This document shows, piece by piece, positions 1 through 64,000 of a stretch of DNA of 64,000 nucleotides. Position 1 is the stretch's first letter. Every line of letters starts with the position of its first letter. This DNA is from Methylomonas subterranea (lineage in GTDB: Bacteria > Pseudomonadota > Gammaproteobacteria > Methylococcales > Methylomonadaceae). The stretch lies in NCBI RefSeq assembly GCF_024505185.1, contig NZ_JANIBJ010000012.1, forward strand, positions 1-64,000, read 5' to 3'. Under the pieces are notes generated by a model. The model was not told where the DNA came from, ran no database searches, and saw only the letters and a program-made list of their open reading frames with translations. Made by a program: the position numbers and the translations under genes.

Positions 1-1
1 C

Positions 2-877
2 TATCTGTGCAACTTGAGTTGTGTGCATTGTCATGTCAGTGCCGGCCCCAAACGCACCGAGATGATGAGCCGCGAGACTATCGATCAGGTACTGGCGTTG
101 GCCGACGCCGCGAACATTCATACGCTGGACTTAACCGGCGGCGCGCCGGAAATGCATGCCGATTTTCGTTATCTGGTACGAGCCGCACGCGATCGTGGCA
201 TCGAAGTGATCGACCGTTGCAATCTGACTATCTTGGAAGAACGGGAATACGCCGATCTTGCGGAGTTTCTGGCCGCGCAGCAGGTCAACATCGTCGCCTC
301 CCTGCCGTGTTATCTGGAAGAAAATGTCGACAAACAACGCGGCAAAGGCGTGTTCAAAGACAGCTTGTCGGCCTTGCAGCGCCTGAACCGCTTGGGTTAT
401 GGTCAACCGGACAGCGGACTGGAGTTGAATTTGGTGTTCAACCCGCAAGACGCGGTGTTACCGCCCAATCAACAGCAACTGGAACTGGCTTACAAACAGC
501 ACTTGCAGCAACATTACGGCATCGTCTTCAACCGGCTGTTTGCCATTGCCAATATGCCCATTCAACGCTTCGGCAGCACCCTGGTCAGCCAGAGCCGCTT
601 CGATGAATATCTGAACCTGCTGAAACACAGTTTTCGCGCCAGTAACCTGGACAACCTGATGTGCCTGAACACGCTGAGCATCGACTGGCAAGGCTATGTC
701 TACGACTGCGATTTCAATCAGATGCTGGATTTGCCATTGGGCGCCGTAGCCAAGCCCAAACACCATATCAGCGAGTTGCTGCTGGAACAACTGCAAGACG
801 CACCGATTGCCACCGCCGCCCATTGTTACGGTTGCACAGCCGGCCAAGGCAGCAGTTGCGGCGGCGCCTTGGCCTAA
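2..877 (+). CDS. arsS: Arsenosugar biosynthesis radical SAM protein ArsS, 3' part
   Basis: The gene runs in from the left edge and ends at TAA 875-877. The visible 291 codons open with the radical SAM cluster motif CNLSCVHC, whose cysteine codons lie at 8-10, 20-22 and 29-31, followed by HVSAGPKR. Further on come the LTGGAPE segment (AdoMet-binding region) and a C-terminal Cys-rich tail, CYGC then SSCGG. This arrangement is that of the ArsS (rSAM/selenodomain, DUF3641) family, which converts dimethylarsinoyl-type precursors into 5'-deoxy-5'-dimethylarsinoyl-adenosine with AdoMet and iron-sulfur clusters. The family call rests on motif order. The two transferases at 6409 and 7893 belong to families named for association with this protein, which supports it. 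The start and any upstream arsM are outside the window. Confidence 0.85.
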   Translation, partial: YLCNLSCVHCHVSAGPKRTEMMSRETIDQVLALADAANIHTLDLTGGAPEMHADFRYLVRAARDRGIEVIDRCNLTILEEREYADLAEFLAAQQVNIVASLPCYLEENVDKQRGKGVFKDSLSALQRLNRLGYGQPDSGLELNLVFNPQDAVLPPNQQQLELAYKQHLQQHYGIVFNRLFAIANMPIQRFGSTLVSQSRFDEYLNLLKHSFRASNLDNLMCLNTLSIDWQGYVYDCDFNQMLDLPLGAVAKPKHHISELLLEQLQDAPIATAAHCYGCTAGQGSSCGGALA

Positions 878-1108
878 CTTTGTCCCTTATCCGCGCTTAA
901 GCAAGCAATGTGAAAGCACTTGCTTGGAGGGTTTCATGCATTGAATGAAACGTGCGAATTTTACCAAATATAACCTTAATGGTATATTTTGAACAAAGAG
1001 CGTGACTTATCATTTCTATCGCCAGCGCTTAATTGCATGGATTTATCTGCATTTATTTTTGCCATACAGCGTGCTCAAAATCTGTATATTTGTTAGAGGT
1101 TATCCTGG

Positions 1109-1408
1109 ATGTGTAAATCGATTGGCTTCAAAGCCGCCGCTGGTAATTGCTTTGCAAAAGTACTTGATCTGCATCGCACCGCCATCCGACTCGGCATCTA
1201 CAGCCGCTCCGGCAAGGCCGCCTTAGTCGTCGGCACCCTGTTGAATTTGATCAATCAACCACAAGCAGTGCTCGGCCTGCTGTCTTTGGATTACCCGGCA
1301 ATACAGAGACTCGATGTCGTCAAGGCGCTATTAACCTATAGCGTGCCTTTTCTGGTGGCTTCTTACGGCGCTTTAACCGCGGTTGTTCATAAGCAGACAG
1401 ACTCGTAA
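1109..1408 (+). CDS. nrtS: Small membrane protein of the nitrate/nitrite transporter NrtS family
   Basis: A 99-residue protein. A polar N-terminal 35 residues is followed by two hydrophobic segments, about residues 38-58 (KAALVVGTLLNLINQPQAV) and 74-93 (LLTYSVPFLVASYGAL). The GTLLNLINQ and LLTYSVPFxVxxYxA patterns are those of NrtS, a short two-helix protein first linked to nitrate/nitrite uptake in cyanobacteria. ATG 1109 is preceded by AGAGG at 1095-1099. It stands alone and converges on the PanB-like gene. No nitrate-assimilation gene is near, so the substrate is not supported by context. Residues 1-35 are longer than I expect for the family, so an internal start is possible. Confidence 0.65.
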   Translation: MCKSIGFKAAAGNCFAKVLDLHRTAIRLGIYSRSGKAALVVGTLLNLINQPQAVLGLLSLDYPAIQRLDVVKALLTYSVPFLVASYGALTAVVHKQTDS

Positions 1409-1471
1409 AGCCGGCCATTCCCTTGTCCTTAGCCTTTACGAAAAACCAGCATTGTGTTGCTTTTTATGAAA

Positions 1472-1513
1472 GCCTGTGCCAATCAGTCTCCATCGAAGAT
1501 AGCTGGCACAGGC
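1472..1513. terminator. Hairpin between convergent nrtS and PanB-like genes
   Basis: A perfect 10-bp inverted repeat, GCCTGTGCCA (1472-1481) and TGGCACAGGC (1504-1513), separated by 22 nt, lies in the gap between two convergent genes. There is no long U-tract on either side, so it may be a weak or Rho-assisted bidirectional terminator. Confidence 0.4.
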
Positions 1514-1521
1514 CCGCATCC

Positions 1522-2379
1522 TTAAGGCTTACCAACCAAATCCAGAAACTTCTCAAACTCCCCATCATGCATATGATGAGATTCTTCTGCACGCGGATAT
1601 GCTCCGGATTGCGCGGCTCGGTAATAAGCGGTGTAGGCATCCATCATGTTTTGCCAAACGTTACCGAATGGAATGCGTTTTGGCGGCGTGGGAAAAACCG
1701 AGCAGCCGATGATGTCAGACGAGACATGGAAAATCCCATGCGCATGAGGCCCTGAGCCTAAACTGGCGACCGGAACCGACAGGTTTTCATAACACCACTT
1801 TGTCAACTCTTCCGACGCGTGTTCGAGTAAAACCGTGCTGATGCCGGCATCGATGCAACTCTTGATGAGTTTGACAATATCGGCGGCGTCTTTTGCCGTC
1901 CGTCCTCTGGGTAGATAGCTGCCCACTTGCGACCAGCGTTCGCCTTGAACCCCAAAGTGCCCAACGACAGGAATTCCGGCGGCGACAATCGCTTCAACCA
2001 TTTTTACGGTTTTATGGTGAGGCTCAATATGCACACCATCCGCACCGCGACGCTGAATTTCCGAGGCATTGCGGACTGCATCGGCTTTGGAAACACAGGC
2101 CGTGGTGTTGGGCATGTTACAGCAAATGAACGGTGTACTGGCACCGCGAAGCACGGCTTCCAGAAAATAGAGCTGTTCCTGGAATTCCACGGTATTCATG
2201 CTTTTATGTCCGAATAAAGCCATCGGTCCTGGGCTCCCGACGCACAACAAATCCATGCCTAATTCCTCTCCCATCATCGCGCTCGGCGTGTCATGGCATT
2301 CCATGCCAATGATTTTTTCACCTCTGGCAATTTTTTCGCCCAGTGTCTTGATAGTGACTTTTTTTCGTTGTGCCTTCAT
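1522..2379 (-). CDS. PanB-like (ketopantoate hydroxymethyltransferase/PEP-mutase superfamily) protein with altered metal site
   Basis: 285 residues, close to the usual PanB length (about 264). Family features are recognisable: VCVGSPGPMALFGH near residue 47 in the place of the PanB GDSLGM loop, a GADGVHIEP strand (E119), GIPVVGHFGV near 145, and LLEHAS near 205. True PanB joins formaldehyde from 5,10-methylene-THF to ketoisovalerate using Mg bound by Asp45, Asp84 and Glu114 (E. coli numbering). By eye, the equivalents here are Ser49, Asn88 and Glu119, so two acidic ligands are missing and a different reaction is likely. It is divergent from an MTHFR-like gene at 2536, suggesting a shared C1-folate theme. 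The C-terminus carries SHHMHDGEF. Function beyond the superfamily is unknown. Confidence 0.7.
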   Translation of the reverse strand: MKAQRKKVTIKTLGEKIARGEKIIGMECHDTPSAMMGEELGMDLLCVGSPGPMALFGHKSMNTVEFQEQLYFLEAVLRGASTPFICCNMPNTTACVSKADAVRNASEIQRRGADGVHIEPHHKTVKMVEAIVAAGIPVVGHFGVQGERWSQVGSYLPRGRTAKDAADIVKLIKSCIDAGISTVLLEHASEELTKWCYENLSVPVASLGSGPHAHGIFHVSSDIIGCSVFPTPPKRIPFGNVWQNMMDAYTAYYRAAQSGAYPRAEESHHMHDGEFEKFLDLVGKP

Positions 2380-2409
2380 AGCGGAATCCTCTGCAAGTTG
2401 TAATTGTTG

Positions 2410-2451
2410 TTATTGCGTTCTGAACGCCGCAATAATAATATTACGTTGACG
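2410..2451. promoter_or_regulatory. Palindromic elements between the divergent PanB-like and MTHFR-like genes
   Basis: TTATTGCG (2410-2417) is mirrored by CGCAATAA (2428-2435), and the loop contains a second perfect palindrome, GCGTTC-T-GAACGC (2415-2427). Next to it TTACGTTGACGTTAG (2441-2455) has ACGT-type half sites of the kind used by MerR regulators. A MerR gene lies at 3472-3966, so this is a candidate operator for both divergent genes. No convincing -10/-35 pair was found. Confidence 0.35.
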
Positions 2452-2535
2452 TTAGATTTTGCAAGTAATGACCACACCTGTTCCTTGCTGCTTCTAATCG
2501 ATACAACATGCACAAGCAAACACTGGGAAATGACG

Positions 2536-3444
2536 ATGTCCGACACTATTGATACCGCCGCTGATACCAATAAAATCGATGAAAAGACACAACTTCAAGC
2601 ACTGCTATCCGGATTCAGTATCGAGATCACCACCAAGGAAGCCACGAGGATCGACAACTTTGGCGACCTTTTGCCTATTGGCACGGAGGTCTACATCGTC
2701 GCGACCCCAAGCACCAAACCTAATGATGTCGTTGATCTCGCCAAGCGCTTACGTGACGAAGAAATGATTCCGGTTCCTCACATCGCCGCACGCGCAATTC
2801 CCAGCATTGAAATACTGGATCGGTGGCTGCGGAGATTAAGTTTGGAGGCCAATGTCACTGCTGCGTTAATCATTGCCGGTGGAAATTACGACAATCCGGT
2901 GGGTTCCTTGGCTTCGTCCATGGATCTTGTTAAGAGCGGTGTTTTGGAAGGCAATGGGATCGCAGATTTACGTTTTGCCGGACATCCTGAAGGGCATCCG
3001 GTAGTTGATAATCCTCGGCTCATGAATGTTTTGTTGGAGAAACAAAGCTACTGCGCACAAAAACGGTTTACCACTTCCTTGGTCACACAGTTCTTCTTCG
3101 ATTTTGTCGCCGTGCGCGAATGGGAAAGGCAATTAATACGATCCGGCGTCCACATGCCAATTCGTGTTGGATTTCATGGTATTGCCAGCCTATCGAGTCT
3201 AATTCGACAAGCGCGCTATTGTGGCGTCGGGGCTTCTATCGAGGTTTTGGCAAAACAGCCTGCAAAAATGCTTAAAACCGCTTCTTCACGTTGCCCGGAG
3301 CGGCTAATCAATTCATTTGCAAAACACACTCTAGCATCCGAGAAAACACTTTTCGCCGGCTGCCATTTTTTCCCATTAGGCAACTTTGAGAAGACGGCCG
3401 AATGGGTGTCCGCGATAGCGGGCGGTGATATAGCACTTTGCTAA
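2536..3444 (+). CDS. Methylenetetrahydrofolate reductase family protein (MetF-like)
   Basis: 302 residues from ATG 2536, which has GGGA at 2524-2527 eight bases ahead; ATG 2530 in the same frame is too close to it. PF02219-type features: FSIEITTK at the N-terminus (strand 1), AALIIAGGNYDNPVG, FAGHPEGHP and VTQFFFDF, in the order seen in MetF proteins. MetF reduces 5,10-methylene-THF to 5-methyl-THF with FAD. The overall sequence is far from housekeeping MetF, and another MTHFR-like gene sits at 49400, so this is probably a specialised paralogue, perhaps acting in reverse or on methyl groups released by a demethylase. It is divergent from the PanB-like gene and converges with the MerR gene 27 bp downstream. 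Confidence 0.75.
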   Translation: MSDTIDTAADTNKIDEKTQLQALLSGFSIEITTKEATRIDNFGDLLPIGTEVYIVATPSTKPNDVVDLAKRLRDEEMIPVPHIAARAIPSIEILDRWLRRLSLEANVTAALIIAGGNYDNPVGSLASSMDLVKSGVLEGNGIADLRFAGHPEGHPVVDNPRLMNVLLEKQSYCAQKRFTTSLVTQFFFDFVAVREWERQLIRSGVHMPIRVGFHGIASLSSLIRQARYCGVGASIEVLAKQPAKMLKTASSRCPERLINSFAKHTLASEKTLFAGCHFFPLGNFEKTAEWVSAIAGGDIALC

Positions 3445-3471
3445 AAGATTTGAAGAAACCCGGCAACGAGG

Positions 3472-3966
3472 TCAGGGACAACTCGGATCCCAAACCAATC
3501 GACCAATGCTGGTCAAATCAACGTTTTTGTTGACCGGACAATCCGGGCAATCCTTGCGATTGGGACGGTTTTGGCAATTGCCGCATTGGCGGATCAGCAT
3601 ATCCGCCCGCTCCAGGTCACGATCCAGCTCCTCCAAATCCTCCAGCAATCCTCGTATCCTGGTGCGCAAATCTTGCAGGAGCGGCTGCATCGCGGCTGAT
3701 GCTTCGCTGCCTGAAGTACATTGCTGCCGCGTTTGGGCGAGCTTTTGCACCGATTCCAGTTCGATGCCGACACGGCCAAGCTGCAAAGCGATAGCCATGC
3801 GTTTCAAATCTTTCCGGGCATAAAGACGCGTGCCGCCCTCGGTACGGTCGGGGGCGATCAGTCCGAGTTCCTCGTACAGGCGAATGGTTCTCGGCGTAGT
3901 GCCGAGTTCATCGGCCAATTCACCGATTTTAAGAACATCGCGCTGGTGTTTAGGCGGAAGGCGCAT
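3472..3966 (-). CDS. MerR-family regulator with C-terminal cysteine cluster
   Basis: 164 residues. Residues 13-37 form the MerR winged-helix start (KIGELADELGTTPRTIRLYE), followed by wing residues GGTRLYARKDL and a long dimerisation helix rich in Leu, Arg and Glu. The C-terminal part has four closely spaced cysteines, CGNC and later CPDC, typical of an effector or metal/redox-sensing end; two more cysteines lie outside it, one before the helix and one near the very end. MerR proteins activate by untwisting promoters with long spacers. Its position directly after the MTHFR-like gene, pointing toward it, suggests it controls the 1.5-3.4 kb pair. The signal sensed is not known. Upstream sequence contains TGACGTC, reminiscent of the TGACGT half site at 2447. 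Confidence 0.85.
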   Translation of the reverse strand: MRLPPKHQRDVLKIGELADELGTTPRTIRLYEELGLIAPDRTEGGTRLYARKDLKRMAIALQLGRVGIELESVQKLAQTRQQCTSGSEASAAMQPLLQDLRTRIRGLLEDLEELDRDLERADMLIRQCGNCQNRPNRKDCPDCPVNKNVDLTSIGRLVWDPSCP

Positions 3967-4182
3967 AATGAGTTACAAAATATAAGGTAGACGTCACATA
4001 GTGTAGGTATTGCAATAACCGAATACAAATTCTGCCTTCCAACACTGCCTAGCCGATACCTTATCTTCTAAAAGGCGACGATGTTTATTCAGCCTGAGAA
4101 ATTAGATTTTCTGAGATTGTTGTCAGGAATGACCGGCAAACACGACTAACAGGCAAACCCAATAGTTTTTTAAGGAACGCAG

Positions 4183-4251
4183 ATGTTTAGCCAGACAACA
4201 TGCAAACACCCATTGCAGCCTTGCTCACTCGGAATCGGTAGGTCGGCATGA
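4183..4251 (+). CDS. Possible 22-residue leader peptide, translationally coupled
   Basis: ATG 4183 has an excellent ribosome binding site (AAGGA 4172-4176, 6-nt spacing). The reading frame ends at TGA 4249-4251, overlapping the ATG (4248) of the next gene as ATGA. The peptide begins MFSQTTCKHPLQPC and has two cysteines. The large gene itself lacks a good Shine-Dalgarno sequence, so the small frame may deliver ribosomes to it. Coding status is inferred from the signals only. Confidence 0.4.
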   Translation: MFSQTTCKHPLQPCSLGIGRSA

Positions 4252-6396
4252 AAACGTCCAGAATCTTGTTATTGCTGGGTATTGCCGCATTGGTGGCAAC
4301 GTTTTTTGCCCTGGATTTGCAGCATTATTTGACACTGGAAAATTTAAAAGTGCAGCAGACCGGCATCGCTTATTACCGCCAGGTTCACCCATTGCTGGCG
4401 GCGACATTGTATGCCGCGTTGTATATCGCGGTCACAGCGTTGTCGTTACCGGGGGCGACGATATTGACGCTGGCGGGCGGGGCGATTTTCGGTTTGTTGT
4501 GGAGCACGCTGCTGGTGTCGTTCGCTTCCAGCATCGGCGCGACTTTGGCATTCTTGGCCGCGCGCTTTTTGCTGCGCGACTGGGTACGGGCCAAATTCGG
4601 CGCGCGCCTCAAAGCCATCGAAGCCGGGCTGGAAAAAGACGGCGCTTATTATTTATTCACCTTGCGTCTGGTGCCGGTGTTTCCGTTTTTTCTGATCAAT
4701 CTGGCGATGGGGTTGACGCCGATACGGGCCTGGACTTTTTACTGGGTCAGCCAAATCGGCATGCTGGCCGGCACCGTGGTGTATGTCAACGCCGGCACCC
4801 AGTTGGCGAAAATCGATTCGCTGTCCGGCATTCTGTCACCGGGCCTGCTGGCGTCGTTTGCCTTGTTGGGACTGTTTCCGCTGTTGACCAAGAAAATTCT
4901 GGCGGCTTGGCAAGCCCGCAAAATCTATGCTGGCTGGCAAAAACCCAAACATTTCGACAATAACCTGCTGGTGATCGGCGCCGGTGCCGGCGGTTTGGTG
5001 TCGGCTTATATCGCCGCCGCCGTCAACGCCAAGGTCACCTTGATCGAAAAGCATAAAATGGGCGGCGATTGCCTCAACACCGGGTGCGTGCCGTCCAAGG
5101 CGCTGATCCGCTCGGCCAAGCTGTTGTCGCATATCCGCCGCGCCAAGGAGTTCGGCATCGCCAAGGCGGAAGCGGAATTCGACTTCGCCGAGGTGATGGA
5201 GCGCGTGCAAAGCGTTATCAAAACCGTCGAACCGCACGACTCGGTGGAACGCTATACCGAGCTGGGGGTCGAGGTCATTCAAGGCACAGCCAAAATCATT
5301 TCGCCCTGGGCGGTGGAAGTGACCACGGCTGATGGCGTGCAAACTCTCACCAGCCGCCATCGTCATTGCCGCCGGTGCCCGGCCGTTCGTGCCGCCGATT
5401 CCGGGATTGGCCGACATCGACTATCTGACCTCGGACACGATCTGGAACCTGCGGGAAAAACCGGCGCGCTTGCTGGTGCTGGGCGGCGGCCCAATCGGCT
5501 GCGAACTGGCGCAAACTTTCAACCGCCTGGGGTGCCAGGTCACCCAAGTGGAAATGGCATCGCGCATCATGGCGCGGGAAGACGCTGAAGTATCGGCGCT
5601 GGTACAAGCGCGGTTTAATCAGGAAGGTGTGGATGTCAAAGTCAATCATACCGCCAAACAATTTGTCATCGAAAACGGCGAAAAAATACTGCTGGCCGAA
5701 CACGACGGCCAGACGGTCAGAATTGCCTTCGACCAAGTGCTGGTGGCGATAGGCCGCGCCGCCAACGTGCAGGGGTATGGCGTGGAAGAACTAGGCATCG
5801 CGCTATCGCCGCGCAAAACCCTGGACACCAACCCATTCCAGCAAACCAATTATCCCAACATCTACGCGGTCGGCGACGTGGCCGGGCCCTATCAGTTCAC
5901 CCACACTGCCGCGTATCAGGCCTGGTACGCCGCGGTCAATGCCTTGTTCGGCCAGTTCAAAAAGTTCCGTACCGATTATTCCGTAATCCCCTGGTCGACC
6001 TTCGTCGATCCGGAAGTGGCCCGCGTCGGCCTCAACGAACAGGACGCGCAAGCCCAGGGCATCGCGTACGAAGTTTCGACCTACGGTATAGACGACCTGG
6101 ACCGCGCCATCGCCGACGGCGAGGCGCACGGCTTCGTCAAGGTATTGACCGTACCCGGCAAGGACAAAATCCTCGGTGTGACCATCGTCGGCGAACATGC
6201 CGGCGACTTACTGGCGGAATTCGTGCTGGCGATGAAACACGGCCTGGGCTTAAACAAAATCCTCGGCACCATTCACACCTATCCAACGCTGGCCGAAGCC
6301 AACAAATACGCCGCCGGGGTGTGGAAGCGTAATCACGCGCCGCAGCGGGTGCTGACATGGCTGGGGCGTTATCACGCCTGGCGACGAGGCACTTGA
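4248..6396 (+). pseudogene. TVP38/TMEM64 membrane domain fused to a mercuric-reductase-like flavoprotein, frameshifted
   Basis: Residues 1-215 are a TVP38/DedA-like membrane domain with several hydrophobic helices and the conserved FxxRLVPxFPFFLIN segment. After a linker comes a pyridine nucleotide-disulphide oxidoreductase: FAD-binding GAGAGG, then GGDCLNTGCVPSKAL with the redox-active cysteine pair near residue 275. The frame is lost around 5352-5358 and continues in the +1 frame (AIVIAAGARPFVPPIPG, NADH-binding GGGPIGCE, AVGDVAG, C-terminal dimerisation domain with HTYPTLAE) to TGA 6394-6396. One extra C or loss of two bases in the GCCGCC stretch would explain it. The rest is intact, so it is either a fresh mutation or a sequence error. 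Such fusions occur beside selenodomain-associated transferases, as here. Confidence 0.85.
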
Positions 6397-6408
6397 TACG
6401 ATAAAACA

Positions 6409-7098
6409 ATGGACATGGAATACGACCTCAGCATCATCATCTCGGTGCTTAACGAAGCCGGGCAACTGGCGGGCGGTCTGCAAGCCTTGCAGCCCTTGCG
6501 AGACCGCTGCCAATTGCTGGTGGTGGACGGTGGCAGTAGCGATGACAGCGCCGCCGTCGCAGCGGCTTGGGTGGATCAGGTATTGACCGGCCCGCGCGGC
6601 CGGGCCCGGCAAATGAATGTCGGTGCCGCGCAGGCTGTGGCGCCGGTGCTGTTGTTTTTGCATGCCGATACCCGCTTGCCCGTCGATGCGCTCGCCGCAA
6701 TTGAAAACGCCGTCGCCCAAGGCCATGTCTGGGGGCGTTTCGACGTCGCGTTCGATTCGGCCAAACCCATTTTCAAACTAATTGCGTTTATGATGAACCA
6801 TCGTTCACGGCTGACCGGCATCATGACCGGCGATCAGACGCTGTTCGTCACCCGCGAGGTTTTTTTAGGCATCGGCGGCTTTCCCGAAATCGCGTTGATG
6901 GAAGACATAGCCATCAGCAAACGTTTAAAAGCCGTCGGCAAACCAGCCTGTTTACCCAATAAAGTCGTCACCTCGGCGCGGCGTTGGCAACAACACTGCG
7001 TTTGCAAAACCATTGGCTTGATGTGGCGGCTACGCTGGGCGTATTTTTGCGGTGCCGATCCCGACGATCTGGCCAAACAGTATTATGGGAGAAGCTGA
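6409..7098 (+). CDS. Glycosyltransferase family 2, TIGR04283 type (rSAM/selenodomain-associated transferase 2)
   Basis: 229 residues. GT-A fold signatures are clear: SIIISVLNEA at the N-terminus, LLVVDGGSSDDS for nucleotide binding, FLHADTRLP carrying the DxD-like metal site near residue 85, then GGFPEIALMEDIAISKRL in the acceptor region. TIGR04283 enzymes accompany radical SAM proteins of the ArsS type and are thought to transfer sugars in arsenosugar or related pathways. The stop codon overlaps the ATG of the next gene (7098), and the frameshifted flavoprotein ends 12 bp upstream, so these genes form one operon with 7098 and 7893. Confidence 0.85.
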   Translation: MDMEYDLSIIISVLNEAGQLAGGLQALQPLRDRCQLLVVDGGSSDDSAAVAAAWVDQVLTGPRGRARQMNVGAAQAVAPVLLFLHADTRLPVDALAAIENAVAQGHVWGRFDVAFDSAKPIFKLIAFMMNHRSRLTGIMTGDQTLFVTREVFLGIGGFPEIALMEDIAISKRLKAVGKPACLPNKVVTSARRWQQHCVCKTIGLMWRLRWAYFCGADPDDLAKQYYGRS

Positions 7099-7889
7099 TG
7101 GAAGCCCTGCTGCGCTTCGGCGTGTTTTTTGGCATTTTGTCGTTGATGGCGATTTGGGAAGCGCTAAGTCCTGCCCGGCGTTTGCGCAGCCCACGCCGCC
7201 AGCGCTGGAGCATCAATCTCGGTTTGGCGGCGTTGAATGCTGGTGCGATGCGTCTCAGCATCGGCGCGGCGGCCTGGCTGGCGGCGAACTGGGCTATCGA
7301 ACAACAGCTTGGGCTGTTCAACAACTTGCCCGTACCGGTTTGGCTCAACATCTTGCTAAGCCTGCTATTGCTGGATCTGGCGATTTACGCGCAACACGTC
7401 GCGGCCCATCGTTGGCAATGGTTCTGGCGTCTGCATCAAGTGCATCACAGCGACCTGGATTTCGACGCCACCACCGCCGTGCGCTTTCATCCCTTGGAGA
7501 TCATGCTGTCCATGGCTTACAAAGTGCTGCTGGTGATTGCGCTGGGCGCCGAGCCGTTGGCCGTCATCGCTTTCGAAATCATCCTGAATGGCTGCGCGCT
7601 GTTCAATCACGGCAATGTCAGCCTGCCACCGCCGGCCGAGCGGATACTCCGTTATCTATTGGTCACGCCGGACATGCACCGGATTCATCATTCCGCCCGG
7701 CAACAGGAAACCGACAGCAATTATGGCTTTTCGCTGTCGTGCTGGGACCGTCTGTTCAAGACTTATTGTCATCAAGCACGGCAAGCGCAAACCGAAATGA
7801 CGATTGGTTTGCACGGGTTTCGCGAGCCGCAAGCGCTGGGTTTCTTGCCGTTATTGGCCATGCCGTTTCGAGCTTTACGCAAGCGTTGA
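7098..7889 (+). CDS. Sterol desaturase/fatty acid hydroxylase family membrane protein
   Basis: 263 residues with hydrophobic helices at about 5-25, 40-65, 78-98 and 140-165. The di-iron histidine clusters are present in order: HVAAHR, LHQVHH, NHGN and DMHRIHHS. The family uses oxygen to hydroxylate or desaturate lipids at the membrane. It begins within the stop codon of the TIGR04283 transferase and ends just before the TIGR04282 gene, so it is in the middle of the same operon. Its presence suggests that the locus product has a lipid part, for example an arsenolipid, but that is inference. I chose ATG 7098 because of the TGATG overlap; upstream in-frame codons overlap the transferase. Confidence 0.85.
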   Translation: MEALLRFGVFFGILSLMAIWEALSPARRLRSPRRQRWSINLGLAALNAGAMRLSIGAAAWLAANWAIEQQLGLFNNLPVPVWLNILLSLLLLDLAIYAQHVAAHRWQWFWRLHQVHHSDLDFDATTAVRFHPLEIMLSMAYKVLLVIALGAEPLAVIAFEIILNGCALFNHGNVSLPPPAERILRYLLVTPDMHRIHHSARQQETDSNYGFSLSCWDRLFKTYCHQARQAQTEMTIGLHGFREPQALGFLPLLAMPFRALRKR

Positions 7890-7892
7890 GCC

Positions 7893-8519
7893 ATGGCTTA
7901 TCCCTTTCCCGATAGCGTGCTGCTGATATTTTGCAAAGCACCGATTCCCGGCCAGGTCAAAACCCGGTTACAACCGGCCTTGAACGCCGCACAGGCCGCC
8001 GAAGCCCATCGGCAACTGACCCGCATGACCTTGCAACGGGCTTTTCAGCGCGCCTTGTGCCCGGTCGAACTCCACTGCGCGCCGGATACCCACGATGATT
8101 TCTTTCAGGATTGTGTAAGCCGCTATCCGCTCGTGCTCAAGCCGCAGCGCGGCGCCGATTTGGGCGAACGCATGCAGCACGCCTTCGCCGATGCCTTGAG
8201 CCGATACCGGCACGCTGTGCTGATGGGTTGCGATTGCCCCAGTCTTTCCGCCGACGATTTGCATCGGGCATTGCTAAAGTTACTAGCGGGTCATGACGCG
8301 GTCATCGCACCAGCCGACGACGGCGGTTACGTCATGATCGGCTTAAACCAGGCACAACCAAGCCTGTTCAGCGACATGACCTGGAGCCACGACCAAGTGA
8401 TGGCCGCCACCCGCCGCCGAGCCAAGGACTTGGGCTTGAAGGTTTACGAGCTGGATAGTCAATGGGGCGTGGATAACTATCAGGACTGGCAGCGTTATTT
8501 AGAGTTGGCAAACAGCTGA
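7893..8519 (+). CDS. Glycosyltransferase TIGR04282 (rSAM/selenodomain-associated transferase 1)
   Basis: 208 residues with the nucleotidyltransferase-like GT-A start LIFCKAPIPGQVKTRL, GADLGERM, then MGCDCPSLSADDL holding the metal-binding acidic pair, and PADDGGYVMIGL. These are standard for TIGR04282 (DUF2064). Partner families are TIGR04283 (6409) and ArsS (left edge). It starts 3 bp after the hydroxylase gene. A hairpin follows directly after its stop codon. Substrate is not known from sequence; a role in attaching or activating a sugar in arsenosugar synthesis is the usual proposal. Confidence 0.85.
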   Translation: MAYPFPDSVLLIFCKAPIPGQVKTRLQPALNAAQAAEAHRQLTRMTLQRAFQRALCPVELHCAPDTHDDFFQDCVSRYPLVLKPQRGADLGERMQHAFADALSRYRHAVLMGCDCPSLSADDLHRALLKLLAGHDAVIAPADDGGYVMIGLNQAQPSLFSDMTWSHDQVMAATRRRAKDLGLKVYELDSQWGVDNYQDWQRYLELANS

Positions 8520-8541
8520 TGCGGCAGAACCTTCTGCCGCA
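8520..8541. terminator. Perfect hairpin between convergent genes
   Basis: TGCGGCAGAA (8520-8529) and TTCTGCCGCA (8532-8541) form a 10-bp perfect stem with a 2-nt centre, directly after the TIGR04282 stop and before the end of the tautomerase gene on the other strand. No U-tract follows, so termination is inferred from position. Confidence 0.5.
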
Positions 8542-8568
8542 CCCTGCTCCATTAACTCATGGATTACC

Positions 8569-8778
8569 TCAACTCATCGATCTTAGGGCGTCGGTGGTCA
8601 CGGGTTGTCCGCCAACGCCCCATTCGCCCGATGCGACATCTTCTATCAATACCCAGGTGACCGGGCGCAGGCCTTCACCTTCCACCGAGACGACGGCATC
8701 GGTGACTTTGCTGATGATTTCCTGTTTTTGTTCTAGCGACAAATAGCCGCTGATGCCTTTGATTTGTACAAGTGGCAT
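8569..8778 (-). CDS. 4-oxalocrotonate tautomerase family protein
   Basis: 69 residues, the usual size for the short tautomerases. Pro2, which becomes the catalytic N-terminal proline after Met removal, is present (MPLVQIKG). The helix LSLEQKQEIISKVTDAVVSV and the strand PVTWVLIEDV fit the beta-alpha-beta fold, and GEWGVGGQP is the family C-terminal turn. Such enzymes shift double bonds in oxo-acids or dehalogenate small acids. It is the last gene of a likely three-gene operon with the hydrolase at 8862 and the AhpD-like gene at 9493. Confidence 0.9.
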   Translation of the reverse strand: MPLVQIKGISGYLSLEQKQEIISKVTDAVVSVEGEGLRPVTWVLIEDVASGEWGVGGQPVTTDALRSMS

Positions 8779-8861
8779 GGTGTTACTCCTGATTTAATGA
8801 TTGAGTATAAAAAACTACGATGCGCCAACTCGAAAGAAGTGACGCATCCCCTGGTATCCGC

Positions 8862-9464
8862 TTATGCTGCCGCTCGATCCAGGAATACGTTATGGGTCAT
8901 GGGCTCGCTGAACATCGGCCAGTTGTGTTCGATCGAAGCGTCGTACTGCTCCAAACCGATAGTGGCACTGGCATCGGTAATCCCGAACACGCGATAGCCT
9001 TTGTCGTAAGCGGCGCGCATCGTGGATTCGATACAAATATTGGTTAGTTGTCCTGCCAGGGCAATGGTGGTGATGCCATGTGATCGCAAAACAAAATCCA
9101 GATGAGTGCCGGCGAAGGCATCGATGCCTGATTTACCCTCAACGACAATATCGCCGGCTTGAACATCGATGCCTTCGGCAAGGGCACTGCCCCAGGTACC
9201 TTTGATTAACGCACTGGCATTTTTTACCGCTTGCAGAATGCCGTATGGAGCGTCGCCCATTTCCCGGTAATCGGCCGAGAAGCCGATAGGCACATGCACG
9301 ATCAGCATACCGTTAGCCCTTGCCGCCCGAATCAACTCGTTTTGGTTGGCTTTGACGTCGTAGGTTTCCAATACCGGCTTCAATAACGGGTATAGTTTGC
9401 CGCCTTCTGCGAGAAAGTCGTTTTGCAGTTCCAATAAAACCACTGCGGTTTGTTTTGCTTTCAT
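8862..9464 (-). CDS. Isochorismatase-like cysteine hydrolase
   Basis: 200 residues from the ATG at 9464. The N-terminal LLELQNDFL carries the catalytic Asp, and ALAGQLTNICIESTMR supplies the nucleophile Cys near residue 145, preceded by the family cis-peptide region. A Lys around KGTWGSAL would complete the Asp-Lys-Cys triad. Relatives hydrolyse amides such as nicotinamide, N-carbamoylsarcosine or biuret; the substrate here is unknown. Upstream in-frame codons overlap the AhpD-like gene, so I use the internal ATG with AGG seven or more bases ahead. The neighbours at 8569 and 9493 suggest catabolism or detoxification of a small organic compound. Confidence 0.88.
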   Translation of the reverse strand: MKAKQTAVVLLELQNDFLAEGGKLYPLLKPVLETYDVKANQNELIRAARANGMLIVHVPIGFSADYREMGDAPYGILQAVKNASALIKGTWGSALAEGIDVQAGDIVVEGKSGIDAFAGTHLDFVLRSHGITTIALAGQLTNICIESTMRAAYDKGYRVFGITDASATIGLEQYDASIEHNWPMFSEPMTHNVFLDRAAA

Positions 9465-9492
9465 GATGTTTACCTGTTGATGAGTCAAACGA

Positions 9493-10074
9493 TCAAGCAC
9501 ACTGCCGATTGCTGCATAGCGCGGGCTCTTCCCAGGCTTCGGCCTGAAAAGCGGGATCCAGCGGCACATGAAGGATATGGTTTGTGTAATTGCTGAGGGT
9601 TTTAAATGCCACGCCCAACACCACTTCCAAAACCTGCGCCCGGCTATAGCCTGCCGTGATAAATTTGTCCAAGGTTTGACCGCAAACTACGCCACGGTTT
9701 TTCACCACTGCACGGGCAAATCCGGCCAATGCATCCAATTTGCTGTCAGGCAGCGGTTTACCGTTGCGCAGGGCTTCGACGATAGCCGGATCGGCTTTGA
9801 CCATCTGTTTGGCGATCATCGAATGCGCGGAGACACAATAAGTGCAATGATTCTCGGCGCTGATGGCCAGCAAAATGACTTGCTGTTCGGTCGGACTAAA
9901 CGACGTTTGATCGAACAAGGCCGTCAACTCGATGTAAGCTTTCAGAGCCGCCGGCGCTTCGGCCAAACCGCCGTGCAAATTGGGCACGAAGCCGTATTTT
10001 TTCAACGAGCCTTCCAATAAAGGTTTCGCCGTGGCATTGGCGGTGAGGATGGAATGAATTTGAAATTGGGACAT
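9493..10074 (-). CDS. Carboxymuconolactone decarboxylase/AhpD-like protein
   Basis: 193 residues. The AhpD core is visible: AISAENHCTYCVSAHSMIAK with the CxxC redox pair and the following His about four residues on, then the FARAVVKNRG helix. Proteins of this family act as alkylhydroperoxidase-type reductants or as decarboxylases; the CxxC-His arrangement supports a redox role. It is the first gene of the operon on this strand, with its start 139 bp from the divergent AraC gene. The C-terminal tail ALCSNRQCA has two more cysteines. Confidence 0.88.
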   Translation of the reverse strand: MSQFQIHSILTANATAKPLLEGSLKKYGFVPNLHGGLAEAPAALKAYIELTALFDQTSFSPTEQQVILLAISAENHCTYCVSAHSMIAKQMVKADPAIVEALRNGKPLPDSKLDALAGFARAVVKNRGVVCGQTLDKFITAGYSRAQVLEVVLGVAFKTLSNYTNHILHVPLDPAFQAEAWEEPALCSNRQCA

Positions 10075-10213
10075 GCTGTCTCTCCTTTAATTTAAAAACA
10101 TGAGGTGTAATGCCGATGCGAAATCGTTTCGACGGACATAGATTAAGAAGAATGGACTTGCCATCCCATGTGCGCGCTTCCGGCGTCCTTGTCCGATATT
10201 CCGGGAGTAAACG

Positions 10214-11089
10214 ATGGATGCCTTGACCCCGTTGATCAACGGTTTGAATCTGCACGCCAAATTGGTCTACTCCGGCGGCGTCTGCGGGCGTTGGTTGATG
10301 GACCATAATTCGGAAACCTCGGTCTGGTTTCACTTGGTCAGCAAGGGACGCGGCTTTGTCCATTCGCCACGTTGGACTACACCTTTGGCGCTGGAAGCCG
10401 GCGATTTGATTCTGTTTTTGCCGCATGCGGCCCGGCATTTTTTGTCGTATAGCGCCGAGGATTTACCGGATGACGAATGCGACACCCGCATGACGCCTTG
10501 GGCAGAGGGAGAGGTGGGTTTCGTCTGCGGCGAAATTCAACTGGCCGCGCCAAAATCCCTGTTGTGGCAGGCGCTGCCGGCTGAAATCGTGATCCGGGAA
10601 AACCAGGCCGGGACTATCCTGGCACGCGTGCTCGAACTGGTGATTGGCGAAACTTCAACGCCGCGTTTCGGCAGCGAATCGGTCGTGGAACGTTTGTGCG
10701 ATAGTTTGTTCGTGTTGGCGATTCGTCATTGCATCGAGGAAGACCTGGTGCGCGAGGGCGTGTTTGCCGCCATGCAGGACAAGCGCCTGGCCAATGCGCT
10801 GACCCTGATCCATGAATCTCCCTGGCATGCCTGGACGCTCGGCGAATTATGCGCCAAAGCCGGCGTGTCCAAGTCGGTGTTGTCTGAGAAATTTGCCGCC
10901 TTGATCGGCCATTCGCCCATTGAATACCTAACGCTATGGCGCTTGCAAATCGCCGCACATTGGTTGATGGAGCCGAACATGACCGTGGAACGCGTGGCGG
11001 AAAGAAGCGGGTATGAGTCGGTGCCGGCGTTTAGCAAAGCCTTCAAACGCCATATTGGGGTAGCACCTGGTGCCTTTAGACGCGTTTAG
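10214..11089 (+). CDS. AraC-family regulator with N-terminal cupin domain
   Basis: 291 residues. Residues 1-170 resemble the cupin-type sensor (LVYSGGVCGRW, FHLVSKGRGFVH, LEAGDLILFLPHAARH). Residues 190-291 contain the two helix-turn-helix units: WTLGELCAKAGVSKSVLSEKF and TVERVAERSGYESVPAFSKAF, ending in IGVAPGAFRR. It is divergent from the AhpD/isochorismatase/tautomerase operon and so is the probable activator of that operon. GGGAG at 10202-10206 precedes ATG 10214. The inducer is unknown. Confidence 0.9.
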   Translation: MDALTPLINGLNLHAKLVYSGGVCGRWLMDHNSETSVWFHLVSKGRGFVHSPRWTTPLALEAGDLILFLPHAARHFLSYSAEDLPDDECDTRMTPWAEGEVGFVCGEIQLAAPKSLLWQALPAEIVIRENQAGTILARVLELVIGETSTPRFGSESVVERLCDSLFVLAIRHCIEEDLVREGVFAAMQDKRLANALTLIHESPWHAWTLGELCAKAGVSKSVLSEKFAALIGHSPIEYLTLWRLQIAAHWLMEPNMTVERVAERSGYESVPAFSKAFKRHIGVAPGAFRRV

Positions 11090-11418
11090 AAATTTGTCTG
11101 ATATGGGAGGGTAAATTCTTGAAAGTCCGAACTTAGATCACAAGCGGCCCTTCAACAGATTGATTCTTCATAATTCTGGATGTCTGGTTATGGCCGATAC
11201 CGAGCCTTCAACCCAGTAAAAATCCGTCGGCGCCAGTGGCGGTTTTGTAATTGGAGTCTCTGGCCGACTTTGGATTGGAACAGGTGGTGGTTTTCAATCG
11301 GAATGGGTGGTTGATTTGGACTGGAATATGCACCCTAACCCTTTCCCTCCTGAGAGGGAACGGAATGCGGAAGTTATTGCCGGCGGAAGCCTTGGCAATT
11401 ATTCAATCCCTGCCGCAA
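11090..11418. other. Intergenic stretch with a small hairpin
   Basis: Between the ends of two convergent genes. It holds a perfect 7-bp hairpin, TTCCCTC-CTGA-GAGGGAA (11343-11360), which resembles the cores of REP-like repeats. No coding potential that I trust and no promoter of note. Confidence 0.4.
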
Positions 11419-12426
11419 TCATGGAGCAGCAAAAAAATCCCACATCAGGTCGGTTGCCGAAATGGCCGTAGAACCCGGCTCTCCGCCGCGAACTTTACGG
11501 CCGCCCGGCCAGGAGTGACCGCCGGTTTCGGTAACGCATAACTCGACTTTAGCCTGCTCCCGACAGGGCGAATAGACTTCGCAGTAAGCGCCGGCCACCT
11601 CTAAAACCCGGGTTGGCGGTATATTACAGGCGTTGAGTTTGACCCATTTGGCGACGGTATCGGGCACCGAAACGAAATCGGCATGACTGGCCGAAGCGCT
11701 GCCCGAGCCACCGTTGAAAAGCACTCTGTCATCGTTCCTGGCATGGATGTGCAAAACGGATACCGGCCGGGAGGGGGTGCAAGCCCGAGTGCCGTCGGTA
11801 CCGGCCACGGCGGCGATGGCTTTGAAGGTGTCGGCCATTTCGCAGGCCAGCCGGTAGCTCATCATGCCGCCGTTGGACATACCGCTGGCGAAAATCCTAC
11901 CCGGATCGATATTCAGCTTGGATTGCACATCCTTGACCACGGCGCGCAGAAAGCCGACGTCGTCCACGCCCCGGTCGCGAGCCGCCCCGCAGCAGATGCC
12001 GGCATTCCAGGTAGCCAGCTTACCGGAGCGCAGGCGGCTGTAACCGTTGGGAAACACGGCCGCAAAGCCCGCGCTGTCCGATTTGGAAATCAAACCGTAA
12101 TAGCTGTCGTCGGCCTGCACGGACATATTCCCGCCGCCGCCGTGCAGGGACAACACCATGGCCAGCGGTTTATCCGGCCGATAGCCGGCCGGCACATGCA
12201 GCCGGTACTGGCGGGTCAATCCGTTATGTAGCAGATCGAATGTGTAATCGCCTGCTTGATCGATCGGGCTTTCGCGGTTGTCGGCGGCGGCGGATTGACG
12301 GGCCGACCGGCGCTCTTTCAGCTTTTGCCGCAACGAGGTTTCCCGGGCATCGCCAAGCGTCGGCAACAAGATAGCGGCCGCAATCAGCAGGCAGGTCAGG
12401 CATGAAACGATCCGATGCTTTTTCAC
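11419..12426 (-). CDS. Secreted alpha/beta hydrolase, PHB depolymerase/feruloyl esterase (LpqC) type
   Basis: 335 residues. A signal peptide (KKHRI then a hydrophobic stretch to about residue 26, cleavage near GDA-RE) directs it out of the cytoplasm. The oxyanion-hole segment SLHGGGGN lies near 93-100, the nucleophile elbow SGMSNGG puts Ser at 184, and the catalytic His is in TGGHSWPGG near the C-terminus. This is the esterase family of extracellular polyhydroxybutyrate depolymerases and feruloyl or acetyl xylan esterases. Several paired cysteines suggest disulphides. It is the last gene of a four-gene run from 13887 downward. Confidence 0.88.
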   Translation of the reverse strand: MKKHRIVSCLTCLLIAAAILLPTLGDARETSLRQKLKERRSARQSAAADNRESPIDQAGDYTFDLLHNGLTRQYRLHVPAGYRPDKPLAMVLSLHGGGGNMSVQADDSYYGLISKSDSAGFAAVFPNGYSRLRSGKLATWNAGICCGAARDRGVDDVGFLRAVVKDVQSKLNIDPGRIFASGMSNGGMMSYRLACEMADTFKAIAAVAGTDGTRACTPSRPVSVLHIHARNDDRVLFNGGSGSASASHADFVSVPDTVAKWVKLNACNIPPTRVLEVAGAYCEVYSPCREQAKVELCVTETGGHSWPGGRKVRGGEPGSTAISATDLMWDFFAAP

Positions 12427-12460
12427 AGAAACTCCCCTTGGCCGATTTTGCCGGCGCGGA

Positions 12461-12754
12461 TCAGAAGCAGAACTTCGCCGCCCAGAAAACCGCCGCCGTA
12501 AGGATCAAACCCATGCAAACCCGCCTTTCCAGCCGGCCCCGGCTAGTTGCCATCAAGCCGGCTTGCGTTGCGGCAATGACCAGCAGGCATAAAAAGGCGA
12601 ATACCCGATTATCGCCCGAGAGGTCTTCCGGAGCGGCGGCCAGGACCGGGTCGAATTCCGCCATCCATTCGTAGGGCTTGGCGGGCAGCAGATATAAGGC
12701 CAGCATTCCTACCGCGAACAACAGATGCGCAAACAGCCTGAATAGCGGTTTCAT
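12461..12754 (-). CDS. Small hydrophobic protein, unknown
   Basis: 97 residues from the internal ATG at 12754; the longer frame would overlap the upstream gene. Hydrophobic segments at about 5-25, 48-66 and 77-95 suggest three membrane helices. No family recognised. It sits 13 bp after the lysozyme-like gene and 34 bp before the esterase, so it is probably co-transcribed with both. Confidence 0.6.
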   Translation of the reverse strand: MKPLFRLFAHLLFAVGMLALYLLPAKPYEWMAEFDPVLAAAPEDLSGDNRVFAFLCLLVIAATQAGLMATSRGRLERRVCMGLILTAAVFWAAKFCF

Positions 12755-12767
12755 AGGGCTGCGGGCC

Positions 12768-13436
12768 TCATTTGAGCAGTTCGGTAAAACGCGGCCAGAA
12801 TTTGACGATGAAGTCACCGTAACTGGTATTTTTCAGCAGTTCTTCCATGGACAAGCCTACTCCCCGGTTATAACGAGCGCCGACGATACGCACTTGATCC
12901 ATGCTCAACTCCGGCAGGCTGCCGTGCAATTTGTCATGTTCGATCAACTGTCTGAGATGGCGGGCCACCACATCGACGTTAAACACATCCCGCTGCAGAC
13001 AGTCGGCCAAATCGCGGAGTTGGTCGGTGGACATTTTGCCGGGATCCAGGCCCAGGGTTTCCGCGGCGGTGCGCAATTGTATGCTGACCGCGCCGAAGGA
13101 GGTTTTGGCCGGATGCCGGGTGATGGTCAGATTCCTGTCCACCCAGTCCGGGCCGCTCCAGTCGAAGGAACGCACTTCAAACGCCACTCCGTCTATGAAA
13201 TTCGGATCGCCGCCCACCTCTATCCAGCAGACTCCGGCCAGCAACAACGGCGGGATGTTGTAGCGCGCCGCAGCGGCCAGGATGGTGGTTTTATTGTGTT
13301 TGACCCAGTTATCCTTAAAGGCCTGTATATACTGCTTGCCGCCGCCGAGTTGCTGCGGCAGGGTTTTCCAGGCAAACAGATCGACCAGTCCCCAGACCGG
13401 AGAATCGTTCGATTCCTCGCAAATAAATTCCGACAT
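12768..13436 (-). CDS. Lysozyme/transglycosylase-like protein
   Basis: 222 residues without a signal peptide. The order of segments recalls the SLT fold: RYNIPPLLLAGVCWIEVGG with a candidate catalytic Glu near residue 73, SFGAVSIQLRTAAETLG in the place of the GLMQ..ATA motif, a helix with DVFNVDVVARHL, then GARYNRG in the place of AYNAG. This is a remote similarity seen by eye. If active it would cut peptidoglycan; the lack of an export signal means it would need another route or act as a toxin-like effector. Neighbours are a MAPEG protein and a small membrane protein. Confidence 0.55.
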   Translation of the reverse strand: MSEFICEESNDSPVWGLVDLFAWKTLPQQLGGGKQYIQAFKDNWVKHNKTTILAAAARYNIPPLLLAGVCWIEVGGDPNFIDGVAFEVRSFDWSGPDWVDRNLTITRHPAKTSFGAVSIQLRTAAETLGLDPGKMSTDQLRDLADCLQRDVFNVDVVARHLRQLIEHDKLHGSLPELSMDQVRIVGARYNRGVGLSMEELLKNTSYGDFIVKFWPRFTELLK

Positions 13437-13491
13437 ATCCTTCTCCCGTTCGAATTCGGCCGCCCGTCAAAGCGGACAATACTGTCGGCGG

Positions 13492-13887
13492 CTAGGGCCA
13501 GAAGCGCTGGAAAGCCAGATACGCCAGATTGGCGATGGCCAGCCCGATCAAGCTGAAAATAGTAAACTGCATGCCCAGAACCCGGTAAGGCATATTGTCG
13601 CTCAACAATCCCTTGGCATGCAGCAAGCGGCCCGCCAATATCGCGCTGCCGCCCAGGTGAATCAGCCACGGTGCTCCGCCGTCGTATTCCAGCAAAAACA
13701 GTAAAATCAGCGAAATAGGCACATATTCCGTGGCATTGCCCTGGGCCCGAATGGCATTTTGCAACGCGGCAAGGCCGCCGTCGCCCAGTTTGACCTTTTC
13801 GGCCCGCCGCAAGCGTATCACCCGTAAAGACAGCCAGACAATCAATAATGCCGATAAAGCCGCATAAACCGCGCTAATCATAGACAC
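13492..13887 (-). CDS. MAPEG family membrane protein
   Basis: 131 residues with four hydrophobic helices. The family signature RAQGNATEYVPISLIL (helix 2) and HAKGL are present. MAPEG proteins are small integral membrane enzymes, many of which bind glutathione and act in detoxification or lipid metabolism. It is the first gene of the 13887-11419 run, with 55 bp to the next gene. Confidence 0.88.
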   Translation of the reverse strand: MSMISAVYAALSALLIVWLSLRVIRLRRAEKVKLGDGGLAALQNAIRAQGNATEYVPISLILLFLLEYDGGAPWLIHLGGSAILAGRLLHAKGLLSDNMPYRVLGMQFTIFSLIGLAIANLAYLAFQRFWP

Positions 13888-13997
13888 TCCAGATCAAATA
13901 AGGAATTCGCTAGCAATATCTTTCTCCCCCGCTCAAAGCAGGGGACAATAATTCCGTACACCTCGGGTTACCTCATTCGAACCCACGACTTACCGGA

Positions 13998-14672
13998 CTA
14001 TTCGTACCACGCGAGCGGTTCCGGTAGCGCCATGGCCGAATATTCAATGTGAACAACTCTCCTGTGGCTGGGGCTAACGGCCTTTCTCGATGAGTGAAAC
14101 AACAGCGGGTTCATCAGCAGTACGTCGCCTCGGTTTGCATTACATTCAACGATGCGCGAGTTGCCAACTATCTCGATAATGTCTTGCGCCGCCACTCTGC
14201 CGTTCCGATGCGTTCCAGCGACTACTCTCAGCACGCCGGATACTTTATTGGCTATATCGAGGTGCAGCCTTAACGATAATATGTTGGCCAAATAGGCCAC
14301 GGGGGGTTCGACGTGGACTATGCCTTGCTTTTCGCTCCACGGGCCGAAACCCGCAACCTCGTGCTTAGACTTGACCGCTATCGATGTATCCTGGTGCCAA
14401 GCTACATTCCAGTTGGCTGTCGGTACTTTATCGAAAAACACCGATCTAACGGGCTTGGCGTTGTCGCCCAGTATTTCCTTGGCGATTGCCATCAAGGGAA
14501 CGGAATCGGCGAGACGGCGGACGCTGGGAACTTTACTCATCAGATCCCGCACCCCATGGTTATTCGTCCGGCCTTCGAAGGCGGATAACTCGTTAATGAG
14601 CGAATCAACCTCGCTTCCGGCAAGGAGTTTAGCCATTAGATAAAAGCCGCGATTTTCGTATTCAGCCTTCAT
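13998..14672 (-). CDS. Phytanoyl-CoA dioxygenase family protein
   Basis: 224 residues. The Fe(II)/2-oxoglutarate facial triad is visible: WHQD near residue 96, FHSSRKA near 195, with the Arg for 2-oxoglutarate shortly after. The GVLRVVAGTHRNGRV stretch is typical of PhyH proteins. Members hydroxylate diverse small molecules. The substrate is unknown. It lies 78 bp downstream of the YdjM-like gene on the same strand. Confidence 0.88.
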   Translation of the reverse strand: MKAEYENRGFYLMAKLLAGSEVDSLINELSAFEGRTNNHGVRDLMSKVPSVRRLADSVPLMAIAKEILGDNAKPVRSVFFDKVPTANWNVAWHQDTSIAVKSKHEVAGFGPWSEKQGIVHVEPPVAYLANILSLRLHLDIANKVSGVLRVVAGTHRNGRVAAQDIIEIVGNSRIVECNANRGDVLLMNPLLFHSSRKAVSPSHRRVVHIEYSAMALPEPLAWYE

Positions 14673-14750
14673 GAATCCGTTTCCGTTAAATTCGTAAATG
14701 CATGCAGGTTAAGTAGCGTAGCGCCGAATGATGCATTGCCGGCAGCCGAC

Positions 14751-15305
14751 CTACCGGACTTTATCGCCTCTTGCAAACAACAGGCTGATCCTGCGTAAAA
14801 CAGCCAAAATGATAGCCAGCCCCATAAACGGCAGCCAGATCCAAATGCATTCGGACCGCAGCACCTCAACGCCTTTAGGCGAAAAAAAACGCGATACGCC
14901 GAGCGGCGAGACTTCTATTACCCGAGTCGGCGCGAAATATCGTTCGCCGGACCAAGGCCAAAGGAAGGCGATACCGAGGCCGCCATTGGTAAAGGCGTCG
15001 AGAATGCCGTGAGAAACCGCAGCGATGAACAAAAACCAGAACGAGCGCCGGAACGTGGAGTGCAGCCAACGAAACAAGCTCGCGCCGAGGAGGGCCAGGG
15101 CAAAAGCGAACAATAGCGAATGGCTAAAACCTCGATGGCCGAGTTCGGCGGCATAGGGAATGCCAAGGCTAAAAGCGATCACATCCAGATCGGGCGCGGC
15201 GGACGCGACGACGCCGGCGCACAACAATCTGCCGGAAACCTTTTTACGTCCCAAGCCGAAAGCCAAGGCGATGGGCACAGCGGGATGGGTGAAGACGGTG
15301 GGCAT
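14751..15305 (-). CDS. YdjM-like membrane-bound metal-dependent hydrolase
   Basis: 184 residues. The N-terminal FTHPAVPIAL, the PDLDVIAFSLG motif, HRGFSHSLLF and SHGILDAFTNGGLGI are the conserved metal-binding blocks of the YdjM/DUF457 family, interleaved with four or five membrane helices. E. coli YdjM is an SOS-induced inner-membrane protein; the reaction is not established. No LexA box was recognised upstream. Confidence 0.85.
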   Translation of the reverse strand: MPTVFTHPAVPIALAFGLGRKKVSGRLLCAGVVASAAPDLDVIAFSLGIPYAAELGHRGFSHSLLFAFALALLGASLFRWLHSTFRRSFWFLFIAAVSHGILDAFTNGGLGIAFLWPWSGERYFAPTRVIEVSPLGVSRFFSPKGVEVLRSECIWIWLPFMGLAIILAVLRRISLLFARGDKVR

Positions 15306-15418
15306 GGCACAACCTGAGCTAAGGCCTTACTTGTTTGCTTGGACGGATTTTTACACTTTTCCCCGGACCAAGTCACAACTCTTTTCAACGAGTCTATTTA
15401 AAGCCCTCGCCGCTGTAG

Positions 15419-15757
15419 TCATCCGGACGATTCTTCTACCCGCCCGCGGCCGAAGGCTATCAATTCCTGCCTTATCGCCTCCCGAATCGCGGCCTTGTCC
15501 AAGGCGTCCAGGCCGTAGCGTTGGGCCAGTTTGCGATAGTCGTCCTCGTTTAGCGATACCGTTAGCCGGGGACGTTTCGGCGTCTTGACGTCCAATTGCA
15601 CTAGTTTGCGAATTTGATCGGAGGTGCTCAGGCCGTTTTTGTTGGCTTCGCGCCTGATGGCTTCCGATACGCCGGTGCCGAACTCGAAGGCCACCTGAAT
15701 GGCCCGTATGCTGCGCTCGGAGATTTTCCAGTTTTCCGGCAGGTCTTTTTTGCTCAT
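15419..15757 (-). CDS. Small protein downstream of the AAA ATPase, unknown
   Basis: 112 residues, highly charged. Residues 15-50 (RSIRAIQVAFEFGTGVSEAIRREA) and 60-105 look helical; the middle RPRLTVSLNEDDYRKLAQRYG resembles a ribbon-helix-helix-like strand and helix, so DNA binding is possible. It is on the same strand as the ATPase/flotillin/PspA cluster and follows it after a 240-bp gap filled by a repeat element. Whether it belongs to the cluster is open. Confidence 0.6.
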   Translation of the reverse strand: MSKKDLPENWKISERSIRAIQVAFEFGTGVSEAIRREANKNGLSTSDQIRKLVQLDVKTPKRPRLTVSLNEDDYRKLAQRYGLDALDKAAIREAIRQELIAFGRGRVEESSG

Positions 15758-15770
15758 ATCGTTATGTTAA

Positions 15771-15944
15771 TCTGAAAGTAAAAAATCGGGCGGGTACGGT
15801 TGCTTGTTGGACAGGCGTCGGCGGCAAGGATGCTGCCGTCGAGCCTACACGGACGAATTTACGGCGTCCTGTCCGGCGAGGAACCGTGCCCAACTGCACT
15901 ACTTTCATTTGCCGGGGCGATCGCCCGGCCTTCATGATCGTTAC
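15771..15944. repeat. Dispersed 174-bp repeat, copy 1
   Basis: Shares about 90 per cent identity with 31892-32063 over its whole length. Borders are TCTGAAAGT and TCATGATCGTTAC. Inside are GGACAGG ... CCTGTCC, a region with GGCAAGGATGCTGCC and the 12-bp palindrome GGGCGATCGCCC, so it can fold into several stems. It has no open frame of note and no terminal inverted repeats with each other. Probably a small non-autonomous or REP-like element. Confidence 0.8.
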
Positions 15945-15996
15945 GCTATCCTACAAAGATCTTTCCATCCGCGAAATAAATCTGCGCGCTCTCGAT

Positions 15997-18900
15997 TCAA
16001 GTCGGCTTCCCGATCTTGCCGCCCGGTTTCAACTTGGCGAACTCCTCGGCCAGCCATTTCACGCGCTCCCAGGTATCCTGTTCCATGCTGATCTTATGCT
16101 GCATGGCCGAAAACACCGGCAGGAAAGACAGTTCGTACAAGTCCGCCAGCTTGCGCAGCACTTCGTCCACGCCCGGCACCGGTTGGTTGACGACTTGTAC
16201 GTGGGTTTCGGATTCGGCGATCTGGCCGCGCAAGCGGGCAATTTGCTCGTTCAGCGCCAACAGCGGCGAAGGGCTTTGCAACTGGCGGGCAACCAGAGCC
16301 AGTTGTTCGCCTATTTGCGACAGCTGGTTCGCCAGCAGGCGTGCCGGGTCGTTATCGTCGCCGAGTTTGCGCAAGCGGCTGTATTCATCCTTGATGGCCC
16401 GCCAGCGCGCCGTTTCCTCGGCCGTCAACACCCCGCGTATTTCCTTGAGTTTTAGCAGATTTTCCTCGGTGCCGCGGGTCAGGGTTTGGGCTTCGCCGGC
16501 GTAGTGGTCGCCTATCAGGTTTTGCAATTCCTCGTCGTTCATCACCGCCGTGACTTTTTCGGCCATCTTGTTCATGTTGCGGTAACTGCCCTGCAACTTG
16601 AAAGGCGGCTCGCTGCGGTAGCGGTCGTCCTGGGCCGCCGAATAGATGTATTGCCGATTGACCGCCAATACCACGTCGCGAATCTTCAACATTTTTTCCA
16701 GCGTCGCGGCAATTTCCCGGCTCTCGGCGGCGGCGTAGCGATGTTCGAATTCGTTGTCGGATACGCTTTCGCCCTGTGCCCGGCGGATGAAGCGGTAGAC
16801 GTCGGCCATGCCGCGCATGGCCAAACCTTGCAAAACCGGGTTGGAGGTCAGGGCATTTTCGATGAAGCTCAGCGCGAACACGGCTTCGTTGCCGCTCAAT
16901 ACGTCGCCCAGATTGTAGATATCGGCGCGATTGGCCAACATATCGGGAATCTTGAAAACCTCGCCGGATTCGGTATAGGGGTTGCCGGCCATCACCACGC
17001 AGAATTTCTTGCCGCGCATGTCGTAGCTCTTGGTCTTGCCCCGCCAGACGCCTTCAATGCGCCTGGAGCCGTCGCACAGCGATATGAATTTTTGCAGAAA
17101 TTCGGCATGGGTGTGCTGGATGTCGTCCAGATACAGCATGACGTTGTTGCCCATTTCCAGAGCCAGATTGAGTTTTTCCAACTCCTTGGCGGCCGTGGCG
17201 TTGGCCGCCTGACCGGGATCCAGGGAGTGCACGCCATGGCCCAGCGCCGGACAGTCGATTTTCATGAACACCAGCCCCAGGCGGTTGCCGATATATTCCA
17301 TCAGCGTGGTTTTGCCGTAGCCGGGCGGTGAAATCAACAACAATAAACCCATCAAATCGGTGCGTTTGGCGCTGCCGGCCGCGCCCATCTGTTTGGCCAG
17401 ATTGTCGCCGACCAGCGGCAGATAAACCTCGTCTATCAAGCGGTTGCGGACGAATGAGGTCAAGGGTTTGGCCCGATAGCGCTCCAGACGCAGCAGCTCG
17501 CGCTCCGCGGCTATCAAATCCTGCCGCAAGGCCTGAAATTGCTGAAAGCCGGGCACGACACAGCGGCGATGTCGTTGCAGGCGCTGGCCGAATTCGTCCA
17601 GACCGAATACCAAGCGCCTGTCCTGGATGCGGGGATGTTCGCCCATCAGGTTCTCGACCACGATATCCAGGCCGGCCGGACTGATTTTGCGTTGAAAATC
17701 GCCGCCCAGGATCAACATGACCGCTTCCGGCACGAAACGCCGGTACGCCGCATATGGGTTTTGTTCGCTTATGCCGCTGAGCCAGCTGTAGCACAGTTGC
17801 CACTGGCCTTCCACCGCGCCACGGGTTTGTTGCAGGGCCAGCTCGAAATCGGCCCGGTGGCCTATGGTATCCAGATGCTGATACAAGGCCTTGACCAGCG
17901 TCTCGGCGGCCTGGCTGGCGACGAATTCCGCCACGGTGGCGGCCAATTCCGCCAACAGATAGTCGGCGGCCACGGTGGGATCGGCGGCCGTCAGGCCGGC
18001 CAGATTGTTGAATTCGGCGATTTTCGGCGCAAGTTGGTCTATCAAGTCGTGATGCGCCTTGCGGCTACCCAGGGTTTTTTGCAACAGGGCCGCGCTTTGC
18101 GCCAGTTTTTGCAGGGTTTGCGTTTGCGGGCCGGCGCCGAAACGCCAAAAAACCAAGGCCAGCGCGCGGGTATCGGGGGTATAACGCAGCGGCCCGGCGC
18201 TTCGATGGGCCGGCAATAGGCGCTCCAGTATCTTGCAGGCATCGGCGTCGTGTATGCCTTTGTCGTAACCTTCCTGATAGCGGGGGCCGGCGTACCGGCG
18301 CACGATTCCAGTCAGTTCGTCCTGTTGCAGTAGCGCCGCATGCAAACCATCCAGACTCAACTCTTCCAGCCCTTGCTCGGCGGCATGCAACAGCGAGGCC
18401 GCCAAATATTCGCCCCGGTAGACCTCGGCGGTTTCGGAAACCAGCGCCTGACTCCAATAATCCTTGAGCGCCACGAGTTGCGGATAGTCGGCCGGCGCAT
18501 AGTAATCGGTACCGACCAGATGCCAGACCAGCTGTTCCTGGCGCTTGATCAAGGTCAGGTCCAGAGGCTGGGTGTTGACGCTGAATTTATGCTTACCCAG
18601 CTTGATCAGCGTGCCGCCTTCCTCGAAGATGTCCTGCCGGTCGCGCAAGGCGCGCATGGCCTGATCCTGCATGGCCTTCAAGCGAGACTGAGCCTCGTCG
18701 GCCTGTACCGAGGCTTCCAATGCCTGTAACTGAGCAATCAACTGCCTCAGTTTCAGCACCATGGGGTCGGCGGCCAGGAAGCTGTTCAGCGCATCGGCCT
18801 GATCGAAACTTTGCAGCCTGCGCTCTATACTGCCGAACAGGCGGTCGGCCGCCGCGACGATGTTTTGCACGCGGCGCTGGATTTCATCCAGCAACACCTG

Positions 18901-21183
18901 CTTGCGCGATTGAAAGGCCTCGAACAATTGCTCGCGTTGCTGGACGATGTCGGCCAGAAACTCATCGAAATCGGCGAAGCGGCTTTCCAGATCTTCCAGT
19001 TGCGTCAACAAGCGGGCCAGTTGATCGTCGCATTGTTGCGGACTTTCCACCGATTCCAGCGCGCTGCCTATGCTTTGCGCAAACAGTTTGAATTGGGCGG
19101 CGAATTCGGCGACCGCCTCTCCGGAACGAAAGCTTTTGCGCTTGTGGCGGGCTTCGGCTTTCAGTTGATTCAGGTTGGCGTAGATTTCGGACAGGGCTTC
19201 CAGTATGCCGGTGCGAACTTGCGGGTCTTCGACTTCGAGACCGGCCAGCGTGCCGTTCAGCAAATCCAGGTTTTGCCCCATCTTTTCCAGTTCGTCGAGC
19301 AAGGGCTGGATGTCGGCGCTGCTTTGGCATTTTTCCAGGCGGGTTTGTTGCTCGGCCAGACTGGCGTGGAATGGCTGCAAGGCGGCCGCGCTGCTCAAAA
19401 AAACCACGGTAGCCCGGCCCAGGCTTTCCAGCTCCGCAGCCAGTTTGTCCTGCAGAGCTTGCACCCTGGCTTGATCGATATGGCGTAATTCCTTGATCGT
19501 CGCCAGCCGTCCTTGTTGCTGGTGCATCGCACCCAGGGCTTGGACGAATTCCTGCGGCGTCTTCCAGCTGTCTACATAAAGATTTTGCAGCAGGTTGAGT
19601 TGGCGGCTCTCGGCTTCGGCCAAGGCCTGGTTGGCTTGCTGGCGTATGCTTTCGACCTTTTCGAACTCGTCCAGCACCAATTCGGCGGTGGCGACGATCT
19701 GGCGAATATCGCCGCCGATGGCACCGACTTCGTCGGCTTCCAGCCAGTGGTAAGCATCGAACAGGCGTTGGCCGGCCGCTATCATGGCTTCGTAATGCGC
19801 GACATTCGGGCGTTTTTCCTGTATCGCTCGAATCAGACTGTAGCCGTCGGAAATGCCTCTGACCAGTTCGGCATTGCCTATCTTGCCGAAGAACGACTGG
19901 CGGGCGGATTGTTGCCGCAGATATTCTTCGTGAAAATACGGGGTTTCCCAAATCTGCATGGCATGGATGCGGCCGGCTTCCTTGTTGTCGTCGCGGAACA
20001 CCAGTAAACGGCCGTCGTTGAACAGGCAAACACCATGGGCGACGATGGGATTTTGCAGGCTCTTGCCGATTAAATTGTAGGAAAACAACACGCTGACGCC
20101 GGCTTCCGCTCCGTAAAAGCGGTACAGCACGTCTTCGCCGTTCGGCGAGCGGCGCGCGCCGGCGAAACTCAGGCCGGACGGCAGGTTTTCGAAGACTTTG
20201 GTTTCGCCGTTTTGTAAATAATATCCGCCCGGAAAGATCAAGCCATGGTCTTCCGGCAGTTGCACGCAGGAAAAGCCGATGGCATCGATGCGTTCGACCG
20301 ATTGGGTCAGGGTATTGAACACCAGAAAGCGGTAATCGTTCTCCCGGTACGGGCGGATTTTCAACAAGATCACCGTGCCCAATTTGGCGTAGGCAATGTC
20401 GGCATCGGCCAGGGATTGATGTTGATCCTCGACCGGCTCCCGGTAAATGCCCAAACCGTCTTCGGTGTTGTTCTCGACCTTGACGGTCAAATCGCCGCCG
20501 ACGGTCTCGACGAAGACCTGATCCAGTATGCTGACATGCGGATGTTTGCCGGCCACATGGTCTTCCCGGCGGGTCGGCGTCCATTCGAAATCGTGGGCCG
20601 GATGGCGCGGCAGGTCGCGCTCGCCGCGGTTGTCGATATAGCTGATCTTGTCGTCGTCGATTTGCCAGCGAAATACCCGGATGTCTTCCAGTTTCAGGCC
20701 GATCTGAAATACCGCCAACAGCCTTTCGGCGCTGACGTGCAGCGACAATAAGCGGGTATTTTTATAGTATCTGTAAAGTTCCTGGAAGTCGGCGACGAAG
20801 CTTGCCTCGTGCAAAAAGCCGTGTTGCGGATTTTGCGGCTCGACGTCCAGACCGTCTTCGGTTTCGACCAGCTTATATAAACTGAATACGTCCTCGACCT
20901 GGGTTTCCTGCTTCAGCCCCAAAAACACGTTGTAGCCGAACAGCATTAAATGCTGGCCGACCCGGACCATGTCGCGCGGCACGCAGTTGTTTTCGGTGCG
21001 CACCCTGACCCTGCCTATGATCTTCAGCTCGGTTTGACCGAACTCCGCGGCGCGCGAGGCGTTCAGACCATCTATCTTGGCCTGCAAGGCCTGGCCCTGT
21101 TGCTCCAGGCGCTTGCGTATGACCTCGAAGGCCTCGCCTTCGGAGACGGCTTGTTCGGTGTCTGTCAAAGCTTCTTCAGTCAT
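15997..21183 (-). CDS. Giant coiled-coil AAA ATPase (annotated elsewhere as DNA repair ATPase)
   Basis: 1728 residues. The N-terminal half has no recognised catalytic motif and is followed by long coiled-coil stretches (about residues 500-900, rich in Gln, Glu, Leu and Ala). A single AAA module lies near 1280-1480: Walker A PPGYGKTTLMEY, Walker B VMLYLDDIQ, then CVVMAGNPYTESGEVFKIPDM resembling the sensor-1 region of MoxR-type ATPases, and NRADIYNLGD. A second coiled coil follows. It is downstream of the flotillin gene on the same strand after a 313-bp repeat-filled gap. I infer a membrane- or scaffold-linked remodelling motor; the repair label rests only on automated naming. No signal peptide. 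Confidence 0.85.
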   Translation of the reverse strand: MTEEALTDTEQAVSEGEAFEVIRKRLEQQGQALQAKIDGLNASRAAEFGQTELKIIGRVRVRTENNCVPRDMVRVGQHLMLFGYNVFLGLKQETQVEDVFSLYKLVETEDGLDVEPQNPQHGFLHEASFVADFQELYRYYKNTRLLSLHVSAERLLAVFQIGLKLEDIRVFRWQIDDDKISYIDNRGERDLPRHPAHDFEWTPTRREDHVAGKHPHVSILDQVFVETVGGDLTVKVENNTEDGLGIYREPVEDQHQSLADADIAYAKLGTVILLKIRPYRENDYRFLVFNTLTQSVERIDAIGFSCVQLPEDHGLIFPGGYYLQNGETKVFENLPSGLSFAGARRSPNGEDVLYRFYGAEAGVSVLFSYNLIGKSLQNPIVAHGVCLFNDGRLLVFRDDNKEAGRIHAMQIWETPYFHEEYLRQQSARQSFFGKIGNAELVRGISDGYSLIRAIQEKRPNVAHYEAMIAAGQRLFDAYHWLEADEVGAIGGDIRQIVATAELVLDEFEKVESIRQQANQALAEAESRQLNLLQNLYVDSWKTPQEFVQALGAMHQQQGRLATIKELRHIDQARVQALQDKLAAELESLGRATVVFLSSAAALQPFHASLAEQQTRLEKCQSSADIQPLLDELEKMGQNLDLLNGTLAGLEVEDPQVRTGILEALSEIYANLNQLKAEARHKRKSFRSGEAVAEFAAQFKLFAQSIGSALESVESPQQCDDQLARLLTQLEDLESRFADFDEFLADIVQQREQLFEAFQSRKQVLLDEIQRRVQNIVAAADRLFGSIERRLQSFDQADALNSFLAADPMVLKLRQLIAQLQALEASVQADEAQSRLKAMQDQAMRALRDRQDIFEEGGTLIKLGKHKFSVNTQPLDLTLIKRQEQLVWHLVGTDYYAPADYPQLVALKDYWSQALVSETAEVYRGEYLAASLLHAAEQGLEELSLDGLHAALLQQDELTGIVRRYAGPRYQEGYDKGIHDADACKILERLLPAHRSAGPLRYTPDTRALALVFWRFGAGPQTQTLQKLAQSAALLQKTLGSRKAHHDLIDQLAPKIAEFNNLAGLTAADPTVAADYLLAELAATVAEFVASQAAETLVKALYQHLDTIGHRADFELALQQTRGAVEGQWQLCYSWLSGISEQNPYAAYRRFVPEAVMLILGGDFQRKISPAGLDIVVENLMGEHPRIQDRRLVFGLDEFGQRLQRHRRCVVPGFQQFQALRQDLIAAERELLRLERYRAKPLTSFVRNRLIDEVYLPLVGDNLAKQMGAAGSAKRTDLMGLLLLISPPGYGKTTLMEYIGNRLGLVFMKIDCPALGHGVHSLDPGQAANATAAKELEKLNLALEMGNNVMLYLDDIQHTHAEFLQKFISLCDGSRRIEGVWRGKTKSYDMRGKKFCVVMAGNPYTESGEVFKIPDMLANRADIYNLGDVLSGNEAVFALSFIENALTSNPVLQGLAMRGMADVYRFIRRAQGESVSDNEFEHRYAAAESREIAATLEKMLKIRDVVLAVNRQYIYSAAQDDRYRSEPPFKLQGSYRNMNKMAEKVTAVMNDEELQNLIGDHYAGEAQTLTRGTEENLLKLKEIRGVLTAEETARWRAIKDEYSRLRKLGDDNDPARLLANQLSQIGEQLALVARQLQSPSPLLALNEQIARLRGQIAESETHVQVVNQPVPGVDEVLRKLADLYELSFLPVFSAMQHKISMEQDTWERVKWLAEEFAKLKPGGKIGKPT

Positions 21184-21220
21184 CGGCTTATGGGCGGGTT
21201 AATCCTGAGGAAATCGTTTT

Positions 21221-21344
21221 GTCCACGAAAGGCACGAAAATCACGAAAATTTTCGAATAGTTGCCGACACCGAATCATCATCCAAACGGCGCTGGCAGAA
21301 CCAACAAGCCGATTTATTTCGTGTCTTTCGTGCTTTTCGTGGAC
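21221..21344. repeat. Inverted repeat element in the flotillin-ATPase gap
   Basis: Arms 21221-21248 and 21317-21344 match at 25 of 28 positions as an inverted repeat. Both are built from repeated CACGAAA units (TTTCGTG on the other arm). The 68-bp interior has no gene. Elements with this CACGAAA phrase occur in many gammaproteobacteria and betaproteobacteria. Confidence 0.7.
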
Positions 21345-21356
21345 AGACTGCAATTT

Positions 21357-21480
21357 ACTCTGAAAGTCATGGTAGGAGCGATGCATAGTCGCGATTCGAA
21401 AGCCATCATCACGACTATGCGTCGCTCCTACCAGACGGCCTTTCATTTGCGGGGGCGATGCCCAACATTCATGATCGTTA
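21357..21480. repeat. Variant of the dispersed repeat with its own hairpin
   Basis: The left end (CTCTGAAAGT at 21358) and right end (TTTCATTTGC ... CATGATCGTTA to 21480) match the borders of the 174-bp repeat, but the interior is different: a 22-bp hairpin arm starting GGTAGGAGCGATGC (21371-21392) pairs with 21411-21432 with two mismatches. It lies in the gap between the flotillin and ATPase genes. Confidence 0.6.
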
Positions 21481-21496
21481 GGTTTTTGAACGACCA

Positions 21497-23539
21497 TCAA
21501 CGGCTCAGTTGCTCCAACAAAGCCCTGATCTTGGCCTTGTCTTCGCTGCTGCCTTGCTGCATCAGTTTGTTCAAAAAGGCCGAGACGGACAGGTTTTGCA
21601 AGTCGTCGCTGCCGAGATTGGCGGCGATTTGCTTGACGTCGTCCAACAAATTGGCCTTGCCGCTCAAATGGTCTTCGAAGGTAGCTTTGAGCAAATCGCT
21701 TTTATAAACCGCGCCGTCTATCGCCTTGCCGACCGACAAGGCTTTCATATAGCGGTCGAAAAATTCGCCGTCGCCGCCGACGATGTCGATGTTGGCCTGC
21801 TTGACCGCCTCGCCGAACACGCCGGCATTCAGCGTGGCCGCTTCGCGGGCGGCTTCTATGCCGGCCATGGTTTCGCTGTGGGCGGTATCGACGCGCAAGC
21901 GGAATTCTTCGTGGCTGCGGGTTTTTTCGTCCATGCTGGCCATCGCGGCGAATTTGCTTTTCAAGCCGTCGGCCTCGGCTTGGTAATGCTGACGCACGGC
22001 TTCCGCTTCGGCCTGGCCCCGGCGCTCTATCGCTTCGGCCTCGGCAATCTTGACTTTGACGGCCACCATGGCTTGCTTTTCTTCCGAATCGGCATCGGCG
22101 TTTTTGATCCGCACCTGCGCCATGCCGACCGCCTCGTCGCCTTGGGCCTGAGCCGCCATGCGCTCGCGCAGCACTTTGGCTTCGGCCAGGCCTTGCGCGG
22201 CTTGTTCGGCCTGTATGCCTTCGGCCAGACGGATTTTGGCTTGCGCCTGTTTTTCCGCCGCTTCGAATTCGGCGCCGGCCAGCACCAGGGTTTCCTTTGC
22301 CTTGAATTGGGCGCTTTGTTCAGCCGCCTCGGCGGCCTTGATGTCTTTAACCAGGCTTTCCTGCGCTTCGGCTTCGGCGGCAATCACGATCGCTTGGCGC
22401 TTGCGGTCGGCCTCCGAGACTTCGCGTAATTCCTTGATTCGCTCTTCCTCTTCGGCCACATGTTTTTCGACGGCGATACGCGCGCGTATCACTTCGGCGA
22501 TTTCCTTTTTTTGTTCCTCCAGGGCCTTTTCCTTGGCGATGCGTTGCAATTCGACTTCTTTTTCCCGGTCTATGATTTCCAGTTGGCGCACGCGCTCGAC
22601 TTTCTCGGTTTCGATCGCAATGGCCCGTTCCCGGTTTTTTTCGGCGACTTCGATTTCGCGTTGCTTGTTCTCGTTGTCTATGCCTATGGTTTGTTCGGCC
22701 ACGATACGGGCGCGTTGCTCCTTGGTATGTTCCTCGGCGACGACTTTTTCGGTCTCGGCTTTCTCGCGGGCTTGCACGGTGGCGATTTCGCGTTTTTGTT
22801 TGGACTCGGCGTCGGCTTGTTGGCGTTCCAGCTCCAGCAGCTTTTCCTGGGTTTCGACGTCTTTTTTCTTGATCTGCATTTGCTCGTCGCGTTGCAGCTC
22901 GTTGGTGCGGACGTGTTGTATCGCCGTCAATTCGGTGATCTTGCGTATGCCCTGGGCATCGAGGATGTTATTGGCATCCAACTGATTCATCGGGGTTTGT
23001 TCCAGATAATCGATCGCGGCGTCTTCCAACACGTAACCGTTCAGATCCTGACCTATGACCTGAATGATTTGATCGCGGAAATGGTTGCGTTCACGGTACA
23101 AATCCTCGAAGTCCATGCGCTTGCCGACCGTTTTCAGGGCTTCGGAAAATTTGGCGTTGAACAGTTCTTCTATGGTCTTCTGATCGGAAGCGCGCTCGCA
23201 GCCTATGGCCTGGGCGACTTTCAGCACGTCTTCACGGGTCTTGTTGACCCTGACGAAGAAGGTCACGACGATGTCGGCACGGATATTGTCCTTACATATC
23301 AGACCTTCGCCGCCACGGCGGTTGATTTCCACCGTTTTCAGCGAAATGGCCATTTTTTCGACCCGGTGCAGCACCGGAATGACCAGGCTGCCGGTAAAGG
23401 TGACCTTGGGCTCGCTGCTCAAGGTATTGACTATCATCGCCTGCCCCTGATCGACCTTGCGGTACATCGAGGCGAAGACGATCAGCGCGCCGATCAGGAT
23501 GACCGAAGCGACTGCGGTAATGGTTATGATGATTTCCAT
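21497..23539 (-). CDS. yqiK: YqiK-type flotillin (SPFH/band 7 protein)
   Basis: 680 residues. One N-terminal membrane helix (about 5-28) is followed by an SPFH domain (VDQGQAMIVNT to about residue 200; KTVEINRRGGEGLICKDN is typical) and a very long Glu/Ala/Lys-rich coiled coil (about 210-560) with the flotillin-type EAEA repeats. The C-terminus is a short helical region ending in LEQLSR. Flotillins form membrane microdomain scaffolds. It starts 12 bp after the YqiJ-like gene, the same pairing as E. coli yqiJ-yqiK, and the PspA and AAA genes complete the cluster. Confidence 0.9.
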   Translation of the reverse strand: MEIIITITAVASVILIGALIVFASMYRKVDQGQAMIVNTLSSEPKVTFTGSLVIPVLHRVEKMAISLKTVEINRRGGEGLICKDNIRADIVVTFFVRVNKTREDVLKVAQAIGCERASDQKTIEELFNAKFSEALKTVGKRMDFEDLYRERNHFRDQIIQVIGQDLNGYVLEDAAIDYLEQTPMNQLDANNILDAQGIRKITELTAIQHVRTNELQRDEQMQIKKKDVETQEKLLELERQQADAESKQKREIATVQAREKAETEKVVAEEHTKEQRARIVAEQTIGIDNENKQREIEVAEKNRERAIAIETEKVERVRQLEIIDREKEVELQRIAKEKALEEQKKEIAEVIRARIAVEKHVAEEEERIKELREVSEADRKRQAIVIAAEAEAQESLVKDIKAAEAAEQSAQFKAKETLVLAGAEFEAAEKQAQAKIRLAEGIQAEQAAQGLAEAKVLRERMAAQAQGDEAVGMAQVRIKNADADSEEKQAMVAVKVKIAEAEAIERRGQAEAEAVRQHYQAEADGLKSKFAAMASMDEKTRSHEEFRLRVDTAHSETMAGIEAAREAATLNAGVFGEAVKQANIDIVGGDGEFFDRYMKALSVGKAIDGAVYKSDLLKATFEDHLSGKANLLDDVKQIAANLGSDDLQNLSVSAFLNKLMQQGSSEDKAKIRALLEQLSR

Positions 23540-23551
23540 GGCTGCTCCAGC

Positions 23552-24151
23552 TCAGTCGAGTTTGCTGATGAAATAAAGGTTCTTATCCGCGTCGTAATCG
23601 TAGATCAAGGCACTGTCTCCTTGCGTGAAGTCGTTAGGCGTCGTCGCCCGCACCGAGATGATCAGCCCGGCCCCACCGTCTTCGACCTTGGCCTGACCGA
23701 AATTTTCGTCCACGCTCATCGAGGTGATTTGGCAGGATTTAGCCAACAGCGAGCGGTTACTGCGCGCTTCGTGGGTCACGAACAATTTGCTCAAGGGACG
23801 GGTAATCTTGCCGGTCAGATATACCGCCAGGACCAAGCTTAATATCAACACCGCCACGCCCGCCAGATGGTGGAGCATGCCTGCCGGCAATAGCGACAAC
23901 AACCAGGCATCGCTACACAGGCTCAGGCTCCAGGCAAACAAGAACAGCAGGCTGAACGACAGCGTGATGGGCACGCCGGCCAGACCGAAGGTAGCCATCA
24001 GTCCCGCCAAACCGGTTTCGCTGTCGATGTCCACCTCTATGACATCGAAGACGCCCAGCAAACTGAACAACCAGAACACCAGGCAAATTCCCAGCGGTAT
24101 CGTGTAAACGACGGTTGGGAAACTGCCTATCAGCGTAAACACCGTTTCCAT
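23552..24151 (-). CDS. yqiJ: YqiJ/NfeD-like membrane protein with C-terminal OB fold
   Basis: 199 residues. Hydrophobic helices lie at about 10-35, 48-75 and 88-112, followed by a soluble C-terminal beta-rich part (SLLAKSCQITSMSVDENFGQAKVEDGGAG to NDFTQGDSALIYDYD) that fits the OB fold of NfeD and YqiJ proteins. These act next to flotillins in the membrane and probably anchor or assemble them. It lies 34 bp after the PspA gene and 12 bp before the flotillin gene. Confidence 0.85.
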   Translation of the reverse strand: METVFTLIGSFPTVVYTIPLGICLVFWLFSLLGVFDVIEVDIDSETGLAGLMATFGLAGVPITLSFSLLFLFAWSLSLCSDAWLLSLLPAGMLHHLAGVAVLILSLVLAVYLTGKITRPLSKLFVTHEARSNRSLLAKSCQITSMSVDENFGQAKVEDGGAGLIISVRATTPNDFTQGDSALIYDYDADKNLYFISKLD

Positions 24152-24185
24152 AGTATCCTCCGGGCGCCGATTTCGGATGCGATGA

Positions 24186-24887
24186 CTAAACGCCCTCTTG
24201 AGGCTGTTGAGCCTTCAAGCGTTCCAGAACACTCGCCGCAGTGGCTTTCTTGGTGACGATGCCGGCCTCCTGCAATTTGTTATGCAGTTTTTCGCCGTTT
24301 TCCTCCTGCTGCAAATCCAGCGCCGCCTGCATTTGGTCGGCCTTTTTTTGCTGTTTGGCCTTGATCCGCTCCAGGGATTCGGTTGCGCTGCGCAGCGCGG
24401 AGCGACTGCCGGAAAAACGGCTGGCCACGGCTTCGTTGGCTCTATTGACGCTTTCGGTGGTCTTGACCAAGGCCAGCTCCCGCTCCATGCCCTGGATATT
24501 GCGCTCCGTCACCGCGATGGACTGTTTCAAGATGCCGACGTTGGCGTTCAAACCCTCCAGTATCGCGGTCTGGGTATCCAGCTCGTTGCTGAGTTTGGCG
24601 ACTTTTTCCGCCACCTCCAGCGCCAGATTTTCGTCGTTTTTAGCCAAGGCCCGCACCGCGTAATGCTCGTGTTCCTCGACGGATGTGCGCAGGCCGCCGA
24701 CTCTGCGCTGTACAGCCATTTGTTCGGCTATCACTTCCGTCAGGCTTTCCTTGGCCTGTTCCAGATGCGCCTTGGCATCCCTGACCTCCTGCTCCAGGAT
24801 GCGTATGCCTTGGGCATCGACTATGCTTTCGCCGGCTTCGTTAGCCACGCCGCGTAACGCGGTCATTAATTTATTCAGTAAGTTCAT
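24186..24887 (-). CDS. pspA: PspA/IM30 (YjfJ-type) protein
   Basis: 233 residues, nearly all helical and highly charged. The start MNLLNKLMTALRG is an amphipathic helix that can bind membranes, and ILEQEVRDAKAHLEQAKESL begins the long PspA hairpin. PspA proteins form ESCRT-III-like rods that stabilise or remodel the inner membrane. It is preceded by YjfI 25 bp upstream, which is the yjfI-yjfJ arrangement of E. coli. No PspF or PspBC is present, so control differs from the classical phage-shock operon. Confidence 0.9.
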   Translation of the reverse strand: MNLLNKLMTALRGVANEAGESIVDAQGIRILEQEVRDAKAHLEQAKESLTEVIAEQMAVQRRVGGLRTSVEEHEHYAVRALAKNDENLALEVAEKVAKLSNELDTQTAILEGLNANVGILKQSIAVTERNIQGMERELALVKTTESVNRANEAVASRFSGSRSALRSATESLERIKAKQQKKADQMQAALDLQQEENGEKLHNKLQEAGIVTKKATAASVLERLKAQQPQEGV

Positions 24888-24912
24888 GATGCCTGCCTCC
24901 TTTAGTGAGACG

Positions 24913-25335
24913 TCATTGCAGATAGTCGGCCATCAATTCGATGGCTTCCAGGGTGTTGTCACTCAGCGTCGCAATCTCATGCCGGATGGCGTCGATATCG
25001 GAGCGGGTGCTCAGCGCGCCGAAAATGATGTATTGCTGACCTATCTTGGAAAAAGAGGACAAGGGCATGGGAATATTCAGGGTCAACAAGGCTTCCAGCA
25101 GGGCTTCGCGCCGCTCGGGGATGATTTCCTGTTCACGCCAAAGGTAGGATACGCAAAGGATTTGACTGTCGTCTATGGTCACATAAACCGGAAATTCCTC
25201 CCTGTCCTGAATCAGAACCTGCAGCACCTGCAATTCAACCTCGATGATCTCGGGCGACAACATAGCACCGTTATCCAGCGTAGTGCGGCCCAGGCTCTCC
25301 GCCAATTGGCTTACCGTCAATTTGCCGTTCATCAA
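24913..25335 (-). CDS. yjfI: YjfI family protein (DUF2170)
   Basis: 140 residues, soluble and acidic. The LNIPMPLSSFSKIGQQYIIFGALS and DSQILCVSYLWREQEI segments match the DUF2170 pattern. Its role is unknown; it is usually next to a PspA-like gene, as here, and may be a partner that controls PspA assembly. It is the first gene of the cluster, 41 bp from an inverted-repeat operator and in line with a good promoter. Start MMNGK; the second Met (25332) is an alternative. Confidence 0.88.
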   Translation of the reverse strand: MMNGKLTVSQLAESLGRTTLDNGAMLSPEIIEVELQVLQVLIQDREEFPVYVTIDDSQILCVSYLWREQEIIPERREALLEALLTLNIPMPLSSFSKIGQQYIIFGALSTRSDIDAIRHEIATLSDNTLEAIELMADYLQ

Positions 25336-25362
25336 GTTAACTCCCGTCGTGAGTGCGCGTCC

Positions 25363-25405
25363 AATTTAGTCCGAACCCCATAACATGTCAAGACATATTA
25401 TGGGG
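25363..25405 (-). promoter_or_regulatory. Promoter and inverted-repeat operator of the yjfI-pspA-flotillin cluster
   Basis: On the minus strand TTGACA (25391-25386) is followed after 17 bp by TAAATT (25368-25363), a good sigma70-type pair 28 bp upstream of the yjfI start. The -35 box lies inside a 30-bp inverted repeat: CCCCATAACATGTC (25376-25389) and its mirror (25392-25405) with one mismatch. A repressor bound there would block RNA polymerase. No sigma54 (-24/-12) element as in classical pspA was seen. Confidence 0.6.
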
Positions 25406-25471
25406 GGCTTTTGTGAACTGCGTTTCACAACAGGATAGTCGGTTTTTCAGGTTTATCGATGCAAGCGGTAG

Positions 25472-25654
25472 CTGATAACCGAACAGATTGAGCCGGAAGG
25501 CAGACCTTTATTGATTGCCGTCGCCGCGAAAGAATTGAAAGAAGTCCATCCCGTCACCCAGCGGGCCTGGGATAAAAACGGTACTCGTCTTGACAAAACT
25601 ATCGGGGTGAAACTAAAGGGCTGGACGAGAGTGGATGTTACTCATACCGACTGA
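25472..25654 (+). pseudogene. Possible gene fragment without a clear start
   Basis: A 60-codon open stretch to TGA 25652-25654 that reads like real protein (EPEGRPLLIAVAAKELKEVH, then WDKNGTRLDKTIGVKLKGW) but lacks an ATG and a ribosome binding site. A TAG closes the frame just upstream. No family recognised. It may be the remnant of a lost gene or chance. Confidence 0.25.
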
Positions 25655-25777
25655 ATGTAGATTGACGAACTCAAGCCGCTCGCTGATGGGAGCATCGCAA
25701 GCCTGAACAACATTTTGAGCCGTTTTTGCTGTCAACCCAGTCGGTTGACCGGGATTGCCTGTCAATTTGGCGGAGCG

Positions 25778-25811
25778 AGGCGGGAACCCGCCAGAACTTA
25801 GCGCTGGCGGG
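25778..25811 (-). terminator. Hairpin downstream of fdxA
   Basis: ACCCGCCAG (25785-25793) pairs with CTGGCGGGT (25803-25811). The first arm can instead pair with GGCGGG at 25778-25783, so two exclusive stems are possible. It lies about 45 nt past the fdxA stop. No U-tract, so it may be only an mRNA 3' end protector. Confidence 0.4.
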
Positions 25812-25855
25812 TAACGAAAATCTCAACTTGCCAGTAAAGATTTTCGGTCGAACAA

Positions 25856-26179
25856 TTATCTTTCCAACAAGTCGAATTTGCCCGCTTTACCGTTCCATTC
25901 TTCGGCGTCCGGCAACGCATCCTTCACTTCGGTAATAGTGGGCCATACCTTGGCCAGTTCGGCATTCAACGCGATGAAATGCTCCTGACCTTCGGGCACT
26001 TCGTCTTCGGCGTGAATGGCATTGGCGGGGCATTCGGGTTCGCACAGGGTGCAGTCTATGCACTCGTCGGGGTCGATGACCAGGAAATTGGGTCCTTCGT
26101 GAAAGCAATCGACCGGACAAACGTCGACGCAGTCGGTGAATTTGCATTTAATGCAGTTTTCGGTAATTACAAAAGCCAT
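25856..26179 (-). CDS. fdxA: 7Fe ferredoxin (FdxA)
   Basis: 107 residues, the size of Azotobacter FdI-type ferredoxins. The N-terminal motif [17 protein letters not shown] and the second motif [12 protein letters not shown] provide ligands for one [3Fe-4S] and one [4Fe-4S] cluster. The long C-terminal extension after residue 60 is also typical. It carries electrons at low potential; the partner is not shown by context. It lies 147 bp downstream of the EF-G gene on the same strand. Confidence 0.93.
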
Positions 26180-26291
26180 AATGTTCTTCCTAGGTTAGGT
26201 ACTGGAACAAGTTTCCGTGCGTTGCGGAAACTTTATGGTTAAAAATAAGCCTGTTCATCCGGCAATCGGTTCGAGAGCCGAAATGCCAAAT

Positions 26292-26319
26292 GGAACCGGA
26301 GGCAGACGCCGCCGGTTCC
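26292..26319 (-). terminator. Hairpin after the EF-G gene
   Basis: GGAACCGG (26292-26299) and CCGGTTCC (26312-26319), extended by GGC/GCC inside, make an 11-bp stem with one mismatch just 8 bp past the EF-G stop. No strong U-tract follows. Confidence 0.45.
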
Positions 26320-26326
26320 AGACAGT

Positions 26327-28438
26327 TTACTTGTCCTTGTTTTTGTTGCGTTCGTTGACTTCTTTGATGACCTCGTCAGCCACGTTTTTCGGGCAGGCGA
26401 TATAGTGGGAGAACTCCATGGAGAACTGGCCACGGCCGGAAGTCATGGTGCGCAAGTCGCCGATATAACCGAACATATCGCTCAGCGGCACGTCGGCTTT
26501 GATACGCACACCGGTGACGCCCGGATCTTGCGATTTGATCATGCCGCGCCGACGGTTCAAGTCACCGATTACGTCACCCACGTGCGCTTCCGGTGTAAAT
26601 ACGTCCACTTTCATGATCGGTTCCAGCAATTGCGGGCCGGCTTTCGGAATCGATTGACGATAGGCGGCGCGGGCGGCGATTTCGAAGGCGATGGATGATG
26701 AGTCAACCGCGTGGAAAGCCCCGTCGGTCAGATTGACCTTGAAGTCCAAGCATGGGAAGCCGGCCAACACACCTTTTTCGATACTGGCTTTGAAGCCTTT
26801 TTCCACGGCCGGCCAGTATTCCCGCGGCACGTTACCGCCCACCACGCTGGATTCGAACTGGAAACCGCTGCCGGGTTCGCCTGGTTCGATGATGTAGTTG
26901 ATTTTGGCGTACTGACCTGAACCGCCGGATTGTTTTTTATGGACGTATTCGTCTTCGATGCGCTTGGTGATGGTTTCGCGGTAAGCAACCTGCGGTTTAC
27001 CGACATTTACCTCTACACCATGGGTCCGTTTCAGGATGTCCACTTTAATATCCAAGTGCAACTCGCCCATGCCCTTGATGATGGTTTCGCCGGATTCCTG
27101 GTCTGTTTCCACGCGGAATGACGGATCTTCGGCAACCATTTTGCCGATCGCGATACCCATTTTTTCGTTGCTGCCCTTGTCTTTCGGCGAAATGGCGATA
27201 GAGATGACGGGGTCGGGGAATACCATGGGCTCCAAAGTAGCCGGCTGGTCCGGATCGCACAAGGTATGGCCGGTTTGCACGTTTTTCAAACCGATCAAGG
27301 CCACGATATCGCCGGCTTGAGCGGTTTCGATTTCGTTGCGGTCATCGGCGTGCATTTCCACCATCCGGCCCACCCGTTCGGTTTTGCCGGTGTAGGTGTT
27401 CAATACGGTGTCGCCTTTTTTCAATTTACCGGAATAAATTCGCACAAAGTTCAGCGCGCCGAAACGGTCGTCCATGATTTTGAAGACCAAGCCGCGGAAC
27501 GGACGCTCGGGATCGACAATGGCGTGTTCGCCGGTGGGTACGCCTTCGATGTCGGTTTCAGGCTGTGGATTGACTTCGGTCGGGTTCGGCAGGTATTCGA
27601 TAACGCCATCCAGCACCAGTTGCACGCCCTTGTTTTTGAATGAAGAACCGCAATAGGTCGGGAAGAAATCCATTGCAATCGTACCCTTGCGGATACATTT
27701 TTTGATTTCCTCGATACTCGGCTCTTCGCCTTCCAGGTATTTCTCCATGATGTCGTCATCTTGGTCGGCAACCGAATCGATCAACTTCGCGCGCCATTCT
27801 TCGACTTGCTCGACCATGTCGGCCGGTACGTCTTGAATTTCATATTTCAACGGGTCGCCGGAGTTGTCCCAGACCCAGGCTTTACGGGTCAACAGATCGA
27901 CCACGCCGACAAAGTTTTCTTCTTCACCGATCGGCAGGGTCATAACAACCGGCTTCGCACCCAGCACGTCTTCGACTTGTTTGACGACGCGATAAAAATT
28001 GGCGCCCAGACGGTCCAGTTTATTGACATAGATGACGCGGGAGACTTTGGAGTCGTTCGCGTAACGCCAGTTGGTTTCGGATTGCGGTTCAACGCCGCCG
28101 GAGCCGCAAAATACGCCGATACCGCCGTCCAATACTTTCAGCGAACGATACACTTCGATGGTAAAGTCGACGTGGCCCGGGGTGTCGATGATATTGAAGC
28201 GGTGGGCTGGAAATTGATTGGTGCTACCCGGCCACATGCAGGTGGTCGCCGCCGATTGAATGGTGATGCCGCGTTCTTGTTCTTGCACCATGAAGTCTGT
28301 GGTCGCCGCACCATCGTGTACTTCGCCGATTTTGTGGATTTTGCCGGTCAGCTTCAAAATCCGTTCGGTGGTGGTGGTTTTACCGGCATCGACGTGCGCG
28401 AAGATACCGATGTTTCTATAAAGCGATAGATCAGTCAT
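26327..28438 (-). CDS. fusA: Elongation factor G, probably a second paralogue
   Basis: 703 residues with all GTPase boxes: [12 protein letters not shown] (G1), [11 protein letters not shown] (G2 region), DTPGHVDF (G3), NKLDR (G4). Domains II to V follow, including GMGELHLDI and [16 protein letters not shown] in domain IV and RRRGMI. EF-G drives translocation and ribosome recycling. It is not next to rpsL, rpsG or tuf, and motifs such as [12 protein letters not shown] recall the FusB-type second copy of other gammaproteobacteria, so it may be a stress or accessory EF-G. Start ATG 28438. Confidence 0.9.
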
Positions 28439-28581
28439 GGTTGTACTCTATTAAGGAGATGAAAACGTTTTTACCCTTGGCACCATTGCCTCGGTTTCTT
28501 CAAGAACAGGGTCAATGAAAAATCCGCCTATTCTAACCGAAAAATCAAAAAAAGCAGAATGTCAATTATGTTTCAGGATTT

Positions 28582-29514
28582 TTATAGGCCTTGATCGAGG
28601 ACTTGCAGCTCTCTTAACTTCATTAATGCGTAGAGGGTTTCCAGGGTCGGGCAGGGAGCGAATTGGCGGTGGGCGGCTCGAACGGCATTACCCAAAATGA
28701 CTTCGGTTTCCATGGCGTGTCCGCGCTCAAAATCCAGCAACATGCTGGTTTTGTAGGGCGGCATCTCATACGTGTTGCGTATGTTGGTTTCAATAAGCTC
28801 ATCGTCGAGCGGATGCCCGCAAGCGGCGGCGATATCGCAAACTTCCCGCATGATGCGGCGAACCAGGGCTTCCTGTTGCCGCAAAATGGCCAGGGTCGGC
28901 AAGCCGCCCGATAGCACCGACAAGGGATTGAACGCCGCATTCCAGACGCATTTTTGCCAACGGCCGGCCACGATATCCTCGCTGACGACACATTCGATGC
29001 CGGCCTGGGTAAACAGCTGCTGCAAATGGCGAGTCTTGGCCGATATACCGGCGGGCAGGTTGCCCAGCATCAGTCTGCCGTATGCCAGATGGCGGATCTC
29101 GCCGGCCTGCAAACGGTTGCAACAGACAAAGGCCAGACCGCTGATCAGTTGATTATCCGGAAAGGCCTGTTGCAACTCGGCTTCGATTTCTACCCCGTTT
29201 TGGATGAAAACAATCGCGGTACCGGGACGAACGGCGCCCTTTATCAGGCCTACGCGATCGACATCCCCGGTGACTTTAGTGCACAGGATCAGATAATCGA
29301 CATCCCCCGCATAGTCGCCGGCTTGCCGCAATACCTGTTCAGGCGTAAACCGCCATTACCCCAAATCGCAGCTATCGATAAGGTAGCCCTGTTGTTTGAC
29401 CAAGTCGTAATCGGACCGGCACACCACCGAGACTTCGGCACCGGCCCTGGCCAGCAAACCGCCGTAAAATCCGCCGATAGCTCCGGCTCCGACAACCAGT
29501 ATTTTGTCGCTCAT
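28582..29514 (-). pseudogene. panE: 2-dehydropantoate 2-reductase with an in-frame stop codon
   Basis: The gene starts at ATG 29514 (MSDKILVVGAGAIGGFYGG, NADP-binding GxGxxG) and is open for 52 codons to TAA at 29356-29358. The same frame continues without shift (WRFTPEQVLRQAG..YLILCTKV) to the end at 28582: GRWQKCVWNAAFNPLS (catalytic Lys and substrate Asn region) and the helical C-terminal domain are intact. A single CAA or GAA to TAA change would account for it. The enzyme reduces ketopantoate to pantoate for CoA synthesis. It overlaps hda by 4 bp (ATGA). Confidence 0.85.
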
Positions 29515-30203
29515 GACTGCTCCGCCAGAATCTGCTTTAAGAACGGAATGGTCAGTTTGCGTTGCGCCGCCAATGTGGCCTTGTCGATTTTTTCCAATAA
29601 CCGCCATAAAGCCGGCAGATCGTGTACATAGTGGTTTAGCAGAAAGCGGCCGACCTTGGGCGGAATATCGAAGCCCAAAAAATGCGCCTTAAAAGTCAAC
29701 GCATCGATGATCTGATCGTCCCGCAAGGGCTGAATTTTAAGCGTCAGACCCCAGCCCATGCGGGTTTTCAGGTCCGGCAAATCAAACGGCAGATATTTGG
29801 GCGGACAATCGGCGGCCAGCAGCAGCTTATGGTTGTTCTGGCGATGGCTGTTATAGAAGGCAAACAGGGCGGATTCCCAATCGGCATGGCCGGCGATATG
29901 CCGCAAATCGTCGAAACAGACCAATTCCATGTCCTCCAAGCCCTCCAACAACTTCGGCGAAGGCAGCCGATCGGGAATGAACTTAAGATAGAACGGATCC
30001 TTACCGCCGGCCTTGGCTTGTTGGCAACAGGCTTGTAATAAATGGCTTTTGCCGCTGCCGCTTTCTCCCCAGATGTACAGCTGTTGCTCCGCGCCGTCGC
30101 CCGCCATCGCCCGCAGACTGGTGATGATTTCACCATTATGGCCGGCAAAAAAACCGGCAAAGCTCGGATTGGTCTGAAACTCGAACTGTAGCGGAACCTG
30201 CAT
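29511..30203 (-). CDS. hda: DnaA regulatory inactivator Hda
   Basis: 230 residues from ATG 30203, whose protein begins MQVPLQFEFQ, the clamp-binding motif region of Hda (QxxLxF type). AAA features: YIWGESGSGKSHLLQA (Walker A), ELVCFDDLRHI (Walker B), and the RMGWGLTLKIQPL arginine-finger region. Hda with the sliding clamp stimulates ATP hydrolysis by DnaA and so prevents re-initiation. It lacks the C-terminal DNA-binding domain of DnaA, as expected. The DUF2069 gene lies 12 bp upstream. Confidence 0.93.
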   Translation of the reverse strand: MQVPLQFEFQTNPSFAGFFAGHNGEIITSLRAMAGDGAEQQLYIWGESGSGKSHLLQACCQQAKAGGKDPFYLKFIPDRLPSPKLLEGLEDMELVCFDDLRHIAGHADWESALFAFYNSHRQNNHKLLLAADCPPKYLPFDLPDLKTRMGWGLTLKIQPLRDDQIIDALTFKAHFLGFDIPPKVGRFLLNHYVHDLPALWRLLEKIDKATLAAQRKLTIPFLKQILAEQS

Positions 30204-30214
30204 AACCGAATCGC

Positions 30215-30559
30215 TTAGGCTTTTTCGGCCTTGTAGACATAAAAGCCGGCCCCGAAACACAGCAGTAGACTGAACAGAACTTCCAGCAGAGCGTAGGGCC
30301 GCGCGTCTTGATCCACATAAGCTTCGATCACGCCGTGCGCGAAGTAAGGCAGGCTCAGGTAGCTCATCCAGGTGCAGCTTTTCAGATTGCGGTCCAAAAA
30401 GCCCTTAAAAGGCAGTAATAACGGGCCGACACCGACAATCAGCAACAAAGCCGTCGGCCAGCGGGGCGAGGGCAATAAGACGGTATGCCAAGCCATCAAC
30501 AACAAAAACAAACAAAAAAATCCGGTCAAACCGGCGTAATAAAAATGGATACGTTGCAT
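30215..30559 (-). CDS. DUF2069 membrane protein
   Basis: 114 residues with four hydrophobic segments (about 6-26, 34-54, 67-82, 88-108). The PFKGFLDRNLKSCTWMSYLSLPYFAHGV stretch is the conserved core of DUF2069, a family often placed upstream of hda in gammaproteobacteria. Function unknown. It is 12 bp ahead of hda and very likely co-transcribed. Confidence 0.85.
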   Translation of the reverse strand: MQRIHFYYAGLTGFFCLFLLLMAWHTVLLPSPRWPTALLLIVGVGPLLLPFKGFLDRNLKSCTWMSYLSLPYFAHGVIEAYVDQDARPYALLEVLFSLLLCFGAGFYVYKAEKA

Positions 30560-30964
30560 GATGGGCAGTCTGAGCGGTGCGGTTGATCAGCGAAACAAAG
30601 CCTTATTATCACAAAGTCCGCAAAAGAATGTTGCACCGGATGGCTACGGCCAGCTTATAAACCTCTATAAAAGCCCGATACCGCGAAAATGACGGACATC
30701 AACTTGCCCAGCCTGCGCCGCGGTCACGCCCTACGTGTAAGGCGCGCTTGCGCCGATGGATTACAACAAACTTAAATTGCGAGGATTATCAAGGGACGGC
30801 ATACAGGCCCGAGGTCGGTAGGCTCAAGCTGGACCGCCGGACGAGTATCGGTCTACTATTGACCCTGCGCGATTCAGCCACGGCTCGCACCGCCGTCTGA
30901 ATCGCATGACGACCGAGGCCAAATAAGCAAAGCCCCTCATCCGGGCATCGAGAAGGAGAAACCT
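30560..30964. other. Intergenic region with a long hairpin
   Basis: A structured inverted repeat at 30871-30903: GATTCAG ... CTGAATC enclosing ACGGC ... GCCGT, about 12 bp with a small bulge. Another small hairpin, GGCGC-GCTT-GCGCC, lies at 30742-30755. The end of the region supplies AAGGAG ahead of the next gene. No gene recognised. Confidence 0.45.
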
Positions 30965-31882
30965 ATGTTGAAAATGATTGCCCGGGCGGCGCTTATGCTG
31001 GGATTGTTTATTCAACCCGCGCGAGCGGCACTACCCGATGCGGCCGGCTTGGAAATACTGCTTAACCTGACCGCCGACAGGATGACGACAGAACTTGGCG
31101 AAGGCAAAGGGTATTCCTACTACACTTACGGCACCAAGGAACTCATGGTTGCCACGGGCGATCTGGACGGCGACGGCAAGCCCGAAATCGCCGCGCGCGG
31201 CGTGTATTTCATGGGCGTCGGCTCATACGACCTGGTGGATATTTTCCAGGACAGGGGCCAGGGCTATGAGCGGGTGGACTTTATCAACCTCTACAACGTG
31301 GGCCTGCTGGACAAGGTGAAATCCCTGCAAATCAGTAACGGCGTTTTACAGATTGAAACAACGGCAATCGAGCGCGGCGCCTCAATCGTGCAATCCGCCG
31401 CATTTCACTGGACCGGTCCGGAAAAGCTGGTCAAGGCAGACGCTCCGAATTCTCAAGCACCTGGATTAGCGCCATCGGCCTCCATATCGCCGCCGATCAA
31501 TTCCGCTCCATGGGAATTCAAAGTCGTTCGCGGCAAAAAAATTGCCGGCGTATTGAACGGGGCGCCGGGCATTCAAGCGTTGAATCTGTTTTGCGAAGGG
31601 AACATCCCTGTTTTTGCCGTGACGTTTAATGCCGCGCAACCCAATCCGGTGCGTCTTGAAATACAGATCGGCAACATGATTTATCCATTTGTATTAGCCC
31701 ATCAACCGAATGCCGGCGGCATTCGCATGGTGAACCTAAAGCAGTCGGCCTTTCCCAAAAAGCTGCTGGAAGGCGACGAATATGCACAAATCTCGCTGAA
31801 TGGCATGAGTTACGGTGTTTTATCGCTTAAAAACGCGGCCGCCGCCAGCCGGCAAAGTCTGGCGGACTGTTACCGGTATTGA
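30965..31882 (+). CDS. Secreted protein of unknown function
   Basis: 305 residues. A signal peptide ends near residue 22 (IQPARA-ALP). After it come ATGDLDGDGKPEIAA, a calcium-binding FG-GAP/VCBS-like repeat, a first domain to about residue 155, a Pro/Ser-rich linker (NSQAPGLAPSASISPPINSAP), and a second beta-rich domain. Two late cysteines may pair. No enzyme family recognised. The gene stands alone between two opposite-strand genes, with AAGGAG as ribosome binding site; copy 2 of the dispersed repeat begins 9 bp after its stop. Confidence 0.75.
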   Translation: MLKMIARAALMLGLFIQPARAALPDAAGLEILLNLTADRMTTELGEGKGYSYYTYGTKELMVATGDLDGDGKPEIAARGVYFMGVGSYDLVDIFQDRGQGYERVDFINLYNVGLLDKVKSLQISNGVLQIETTAIERGASIVQSAAFHWTGPEKLVKADAPNSQAPGLAPSASISPPINSAPWEFKVVRGKKIAGVLNGAPGIQALNLFCEGNIPVFAVTFNAAQPNPVRLEIQIGNMIYPFVLAHQPNAGGIRMVNLKQSAFPKKLLEGDEYAQISLNGMSYGVLSLKNAAAASRQSLADCYRY

Positions 31883-31891
31883 ACCATTTAC

Positions 31892-32063
31892 TCTGAAAGT
31901 AAAAAATCGAGCGGGTGGTTGCTTGTTGGACAGGCGTCGGCAGCAAGGATGCTGCCGTCGAGCCTACACGGACGTATTTACGGCGTCCTGTCCGGCGAGG
32001 AACCGTGCCCAGCTGCACTACTTTCATTTGCCGGGGCGATCGCCCGGCCTTCATGAACGTTAC
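31892..32063. repeat. Dispersed 172-bp repeat, copy 2
   Basis: Same orientation and about 90 per cent identical to 15771-15944. Differences include loss of two bases near GCGGGTGGTT and CGGCAGC-AAGGAT-GCTGCCG forming a perfect 7-bp stem here. Right border CATGAACGTTAC. Confidence 0.8.
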
Positions 32064-32158
32064 TTACAAGCAGTTTCAGCAAACCGCCGCAGCCTGCCAA
32101 GGCAAGGTCATTCAGGCACTGAAGGTGGCGAACAGGGCATACTCCGCGGCGGTCTGCG

Positions 32159-33181
32159 TCAATCCGCCGCGCCTGTCCGTAATTCCTGCTTGTCCAGCCG
32201 TGCCAGCAAATATTGAGGTATGCGGCTCTCCAGCCAATACTCGGCTTTAAGAAGCTTGCCGGCACCTACAAAGCCCACGTGACCGCCGCCGCTATAAATT
32301 TCCAGCTCGACTTGGCGCGACAATTCGGCGGCTTCCGGCAGCACCGCCGGCGTCATGAAAGGATCGTCGGCGGCCTGGATCACCAGTGTCGGCACCCGAA
32401 TTGCCGACAAAAACTGCCTGGAACTGGAACGACGGTAATAATCGTGCACATCGATGAAGCCGTGTAGTTTGGCCACCACCCGGTCATCGTATTGCCAGAA
32501 CGATTTGATGCCCGACCATTCGCCCAAGCGGTTCAATTTGTCCGCTTCCGTTTGAAAGCCGTTTTGTCGCAGAGACCGCCGCTTGATATCCATATAGCGC
32601 TTTAATTCGTCCAACAAATACTTGCGGTAAATCCTGGAAAATCCCTTGTCCAATTTGCTGGCGCATTCATGCAGCAGCAACGGCACGCAGACCGCCACGG
32701 CCGCCGCAATAGTGGCTTTATCGGCCTGTTCGCCCAACCATTTCAACAACACATTACCGCCCAACGAAAAGCCGACCGCGGCGATAACGGAGTCCGGGTA
32801 ACGTTGCCGTACACACCTATAGACGAAGTCAATGTCTTCCGTCTCGCCGGAATGATAACAACGCGCCGCGCGATTGGATTCGCCGCTACAACCGCGAAAG
32901 TTCATCGCCACACTGGCCATGCCGGCTTGCAGCAAAGCTTTTTGAAGCCCCAGAATGTAGCCGGATTCCGAACTGCCGGACAATCCGTGCAGCAAAATCA
33001 CGATTACTCCGGCATTTTCGCCGTACCAATCCAGGTCAATAAAATCGTCGTCCGGCGTTATCAGGCGCTCGCGGGTGCGCGGCAGGGGCTTGATTTTGCG
33101 TAACAAGGCCGGATATAGGGTTTGCAGATGCGGACTGCGCAACCACCATGCGGGCCGAAAAACATGTCGGGTGATAGGCAT
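32159..33181 (-). CDS. yheT: YheT family alpha/beta hydrolase
   Basis: 340 residues. The N-terminal PAWWLRSPHLQTLYPALL is characteristic of the YheT/embryogenesis-associated EMB8 family. VILLHGLSGSSES supplies the oxyanion-hole strand, AVGFSLGGNVLLKW the nucleophile Ser near residue 145, and QAADDPFM and GGHVGFVG the Asp and His of the triad. Family members are esterases or acyltransferases of uncertain substrate. Stands alone, divergent from cbpA. Confidence 0.9.
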   Translation of the reverse strand: MPITRHVFRPAWWLRSPHLQTLYPALLRKIKPLPRTRERLITPDDDFIDLDWYGENAGVIVILLHGLSGSSESGYILGLQKALLQAGMASVAMNFRGCSGESNRAARCYHSGETEDIDFVYRCVRQRYPDSVIAAVGFSLGGNVLLKWLGEQADKATIAAAVAVCVPLLLHECASKLDKGFSRIYRKYLLDELKRYMDIKRRSLRQNGFQTEADKLNRLGEWSGIKSFWQYDDRVVAKLHGFIDVHDYYRRSSSRQFLSAIRVPTLVIQAADDPFMTPAVLPEAAELSRQVELEIYSGGGHVGFVGAGKLLKAEYWLESRIPQYLLARLDKQELRTGAAD

Positions 33182-33291
33182 GCCTACTTAACCTGGCCAA
33201 AATTTTCGTCTGATGTTGTATGCTGTTTTCATATTCATTCGGTATTAGCCACTCAGCATACCTGGCGTGACGACAATCACAAGGGGGATCA

Positions 33292-34239
33292 TTGCAATAT
33301 AAGGATTATTATCAAATCTTGGGCGTCAAGAAGGACGCCGCACTGGCCGATATTAAAAAGGCCTTCCGCAAGCTGGCCCGTAAATATCATCCGGACGTAT
33401 CCAAGGAGGCCGACGCGGAAGCCAAGATGAAGGAGGTCAACGAGGCCTATACCGTGCTGTCCGACGTCGAAAAGCGCGCCGCTTACGATCAGCTGGGAAG
33501 GGGCTACCGACCCGGCCAGGAATTTAACCCGCCGCCCAACTGGGATGCCGGGTTCGAGTTTTCCGGACGCGGCTTCAATGCCGGCGAAGCCGCCGAATTC
33601 AGCGATTTTTTTGCCGAACTGTTCGGAAAAATGCGCGGAGGACAGAGCGGGGAGCACGCGCGCGGTAACTTCAGTGCCCGCGGCGAAGATCATCACGCCA
33701 AGGTCATGCTGGATCTGGAAGACAGCTTCAAGGGCGCTTCCAGGCAAATCGGTCTGCGGGTGCCGCGCATGGATCGGCAGGGCCGAATGGTATTGGAAAA
33801 CCGGCTGCTGAACATCAAAATACCGCAAGGAGTTTACGAAGGCCGGATCGTGCGCTTGGCCGGCCAGGGTTCGCCGGGACTGGGCGACGGCAAAGCCGGC
33901 GATTTGTTGTTGGAAGTCTGTTTCAACCCACACCCCAGGTTTAAAATCGATGGCCGTAATCTGCATCTGACTCTGCCGGTGGCGCCCTGGGAGGCGGCAT
34001 TGGGCGCGATGGTGACGGTCAATCTTATCGACAGCCAGTTGAAAGTACGCATTCCCGAAGGCACCCAAAGCGGCAAACAGCTGCGGCTGGTCGGCAAGGG
34101 CATTCCCGGCCAACCGCCCGGCGATCTGCTGCTGACCGTACAGGTGGTATTGCCGCCCGCCAATACGGAAAAAGCCCGGCAATTTTATCAGACCATGGCG
34201 CGGGAACTGGCTTTCGACCCGCGCGCAACAAGGAGTTGA
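33292..34239 (+). CDS. cbpA: DnaJ-like curved DNA-binding protein CbpA
   Basis: 315 residues. The J domain occupies residues 1-70 with the HPD motif (KYHPDVSKE) and start [12 protein letters not shown] Gly/Phe-rich linker follows ([15 protein letters not shown]), then the two beta-sandwich substrate-binding domains, with no zinc finger, which is the CbpA type of DnaJ. The start codon is TTG 33292 with AAGGGGG (33281-33287) ahead; there is no in-frame ATG near the J domain start. The partner CbpM follows 2 bp after the stop. Confidence 0.92.
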
Positions 34240-34241
34240 AT

Positions 34242-34550
34242 ATGCCACACACTGAAATTATGCTGACTTCGGTTGTAGAGGAGACTTATTTGACGCTGGA
34301 GCAATTGGCCACACTGTGCGCGGTCGAACCCACCTGGGTAGTGCAACGCCTGGAGGAGGGCCTGTTGTCCGCCGCTTCCCGTGAGCCGGACCAGCATTGC
34401 TTTACCGCCATGCAATTGACCCGGGCCAAACGCATGCTATCGATAGAACGAAATTTCGACGCGGAGCCGGAGCTGGCCGCCCTGGTGGCGGATATGCAGG
34501 AAGAACTGGACAGTCTGCGCCGTCAGTTGCTGCGCCTCGGCCAACCCTGA
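34242..34550 (+). CDS. cbpM: CbpA modulator CbpM (MerR-like)
   Basis: 102 residues. LTLEQLATLCAVEPTWVVQRLEEGLL resembles the MerR-type helix-turn-helix of CbpM, and LTRAKRMLSIERNFDAEPELAALVADMQEELDSLRR is the C-terminal helix. CbpM binds the J domain of CbpA and inhibits it. ATG 34242 has AGGAG at 34231-34235; cbpA ends at 34239. A strong terminator follows. Confidence 0.88.
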   Translation: MPHTEIMLTSVVEETYLTLEQLATLCAVEPTWVVQRLEEGLLSAASREPDQHCFTAMQLTRAKRMLSIERNFDAEPELAALVADMQEELDSLRRQLLRLGQP

Positions 34551-34557
34551 CGAAGGC

Positions 34558-34582
34558 AAAGCCGGCAGTAGCCGGCTTTTTT
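34558..34582 (+). terminator. Rho-independent terminator of cbpA-cbpM
   Basis: AAAGCCGGC (34558-34566), loop AGTA, GCCGGCTTT (34571-34579) and a run of T to 34582. A classical strong terminator between convergent cbpM and phoU. Confidence 0.88.
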
Positions 34583-34595
34583 CAGGCCGGAAGCT

Positions 34596-35315
34596 TCAAC
34601 GCACTTCGTTGACGGTCTTTTCCAGCTCTTCGTGACTGAGGTGGCGCACGTCCTTGCCCTTGACCATGTAAATCACATGTTCGCAGACGTTGCAGGAATG
34701 GTCGCCTATCCGCTCCAGGGCGCGGGCGGTCCACAGCATGTCCAGGGCGCGGGTGATATTGCGCGGGTCTTCCATCATTTGGGTGATCAACTGGCGGGTA
34801 ATACTGGTGTATTCTCGGTCCACCTTGTGGTCCTGAGCGGTAATGGCAATCACTTCCTCGGTATCGGTGCGGGCATAGGCGTCCAGCGCGCCGTTGAGCA
34901 TGTCCTTGACCATCTCCAGCAAATGCTCGATTTCGTAGTATTTGTCTTGATAATAATCGGCCGCTTCGATGCGCATGGTCATTTTGGCGATGCGGGCGGC
35001 TTCGTCGCCGATACGCTCCAGATCGGTAATGATCTTGATGGTGGCGATCAGCATGCGTAAATCGAAGGCGGCGGGCTGGCGCTTGGCCATGATTTCGGTG
35101 CATTCGTGGTCTATGTCTTTTTCCAGCGCATTGATCAGCTGATCCTGCTGTATAACTTTTTCGGCGCTTTCCATGTCGTAACTCATGAAGGCATTGGTGG
35201 CCAGATCGACCTGTTGCTCGACCAAGCCGCCCATGGTCAACACCTTGTTGCGGATGTCTTCCATTTCCTTGTTGAACTGGCGGGAAATGTGTTGATTGAT
35301 GATGCTGTTATCCAT
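34596..35315 (-). CDS. phoU: Phosphate transport regulator PhoU
   Basis: 239 residues from ATG 35315 with AGGAG upstream. Two PhoU-type three-helix bundles: FNKEMEDIRNKVLTMGGLVEQQ and the matching DLERIGDEAARIAK, then HKVDREYTSITRQ and the second metal-binding repeat ALERIGDHSCNVCEH. PhoU damps the PhoR/PhoB signal and the Pst transporter when phosphate is plentiful. Last gene of the pst operon, 10 bp after pstB. Confidence 0.93.
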   Translation of the reverse strand: MDNSIINQHISRQFNKEMEDIRNKVLTMGGLVEQQVDLATNAFMSYDMESAEKVIQQDQLINALEKDIDHECTEIMAKRQPAAFDLRMLIATIKIITDLERIGDEAARIAKMTMRIEAADYYQDKYYEIEHLLEMVKDMLNGALDAYARTDTEEVIAITAQDHKVDREYTSITRQLITQMMEDPRNITRALDMLWTARALERIGDHSCNVCEHVIYMVKGKDVRHLSHEELEKTVNEVR

Positions 35316-35325
35316 GAATACGCTC

Positions 35326-36159
35326 CTAACCGTAACGCCCGGTAATGTAATCTTCGGTTTGTTTTTTTGCCGGATTGGTAAACAGCTCGCTGGTTTCACC
35401 AAACTCGATCAGCTCGCCCATATACATGAACGCGGTGTAATCGGAGACTCGGGCCGCTTGTTGCATATTATGAGTAACAATCACAATTGTATATTTTTCC
35501 TTCAGCTCGTCTATCAATTCCTCGATTTTCAGGGTTGAAATCGGGTCCAGTGCCGAAGCCGGTTCGTCGAGCAAAATGACCTCGGGCTCGATGGCTATGG
35601 CGCGGGCTATTACCAGCCGTTGTTGCTGACCGCCCGACATGCCCAGGGCATTATCGTTCAGCCTGTCCTTGGCTTCGTCCCACAATGCCGCTCCGCGCAG
35701 GGATTTTTCGACGATTTCATCCAGCACCCGCCTGTCGTTGATGCCCTGAATGCGCAAACCGTAAGCCACGTTTTCGTAGATGCTTTTCGGAAAAGGGTTG
35801 GGCTTTTGAAACACCATGCCGACGCGGCGGCGCAGGGCGGCCACGTTGACGTTTTTATCGTAAATATCTTCGCCGTCCAGCAACAGCTTGCCTTGAATAC
35901 TGACCCCGTCGACCAGATCGTTCATGCGGTTGATGCAGCGCAACAAGGTCGATTTGCCGCAGCCGCTAGGGCCGATATAAGCGGTAACCTTTTTGCGCGG
36001 CATTTCCATGCTGACATTGTGCAACGCCTGTTTGCTGCCGTAAAACAAATTCAAATCCCGCACCGAAATGCAGGTATCGAACTTGTCGCGGCCGGGTTTC
36101 TCCGCCCGGTTCAGCACATTGATATCGATGGCGTGGGGTTTTCTTGCTTCAGTTGTCAT
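35326..36159 (-). CDS. pstB: Phosphate ABC transporter ATPase PstB
   Basis: 277 residues. Walker [18 protein letters not shown] signature MSGGQQQRL, Walker [15 protein letters not shown] and switch His in [13 protein letters not shown] are all present; [10 protein letters not shown] at the end is typical of PstB. It couples ATP hydrolysis to import of phosphate through PstA/PstC. Follows pstA with a 37-bp gap. Confidence 0.96.
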
Positions 36160-36196
36160 TATGTGTAATCCAAACCTGTCTTGTTGATGAACAACG

Positions 36197-37852
36197 TTAA
36201 TTTTCCAGTGCGCGGTACTTTTCTCTTAAATTGTTGCGGACGGCGATGGCGAACATGTTCAAACCGACAATCACCATCACCAGCAGCAAGGACGTGGCAT
36301 AAACCAAGGGCCGCGCCGCTTCCACGTTGGGGCTTTGGAAACCCACGTCGTAAATATGAAAACCCAGGTGCATGAATTTTCTGTCCAGATGCAGGTAGGG
36401 AAAGTTGCCGTCCAACGGCAGGGTGGGGGCCAGTTTGACCACGCCGACCAGCATCAAGGGCGCCACTTCGCCCGCCGCGCGCGCCACAGCCAGAATCAGG
36501 CCGGTCATGATGGCCGGACTGGCCATCGGCAACACGGTGCGCCACAAGGTTTCAGCCTTGGTGGCCCCCAGGGCCAGACTGCCTTCGCGTATCGATTTGG
36601 GTATGCGGGACAGGCCTTCTTCGGTGGCGACGATCACCACCGGCAAGGTCAATAAAGCCAGGGTCAGGGATGCCCACAGCAAACCCGGCGTGCCGAACAC
36701 AGGGGCGGGCGCCGCTTCCGGAAAAAAAATCCGGTCAATGTTGCCGCCTATGATGTAAACGAAAAAACCCAGACCGAACACGCCGTAAACGATGGAAGGC
36801 ACCCCGGCCAGGTTATTCACCGCTATGCGTATGATGCGGGTGATAAAACCCTGCTTGGCGTACTCCCTCAGGTAGACTGCCGCAATGACGCCGAACGGCG
36901 TCACCACCACGGCCATCAACATCACCATCAACACCGTACCGAATATGGCCGGAAAAATGCCGCCCTCGGTATTGGCCTCGCGCGGGTCTTCGGTAATAAA
37001 GGCCTTGAAGTTTTTCACGTACTCCACAGCTTTGTCCAACACGCTCATCGCATTGGGACGGGTCAGTTTCACCACCCGATTCAAGGGTATGTTGATTTCC
37101 CGTCCGCCCGCTTCGGAGACCACTATGCTGTAAGTCTTGATTTCCCGGTTCAGTTGGCTCAGTTGCGTCTGGATAACTTTGTACTGCTCCTCGTAAGCCT
37201 GTTTTTGCGCGGCGAATTCCCGGCTTTTGGCGTCGTCCCATTGGTTTTTCAATTCCAGCGCGCGCTGTTTCAGGCGCAGCCGTTCCAGATTGTAATTGAC
37301 CGCCCCCACGTCTTTGTTTTGCAGACGGTCGATTTCATCGAACAAGTCCAAGGCCTTGGCCAGCTTTTCCCCCGCCACCGGCCAGGCTTGCTCGCCAGTG
37401 GCGATCGTTTCGCCGTTCTGCTTGACGGCCAGCAAGCGGCCGTAAAAATTGCCCCACTCTCTGCGCTCCACCGCAATCAAGTCGTCCGGGGTGGATTTTT
37501 CGCGGATATATTGATCCAGAATCCAGCGGAAATCGCTGCCCAGGATATCGCGGTTACCGGTTTTTACCAGATACTTATGCAGGTACTCGGCGCCGTTCAA
37601 TACCTCGAATCCCGCCTCCCTGGCCTGGGCTTCGTGCAGCAGGGATTCGTCCACTTCCTCGCCGATAATGACGGAATTCCGGCCGTCTTGATCACGGTAT
37701 TGATATTCCAGAATGTCCGCCGGCCAAAAATGCCCCAGGCCGCGTATGGCGATCAGCAACAACAAACCGACGACCAGCAGCAAATTGATGCTGACCGCGC
37801 CGGCGGTCATCCATATCCACGGCGAACCGCTCTTAAACCATGCTTTAATCAT
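36197..37852 (-). CDS. pstA: Phosphate ABC transporter permease PstA, extended form
   Basis: 551 residues, against about 296 in E. coli. One N-terminal helix (13-35) is followed by about 250 residues outside the membrane, including a coiled-coil stretch ([24 protein letters not shown]). The permease core begins near 300 ([16 protein letters not shown]) with [19 protein letters not shown] and the [20 protein letters not shown] coupling helix. This two-part form is common in gammaproteobacteria beside an enlarged PstC. Overlaps pstC by 4 bp (ATGA). Confidence 0.93.
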
Positions 37853-40128
37853 AACGAACTGTATTTTTGTCTCAAATTCTGACGCACCAACTCAGCCAGC
37901 GAATTGACGATGAATGTGAACATGAACAGCACCAGGGCTGCTAAAAACAGTACCCGGTAATGGGTGCTGTTCACTTCGGCCTCCGGCATCTCCACGGCAA
38001 TATTGGCCGACAAGGTTCGCAAGCCCTGAAAGATGCTGATGTCCATCACCGGCGTATTGCCGGTTGCCATCAAGACGATCATGGTTTCACCGACCGCGCG
38101 GCCCAGGCCAATCATTACCGCCGAAAAAATACCCGGACTGGCGGTCAGAATCACCACCTTGGCCAAGGTTTGCCAAGGCGTGGCACCCAAAGCCAGCGAG
38201 CCGGTCGTCAAATGTTTGGGTACGCTGAAGATGGCATCTTCGGCAATCGAGAACACCATGGGAATCACGGCAAAGCCCATCGCCAAACCCACCACCAGGG
38301 TGTTGCGCTGGTCGTAGCCGATGCCGAACTCGTTACGCATCCAGGCCCGCAAATCGCCGCCGAAACACAACTCTTCGATAAACGGACTCGCCGCAAACGC
38401 CAACCAACCGCACAGGATGATGACCGGAATCAGTACGATGGCATCCCAGCCGTCGGGAACTTTGTTGCGAATGGTTTTTGGCAAATGCTGCCAGATGTAG
38501 GCGAAAATCATTACCCCCAGAGGCACCACCATCAGCAATGCAAAAATGCCGGTCAAATGCATTTCCACGAAGGGCGCCAGCCAGAGACCGGCCAGAAAAC
38601 CCAGAATCACCGTGGGCAGCGCCCCCATGATTTCTATGCCGGGTTTGACGTACTGGCGCATGCCCGGCGCCATGAAATAACCGGTATAAATCGCCCCGAA
38701 CAACGCCAGCGGAATGGCCACCAGCATGGCATAAAAAGAGGCTTTCAAGGTGCCGAACACCAGCGGCGTCAGGCTCATTTTCGGTTCGAAGTCGTTACTG
38801 GCGGCCGAAGACTGCCAGATGTAGTCCGGCTCGGCGTAACTCTCGTACCAGACTTTTTGCCAAAGGGAGGACCAGGACACTTCCGGATGCGGATTCTCCA
38901 CTTGCCAGTGTTCGATTTTGCCGTTTTCGCTTTGCAGCAAAAAAGCATTGGCGCGCGGCGATAAAGTCACGGCAAGCGGCTTGGCATCCACCACTTTTTC
39001 CCGGATCACTTCGCGTTCGGCCGTGGTGTTATAAATTCCCATTGTGCCATTGGCATCAACCGCCAACAAACCCTTGCGGCGTTGTTCGGGATTGATGGTA
39101 ACGATGGGCGCATCCGACACTTTGAAGCCGCGCAATTTCCGCACGCTGTAATGATTTTGTTTGTCGCGCACGATAGTCCATTGCGCCAACCCGCCACGAC
39201 TATCACCGATCAACAACGAAATGTCGCCGTTCAGAAATTCCATGCTGGTGATTTCGCCACCCTGTTGCATGACGTTGATTTTGTGCTTGATGACGGGGTT
39301 GGCCTTATCGGACACATCCACCACGGTCAAATCGCCGCCGCGGCCGGCCAGATACAGGTTACGAAACTCTTTATCTAGCAACATGAAGTCCACATCGCCG
39401 GCCGTCATGTCCACCACGGCATCGTTGCGCTCCCAGCTGACTTCGTCGTCGAACAGGGACTCTTTTTTGACCAGGGTTAGAAACAGCAGGCGGTTGTCTG
39501 CTGTTTTGGCCAAAAAGCTGCTGTTTTTGTCGCCGACTTTAACGGTAATCTTGTCAAGAGCCTGTCCATTATTATCGACAAGGGTCGGCTCAGTGCCCAG
39601 CGGATAAGATATGCTGGGCGTGATCAGCCGCTTGCCGCCGGGATACGATAATTTGTATTCGTGCCTGACCACCAGGGCCCGGCCATCCGACAGGCCGTAA
39701 ACGATAATACCCTTGTCCACGCCGCCATGCGCATGACTGGTAATCCGCGCGCCTTCCGGTATCGGCAAATCGACCACCCGGTTTACCTGGCCGTCCGCCA
39801 CTGCAAAAAATATGGCCTTGCCGGTATCGGTAAAACGCACGCCTATCTCGTTTTGTTCCTCCATGGACAAAAACACCGTACTGCCCATGGCCGGCTCCGG
39901 TGCATCGTAACGGCTGACCGCTTCCGCGCTCGACGATAACAACAGCGGAAACACCACATAAAGCAGATAGAAAAAAATCAACACTATCGCCAGAATGATG
40001 CTCAAGCCGCCGATAACAACGGCTTTCGCCACGATTTTATCTTTTAACAATCGCCAACGCTGGTATGCATCGCTTGAAGACAACTGCAACAGCGTCGATT
40101 TTGCCGCGGGAGATTGAGGTTCAGACAT
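37849..40128 (-). CDS. pstC: Phosphate ABC transporter permease PstC, extended form
   Basis: 759 residues from ATG 40128 (MSEPQSPAAK). After one helix (about 50-75) there is a large periplasmic domain of roughly 370 residues made of repeated beta strands, like a beta propeller (DVSDKANPVIKHKINVM, LLIGDSRGGLAQW). The permease core starts near 465 (PLVFGTLKASFYAMLVAIPLALFGA) and ends with the ATPase-coupling [19 protein letters not shown]. coli PstC has about 319 residues, so the extra domain is a real extension. Shares its operon with pstS, pstA, pstB and phoU. Confidence 0.93.
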   Translation of the reverse strand: MSEPQSPAAKSTLLQLSSSDAYQRWRLLKDKIVAKAVVIGGLSIILAIVLIFFYLLYVVFPLLLSSSAEAVSRYDAPEPAMGSTVFLSMEEQNEIGVRFTDTGKAIFFAVADGQVNRVVDLPIPEGARITSHAHGGVDKGIIVYGLSDGRALVVRHEYKLSYPGGKRLITPSISYPLGTEPTLVDNNGQALDKITVKVGDKNSSFLAKTADNRLLFLTLVKKESLFDDEVSWERNDAVVDMTAGDVDFMLLDKEFRNLYLAGRGGDLTVVDVSDKANPVIKHKINVMQQGGEITSMEFLNGDISLLIGDSRGGLAQWTIVRDKQNHYSVRKLRGFKVSDAPIVTINPEQRRKGLLAVDANGTMGIYNTTAEREVIREKVVDAKPLAVTLSPRANAFLLQSENGKIEHWQVENPHPEVSWSSLWQKVWYESYAEPDYIWQSSAASNDFEPKMSLTPLVFGTLKASFYAMLVAIPLALFGAIYTGYFMAPGMRQYVKPGIEIMGALPTVILGFLAGLWLAPFVEMHLTGIFALLMVVPLGVMIFAYIWQHLPKTIRNKVPDGWDAIVLIPVIILCGWLAFAASPFIEELCFGGDLRAWMRNEFGIGYDQRNTLVVGLAMGFAVIPMVFSIAEDAIFSVPKHLTTGSLALGATPWQTLAKVVILTASPGIFSAVMIGLGRAVGETMIVLMATGNTPVMDISIFQGLRTLSANIAVEMPEAEVNSTHYRVLFLAALVLFMFTFIVNSLAELVRQNLRQKYSSL

Positions 40129-40184
40129 AACAAAACATAAGTAGTATACGTGGCGTCCTTGTATCACAACACAAGGCTATTAAG

Positions 40185-40226
40185 TATAAAAAAGCCGACA
40201 AATCACCAGGGTAACTTATCGGCTTT
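40185..40226 (-). terminator. Partial terminator between pstS and pstC
   Basis: On the minus strand AAAGCCGA pairs with TCGGCTTT over a 20-nt loop and is followed by a T-rich run (T6 then ATA). It lies between pstS and the rest of the operon, which would give more pstS message than permease message. Confidence 0.6.
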
Positions 40227-40332
40227 GCGAGGGGCGTAAAATCGACCCGCATTAACCAAGGATCGATTTCACTTTAATTCCCTTGAGCATCCTTGCCATT
40301 GCTTTCCTGTATCACTCATCCGTAAATGATGC

Positions 40333-41322
40333 TTATTCGATCAACGTCAGGGCCTTTTCCACTACCTTGGCCGGCATCGGGATATAACCGTCCTTGACCA
40401 CCACTTGTTGGCCGGTTTTGGACAGCACCATTTTGATAAACTCTTTTTCCAGCGGCGCCAACGCTTCGTTAGGCTTTTTGTTGACGTAAACATACAGGAA
40501 ACGGGACAGCGGATAGGCTCCGGAAGTGGCGTTCTCGGGCGTGGGCTCGACGAAAGGCGCGCCTTCCTTGGTCGACAAGGGAATCGCTCTTACGCCGGAA
40601 GTGGAGTAGCCGATGCCGGAATAACCTATACCGTTATTGGATGTAGTCACTGCCTGCACCACGGAAGCAGAGCCCGGCTGTTCGTTGACATTGCTTTTGA
40701 AATCGCCCTTGCACAGCCCTTCGTCCTTGAAGAAACCGTAGGTGCCGGAAACCGAGTTACGGCCATACAATTGGATGGGCTTGCTTGCCCAGCCGCCGGT
40801 CAAACCGGCTTCGCCCCAGGTGGTAATATCCGTGGCGTAACCGCATTTACGGGTCGATGACATGATGGCGTCCACTTGCGGAATGCTCAAGCCTTTAACG
40901 GGGTTATCCTTGTTGACAAACACCGCCAAGGCATCGATAGCCACGGGAATCGCGGTCGGCTTGTAACCGTATTTGCTTTCGAAATCGTCGATTTCGTTGT
41001 CCTTCATTTTACGGCTCATCGGACCCAGGTTGGAAGTACCCTCGGTCAGCGCCGGCGGGGCGGTCGAAGAACCGGCCGCCTGAATTTGAATGTTGACGTT
41101 GGGATACAACTTGCCGAACTCTTCAGCCCACAAAGTCATCAGGTTGGCCAGGGTATCGGAACCGACGCTGGAAATATTCCCCGATACGCCGCTGGCCGCC
41201 GCATATTCAGGTAGCGCGGGATCGAGGGACGCGGGAGCCGCCGCCACGCCAGCCGGCAAAAATGCGCTGGACGCCAAGCCAAAACCTAGAACAAGCGACT
41301 TCAGCTGAAATGTTTTTTTCAT
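40333..41322 (-). CDS. pstS: Phosphate-binding periplasmic protein PstS
   Basis: 329 residues from ATG 41322 ([10 protein letters not shown]). A signal peptide ends near residue 29 (GVAAA-PAS). The binding protein core contains [18 protein letters not shown] and [24 protein letters not shown], the phosphate-binding Ser/Thr loop, then [14 protein letters not shown] and [15 protein letters not shown]. It captures phosphate and hands it to PstCA. First gene of the operon behind a Pho box. Confidence 0.93.
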
Positions 41323-41394
41323 ATTATTTCTCAATCAATGTTAGAAACCGGAAGCTATACTGCCTTTTAAGAGTGACAATAGTATGAAGCAAAT

Positions 41395-41412
41395 ATGACA
41401 GTTTTATGACAA
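41395..41412 (-). promoter_or_regulatory. Pho box upstream of pstS
   Basis: On the minus strand TTGTCATAAAACTGTCAT matches the PhoB consensus (two CTGTCAT half sites spaced by 11 bp) in 17 of 18 positions by my reading. Further half-site-like TTCATA and TTGTCAC elements follow at roughly 10-12 bp steps toward pstS (to about 41372), suggesting several PhoB dimers. The PhoB and PhoR genes are not in the window. Confidence 0.85.
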
Positions 41413-41462
41413 CGCGTAATTGTAAGCCTCCATACGCCGTTTTGCCATCGCTAAAGCCGCTT

Positions 41463-41945
41463 TCACCTCGTCAACTTTAAGAAACTGTAGGAAAAATCCA
41501 CGTTGGCATCATCGTCCACATCGACCCGTTCCAAGGTTTGCCAGACCGAATAATCCAGCCCCGGAAACCGGGTATCGCCGGAAAACTCTCTGTGTATCAA
41601 GGTTAAATAAAGATAATCCGCGGCCGGCAACAGGGCTTCATAAAGCGTGGCGCCGCCGATCACAAACAGTTCGGGACTGGCTTGGGCATGCCGCAATGCG
41701 CTCTCGATATCGGCAAAAACCCGGCAACCCGGTTGTTGATAGGCCGGATCACGGCTGACGATGAGGTTTTCCCGGCCAACCAACGGCCTGCCTATGGCAT
41801 CGAAAGTTTTGCGCCCCATCAGAATCGGTGAACCCAGGGTGATCTGCTTGAAGCGCTTTAAGTCCGCCGACAAATGCCAAGGCATTTTGCCGTCCAAACC
41901 GATGACCCGATTGCTGGCCATGGCGACGATCAGTGAAATTTTCAT
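41463..41945 (-). CDS. folA: Dihydrofolate reductase
   Basis: 160 residues. MKISLIVAMASNRVIGLDGKMPWHL, LKRFKQITLGSPILMGRKTFDAIG, LIVSRDP, FVIGGATLYEALLP and DTRFP are all in the family positions. The enzyme reduces dihydrofolate with NADPH. It is divergent from the asparaginase gene 47 bp away. Nothing unusual. Confidence 0.95.
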   Translation of the reverse strand: MKISLIVAMASNRVIGLDGKMPWHLSADLKRFKQITLGSPILMGRKTFDAIGRPLVGRENLIVSRDPAYQQPGCRVFADIESALRHAQASPELFVIGGATLYEALLPAADYLYLTLIHREFSGDTRFPGLDYSVWQTLERVDVDDDANVDFSYSFLKLTR

Positions 41946-41992
41946 GGATTGTGATTACTATGCGCGGCTTAACTTTCGGCTGCTTATTTTAT

Positions 41993-43003
41993 ATGAAACA
42001 TATCCTGTTAGTCTTCACGGGCGGCACCATAGGCTCCCAAGTCAGCCACGGCACTATCGACACCCATGCCGACGCCGGCTATCAATTACTGCAATTGTTT
42101 ACGCGGCGCGACCCCGATCACGAGCGGATTCGGTTTACCTGCCTGCAACCTTTGCAAATTCTCAGCGAAAATCTGCATCCGCTTGCATGGCAACAGATTA
42201 TCGAGGCCGTGGAAAGCCAGGATTTATCCCGATTCGACGGCATCATCGTTACTCACGGCACCGACACCCTGGCTTATAGCGCGGCCGCCTTGGGTATTTA
42301 TTTCAACGGCTTGAACATTCCGTTGCTGCTGGTTTCCAGCAATTTTCCGCTGGATTATCCGCTGGCGAACGGTTTGAATAATTTCGTTTGCGCGGTGGAC
42401 TACATTCGCCAAGGCCGCCAAGCCGGCGTTTTTGTGCCTTATCAAAATCCCGGCCATGCCATGCAGGTACATATTGCGACACGCTTGAGCAATTGCCTGC
42501 CGCTCAGTGGCGATTTCATCAGTGTGCAATCCAGACCCTATCTAAACTACGAAAACGGTCTGTTTACCGAATTGCATGCCTTGCCGGCCAGACAGACGGC
42601 GGGCATCGAACTAAAAAACCGCTTCGCGGGCATTTTGCTGATCAAACCGTATCCCGGCTTGAATTACCGAAATTTTGCCCTGGAAAACGTCGATGCGGTG
42701 CTGCACGAACTCTATCATTCCGGCACGGCCTGCGCCTCCGAGCAATGGGGAAAAGACCACAGCCTGCCGGCCTTCTGCGAACGCTGCCGACAAAGCGGAA
42801 TTGGGTTTTATATGGCGCCAGCCCTCAAATCGGATGCGGCATATAGTTCGACGCAACGGATGCTGGCCGGCGGCGGAAAAATGATCTGGAATACATCGAT
42901 TGAGTCGGCATATGCCAAACTCGGCTTGGCCTACGCCAATTACGACGACTTGAACATGATAGATGACTTCATCAGTCGGGATGTGGCCTGGGAGCAGGTT
43001 TAA
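41993..43003 (+). CDS. L-asparaginase (type I-like)
   Basis: 336 residues from ATG 41993 (MKHILLVFTGGTIGS). The first catalytic Thr motif is TGGTIGS, the second is GIIVTHGTDTLAYSAAAL with Thr and Asp of the second triad. The C-terminal domain holds the LIKPYPGLNY region. Asparaginases hydrolyse asparagine to aspartate and ammonia. No periplasmic signal peptide is seen, so a cytoplasmic enzyme is likely. Upstream in-frame codons would overlap the folA start. Confidence 0.85.
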   Translation: MKHILLVFTGGTIGSQVSHGTIDTHADAGYQLLQLFTRRDPDHERIRFTCLQPLQILSENLHPLAWQQIIEAVESQDLSRFDGIIVTHGTDTLAYSAAALGIYFNGLNIPLLLVSSNFPLDYPLANGLNNFVCAVDYIRQGRQAGVFVPYQNPGHAMQVHIATRLSNCLPLSGDFISVQSRPYLNYENGLFTELHALPARQTAGIELKNRFAGILLIKPYPGLNYRNFALENVDAVLHELYHSGTACASEQWGKDHSLPAFCERCRQSGIGFYMAPALKSDAAYSSTQRMLAGGGKMIWNTSIESAYAKLGLAYANYDDLNMIDDFISRDVAWEQV

Positions 43004-43112
43004 ACATTCATGGCCCATAACAGCGGTCCGGCGCAAATTAACCGGACGTGTTGCTGAGACTGCCGTCAACAACAGCCTCGGAAATAAGAAAAGTTATGCC
43101 CGAGGCGGCTGA

Positions 43113-43232
43113 TTATTTTGACGAGCCGAATAAATTATTACTTTTAATAAAGCTTCCTATGCTATCGCCAAGAACCACGTAAATCACGTAGGAAAAATAA
43201 AGTACGGTTAATGCATAAATAATTGCAGACAT
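43113..43232 (-). CDS. Possible 39-residue membrane protein
   Basis: An ATG frame encodes MSAIIYALTVLYFSYVIYVV, then LGDSIGSFIKSNNLFGSSK. Residues 3-22 make one membrane helix, followed by a polar C-terminus. Codon use is normal. No good Shine-Dalgarno sequence was found. It sits alone between the asparaginase and the transketolase terminator. Confidence 0.4.
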   Translation of the reverse strand: MSAIIYALTVLYFSYVIYVVLGDSIGSFIKSNNLFGSSK

Positions 43233-43294
43233 AATGTTTAATTGAAACCCAATAATAAATTAAATAACAAATCCATCCTTTAGGGGTCGCCGTC

Positions 43295-43329
43295 TTAAAA
43301 GCCCTTCTCCTTGCGGGGGAAGGGCTTGA
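43295..43329 (-). terminator. Terminator of the transketolase gene
   Basis: On the minus strand AAGCCCTTC ... GAAGGGCTT (arms 43327-43319 and 43307-43299) followed by TTAA. It lies about 65 bp beyond the transketolase stop. Confidence 0.65.
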
Positions 43330-43391
43330 TTGGATATTGACGATACCCTCTTGAGCAAAGAGCGCATCCCGCGCCCCAAATCAGGCAGGGT

Positions 43392-45284
43392 TTAGTTTTT
43401 CAGGAAACTCGCCATGATGCCGGCCGGATCGATACCTTGATGCGGGAATTGCTCCCACAGGCCGCCGCAGCCTTCCTTGTGCGTGGCGATGTAGGCGTAT
43501 TTCGGTGTGTAACCGCGCTCCAGCAACCAGGTACCCATGCGGCTGCCCAAACCGGTTTTACGGTTAAACGATTCAACCACCATCACTTTCGGCGCTTTGC
43601 CCAATTTGGTCAGCATGTCTTCGTCGATGACATTCAGTGTGGGTTTGTTGATCAAACCGACATCAACACCTTGCTGTTTCAAACGTTCGACCGCATCCAG
43701 CGCGCGATACAAGGCTTCACCGAAGCTGACGATGTATCCCGCCGTACCTTCGCGAATCACTTCGTCCTTGCCGGGAACGAATTTGTAGTCGCCGCCGAAG
43801 AACTCGTTGCCGTTACCATCCAGAATGGTCGGCACTTTGGAACGGGTGGAGAAGATGAAACGCAAACCCGGATCGAAGAAAACCTTTTCCACGCAAGCTT
43901 TCATTTGCAAGGGATCAGCCGGGAAATACAGCTTGGTTTCATAAGCATCGCTCAAACCGTTGTCGGCAAACATGTTGTTCAAACCGAAATGGCAGGTGTT
44001 GTCGGCCATGTCGTCGATGCCGGAATGCGAGAAATGGCTCAGCACGTTGGAGTTATTCAAGCGGGCCATGGTGATTTCCGACATCAGCATTTCCAAGAAT
44101 GCGCTGAAAGTGCCGAAAATGCCTTGTTTGCCAGCTTCCATGCCGAAGCCCGCGGCGGCGGAGAAATTGCCGCGCTCCATGATACCGGAGGAGATGAACA
44201 CTTCCGGGAAGGCCTTGTGGATTTTGAACAGACCGCAAGAACCTTCCAAGTCGCTGTCGACCACCCGGACTTTGGCAATCCGCTCCGCTTCGCTCAAACG
44301 GCCCAAGACCTCCACGCAGGCGTCGCCGAACACGTTGCGGTTGGCATCCCATTTGTCGCTGGAACCCAAAAATACCGCGTCGTTCTTTGGCGCCTTGACT
44401 TCGCGCAGTGCATCGGCGGCGGCTTGTCGGCCGTGCGATTCCAGATATTCCAACGCCACTTTCACCGATACCACGTCATGACCGTGCGTCGAGCCTTCCA
44501 GACCGACAATGCCGGGACACATCGGCCGATGGTTGATGACCGCCACCGGACCCGGCGTATTGATCGCGGTAATGATGCGTTTGTACAAATCGTCCAGGTC
44601 TTCACCGTCGCCTTCCAGCACGGTGACGCCTTGACCGGCCAGGGTTTTGGCGGTGCTGCAACCTTTCAGATATTCGGACGGATGACCGGCGATGGTGACG
44701 TTGTTATCGTCGATGATCAGTTTAACGTTCAAGCCTTGGGCTACGGCCAGGCGTGCCGCTTCGGCATCGTTGCCTTCCTGTTGCGAACCGTCGGAACCCA
44801 AGCAAAACAAGGTTTTATCGGGATTGGCGATCGCCACGCCGTTGACATACGGCCACATGTGGCCCAAGCGGCCGGAGCTAAACTTGACGCCGGGGGTAAA
44901 GCCCAATTCGGGGTGGCCCGGCAAATGCGAATGCGCCGCGCGGTATTCTATCAAGCGTTCCGCCGGCAAATCGCCGTTCAGCGCGGACATCAAATACTGA
45001 GTAGCGACACGGTGTCCGGCTTCATCGAAGAAGATAGGCACAAAATCGTTGGAGCTGTGGAACAGGGCATCCATGATCATGACTTCCGGCACGGTATCGT
45101 ATGGGCCGCCGGTATGGCCGCCCACGCCACGGGCCGCGCCATTTGCCGTGAAATAGACAATCGCGTCGCGGCACAATTGAATGTTGGCTTTCAGGCTGGC
45201 GCGTTGCGCGTCAGTCAAAGTTGGGTTTTTCGGGTCTAAAGTAACGCGCTGATAAGCGCCGAGATCGATTGGAAATTTGGACAT
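43392..45284 (-). CDS. tkt: Transketolase, divergent subfamily
   Basis: 630 residues. The thiamine diphosphate motif GSDGSQQEGNDAEAARLAVA ... IIDDNN is clear, and the pyrimidine domain (ISSGIMERGNFSAAAGFGMEAG) and C-terminal domain (PKVMVVESFNRKTGLGSR) follow in order. The N-terminus has GVGGHTGGPYDTVPEV where common transketolases have a NSGHPGAPMG loop, so it belongs to a separate branch. It transfers C2 units in the pentose-phosphate or RuMP carbon rearrangements. Whether it accepts formaldehyde like dihydroxyacetone synthase is not shown by sequence. It stands alone with a long AT-rich leader upstream. Confidence 0.88.
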   Translation of the reverse strand: MSKFPIDLGAYQRVTLDPKNPTLTDAQRASLKANIQLCRDAIVYFTANGAARGVGGHTGGPYDTVPEVMIMDALFHSSNDFVPIFFDEAGHRVATQYLMSALNGDLPAERLIEYRAAHSHLPGHPELGFTPGVKFSSGRLGHMWPYVNGVAIANPDKTLFCLGSDGSQQEGNDAEAARLAVAQGLNVKLIIDDNNVTIAGHPSEYLKGCSTAKTLAGQGVTVLEGDGEDLDDLYKRIITAINTPGPVAVINHRPMCPGIVGLEGSTHGHDVVSVKVALEYLESHGRQAAADALREVKAPKNDAVFLGSSDKWDANRNVFGDACVEVLGRLSEAERIAKVRVVDSDLEGSCGLFKIHKAFPEVFISSGIMERGNFSAAAGFGMEAGKQGIFGTFSAFLEMLMSEITMARLNNSNVLSHFSHSGIDDMADNTCHFGLNNMFADNGLSDAYETKLYFPADPLQMKACVEKVFFDPGLRFIFSTRSKVPTILDGNGNEFFGGDYKFVPGKDEVIREGTAGYIVSFGEALYRALDAVERLKQQGVDVGLINKPTLNVIDEDMLTKLGKAPKVMVVESFNRKTGLGSRMGTWLLERGYTPKYAYIATHKEGCGGLWEQFPHQGIDPAGIMASFLKN

Positions 45285-45668
45285 AGTAAATCTCTGGTAA
45301 GGGTATTATTGTTATAGGCGGACGATAGTAAATCGTACTGCCTTATTACCGCCGCTGAAGCTAAAACGGCACCGATAGGCTAATAATGTATTTGTTTATT
45401 AGCTACAAACATGATGTTTTTTTGCAAAAGCAGTTGTTTGTAAGTAGCTAATTAAATTAGCTTTTCCGAGCCGTTGCGTGAACCTTACACCCAATAAATC
45501 GGGCTTTGCAAGTTTTTTAAAATACCTTTTAATTATTAATAATTAACGCCGTTCCCCAATCAGTCCTTGAGGAAACCTCGTTTTTACAACGTAAACCGAA
45601 TGGCGCGCATCCCGGCCCGAATACCAGGAAACACCGACCGTTCATCATTAGCTTAAATTGATGAAAAA
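45285..45668. promoter_or_regulatory. AT-rich region with alternative hairpins upstream of transketolase
   Basis: TTAGCTAC at 45399-45406 and GTAGCTAA at 45444-45451 are inverted arms extended by AAACA/TGTTTG. The right arm also overlaps AGCTAAT-TAA-ATTAGCT (45446-45462), so two exclusive stems are possible. A perfect 18-bp palindrome, TTAATTATTAATAATTAA, lies at 45529-45546. No coding frame. These could be operators or an RNA leader switch; no protein is implicated. Confidence 0.4.
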
Positions 45669-46629
<961 letters not shown>

Positions 46630-46630
<1 letters not shown>

Positions 46631-48420
46631 TATTCGGCGTATCCGGAGGCTACCGGTACCCCACCCTTGAACTGGGCGCAGACCAATTTGCGGGTGACCC
46701 GATTTTCATTATCCAGCGACAATCGCCCGGTAGCGCCGGCATGCGGCGCGCTGGCCAGGCGATCCAGCTGCCCCAGCAAATTGTAGGCATCCAGGCCCAG
46801 CGCCACCAGCCGGCTCAAACTGTCCGACAGTCCTTGCAAATCGCCCCGTAGCGCGGACTGGCTCAACGGGCCGCCGACATAGCCGTCGAATATCCAGGGG
46901 ATGTCGCAAAAACCGAACAAACCCAATTCGGCATCCCGCGCCGGATTGGGCGAACCGGAGTAAATGGTCGGCATGGCGTAGACCGCCAAATCGGTGTTTT
47001 GCTGATATTTCAATTGCGGAGCCAGTTCGCGGGCCGCCTCGGCATTGGCGCTCAACAGCAAGGCGCGGGACGGCTGCCGGCCGTCGGGATATGCGGATGT
47101 ACCGAACAGCCGACCCATCACGGCCCCAATGTCATGCTGTTTCGGATCGTAGGACTGCATGCCAGCAACCGTTCCACCATGTTTCTGCCAGGCGTTAGCC
47201 AAATAATGACCGATACGTTCGCCTTGCTGGGTATTGGGCACCAATACCAAGGCGCTTTGCCGGCCATCGCGCAGCGCTTTTAACGCCAAGGCCTCTGCTT
47301 CGTCCAGCGGACTCAAGCCAAACTGATACAAATGGGTTTGGCTGACATTTTCGACATGATTCAAGGCCAACACCGGCACGCTCAGATAGACATTATTCGC
47401 CAGGGCCTGAATCTGTTCCTTGACCAAGGGCCCAATCACCTGCTTGGCCCCCTCGGCAACCGCCTGTTGGTACAGGCTAACAATATCGTCCTCGGCACTG
47501 TCGTAAAACTTCAACGGTAATTGGGGGCTGGCGCTGGCCGCCAACCTATGCGCCGCTTGCAGACCCGCCTTGATCGCCTTGCCGGCGGGGGCGTAGGCGC
47601 CGGAGGACGGCAGCAATACCGCGATCATGCCGGCCGCCGACGGCTCGGACGGTGCTGTTTCGTCGCCGGCGCTCTCTTGCGCGGAGGCAACCGGCGCGGA
47701 CAGATAAGCCTGTAAAAATTCGGCATTGGCGGCATGACCGGGGTAATTTTGCCGCCATTGCTGAATTTGACCGCCGATGTCGACCCCCGGCCGGTTGCGT
47801 TGCTTGAGTATCCTGGCCAGCGACATCCAACCGCTTAACTCCCCCGCCATTTGCGGATGGGTCTGCAGGGTTTCTTCCGGCAACACGCCTAGCATGTCGA
47901 TGATGGCCATGATATTGGCTTGCTGTTGCCGGGTATCCTTTAACAAATTCCCCAAGCTGATGCGGGCGCTGACCCCTTGCAGTACGTTGCCCAGCAACAG
48001 ATTGGCAAAAGCCAGCGACTGGTAATAACCTATCTTATCCTCACCCGCCAGCAAGGCCGGCCGTACCATTTTCAATTTCTGCATGGCCTGCTCGGCATCG
48101 CCCATGCTTAACGCAATTTGCGCCGCCAATACATTGAATTTTCCGCGTTGTTCCGCGGACAAGCCGGCTTCACGGATCAAATCCAGTTCCTTTTGGGCCG
48201 CCAGATTGTCTCCGGCTTGAATGAGGGTATCGGCACTCAATAAATGCCCGTCCGCCCTGTCATCCGCCAAACCATAACTTTTTACCGCTTCCGTGTTGGG
48301 CGGCCGGCGTTGAGCTTGGGGTTTTAACGCCGGCCTAGGCTGGTTTTTCACCGGCTCCGTGGAGCAGGCCGCCAAAAAAAAGCCGGCAAAAATACAGCAA
48401 GCCAGCAAGCGACGGGGCAT
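46630..48420 (-). CDS. lpoA: Penicillin-binding protein activator LpoA
   Basis: 596 residues from ATG 48420 (MPRRLLACC). The lipobox FFLAACS gives a lipidated Cys near residue 19. A TPR-like helical N-domain (DTLIQAGDNLAAQKELDLI) is followed after residue 230 by a periplasmic-binding-like C-domain (MIAVLLPSSGAYAPAGKAIKAGLQA, LVPNTQQGERIGHYLANAW). LpoA is an outer-membrane lipoprotein that stimulates PBP1A. It is divergent from rsmI, the arrangement of E. coli. Confidence 0.92.
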
Positions 48421-48469
48421 AATGAAAAAACATTTTGAATCAGACATAGTTGCGGAGGGCTTGGGACAG

Positions 48470-49315
48470 ATGTCCGGAAAATTATACGTGGTTGCCACGC
48501 CAATAGGTAATCTGGCGGATTTCAGCTTTCGGGCTCTGGAGGTTCTCAAACAGGTCGATCTGATCGCCGCCGAAGATACCCGCCACGTTAAAATGCTGCT
48601 ACAGCACTACGGCATCAACAAACCGCTGGTTTCCCTGCATCAACACAACGAAGAGCATGCCTCACGGGGTCTGGTCGACAATATGCGAGCCGGCCAAACT
48701 ATTGCGCTGGTATCCGATGCCGGCACCCCCTTGCTCAGCGACCCCGGCCTGCCGCTGGTAAAACTGGCCAAGCAGGCCGAATTGGATGTGATACCGATCC
48801 CAGGCGCCTGTGCGCTGATTGCCGCCCTGTCGGTCTCCGGCCTGCCTGTCACCCGCTTCACCTTTGAAGGATTTCCGCCCCGCACGGCATCGGCCCGCAA
48901 AAGTTTTTTTCAAGCCAAGCTAGGCGACCCCACCACCTGGGCCTTTTACGAATCCAGCCACCGCATTCAGGCCTCGCTGGAAGACATGGCAACGGTTTTT
49001 CCAGCCGAGCATGAAATCGTCATCGCCCGCGAAATCACCAAATTGCATGAGACCATCCTCAAGGCGCCGCTAGCCGAAGCCCTGCAAAGAGTACAAAGCG
49101 ACGAGAACATGCGCCGGGGCGAGTTCGTGGTAATCGTGGCCGGCTGCAAAATCGAGGCCGGCGATGAACATCCGACCGATGAACAGTTGAAAATCCTGCG
49201 CCTGCTGTTAAGCGAATGCTCGATCAAAACCGCCGTGGCGCTAGCCACCGAAATCACCGGCCAACGTAAAAAGCTGCTTTATCAAGCCGCGCTGGACATA
49301 AAGCAGGGAGAATAA
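48470..49315 (+). CDS. rsmI: 16S rRNA (cytidine-1402-2'-O)-methyltransferase RsmI
   Basis: 281 residues from ATG 48470 (MSGKLYVVATPIGNLADFS), preceded by GGGACAG. A longer start at 48422 adds 16 residues and cannot be excluded, but it would leave one base to lpoA. Tetrapyrrole-methylase fold motifs: TPIGNLAD, LIAAEDTRH, LVSDAGTPLLSDPG, IPGACALIAAL, FEGFPPR and FYESSHR. The enzyme methylates the ribosomal P site with AdoMet. Confidence 0.93.
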   Translation: MSGKLYVVATPIGNLADFSFRALEVLKQVDLIAAEDTRHVKMLLQHYGINKPLVSLHQHNEEHASRGLVDNMRAGQTIALVSDAGTPLLSDPGLPLVKLAKQAELDVIPIPGACALIAALSVSGLPVTRFTFEGFPPRTASARKSFFQAKLGDPTTWAFYESSHRIQASLEDMATVFPAEHEIVIAREITKLHETILKAPLAEALQRVQSDENMRRGEFVVIVAGCKIEAGDEHPTDEQLKILRLLLSECSIKTAVALATEITGQRKKLLYQAALDIKQGE

Positions 49316-49316
49316 T

Positions 49317-49354
49317 CGCCCGATTTGGCACAATGCCAATTTCGGGCGGCTTTT
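49317..49354 (+). terminator. Terminator of rsmI
   Basis: CGCCCGA ... TGGCA CAA TGCCA ... TCGGGCG (49317-49348) forms a long stem with a small internal loop, followed by GCTTTTC. It lies right after the rsmI stop. Confidence 0.7.
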
Positions 49355-49399
49355 CGACAACATCTCAAGCCCTTTATATACCAACCCAAAGACTTTGGC

Positions 49400-50170
49400 A
49401 TGACATCAGACAGCAACACCTACAGGATGAACATCTCGTTTGAAATCGTACCCAGAACCCAGCAGGCGTTTGACGAACAATACGCCTTCGTGCAAAAACT
49501 GGACGGCGGCATCAATTTCATCAACGTGCCGGATATCCAACGCTTCGACACCCGCAGTTGGGAACTGGCAAACCGCATAGACCGCGACAAATACCGTTTT
49601 ATCCCGCATTTTAGGGCCATCGACTTTAAGACGGACGGCGGCGAATTGTTTCGCATCATTGAAGATTACCACCTGGATAGCGTGTTGCTAGTCTCCGGCG
49701 ATCCGCCCGAAGGCCTGAAACGGGCTTTTTATAATACCGACGTGGTCGATTTGATTCGAGCGGTGCGCCGGCGCTTCCCGGACCTGAACATTTACGCCGG
49801 CTTCGATCCGCACCGGCAAGGCCTGCGGGACGAATGCGAGTACACCCAGCGCAAGGCCGATGCCGGCGCCGTCGGTTTTTTCTCCCAGCCTTTCTACGAC
49901 CAGCGCCTGATCGAAATCTACGCCGAACACATGCAGGGCCTGGAAACCTACATCGGCATCAGCCCCATCACCACCCAGGCCTCGATGAATTACTGGGAAG
50001 TCAAAAACAAGGTCAAGTTTCCGAAAAGCTTTCGGCCGGATTACGACTGGAATGTCGAATTTGCCAATCGCGTAATTGCCGCCGCCGCCGCCGCCGGCCT
50101 GAATGTGTATTTCATGCCGATCCGCATCGATTTGCAACGCTATTTCGGCGGGATCAGGTTGGGTGGGTAA
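49400..50170 (+). CDS. Methylenetetrahydrofolate reductase family protein
   Basis: 256 residues from ATG 49400 (MTSDSNTYRMNISFEIVPR). NISFEIVPR is the first-strand Glu of MetF (the E. coli active-site Glu28 region), with SVLLVSGDPPEG in the place of the folate-binding GDPPxG loop, IYAGFDPHRQG, and ADAGAVGFFSQPFYDQ. The MTHFR fold is convincing, but the protein is shorter than MetF (about 296) and differs from the paralogue at 2536. Its partner enzyme is not shown. It follows the rsmI terminator, so it should have its own promoter. Confidence 0.8.
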   Translation: MTSDSNTYRMNISFEIVPRTQQAFDEQYAFVQKLDGGINFINVPDIQRFDTRSWELANRIDRDKYRFIPHFRAIDFKTDGGELFRIIEDYHLDSVLLVSGDPPEGLKRAFYNTDVVDLIRAVRRRFPDLNIYAGFDPHRQGLRDECEYTQRKADAGAVGFFSQPFYDQRLIEIYAEHMQGLETYIGISPITTQASMNYWEVKNKVKFPKSFRPDYDWNVEFANRVIAAAAAAGLNVYFMPIRIDLQRYFGGIRLGG

Positions 50171-50259
50171 TTTTGGTTCGAACAATCCGGTCATCGTTGC
50201 CGGGATTATGGCCACGCGCCATTCGCAATTAAATAAGCAGTTATTTCTTTAGCAGTCTG

Positions 50260-51165
50260 ATGGATATTCAACAATTAAACCGGGATTTCGGCATTGCCGG
50301 CCAGCTTGAAATTATTTCGGGCCAGGGTGGATTGCCCATGATTAAAATCGACAATGACAGCGCCAGCGCCTTGATCTCCATTTACGGCGGGCAAGTGTTG
50401 TCGTTTCAACCCCTGGACCAAGCTGAGGATGTGTTATTTCTCAGCCAGCAATCGGCTTACACGGAAGGCAAGGCGATACGCGGCGGTATTCCGGTGTGCT
50501 GGCCGTGGTTCGGACCCGACCCGAAAGGCTTGCAGCGCCCCAATCACGGCTTCGTGCGCAATCATTTTTGGCAACTGGCTAACACGACGACAATCAGCGC
50601 CAGCGAAACCAAAGTCAGCCTGCTGTTCAACGAAACCTACAAAAAGGAAAATACCTGGCGACAACCGTTTATGTTGTTGCTGGACATCGGCATAGGTCCC
50701 AGCCTGCAATTAAAGTTGACCACATTCAATACCGGCGACACACCCTTCTCGATTACCCAGGCCTTTCATAGTTATTTCCGGGTTGGCGATATCAAACGGG
50801 TAAAAATTTTCGGCCTGGAAGATTGCGAATATTTCGATAAGCTGGAACAGGGCACCCAAAAAACCCAGAAGGGTGTGGTTGCCGTTACCAAGGAAGTAGA
50901 CAGGGTTTATGTGGAAGCCCGCAGGGATTTGGTGATCGTGGACCCGGTTTTGCAGCGGCGTATCCATATCAACTCGCCCGATACCAGCACGGCGGTGGTA
51001 TGGAATCCCTGGTCGAAAACATCCAAAAAAATGCCGGATTTGGCCAATCTGGATTACCGGCGGTTTATTTGCGTCGAAGCGGGAAATGTGGCTTTCGACC
51101 TGATCAAAATTCAACCGGGAAGCCAGTTCAGCCTGCAAGCCAATTACAGCCTGCGGCCGGATTAG
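50260..51165 (+). CDS. D-hexose-6-phosphate mutarotase (YeaD type)
   Basis: 301 residues. ISIYGGQVLSFQP, AIRGGIPVCWPWFGP, NHGFVRNHFW (substrate His), TQAFHSYFRVGDI (catalytic His), VWNPWSKTSKKMPDL and FICVEAGNVA (catalytic Glu) are the YeaD motifs. It interconverts alpha and beta forms of hexose 6-phosphate, which fits a RuMP/glycolytic lifestyle. It stands alone, 90 bp after the MTHFR-like gene. Confidence 0.92.
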   Translation: MDIQQLNRDFGIAGQLEIISGQGGLPMIKIDNDSASALISIYGGQVLSFQPLDQAEDVLFLSQQSAYTEGKAIRGGIPVCWPWFGPDPKGLQRPNHGFVRNHFWQLANTTTISASETKVSLLFNETYKKENTWRQPFMLLLDIGIGPSLQLKLTTFNTGDTPFSITQAFHSYFRVGDIKRVKIFGLEDCEYFDKLEQGTQKTQKGVVAVTKEVDRVYVEARRDLVIVDPVLQRRIHINSPDTSTAVVWNPWSKTSKKMPDLANLDYRRFICVEAGNVAFDLIKIQPGSQFSLQANYSLRPD

Positions 51166-51261
51166 TGCTCCCGCCGTGCTTGGCCGGCAAGATTCGCTTT
51201 TTCAGCGCGGCATTCGGGGTTAAGATAAAAACCAAATTGAATTAGGGCGTGGGACAAGCAG

Positions 51262-51942
51262 ATGAGTTTTATTGAAATTTATTTTAATAGTGCGCTAAGG
51301 CATACGGTGGAAATTGACAGCGATTCCGCCAGCATAGGCCGGGCAGGCTATAATCCGATTCAAATCGATAATAAGGGCGTGTCGTTGCTGCATGCCGTTA
51401 TTACCCGCCAGGACAAGGAATGGTTTATTGAAGATTTAAACAGCACCAACGGCACTTATTTAAATGGCGTCAAGCTGACGGGCAAACAGAAAATCCGCTT
51501 GGGCGATACCATCAGTATTTGCAAACACGATTTAAAGTTTGTCGGCCAGCGCAGCCGGAGCGGCCCCGTCGCCAATGCCTCTCTGAGCGATGATGGCGAC
51601 AGAACCGTAATGCTGGGGAACAACCCCGCCAGCACCTCGGTATCAAATACCAGCAACTGTTATCTGCTAGTGCACGGCGAAAAAAGAAATCTGAACAAGA
51701 TATTGCTGAACAGGGATTATTTTGCCATAGGCAACGGCAAGCACAGCGACATTCGGGTGGGCGGCTGGTTTACGCCTAAACTAGTTGCCGAGATTTCACG
51801 TATCGGCAATAACTATTATCTGTTTCCCAGAAAATCCAGATTGGTGAAACTCAACGGGCAAGCGCTAAATACTCAAGTCAAATTAAGCAACGACGACACC
51901 ATTGCCGTTAAAAAACTACTGTTAAAATTCATGGAAGAATAA
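51262..51942 (+). CDS. Protein with two FHA domains
   Basis: 226 residues. The first FHA domain (IGRAG ... LLHAVI ... INSTNGTYLNG type: DLNSTNGTYLNGVKL near residue 58) is complete. The second (residues about 130-225: LNRDYFAIGNGKHSDIRVGG ... LVKLNGQAL) is a divergent copy. FHA domains bind phosphothreonine. The convergent PP2C phosphatase ends 4 bp away, which suggests control by Ser/Thr phosphorylation. No kinase is next to it. Confidence 0.9.
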   Translation: MSFIEIYFNSALRHTVEIDSDSASIGRAGYNPIQIDNKGVSLLHAVITRQDKEWFIEDLNSTNGTYLNGVKLTGKQKIRLGDTISICKHDLKFVGQRSRSGPVANASLSDDGDRTVMLGNNPASTSVSNTSNCYLLVHGEKRNLNKILLNRDYFAIGNGKHSDIRVGGWFTPKLVAEISRIGNNYYLFPRKSRLVKLNGQALNTQVKLSNDDTIAVKKLLLKFMEE

Positions 51943-51946
51943 AATC

Positions 51947-52774
51947 TTATTGGCAGACCAAAATAACCGAAATATTATCCTCCCCGCCATGCAGGTTAGC
52001 CAACTCGATTAACCGACGGTTTTTTTGTTCGATATTGTCTTTGTCCATCCCCTTGATGACGGCGGCTATCGTCTCGTCATCCACCATGGCGGTCAGCCCG
52101 TCCGAACACAGCATAAAACCATCGCCGGCCGCCACGTCCAGTATCCTGACGTCGGGCGCCACCTCCGCTTCCGGGCCTATGCCCCGCAGGATAATGCTAG
52201 AGCGGGGCGCTTCGCCGACTTGCCCGTTATCCAGCCAGGCCTGGTAAGCCGAGTGATCCTTGGTGATTTGAGTCAATTGCTGATCCCGCCAGCGATAAAG
52301 CCTGCTGTCTCCGACATGGAACACATGCATTATGGAGGCCGAGGCGCTGAATCTACAGCCCACCAGCGTGGTTCCCATGCCGTGCCCGCCAAGCGCTTCG
52401 GCGGTTTGATTCTGCTGGTAAATGGCTTGGTTGGCTTGAATCAGAATATCGCCGATGATTTGGCTCTGGGTGTCCGGCAGTGCTTGCCGGCTTCCGTCCG
52501 GCTTGCGCCAAAATCCAGCCAGTTTTCGCCAAAAGCCGTTTTGACGCCGAGGGGCGAGCTCGGCCGGCAAATATTGCCGAATGAGTCGGTTCACCAGTTG
52601 CGTAGCCTCAAGGCTGGCTTTATCGCCGTATTGGTGTCCGCCCATGCCGTCGGCCAACAAAATGATGCCGTCGGCATCATTGATCAGCATGCTGTCTTCA
52701 TTGTGAGTGCGACAGCGACCGCAATCGCTTAGACCAGCCACGTAATAGCGGCTGAAAATCCGTGCTACCGACAT
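51947..52774 (-). CDS. PP2C-type Ser/Thr protein phosphatase
   Basis: 275 residues. Family motifs: SDCGRCRTHNEDSML (metal-binding region), IILLADGMGGHQYGD (DGMGG metal site), HGMGTTLVG, HVGDSRLYRW, MLCSDGLTAMVDD and LANLHGGEDNISVILV (GxxDN metal site). It dephosphorylates Ser/Thr with Mn/Mg. Its 3' end meets that of the FHA gene, so they are convergent, not an operon. 18 bp upstream lies the trpC stop. Confidence 0.92.
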   Translation of the reverse strand: MSVARIFSRYYVAGLSDCGRCRTHNEDSMLINDADGIILLADGMGGHQYGDKASLEATQLVNRLIRQYLPAELAPRRQNGFWRKLAGFWRKPDGSRQALPDTQSQIIGDILIQANQAIYQQNQTAEALGGHGMGTTLVGCRFSASASIMHVFHVGDSRLYRWRDQQLTQITKDHSAYQAWLDNGQVGEAPRSSIILRGIGPEAEVAPDVRILDVAAGDGFMLCSDGLTAMVDDETIAAVIKGMDKDNIEQKNRRLIELANLHGGEDNISVILVCQ

Positions 52775-52792
52775 GTTTCGCTCCGGCGCCGC

Positions 52793-53593
52793 TCAGGCAA
52801 AAAACAATTCCCGCATCTTCTGTCCGGGCGATTCGGCGCGCATAAAGGCTTCGCCCACCAGGAAGGTATAAATACCGTTGTCCAACATCAATTGCACGTC
52901 CGCCGGGGTATGGATGCCGCTTTCGGTGACTATCAGTTTGTCGGCGGGAATGCTGTTCTTCAGCTCCAGCGTGGTTTGCAGCGAAACCTCGAAACTGCGC
53001 AAATTGCGGTTGTTGATGCCTATCATCGGGGTGTTCAATCGCAGCGCCCGCTCCAGTTCGGCGGCATCGTGCACTTCCACCAGCGCATCCATGCCCAGGC
53101 CGCTGGCGGTATCGGCCAACTCCTTCAGCATGGCATCGTCCAGCGCGGCAACGATCAGCAATATACAGTCGGCCCCCAGCGCGCGCGATTCCTCTATTTG
53201 ATAGGGGTCTATCATGAAATCCTTGCGAATCACCGGCAGCGGGCACTTTTGCCGAATCATTTGCAGATTGGCTTCCGAACCCTGGAAAAACTCCTTATCG
53301 GTCAGCACCGACAAACAAGTGGCGCCGTTCATCATATAATCGGCCGCTATGTTGACCGGCTGAAAATCCTCCCGTATTACCCCTTGGCTGGGCGAGGCCT
53401 TTTTGATTTCGGCGATGATGGCCGGCTTTTTCGCATCGGCCTTGCCGCGCAGGGACTGGTAAAAGCCACGCGGACCGGGCACGCCGGTGGCAATTTCCCG
53501 CAGCATGGCAATCGGCGCGTTGATTTTGCGGCGCGCCACTTCTTCGGCTTTTTTGGCTAGGATGGTTTTTAGAATGTCGGGAGTGTTCGTCAT
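52793..53593 (-). CDS. trpC: Indole-3-glycerol phosphate synthase
   Basis: 266 residues. [41 protein letters not shown] (substrate Lys), [27 protein letters not shown] (catalytic Lys), [33 protein letters not shown] and TESGI are all present. Makes indole glycerol phosphate for tryptophan. Its usual neighbour trpD is 1.5 kb upstream, separated by the repeat and toxin-antitoxin insertion; a separate promoter would be needed or readthrough. Confidence 0.95.
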
Positions 53594-53610
53594 GATTCTT
53601 GCTTGGTTAT

Positions 53611-53872
53611 TGTGTCGCTATCGCGACGGTTGTTTTAAAGTCGGGTCTCGGCCCGACAGCCGAGATACTTTCTTTTGCGTTGCCAAAAGAAAGTATCCAA
53701 AGAAAAGGCAACCCGGATGCCGCGTATTCCCTGCGCTCCTCGGGTTTGAGCGGGGTTTTCCGAAGGGGCTTCCCAGCCCCTACGTAAAACGCGATGCATC
53801 CCTGCATCGCCCCTATCGGGCAAATCCGCTCAAACCCTCCGGTGCTCGGCGCGGCATAAGGGGAGAAAACCA
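53611..53872 (+). repeat. Left arm of a 260-bp inverted repeat pair
   Basis: Starts 17 bp upstream of the trpC start codon. About 90 per cent identical to the reverse complement of 54258-54518. Contains stem-forming phrases such as GTCGGGTCTCGGCCCGAC and the stretch AGTATCCAAAGAAAAG. No transposase. Open frames on both strands here come from the repeat and are not genes. Confidence 0.85.
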
Positions 53873-54140
53873 TTGCCGTAGTTTATGTTCTCTCACTGCT
53901 TATCGTACCGATGCTCTGACGTCGGCGCGCCGATTGAACCGTTCTGCGATTCGGGATGCGATGCCTCTCTCTCAAAATGTTCCCACTCGAAGCATAGGGC
54001 AATATTGATCGCTATCTATCGTAACCGATGCGCCTCGCTATCGCTCAGCAGCATCCTATAAATTGCTTCGCGGTTCACAAGCACACCTTATGGCCTTTTG
54101 AAAACATCTGCTGGCATTCGTTTAATCTTTATAAGCACGT

Positions 54141-54207
54141 AGGATGTGCTGAACGAAGTGAAGCGCATCGGCCGCGAATGATGCGCCTCCTAACGTCGGC
54201 ACATCCT
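54141..54207. repeat. Inner hairpin element between the arms
   Basis: AGGATGTGC (54141-54149) with GCACATCCT (54199-54207), and within it GCGCATC (54163-54169) with GATGCGC (54180-54186). The nested arms recall the widespread gammaproteobacterial element that begins GTAGGATGTGCTGA. Confidence 0.65.
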
Positions 54208-54257
54208 TCAAATTCCTGTCGTTGTCAAATTATCCAACCACTTCAAATCCCGCAACG

Positions 54258-54518
54258 GGTTTTCTCCCCTGATGCCGCGCCGAGCACCGGAGGGTTTGAG
54301 TGGATTTGCCCGATAGGGGCGATGCAGGGATGCATCGCGTTTTTCGCAGGGGCTGGGAAGCCCCTTCGGAAAACCCCGCTCAAACCCGAGGAGCGCAGGA
54401 TAAACGCGGCATGGGGTGTCTTTTCTTTTGGATACTTTTCTTTGGACAAGCAAAGAAAAGTATCTCGGCTGTCGGGCCGAGACCCGACATACAAAAAAAC
54501 CGTCGCGATAGCGACACA
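54258..54518 (-). repeat. Right arm of the 260-bp inverted repeat pair
   Basis: Reverse-complement copy of 53611-53872. Together they bracket 385 bp that hold the inner hairpin element. The 262- and 261-bp arms differ by scattered substitutions and small indels, so they diverged some time ago or were separate insertions. Confidence 0.85.
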
Positions 54519-54560
54519 AAAATACCTTACACCAACCCTGAAGAGAGGGCAGCTAAAAAC

Positions 54561-54830
54561 TTAAGGAAAAAACTTATAAATTTCCTTTCTATGCATCACC
54601 GTAGCCACAACCACCACGTCATCCTTAACCAGCAATCCCACCCGATAATCGCCAAACCGAGCCTTATAAAACCCATCATATCCTTGCATTTTTTCGAATT
54701 TCCCTAATTCGAAAATACTCGTTGCTTTCGTTAAATCCTCAAATACAAATTGCTCAATCTTCGGACGAACCGATGCCGGCAAATCGGCCAATTGTTTCAG
54801 AAATTTCTTGCGATATTCAATCTGCATCAA
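54561..54830 (-). CDS. RelE/ParE-type toxin
   Basis: 89 residues. EYRKKFLKQLADLPASVRPKIEQF is the RelE/ParE start, then FEKMQGYDGFYKARFGDYRVGLLVKDD supplies the conserved Arg and Tyr strand, and TVMHRKEIYKFFP is the typical end. RelE-like toxins cut mRNA in the ribosome; ParE-like ones poison gyrase. The antitoxin gene overlaps its start by 4 bp. Confidence 0.88.
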   Translation of the reverse strand: MMQIEYRKKFLKQLADLPASVRPKIEQFVFEDLTKATSIFELGKFEKMQGYDGFYKARFGDYRVGLLVKDDVVVVATVMHRKEIYKFFP

Positions 54831-55021
54831 GCCTTATCCAGGCTGGCATAGTATTTTTTGGCTTGTTCGATATTTAAAGCGTCGCTGTCATCGGCGTATA
54901 TCAGTTGCACCAACGCATAGTTTTCCAAAACATTTTCGATTTTTTCGAAAGTATCGATATCAAGCTGTACGGCGATTTTTTGATTGCTTTCGTTAACGAT
55001 ATATTGCCTTTTAAATTCCAT
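54827..55021 (-). CDS. Antitoxin partner of the RelE-type toxin
   Basis: 64 residues, acidic and helical (NESNQKIAVQLDIDTFEKIENVLENYALVQLI). Its stop overlaps the toxin ATG (ATGA), the standard antitoxin-first order. The family is not certain by eye; the short N-terminal strand VNESNQKIAVQLD fits antitoxins of the DUF2281/Phd-like or RelB class. The pair sits between trpD and trpC. Confidence 0.75.
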   Translation of the reverse strand: MEFKRQYIVNESNQKIAVQLDIDTFEKIENVLENYALVQLIYADDSDALNIEQAKKYYASLDKA

Positions 55022-55111
55022 TATTTTTCCCCTTTAAAAGCAGAGTTGCTGCGATAGCGAAAATCGAACAATTTAGGCTAGCGCACCCGGTCGCGCGTGC
55101 GGCACAAAACG

Positions 55112-56119
55112 TCAAGAATACGCGACCAACGCCTCAAATTTAGCCAACGCACTCCCATCCGCCAACACTTCATGCGCACGGTTCACACCGGCCGCTAGCG
55201 AATCTACCAGATCCGCCGCGTAAATCGCCGCGCCGGCGTTCAGCGCCACAATGTCCCGCGCCGGGCTGGCTTGATTATTCAATACCTGGCGGATAATTGC
55301 CAAGCTGTCCTGGGCATTGCCGACTGCAAGACTGTCCAGGCCGGCGCGTTGCAGGCCGAATTGTTCCGGAGTGACGACATAGCTAGAGACCTCGCCGTTT
55401 TTCAATTCGGCCACGTCGGTAGCTGCGGCGATGCTGATTTCATCCAGCCCGTCCCGGGCGTGCACCACCAGCACATGCTTGCTGCCGAGTTTTTTCAACA
55501 CTTCCGCCACCGGCACCAGCCATTGTTTGTCGAACACGCCGATCAATTGATGCGGGGCATTGGCCGGATTGGACATCGGTCCGATCAGATTGAATAGGGT
55601 TCTGACGCCCATTTCCTTACGCGGGCCAACCGTATGCCGCACCGCGCTGTGGTGTTTGGCGGCAAACAAAAAACCCACGCCAATCCGGTTCACGCAGTCC
55701 GCCACTTGTTCGGCCGGCATGTCCAGGTTGATGCCGGCGGCTTCCAGCACGTCCGCGCTGCCGCAGCTGCTGGAGACCGAGCGGTTGCCGTGTTTGGCGA
55801 CCTTGCCTCCGGCCGCGGCCACGACGAAGGCCGCCGTGGTGGAAATGTTGAACGTGTTGGCGCCGTCGCCGCCGGTGCCGCAGGTGTCGATAACGTGATC
55901 GCCGCCGACCGGTACCGGGCGCACCAGTTCCCGCAACACCGACACGGCCGCGGCGATTTCCTCGACGGTTTCGCCCTTGCAGCGCAGGGCGATCAGAAAG
56001 CCGGCGGTCTGGGCGTCGCTGAGTTCGCCGTTCATCATGGCCCGCATCACCGTCTGCATTTCGGCGGCCGTGAGGTCATGTTTGTCGAGCAATTTCTGCA
56101 AGGTGGCTTGGATCTGCAT
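55112..56119 (-). CDS. trpD: Anthranilate phosphoribosyltransferase
   Basis: 335 residues. [22 protein letters not shown] is the N-terminal helix bundle, [17 protein letters not shown] the PRPP-binding GTGGD loop, [19 protein letters not shown] the anthranilate/PP site, and [30 protein letters not shown] completes the family pattern. It joins anthranilate with PRPP in tryptophan synthesis. Its 3' side is cut off from trpC by the inserted TA module and repeats. Confidence 0.95.
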
Positions 56120-56162
56120 AAAGTATCGAATCGGGTAAAACTAAATTGAGCGTGAAACAGGA

Positions 56163-56609
56163 TTATTGGTCAGCTTTGTGTTCGGAAAACACTTCAGCCT
56201 TGCCGTCTTTATCGAACGAAACCACCGTATAATCGTCCCGCCGGCCGCCCATTTCCATGCCGGGGCTGCCCATGGGCATGCCTGGCGCGGAAATACCTAC
56301 CACGGCGGGTTTGGTTTGCAGCAGTTTTTCAATATCGGCCGCCGGCACGTGGCCTTCGATTACATAACCGTCGACGATGGCGGTATGGCAAGAAGACAAT
56401 TCCGCCGGCACGCCGAATTTTTGTTTGATCGCCTGCATATCGTCGCTGACGATATCCTTGACCGCAAAGTGATGTTGCTTGACATGGGTTATCCATTTGC
56501 CGCAGCAACCGCAGGTCGGACTGCGGTAAACCGTCATTTCCTTCTCGGCAACCGCGGCCATACTGGATGCTAGCAGTAGCGCACTGAGTAAACATTTCAA
56601 GCGTTTCAT
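56163..56609 (-). CDS. DUF411 secreted metal-binding protein
   Basis: 148 residues from ATG 56609. A signal peptide (MKRLKCLLSALLLASSMAAVA) is followed by TVYRSPTCGCCGKWITHVK, the CGCCGKW motif of DUF411, and SSCHTAIVDGYVIEGHVPA. The family is linked to copper or other metal handling in the periplasm. Function in detail is unknown. Confidence 0.9.
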   Translation of the reverse strand: MKRLKCLLSALLLASSMAAVAEKEMTVYRSPTCGCCGKWITHVKQHHFAVKDIVSDDMQAIKQKFGVPAELSSCHTAIVDGYVIEGHVPAADIEKLLQTKPAVVGISAPGMPMGSPGMEMGGRRDDYTVVSFDKDGKAEVFSEHKADQ

Positions 56610-56681
56610 AAATACCCCCGTATTCGGCTTTTCAAATAGCCGCGTATTGTACGCTGCCACCACCACCATTGCACTGCCGGC

Positions 56682-57101
56682 CTATTCGCCATGCAGGGTT
56701 AACACCAAGCTGCGGCTGCCGCCGTGGTTGCGATGTTCGCACAGATAAATGCCCTGCCAGATGCCCACGTTCAGGCGGCCGCTATTGATGGGCAGCGTCA
56801 AGCCGCAACCGAGCAGGCTGCTTTTCAAGTGCGCCGGCAGGTCGTCGCTGCCTTCGTCCATGTGCTTGTAATAAGGTGGGTCTTCCGGCACGGCCCGGTT
56901 GAAGAAGCTTTCGAAGTCCGTTCTTACCGTGGGGTCGGCGTTTTCGTTGAGCGTCAGGGAGGCCGAGGTATGTTTGATGAACACATGCAACAGGCCGATA
57001 TCGATCCGGCGCAATTCCGGCAGCTGGGCGACGATTTCGTCGGTCACCAAGTGAAAGCCGCGGCCGCGGGGTTTTAGGCGTATTTCTTTTTGTATCCACA
57101 T
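56682..57101 (-). CDS. YjbQ family (UPF0047) protein
   Basis: 139 residues. [36 protein letters not shown], and the metal-binding [33 protein letters not shown] are the YjbQ pattern. Proteins of this family show weak thiamine-phosphate synthase activity in vitro and may have another role. 15 bp downstream of the TetR gene on the same strand. Confidence 0.92.
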
Positions 57102-57116
57102 GGGCTTGGTCGTCGG

Positions 57117-57701
57117 TTAGTCGAGGATGGGAGATTCAGCCGCGGCAAGATAATTGCCGAGCAGAATTTCGGCTGCTTTCCGGGCATCCCGCATGCCGCC
57201 CGAGCCTTTCTGCATTTGCTCCCTGACCATTGCGCCGGCAATCAGCATGGACAAGTGCCCGGCAAGCTCGTCCGCTTGCCGGGCGCCGGCCTGCTCGGCC
57301 AAACCGGCCAACAGCTGGCGGAACGACGCAGAATAGGCGGCGGCGGCTTGTTGTACGCGGCCGCCTTCTTCGGCGAACTCGGCCGCGGCGTTGATGAACG
57401 GGCAACCGCGGAACTCGGGGTCGGCATGCAGTTCCGCAAACACATCGAATACCGCCAACAGTTTTTCCTTGGGCGAATCAGTATTCGGCATGTCCCGCAG
57501 CAACCGCAGCCGCATGGCCTCGCGGCGATTGTCCAAATACGCCAGTACCAAATCGTCCTTGGATGGAAAGTATTTGTACAAACTCATCTTGGTGGTGCCT
57601 GCGGCTTTGACTACCGCGTCGACGCCGGTCGACTTGATGCCTTGGCGGTAAAAAAGCGCGGAAGCGGCCCGCAGAATGCGTTCTTGAAGATTTTGCGACA
57701 T
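57117..57701 (-). CDS. TetR-family repressor
   Basis: 194 residues from ATG 57701 (MSQNLQERILRAASALF). The helix-turn-helix is GIKSTGVDAVVKAAGTTKMSLYKYFPSKDDLVLAYL, with the TKMSLYKYF recognition helix. The C-terminal ligand domain has two Cys near 85 and 110 region (FRGCPFINAAAEF). Divergent from a glutathione S-transferase gene with a long shared operator, so it most likely represses that gene and itself in response to an electrophile. Confidence 0.92.
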   Translation of the reverse strand: MSQNLQERILRAASALFYRQGIKSTGVDAVVKAAGTTKMSLYKYFPSKDDLVLAYLDNRREAMRLRLLRDMPNTDSPKEKLLAVFDVFAELHADPEFRGCPFINAAAEFAEEGGRVQQAAAAYSASFRQLLAGLAEQAGARQADELAGHLSMLIAGAMVREQMQKGSGGMRDARKAAEILLGNYLAAAESPILD

Positions 57702-57725
57702 AAAGCAAACGGAATAAAACTTGCC

Positions 57726-57776
57726 ACTATACCGACCGGTCTGTATTATTGCAACGGACTGACCGGTCGGTATAGT
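57726..57776. promoter_or_regulatory. TetR operator pair between regulator and GST
   Basis: ACTATACCGACCGGTC (57726-57741) and its mirror (57761-57776) are perfect 16-bp inverted repeats separated by 19 bp. Each arm is itself close to a GACCGGTC palindrome, similar to the box of NemR-type repressors. It lies between the divergent TetR and GST genes. Confidence 0.75.
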
Positions 57777-57809
57777 CGGGCCCATTTTTCATCCCACGGA
57801 GATATGTTC

Positions 57810-58463
57810 ATGATCACACTTTACGGCGTTGCCATCAGCAACTATTACAACAAAGTCAAACTGGCGCTTTTGGAAAAAAATCTGGCTTTCGCGGAGGAAA
57901 CCTTGCCGCCGGCGCAAAGCGAGGCGGTATTAAAACGCTCGCCGCTGGGTAAGATTCCCTTCATCAAAACCGCCGAGGGCTATTTGTCGGAGTCGCAAGC
58001 GATTCTGGAGTATCTGGAAGATGCCTATCCGGAGGCCCCCAGCCTATACCCCGACGATGTCTTCGAAAGGGCGAAATGCCGGGAATTCATCCAGCATATC
58101 GAGCTGAATGTGGAGCAGATTGCCCGGCGCATATACTCGGAAGCGATATTCGGCGGTAAGGTGTCTCGGGAAACCAAGGACGAAGTATTGACCAAGGTCG
58201 AAAACGGCCTGCGCGGGCTGGCCCGGTTAATGACGCTATCGCCTTACGCGTTGGGAGAACATTTTTCCGCCGCCGACGTGGTGGCTTGGCCGCATTTGCA
58301 ATTGGTGGGCTTTGCCACCCAACAGATCTACGACAGGAATTTGGTCGCCGAACATCTTCCGGGTATCGCGGAATACATGCAGCTGATCGAAAGCCGCCCG
58401 CATGCGCAGTTGGTTGGCAAGGATAGGGCGGCGGCGCTGGAGGCGTTCTTTAAGAATCGGTAA
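57810..58463 (+). CDS. Glutathione S-transferase
   Basis: 217 residues. The thioredoxin-like N-terminal domain (MITLYGVAISNYYNKVKLALLEKN, GKIPFIKTAEGYLSESQAILEYLED) has the Ser of SESQA in the glutathione-binding site, followed by the all-helical C-terminal domain with the GEHFSAADVVAW capping motif. It conjugates glutathione to electrophiles. ATG 57810 has GGAG at 57798-57801 eight bases upstream; ATG 57804 is too near. Regulated by the divergent TetR by context. Confidence 0.92.
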   Translation: MITLYGVAISNYYNKVKLALLEKNLAFAEETLPPAQSEAVLKRSPLGKIPFIKTAEGYLSESQAILEYLEDAYPEAPSLYPDDVFERAKCREFIQHIELNVEQIARRIYSEAIFGGKVSRETKDEVLTKVENGLRGLARLMTLSPYALGEHFSAADVVAWPHLQLVGFATQQIYDRNLVAEHLPGIAEYMQLIESRPHAQLVGKDRAAALEAFFKNR

Positions 58464-58518
58464 CGGAAGGCCGGAATGCTACACACGGCGCACTCCGGCT
58501 TTTCCTAACACCCAGGAA

Positions 58519-58734
58519 TTATTCGTCTATGAAGCCCTTGGATTTAAGCTCTTTGTCGCTCAGGTATTCACGTATACCCAGCGCCACCAGTAACACAGCG
58601 GCAACAATCACCACGGCGGAAATGGTTAGCTTGATGAACACCTCGGTCGTCAGCAGGCTAAACCAAAGCTGCAGCAGGGCCAGTGCTGTCCATAACACCA
58701 CAATCAGCAGACAGATACCGACGCCCAGTTTCAT
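58519..58734 (-). CDS. Small two-helix membrane protein
   Basis: 71 residues from ATG 58734 (MKLGVGICLLIVVLWT). Two hydrophobic segments (4-28, 36-58) and a charged tail REYLSDKELKSKGFIDE. No family recognised. Its ATG overlaps the stop of the DUF4177 gene, so the two are co-translated. Confidence 0.7.
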   Translation of the reverse strand: MKLGVGICLLIVVLWTALALLQLWFSLLTTEVFIKLTISAVVIVAAVLLVALGIREYLSDKELKSKGFIDE

Positions 58735-58943
58735 GTCTCCCTCTCCATAATCACCAGATAGGCTTCGCGCTGCCACAGCAACAACATGCGACGTATATCC
58801 TTTTCCATCGTCACCACCCGCCAACCCTGGCGGGCATTTTTGTTTAAAAAGTCGGTGAACTTTACCGGATCGACCTTTGAAGCGCCCAACAACAGTGAAC
58901 CCAGCATGCCTTCCTGATAAATAACCACTTTATATTCTTTCAC
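58731..58943 (-). CDS. DUF4177 domain protein
   Basis: 70 residues. KEYKVVIYQEG and VDPVKFTDFLNKNARQGWRVVTMEKD, then LVIMER, follow the DUF4177 strand-helix-strand core. Function unknown. It is followed at once by a small membrane protein with a 4-bp overlap. Confidence 0.8.
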   Translation of the reverse strand: MKEYKVVIYQEGMLGSLLLGASKVDPVKFTDFLNKNARQGWRVVTMEKDIRRMLLLWQREAYLVIMERET

Positions 58944-59002
58944 GGTAAACCTCGGATTAGGAAATGGAGTCGGTTTGCAGTTGCAAAACCACCCGGTATG
59001 GC

Positions 59003-60418
59003 TTATTTCTTCACATACAAATCCGTAATCGTGCCCTCTATCATTTCCGCCGCAAAGGCGAAGGTTTCCGACAAGGTTGGATGCGGGTGAATGCTGAGGC
59101 TGATGTCGGTGGCATCCGCACCCATTTCCAGCGCCAACACGGCTTCGGCTATCAGTTCACCGGCGCCGGGGCCGGTCATGCCGGCGCCCAAAATGCGGCC
59201 CGTGGTTTTATCGGTGAGGATTTTGGTCAAACCTTCGCTGCGGCCCAAGGCCAGAGAACGGCCGCTGGCCGCCCAGGGGAAGGTAGCTTTTTCGTATTCC
59301 ACGCCCTGTTCCTTGGCTTGGTTTTCGGTCAAGCCCATCCAGGCCACTTCCGGATCGGTATAGGCCACCGATGGAATGGTCAGCGCGTCGAAACCGGCTT
59401 TATGGCCGGCTATGGTTTCGGCGGCGATTTTGCCTTCGTGGGTAGCTTTATGCGCCAGCATGGGGTTGCCGACGATGTCGCCGATGGCGAAGATGTGGCT
59501 GACGTTGGTGCGGCCCTGCTTGTCGACCGGAATGAAGCCTCTGTCGTCGACCGTCACGCCGGCTTTGTCGGCATCGATTAACTTACCGTTGGGGCGGCGG
59601 CCGACAGCCACCAACACCGCGTCGAACACGGCCGCTTCCGGCGCATCCTTGCCTTCCATGGTCACCTTAATGCCGGCATCGCTGGCTTCCATGGCCTGGA
59701 CGCTGGTTTTCAGCCACAGGTTGTCGTATTGCTTTTTGATCTTGCGTTGCAGCGGGGTAACCAAGTCCTTGTCGCAGCCGGGGATGATTTGATCCATCAA
59801 CTCGACCACGCTGATTTTCGAACCCAGCGCATGGTAAACGGTGGCCATTTCCAGGCCGATGATGCCGCCGCCGACAATCAACAGATTTTCCGGTACGCAG
59901 CTTAGATTCAAGGCATCGGTGGAATCCCACACGCGCGGGTCGTCATGCGGAAAGCCGGGGATTTTGGTCGGCTGTGAGCCGGCGGCGATGATAGCGCTGT
60001 CGAACGTGATAGTTTGGCTGCCGGAGTCGCTTTCCACAGTCAGACTATTAGCCGAGGCGAATTTGCCGACGCCATTAATCACGGTGACCTTACGCTGTTT
60101 GGCCAGTTTGCCCAAACCTTGATTCAAGCCTTGGCTGACGCTTTGCTTCCAACCGCGAATTTTGTCGATATCGATAGCGGGCTTGCCGAAGCTGACCCCA
60201 TGCTCGGCCATCTCTTCCGCTTCGTGAATGATTTGCGCCGCGTGCAGCAAGGCTTTGGAAGGAATGCAGCCTACATTCAAACACACGCCACCCAACACCG
60301 GATAGCGCTCGACCAAAACCACCTGCTTACCCAGATCGGCGGCGCGGAACGCGGCGGTATAACCGCCGGGACCACCGCCCAGGACCAAAACTTCGGCGTG
60401 TGTTTGTGTGTCACTCAT
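59003..60418 (-). CDS. lpdA: Dihydrolipoyl dehydrogenase
   Basis: 471 residues. FAD-binding VLGGGPGGYTAAFRAA, redox disulphide GGVCLNVGCIPSKALL, NAD-binding GGGIIGLEMATVYHALG, second FAD site VSHIFAIGDIVGNPMLAHKA and the C-terminal catalytic HPHPTLSE are all in place. It reoxidises the lipoamide of 2-oxoacid dehydrogenases or the glycine system. No E1/E2 genes are adjacent. Confidence 0.95.
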   Translation of the reverse strand: MSDTQTHAEVLVLGGGPGGYTAAFRAADLGKQVVLVERYPVLGGVCLNVGCIPSKALLHAAQIIHEAEEMAEHGVSFGKPAIDIDKIRGWKQSVSQGLNQGLGKLAKQRKVTVINGVGKFASANSLTVESDSGSQTITFDSAIIAAGSQPTKIPGFPHDDPRVWDSTDALNLSCVPENLLIVGGGIIGLEMATVYHALGSKISVVELMDQIIPGCDKDLVTPLQRKIKKQYDNLWLKTSVQAMEASDAGIKVTMEGKDAPEAAVFDAVLVAVGRRPNGKLIDADKAGVTVDDRGFIPVDKQGRTNVSHIFAIGDIVGNPMLAHKATHEGKIAAETIAGHKAGFDALTIPSVAYTDPEVAWMGLTENQAKEQGVEYEKATFPWAASGRSLALGRSEGLTKILTDKTTGRILGAGMTGPGAGELIAEAVLALEMGADATDISLSIHPHPTLSETFAFAAEMIEGTITDLYVKK

Positions 60419-60936
60419 GGCATGGAACTCCTCAATGATAAATCCGTGGATGCGCGCCTTCTAGCGAGGACGCAAAGTCTGGCGTGAATTTTACCGGTTA
60501 CAGCGACGGATAGACAATTAATCCGCGCAATGTTCGACTTGCGGCGGGCCATCGCACTCCATGCTTCTGTATGCTGACGACATTTGATTTGAAAACCATG
60601 ATTTCCGCAGCTCAAAAAAAGTCCCCGGATGTCACCGAGACAACATAATTTTCACGGGCGGGAGGGAGGAAAGGTAACAGAGTGCGTAGTTTTATTTTGA
60701 GCGGGATCCCAAACCGACAGCGATACCGGGCATAAACGCCAAGTCTGTATTGGCCATGAACGACTTGCCGCGGAGCGTGCAAAAACAGCGCAACCCAAGG
60801 CAATATGAGTTTGCGCCGGGCTATCGCCAAATATCTCAATGCGTTTGAATACAAGATCGGGCCGGGCTGCTGGCGTTCCTTGATTTTCCGGTTCGGGATA
60901 GGAAACGCATCCGTACCACCAAGTCTGTCGGATCGA
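60419..60936. other. Long intergenic region without recognised features
   Basis: 518 bp between lpdA and the dynamin-like gene. I see no convincing gene, repeat or hairpin; the lpdA promoter must lie near 60420-60500. Confidence 0.4.
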
Positions 60937-62877
60937 TCAAGCGGTTTCGATATCGGTTATATTGATTTGCATGGCCTTGATGATGGCCAGCAATTCCTGG
61001 CGTTGCTGTTTCAGCGGCGCTAGTTCGGCTTCCAGCTGGGCGATGCTCTCGCTCACATTGCCCTTGGATTCGTTGATTTTGCGCAGCATGATCAAGCGGC
61101 TTTCGATCTGTTTCTTGTGGTCCTTGATTTGGTGCATCAGCGGTGTCAACACGCTGTTGCTCCAGGTCGCCGCATCCTTATGCGCTTGCTGCAGAATGGT
61201 GCGTGCCTTGGCGATCAGGGTGCTGTAAAGCTTGTTGACCACCAGGCTTTGCTCGGTCATCGTGGTACGGGCACTACTGCGAAAAGCTTCCCCTTCTTCA
61301 AAAATCTGTTCCAGTTCGAACTGATATTGCTTGATCGAAAACAATTGTGGCTCGATTTCCTTGAAACCGTATTCGTCCTGAAATTTTTTGTGTATGGCCT
61401 TGATCAGACGGCGGGTTTCTTCGGTGATATCGACGGAATCCTGCAACAGGTCGCGCAGCTCGTCGAACAACTTGCGCATGTTTTGTTTCATGCCGTAAGT
61501 GGTCAGGCTTTTGCTCATGTCCTGCTTGGTGCGCAGGATGATTTCATCGATTCTCTCTTTGGCGAACGAGTCGATCAACATGCGGGCCTGCACGGCAAAT
61601 ACCTTGCGGCTGGCCTGAAAGTTCTCGATATTGGCCATATAGGTATTTTGCCGATCGCGAGTTTCCGCCATCAGCTTGCCGGTCATCTCCTGGTTTTCGA
61701 AGTCGACCTGTTTGAATTCTTCCAGCTGTTTGCTGGCATTGACGACTTTGCTGTTCATCAATTTGATCGATTCGCTGACCAGAAAGCCGATGTCTTTTTC
61801 GACCACGCCTTTTAGAATTTCGCGGCGCTGATTCAAAATATCTTCCGACAGGTAGTTTTCCAATTTATTCAGGCGACTTCTCTCCAGCAATGCTTCGTCA
61901 CCCTTCACCTTGGCCAGCAGGGCCTGTTTGGCGGAAACCGGGAAAATCAGCTCCTGTTTCAGGTTCAGAATGGTGGCCGAGGTTTCGATTTGTTTTTGAA
62001 TCGCCGCATCGTAACCGGTTTCGCCGGCCAGATCGTCCCACATGGAATCGATTTTGTTCATGACTACCGCCAGACCTTGGCGGCGTTGCCCCCTGGCACT
62101 GCAAACATGGCTTTTCCACATTTCCAGATCGCTTTTGGTGACGCCGGTATCGGCCGCCAGCACAAACACGATGGCCTGAGCACTGGGCAACATGCTGAGG
62201 GTTAACTCAGGCTCGGTGCCCAAGGCATTCAGACCTGGGGTATCTAGGATGCACAAACCTTCTTTCAGCAGAGGATGCGGAAAGCTGATCAAGGCATGCC
62301 GCCAGCAGGGCACTTCCACAAATTCGGGGTTGATGATGCCTTGTTCGGCGGCTTCGCGTTCGTTCCACAAACCCAATTTGTCGGCGGTCTCCTTGCTGAC
62401 TTTTTTAGTGGAAATCAATTCCTTGAAAGCTTCCTGCATTTGGGTGGGCGAGTCGACATTCAGGCTGATTTCGGTCCAGCGCTCGGGGTTACGTTTGAAA
62501 TCCATCAAGGAAATGTCTTCCAAGCGGCTTTCGATATTCAACAAACGAATGTAGCTGCCACCCTCCGCGTCCCAAAACAACTCGGTGGGCGACATGGTGG
62601 TGCGACCGGGGGAAGACGGCAATAAACGCACGCCGGTTTCGGCAAAAAACAGCGAATTGATCAGTTCGGTTTTACCGCGGGAAAATTCGGCCACGAAAGC
62701 CAGCGTCACTCTATCCATATTCAAACCTTGTAGGATATTCAGCAAGGTGTCGGTACTCTGTGGATCGCTGAATTTGTGGCGGTTACGCCATTCACGGTAC
62801 ATCTCGATCGCTTGAATCAGTTGCTCACGCCAGTGCGAATATTCGTGTAATTGTTCTTTAAATTCCAGATTTCTCAT
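60937..62877 (-). CDS. Bacterial dynamin-like GTPase
   Basis: 646 residues. The GTPase boxes are G1 EFSRGKTELINSLFF, G2 region GRTTMSPTE, G3 LDTPGLNAL and G4 MNKIDSMWDD. A long helical region follows (about residues 350-640) with coiled-coil character (EFKQVDFENQEMTGKLMAETRDR; SIAQLEAELAPLKQQRQELL at the end). No clear membrane helix is seen, so it may bind membranes through amphipathic parts. Bacterial dynamins reshape membranes; the actual task is unknown. Not part of an obvious operon; pyrE lies 102 bp upstream. Confidence 0.88.
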   Translation of the reverse strand: MRNLEFKEQLHEYSHWREQLIQAIEMYREWRNRHKFSDPQSTDTLLNILQGLNMDRVTLAFVAEFSRGKTELINSLFFAETGVRLLPSSPGRTTMSPTELFWDAEGGSYIRLLNIESRLEDISLMDFKRNPERWTEISLNVDSPTQMQEAFKELISTKKVSKETADKLGLWNEREAAEQGIINPEFVEVPCWRHALISFPHPLLKEGLCILDTPGLNALGTEPELTLSMLPSAQAIVFVLAADTGVTKSDLEMWKSHVCSARGQRRQGLAVVMNKIDSMWDDLAGETGYDAAIQKQIETSATILNLKQELIFPVSAKQALLAKVKGDEALLERSRLNKLENYLSEDILNQRREILKGVVEKDIGFLVSESIKLMNSKVVNASKQLEEFKQVDFENQEMTGKLMAETRDRQNTYMANIENFQASRKVFAVQARMLIDSFAKERIDEIILRTKQDMSKSLTTYGMKQNMRKLFDELRDLLQDSVDITEETRRLIKAIHKKFQDEYGFKEIEPQLFSIKQYQFELEQIFEEGEAFRSSARTTMTEQSLVVNKLYSTLIAKARTILQQAHKDAATWSNSVLTPLMHQIKDHKKQIESRLIMLRKINESKGNVSESIAQLEAELAPLKQQRQELLAIIKAMQINITDIETA

Positions 62878-62979
62878 GGCAAGCCTTTCTGCTGACTGTA
62901 CTCGTGTTAAGAGGGCGAATAGTAAGGGCTAATTGTAGACTAAATACAAATAAGCGGAAGAACGACGCTTATGATAAGC

Positions 62980-63618
62980 CTAAATACCGTATTGTTGCCG
63001 ATAGCCGCGGATAATCGGCAACTTGTCGGAAAATTCGGTGCTTTGTTCGATGAATTCGATGATGTGCGCCAGAGAAATGATAGCCAATACCGGTACGCCG
63101 AATTGTTGCGAAACTTCCTGCACGGCGGATATCCGGTTCTGACCCTTTTCCTGCCGGTCCAGTGCAATAACCACCCCGGCCACAGTGGCACTGGCGGCAC
63201 GGATAATCTCCACGGATTCGCGCACCGAGGTACCTGCCGTGATCACGTCATCCAGTATCCATACATTACCCTGCAAGGGGGCGCCGACCAATACGCCGCC
63301 TTCGCCGTGATCCTTGGCTTCCTTGCGGTTAAAGGCAAACGGAATGTCGCCTCGTAGGCGGGAATAGGCTATCGCAGTGGTGCTGACTAAAGGAATACCC
63401 TTATAGGCCGGGCCGTACAGCACATCGACAGCCACTTCGGCGTTGATCAGGGTTTGGGCATAAAATTGACCCAGTTTATCGAGCCTCTCGCCGGTATTGA
63501 ACAGGCCAGTATTGAAGAAATAAGGGCTGGCGCGGCCGGACTTTAGCTGAAAATCGCCGAATTTAAGCACCCCGCATTGTAGGGCGTAGGCGATGAATTG
63601 TTTTTGGTAGTCGAGCAT
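62980..63618 (-). CDS. pyrE: Orotate phosphoribosyltransferase
   Basis: 212 residues. FQLKSGRASPYFFNTGLFNTG, LYGPAYKGIPLV, FNRKEAKDHGEGGVLVGAPLQG and the PRPP-binding WILDDVITAGTSVRESV are the family motifs. Makes orotidine 5'-phosphate for UMP. Standard length. Confidence 0.95.
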   Translation of the reverse strand: MLDYQKQFIAYALQCGVLKFGDFQLKSGRASPYFFNTGLFNTGERLDKLGQFYAQTLINAEVAVDVLYGPAYKGIPLVSTTAIAYSRLRGDIPFAFNRKEAKDHGEGGVLVGAPLQGNVWILDDVITAGTSVRESVEIIRAASATVAGVVIALDRQEKGQNRISAVQEVSQQFGVPVLAIISLAHIIEFIEQSTEFSDKLPIIRGYRQQYGI

Positions 63619-63666
63619 ATTCTTTGCTTCAAAGCGAATTGGCCGGCGATTATAACCCGCGTGCCA

Positions 63667-64000
63667 TCAGGGAATGAACTTTTCCAAAATATCGTCCAGA
63701 AAATCCCAGCCCCGTTCGGAGCAAAATATCTGCCGTTGTTGTTCGACCAGCAAACCCTGCTCCAGACAATGCTGCAGAGCTGGCTGCAGGCTCTCCGGCG
63801 GCAGGCCGGTTACGTCGGTGTAGCCGCTGAGATTAAAGCCGGTTTTCAGACGCAAAAGGTTCATCGCAAACTCCAGCGGCAATTGCGCCTGCTCGATGGG
63901 TACGCAAGTCGCGGGCGCCGATTTATGCATATATTGTTCAGGGCTTTTAGGCTTGGCGGTGCGAATGATATCGTCCGGCAAGTTACGGCTGATTTTGCCG
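63667..64000 (-). CDS. hemW: HemW (radical SAM heme chaperone), C-terminal part
   Basis: The frame is open to the right edge. The visible part, GKISRNLPDDIIRTAKPKSP then QLPLEFAMNLLRLKTGFNL and CSERGWDFLDDIL, matches the C-terminal HemW_C domain of oxygen-independent coproporphyrinogen oxidase-like proteins. The radical SAM domain lies outside the window. HemW inserts heme into respiratory proteins. Confidence 0.88.
   Translation of the reverse strand, partial: GKISRNLPDDIIRTAKPKSPEQYMHKSAPATCVPIEQAQLPLEFAMNLLRLKTGFNLSGYTDVTGLPPESLQPALQHCLEQGLLVEQQRQIFCSERGWDFLDDILEKFIP

Follow-up and report, generated by a model that had tools for sequence, protein, structure and literature searches.

The window, a 64,000-nucleotide stretch of the Methylomonas subterranea genome, carries six open reading frames on its minus strand between positions 15419 and 25405, as ORF reading confirmed (Table 1). 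The yjfI, pspA, yqiJ, flotillin and ATPase genes all lie where the preliminary description had placed them on one strand, and its length of 1728 residues for the ATPase holds; its title counted six genes and its text five, and the sixth does fall within the interval. Gaps of 12-34 bases separate the first four genes. The ATPase gene follows after a 313-base spacer and the sixth gene after a 239-base spacer, both of which hold repeat sequence, so a single transcript through all six genes is putative. The host genome comprises 4.41 Mb in 104 contigs, in which the PspA of the operon is the only PspA/IM30 match and the flotillin is one of 11 Band_7 matches; YqiJ returned no Pfam match in the domain search. 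The nearest relative with the operon is Methylomonas sp. STC_4, whose ATPase is 94% identical.

Table 1. Genes, domains and predicted control elements of the operon, with positions in the window
Feature	Position	Strand	Evidence
Predicted sigma-70-type promoter TTGACA-17-TAAATT, -35 box inside the palindrome	25363-25391	-	consensus match
Palindromic candidate operator CCCCATAATATGTC-TT-GACATGTTATGGGG (minus-strand reading)	25376-25405	.	14+2+14, 93% complementary
YjfI/DUF2170 (CesT/Tir-chaperone-like), short form, ~140 aa	24913-25332	-	DUF2170 E 4.5e-33; start ATG, TTG at 25335
PspA/IM30 family protein (YjfJ-like)	24186-24887	-	PspA_IM30 E 3.4e-36
YqiJ/NfeD2-like membrane protein	23552-24151	-	homologous to the gene conserved at this place in the operon
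Flotillin-like SPFH/Band_7 protein (YqiK-like), 680 aa	21497-23539	-	Band_7 E 1.2e-7
Giant ATPase, 1728 aa	15997-21183	-	DUF3686, DUF7902, AAA
DUF3686 domain, residues 33-479 of the ATPase	19747-21087	-	E 6.8e-193
AAA module, ~ residues 1229-1585 of the ATPase	16429-17499	-	MoxR-like predicted fold
Small predicted tandem ribbon-helix-helix (RHH) protein, 112 aa, proposed operon regulator	15419-15757	-	RHH_1 borderline

The giant ATPase was at first described as long coiled coils flanking one AAA module. That picture omits the N-terminal third, which is DUF3686 and which is given as a beta-propeller in passages of a published account (PMC11237479), as well as a folded, mainly helical part that precedes the AAA module. 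Beyond DUF3686, the chain matches DUF7902 (E 9.2e-24) and AAA (E 9.5e-6), and the module carries Walker A (PPGYGKTT, 1286-1293), Walker B (MLYLDDIQ, 1349-1356) and a sensor-1-like Asn at 1401. In the predicted structure, the module has a MoxR-type AAA fold: among the 50 matches listed for it, the MoxR-type proteins NorQ and CbbQ rank first and Vps4 is not named, although a nearer family may lie outside that list. Identity to NorQ and CbbQ is 15-16%, and in a PDB sequence search with the module the alignments span just the surroundings of Walker A among the matches listed. Unlike these MoxR proteins, the ATPase here unites DUF3686, coiled coils and the module in a single chain of 1728 aa, and its partner is a flotillin operon. 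In PADLOC, the ATPase resembles LmuB weakly (E 7.8e-7) and PspA resembles LmuB and JetC more weakly still, which was read as coiled-coil similarity and not as defence.

The gene combination has been described before. Passages of Ravi et al. (2024; PMC11237479) report an operon whose products are YjfI (with a CesT/Tir fold), PspA, a band-7/flotillin protein, YqiJ and an AAA ATPase that combines a coiled coil with a beta-propeller. They also mention shorter operons of flotillin-YqiJ(-ATPase) and suggest ESCRT-like membrane remodelling; the combination and the broad ESCRT-like idea are thus already published. All five core genes of their flotillin-type CesT/Tir-PspA operon are present in one direction at the window locus. 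The same passages mention an RHH gene just at the end of some spermine-synthase-group operons, whereas here the RHH gene is also part of flotillin-type operons and goes with a common candidate operator; here, moreover, the AAA module ranks nearest MoxR, and PspA is a less constant partner. A literature search, mostly of freely available articles in their main text, returned no report of the candidate operator or of an RHH regulator of a flotillin-type operon and no functional test of the flotillin-YqiJ-ATPase trio, and the 13-mer itself matched a single article, on plant phylogeography (PMC3571962), its reverse complement none. The classical Psp response (PspF-pspABC) is likewise a PspA-centred envelope-stress operon, but the six-gene operon lacks PspF, PspB and PspC and has a predicted sigma-70-type promoter with an overlapping operator in place of sigma-54 activation. 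What looks new here is control, namely the predicted operator and the RHH gene, the gene combination being known already.

A promoter with its own operator had been claimed before the first gene of the block. TTGACA-17-TAAATT does overlap a palindrome of 14+2+14 bases; as a promoter, however, the match is at chance level (three such sites in the region against 5.2 expected), so the consensus by itself proves nothing. The palindrome can be read as a TT flanked by two diverged GACATNNTATGTC-type sites, a two-site form (CCCCATAATATGTC-TT-GACATNNTATGGGG) that the window has in common with Methylobacter; one further locus (L022) carries the full two-site version, GACATATTATGTC-TT-GACATGTTATGTC. Of the 10 RHH-class loci for which sequence upstream of yjfI is available, 8 have GACATNNTATGTC exactly, and the other two, the window and Methylobacter, have it in diverged form; 200 shuffles gave no exact copy. 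TTGACA is found at the site in 9/11 loci scanned (the sequence of L056 is incomplete; L093 is without it). At three loci (L081, L093 and L102), the first start codon picked by the ORF caller overlaps the site; the genuine starts there may therefore be further into the gene. The 4.41-Mb host genome contains a 24-base composite of the palindrome just once, the next match elsewhere having 3 mismatches, and a whole-genome search found no copy of the exact site; the circuit of the window's genome thus seems to serve the operon alone.

The candidate regulator is the sixth protein. Its RHH_1 match (E 7.6e-4) lies below the family cut-off, and its predicted fold is tandem-RHH-like at moderate confidence; in that moderate-confidence model it resembles the tandem-RHH proteins TraY (of the F-plasmid relaxosome), AvtR and single-chain Arc, at 13-15% identity. 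In each of the 18 loci that could be assessed, an RHH gene is the neighbour of a short YjfI. The RHH search also covered 21 genomes of the 22 ATPase loci without YjfI, one locus with a PspA (L079) being left out. Seven of these genomes encode an RHH protein, in every case in a separate YjfI-PspA-(~200-225 aa)-RHH locus with a short YjfI. Next to some of these separate loci lies a gene for a membrane protein that, by eye, resembles the spermidine-synthase-like protein in the second group of Ravi et al.

The exact site lies upstream of yjfI in all seven genomes with a separate RHH locus. Genome-wide, they hold 36 copies of GACATAWTATGTC (G404, 10; G405, 9; G007, 7; G412, 4; G408, G413 and G195, 2 each), and the 14 related-ATPase genomes without RHH hold none, their 7 sites with other middle letters being confined to G399, G401, G411 and G050. 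By our own arithmetic, the one-sided chance of 7/7 against 0/14 is 1 in 116,280, for genomes that are related. Ten other RHH genomes contain 12 sites, spread over seven of the ten, and a reversed control pattern has no occurrence in the same ten. The predicted site is thus shared by distantly related bacteria. The trio operon itself carries the site in just one of the seven genomes with a separate RHH locus (G007, L020), which counts against a general role in trans. From the co-occurrence of gene and site, we infer that the RHH protein may bind the palindrome.

YjfI loci without an RHH gene form a class of their own. They number 44, of which 43 have a long YjfI, mostly of 203-223 aa, with a conserved extra N-terminus (SAHYQRxxRxRLREQGLVKKEVWxxPE-like) that short YjfI does not have. 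Anchored on this N-terminus, two ACATGT boxes 14-26 bases apart were found in 35/43 long-YjfI loci, and in 3 more with one mismatch; the shuffle control gave 0/2150 exact pairs and 13 with one mismatch. L082, the one locus of the 44 that lacks the N-terminal motif, reads ACGCGT in each box. The long-YjfI class lies near one clade on the ATPase tree, with 5 changes, and hence probably represents a single switch of regulator and not many independent ones. By hhalign, the RHH protein has no homology to the long-YjfI N-terminus (probability 0.1%), and the matches of that N-terminus to MazE-like PF11455 are weak (E no higher than 1 in 7/7 members, 0.0079 at best); we therefore make no claim of a fused RHH domain.

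The Pseudomonas aeruginosa bacABCDEF operon appears, from passages of three articles, to be a relative of the block: BacA belongs to DUF2170, a PspA_IM30 domain is present in BacB, PA14_16160 and PA14_16180 are named there as a short NfeD and an SPFH protein, and RT-PCR spans the six bac genes (PMC2587700; PMC10948618; PMC13086221). The ATPase is likely bacE. In bac, YjfI is probably of the long kind, whereas the window has a short YjfI and an RHH gene. In P. composti (L035), among the species for which a passage of PMC13086221 reports the SPFH gene, the order is YjfI-PspA-YqiJ-flotillin-ATPase. The solved BacA chain (8q8o, 146 aa) matches long YjfI at E 6.7e-56 and does not include its conserved N-terminus. 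The NCBIfam BacA model is 206 positions long, and 206-aa ORFs with that N-terminus occur in the two nearest relatives found in Pseudomonas; an identical BacA is absent from 199 drawn Pseudomonas genomes, the best match being 77%. This suggests that the solved chain is without a conserved N-terminal part, which may be the DNA-binding half of the protein. According to a passage of PMC10948618, mutation of bacA raises the levels of the remaining Bac proteins 6.1- to 13.5-fold, a result consistent with a role of YjfI within a repressor.

The palindrome might instead be bound by another regulator, either YjfI itself or a global factor, with the RHH gene a passenger by descent. Co-occurrence of gene and site falls short of binding, and the different operator of RHH-less YjfI operons would allow YjfI to bind DNA throughout. 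Against this, short YjfI is without the extra N-terminal part, the model of the sixth protein is, at moderate confidence, a tandem RHH, and GACATAWTATGTC divides 7/7 to 0/14 with the presence of RHH; we consider this alternative unlikely.

The preliminary description cast the ATPase as a possible recycler of PspA and proposed gene neighbourhoods as a check. In its full form, that reading makes the ATPase a Vps4-like recycler of PspA rods and flotillin the scaffold of an ESCRT-III-like machine. The best 80 of at least 568 ATPase relatives were combined with the window and 7 evenly drawn loci into a set of 88, of which 11 with less than 5.5 kb of upstream sequence were left out and 77 scored; the even draw comprised 398 Pseudomonadota genomes, with DUF3686 in 8, the window's own included. 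Flotillin and YqiJ stand beside the ATPase in 76/77 loci, PspA and YjfI in 54/77 each, and an RHH gene in 10/77. The YqiJ-flotillin-ATPase trio occurs without PspA-YjfI in 21/77, and one locus (L039) has no partner genes at all within 10 kb upstream of the ATPase. Because the 80 relatives were ranked by closeness to the window, the sample may be biased towards PspA. Among the 8 genomes from the even draw, one of them on a short contig, flotillin and YqiJ are present in 8/8, YjfI in 4/8 and PspA in 3/8; in the 7 records opened of 12 from a plasmid collection, which reach Deinococcus and actinomycetes, flotillin and YqiJ are kept in 7/7 and PspA in 1/7. On these counts, a constant partnership of the ATPase with an ESCRT-III-like protein does not hold; overall, the preliminary reading is partly supported.

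On the ATPase tree, built by a quick method without bootstrap, the 'no YjfI' label covers 22 rows, one of them with PspA, and changes 12 times, at least 9 of these on well-supported branches. Distances of the ATPase correlate with those of flotillin at 0.94 and with those of PspA at 0.60 (0.69 after removal of odd-length PspA ORFs), and the ATPase-PspA partial correlation is 0.01 with flotillin held constant (54 loci, odd-length ORFs included), all values being descriptive only because of shared descent. Operons of PspA-YjfI without a local ATPase also exist. From neighbourhood, tree and distance results, therefore, the constant partner of the ATPase is flotillin-YqiJ, and PspA is less constant. 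Together with the first rank of MoxR proteins among the matches listed for the AAA module, these results argue against the Vps4-like reading, which we hold to be more doubtful still than an alternative binder of the palindrome, even though PspA is described as ESCRT-III-like in passages of PMC11237479, shares the operon in most loci scored, and is encoded elsewhere in 18/18 genomes searched of the 22 without YjfI. With a PspA in all 18, whether trio-only genomes lack PspA proved an uninformative question. The focus for the giant ATPase accordingly moves from PspA to flotillin and YqiJ.

That the palindrome acts as an RNA hairpin or attenuator is very improbable: the window does hold a near-perfect 30-base inverted repeat, but the predicted -35 box lies within it, which would put it upstream of the transcribed part, relatives conserve no stem but a short, AT-rich palindrome of 13 bases, the same site elsewhere lies between divergent genes and before unrelated genes, and an Rfam search of the window returned no match.

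The block is best read as a self-regulated membrane-stress operon under an RHH repressor, to which we assign a probability of roughly 0.58. Support comes from the conserved site, the co-occurrence of RHH gene and site, the conserved partners, and the MoxR-like and, at moderate confidence, tandem-RHH-like predicted folds. With a sound membrane, the RHH protein would sit on the palindrome over the -35 box and keep the operon repressed. Stress would engage PspA at the membrane, and YjfI, a chaperone-fold protein freed or bound according to the state of PspA, would relieve RHH repression, so that PspA, flotillin-YqiJ and the ATPase would rise together. The PspA-YjfI module would be an addition to a flotillin-YqiJ-ATPase core. 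In this model, the DNA binding, the repression and its direction, the role of YjfI as a switch and the ATPase client are what we infer.

Of the 36 sites in the genomes with a separate RHH locus, 29 had their neighbouring genes read; the other 7 are among the 9 of G405, which is closely related to G404. One site lies beside a sigma-32 gene above the RpoH equivalog cut-off (L172) and another beside one above the sigma-32 subfamily cut-off and below that of RpoH (L175); others adjoin htpX (L167, above its cut-off), an SPFH gene like HflK/HflC (L163, below the HflK/HflC cut-offs), a second pspA (L174, by family match), an NfeD-like gene (L169, by eye, with no NCBIfam match), an M16-peptidase-like gene divergent from a transporter (L165) and lipoprotein-like genes (L173 and L176, by eye). 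The site before the trio in G007 faces a Zn-ribbon-like gene, and the remaining neighbours are hydrolase-like and small proteins with no evident theme.

A broader version of the RHH-repressor reading, for which we would give somewhat less than even odds, is that an uncharacterised tandem-RHH repressor with YjfI as PspA sensor constitutes a further control of the Psp response. PspA and flotillin-YqiJ-ATPase would be switched together by it, joined in some genomes by sigma-32, htpX and further SPFH genes to make up a single membrane-proteostasis regulon; in the BacA lineage, a domain fused to YjfI would have taken the place of the DNA-binding half, and a new operator would have come with it. With an operator, a candidate repressor, and sites before sigma-32 and htpX, an operon known through guilt by association becomes testable. 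In the ten other RHH genomes, the sites (L177 and L180-L188) adjoin yjfI genes or genes with no evident theme. Sites that lie between divergent genes are compatible with either gene as the target.

The gene row on plasmid pQBR103 (locus L189) is a hybrid that unites two published PspA operon classes on one plasmid. It reads PspA, rhomboid protease, DUF2491, DUF350, DUF1190, glutathionylspermidine synthase, YqiJ-like, SPFH and giant ATPase. Many of the compared loci, L086 among them, carry a gene downstream of the ATPase that was judged by eye to be rhomboid-protease-like. The cluster of this gene comprises 24 loci; in most of them it lies some +5 to +5.5 kb away, measured from where the ATPase gene begins.

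Both spacers flanking the ATPase gene hold repeats in the window (table). Repeat pieces with long inverted repeats make up the spacer between flotillin and the ATPase. At this position the sister strain (L024) and Methylobacter (L025) carry a gene for a 179-aa Zn-ribbon protein (PF13453), for which a search of the window's genome, run without a positive control, returned no match. The spacer between the ATPase and the predicted ribbon-helix-helix gene (RHH) contains a dispersed repeat roughly 180 bases long, of which at least 32 further near-complete copies at 92-96% identity are among the matches listed. In the sister strain, this spacer is 63 bases in place of the repeat.

Repeat features of the window
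Feature	Position
Dispersed repeat, ATPase stop to RHH start	15766-15947
Repeat pieces, flotillin-ATPase spacer	21184-21496
Further copy of the dispersed repeat	31888-32063

In two Pseudomonas loci (L082 and L118), the YjfI ORF is missing its conserved N-terminal part, and ACGCGT replaces ACATGT in both operator-like boxes upstream of YjfI. In L020 (G007:C42), a single TGA near the start of the ATPase gene breaks the reading frame into pieces of 89 aa and 1583 aa.
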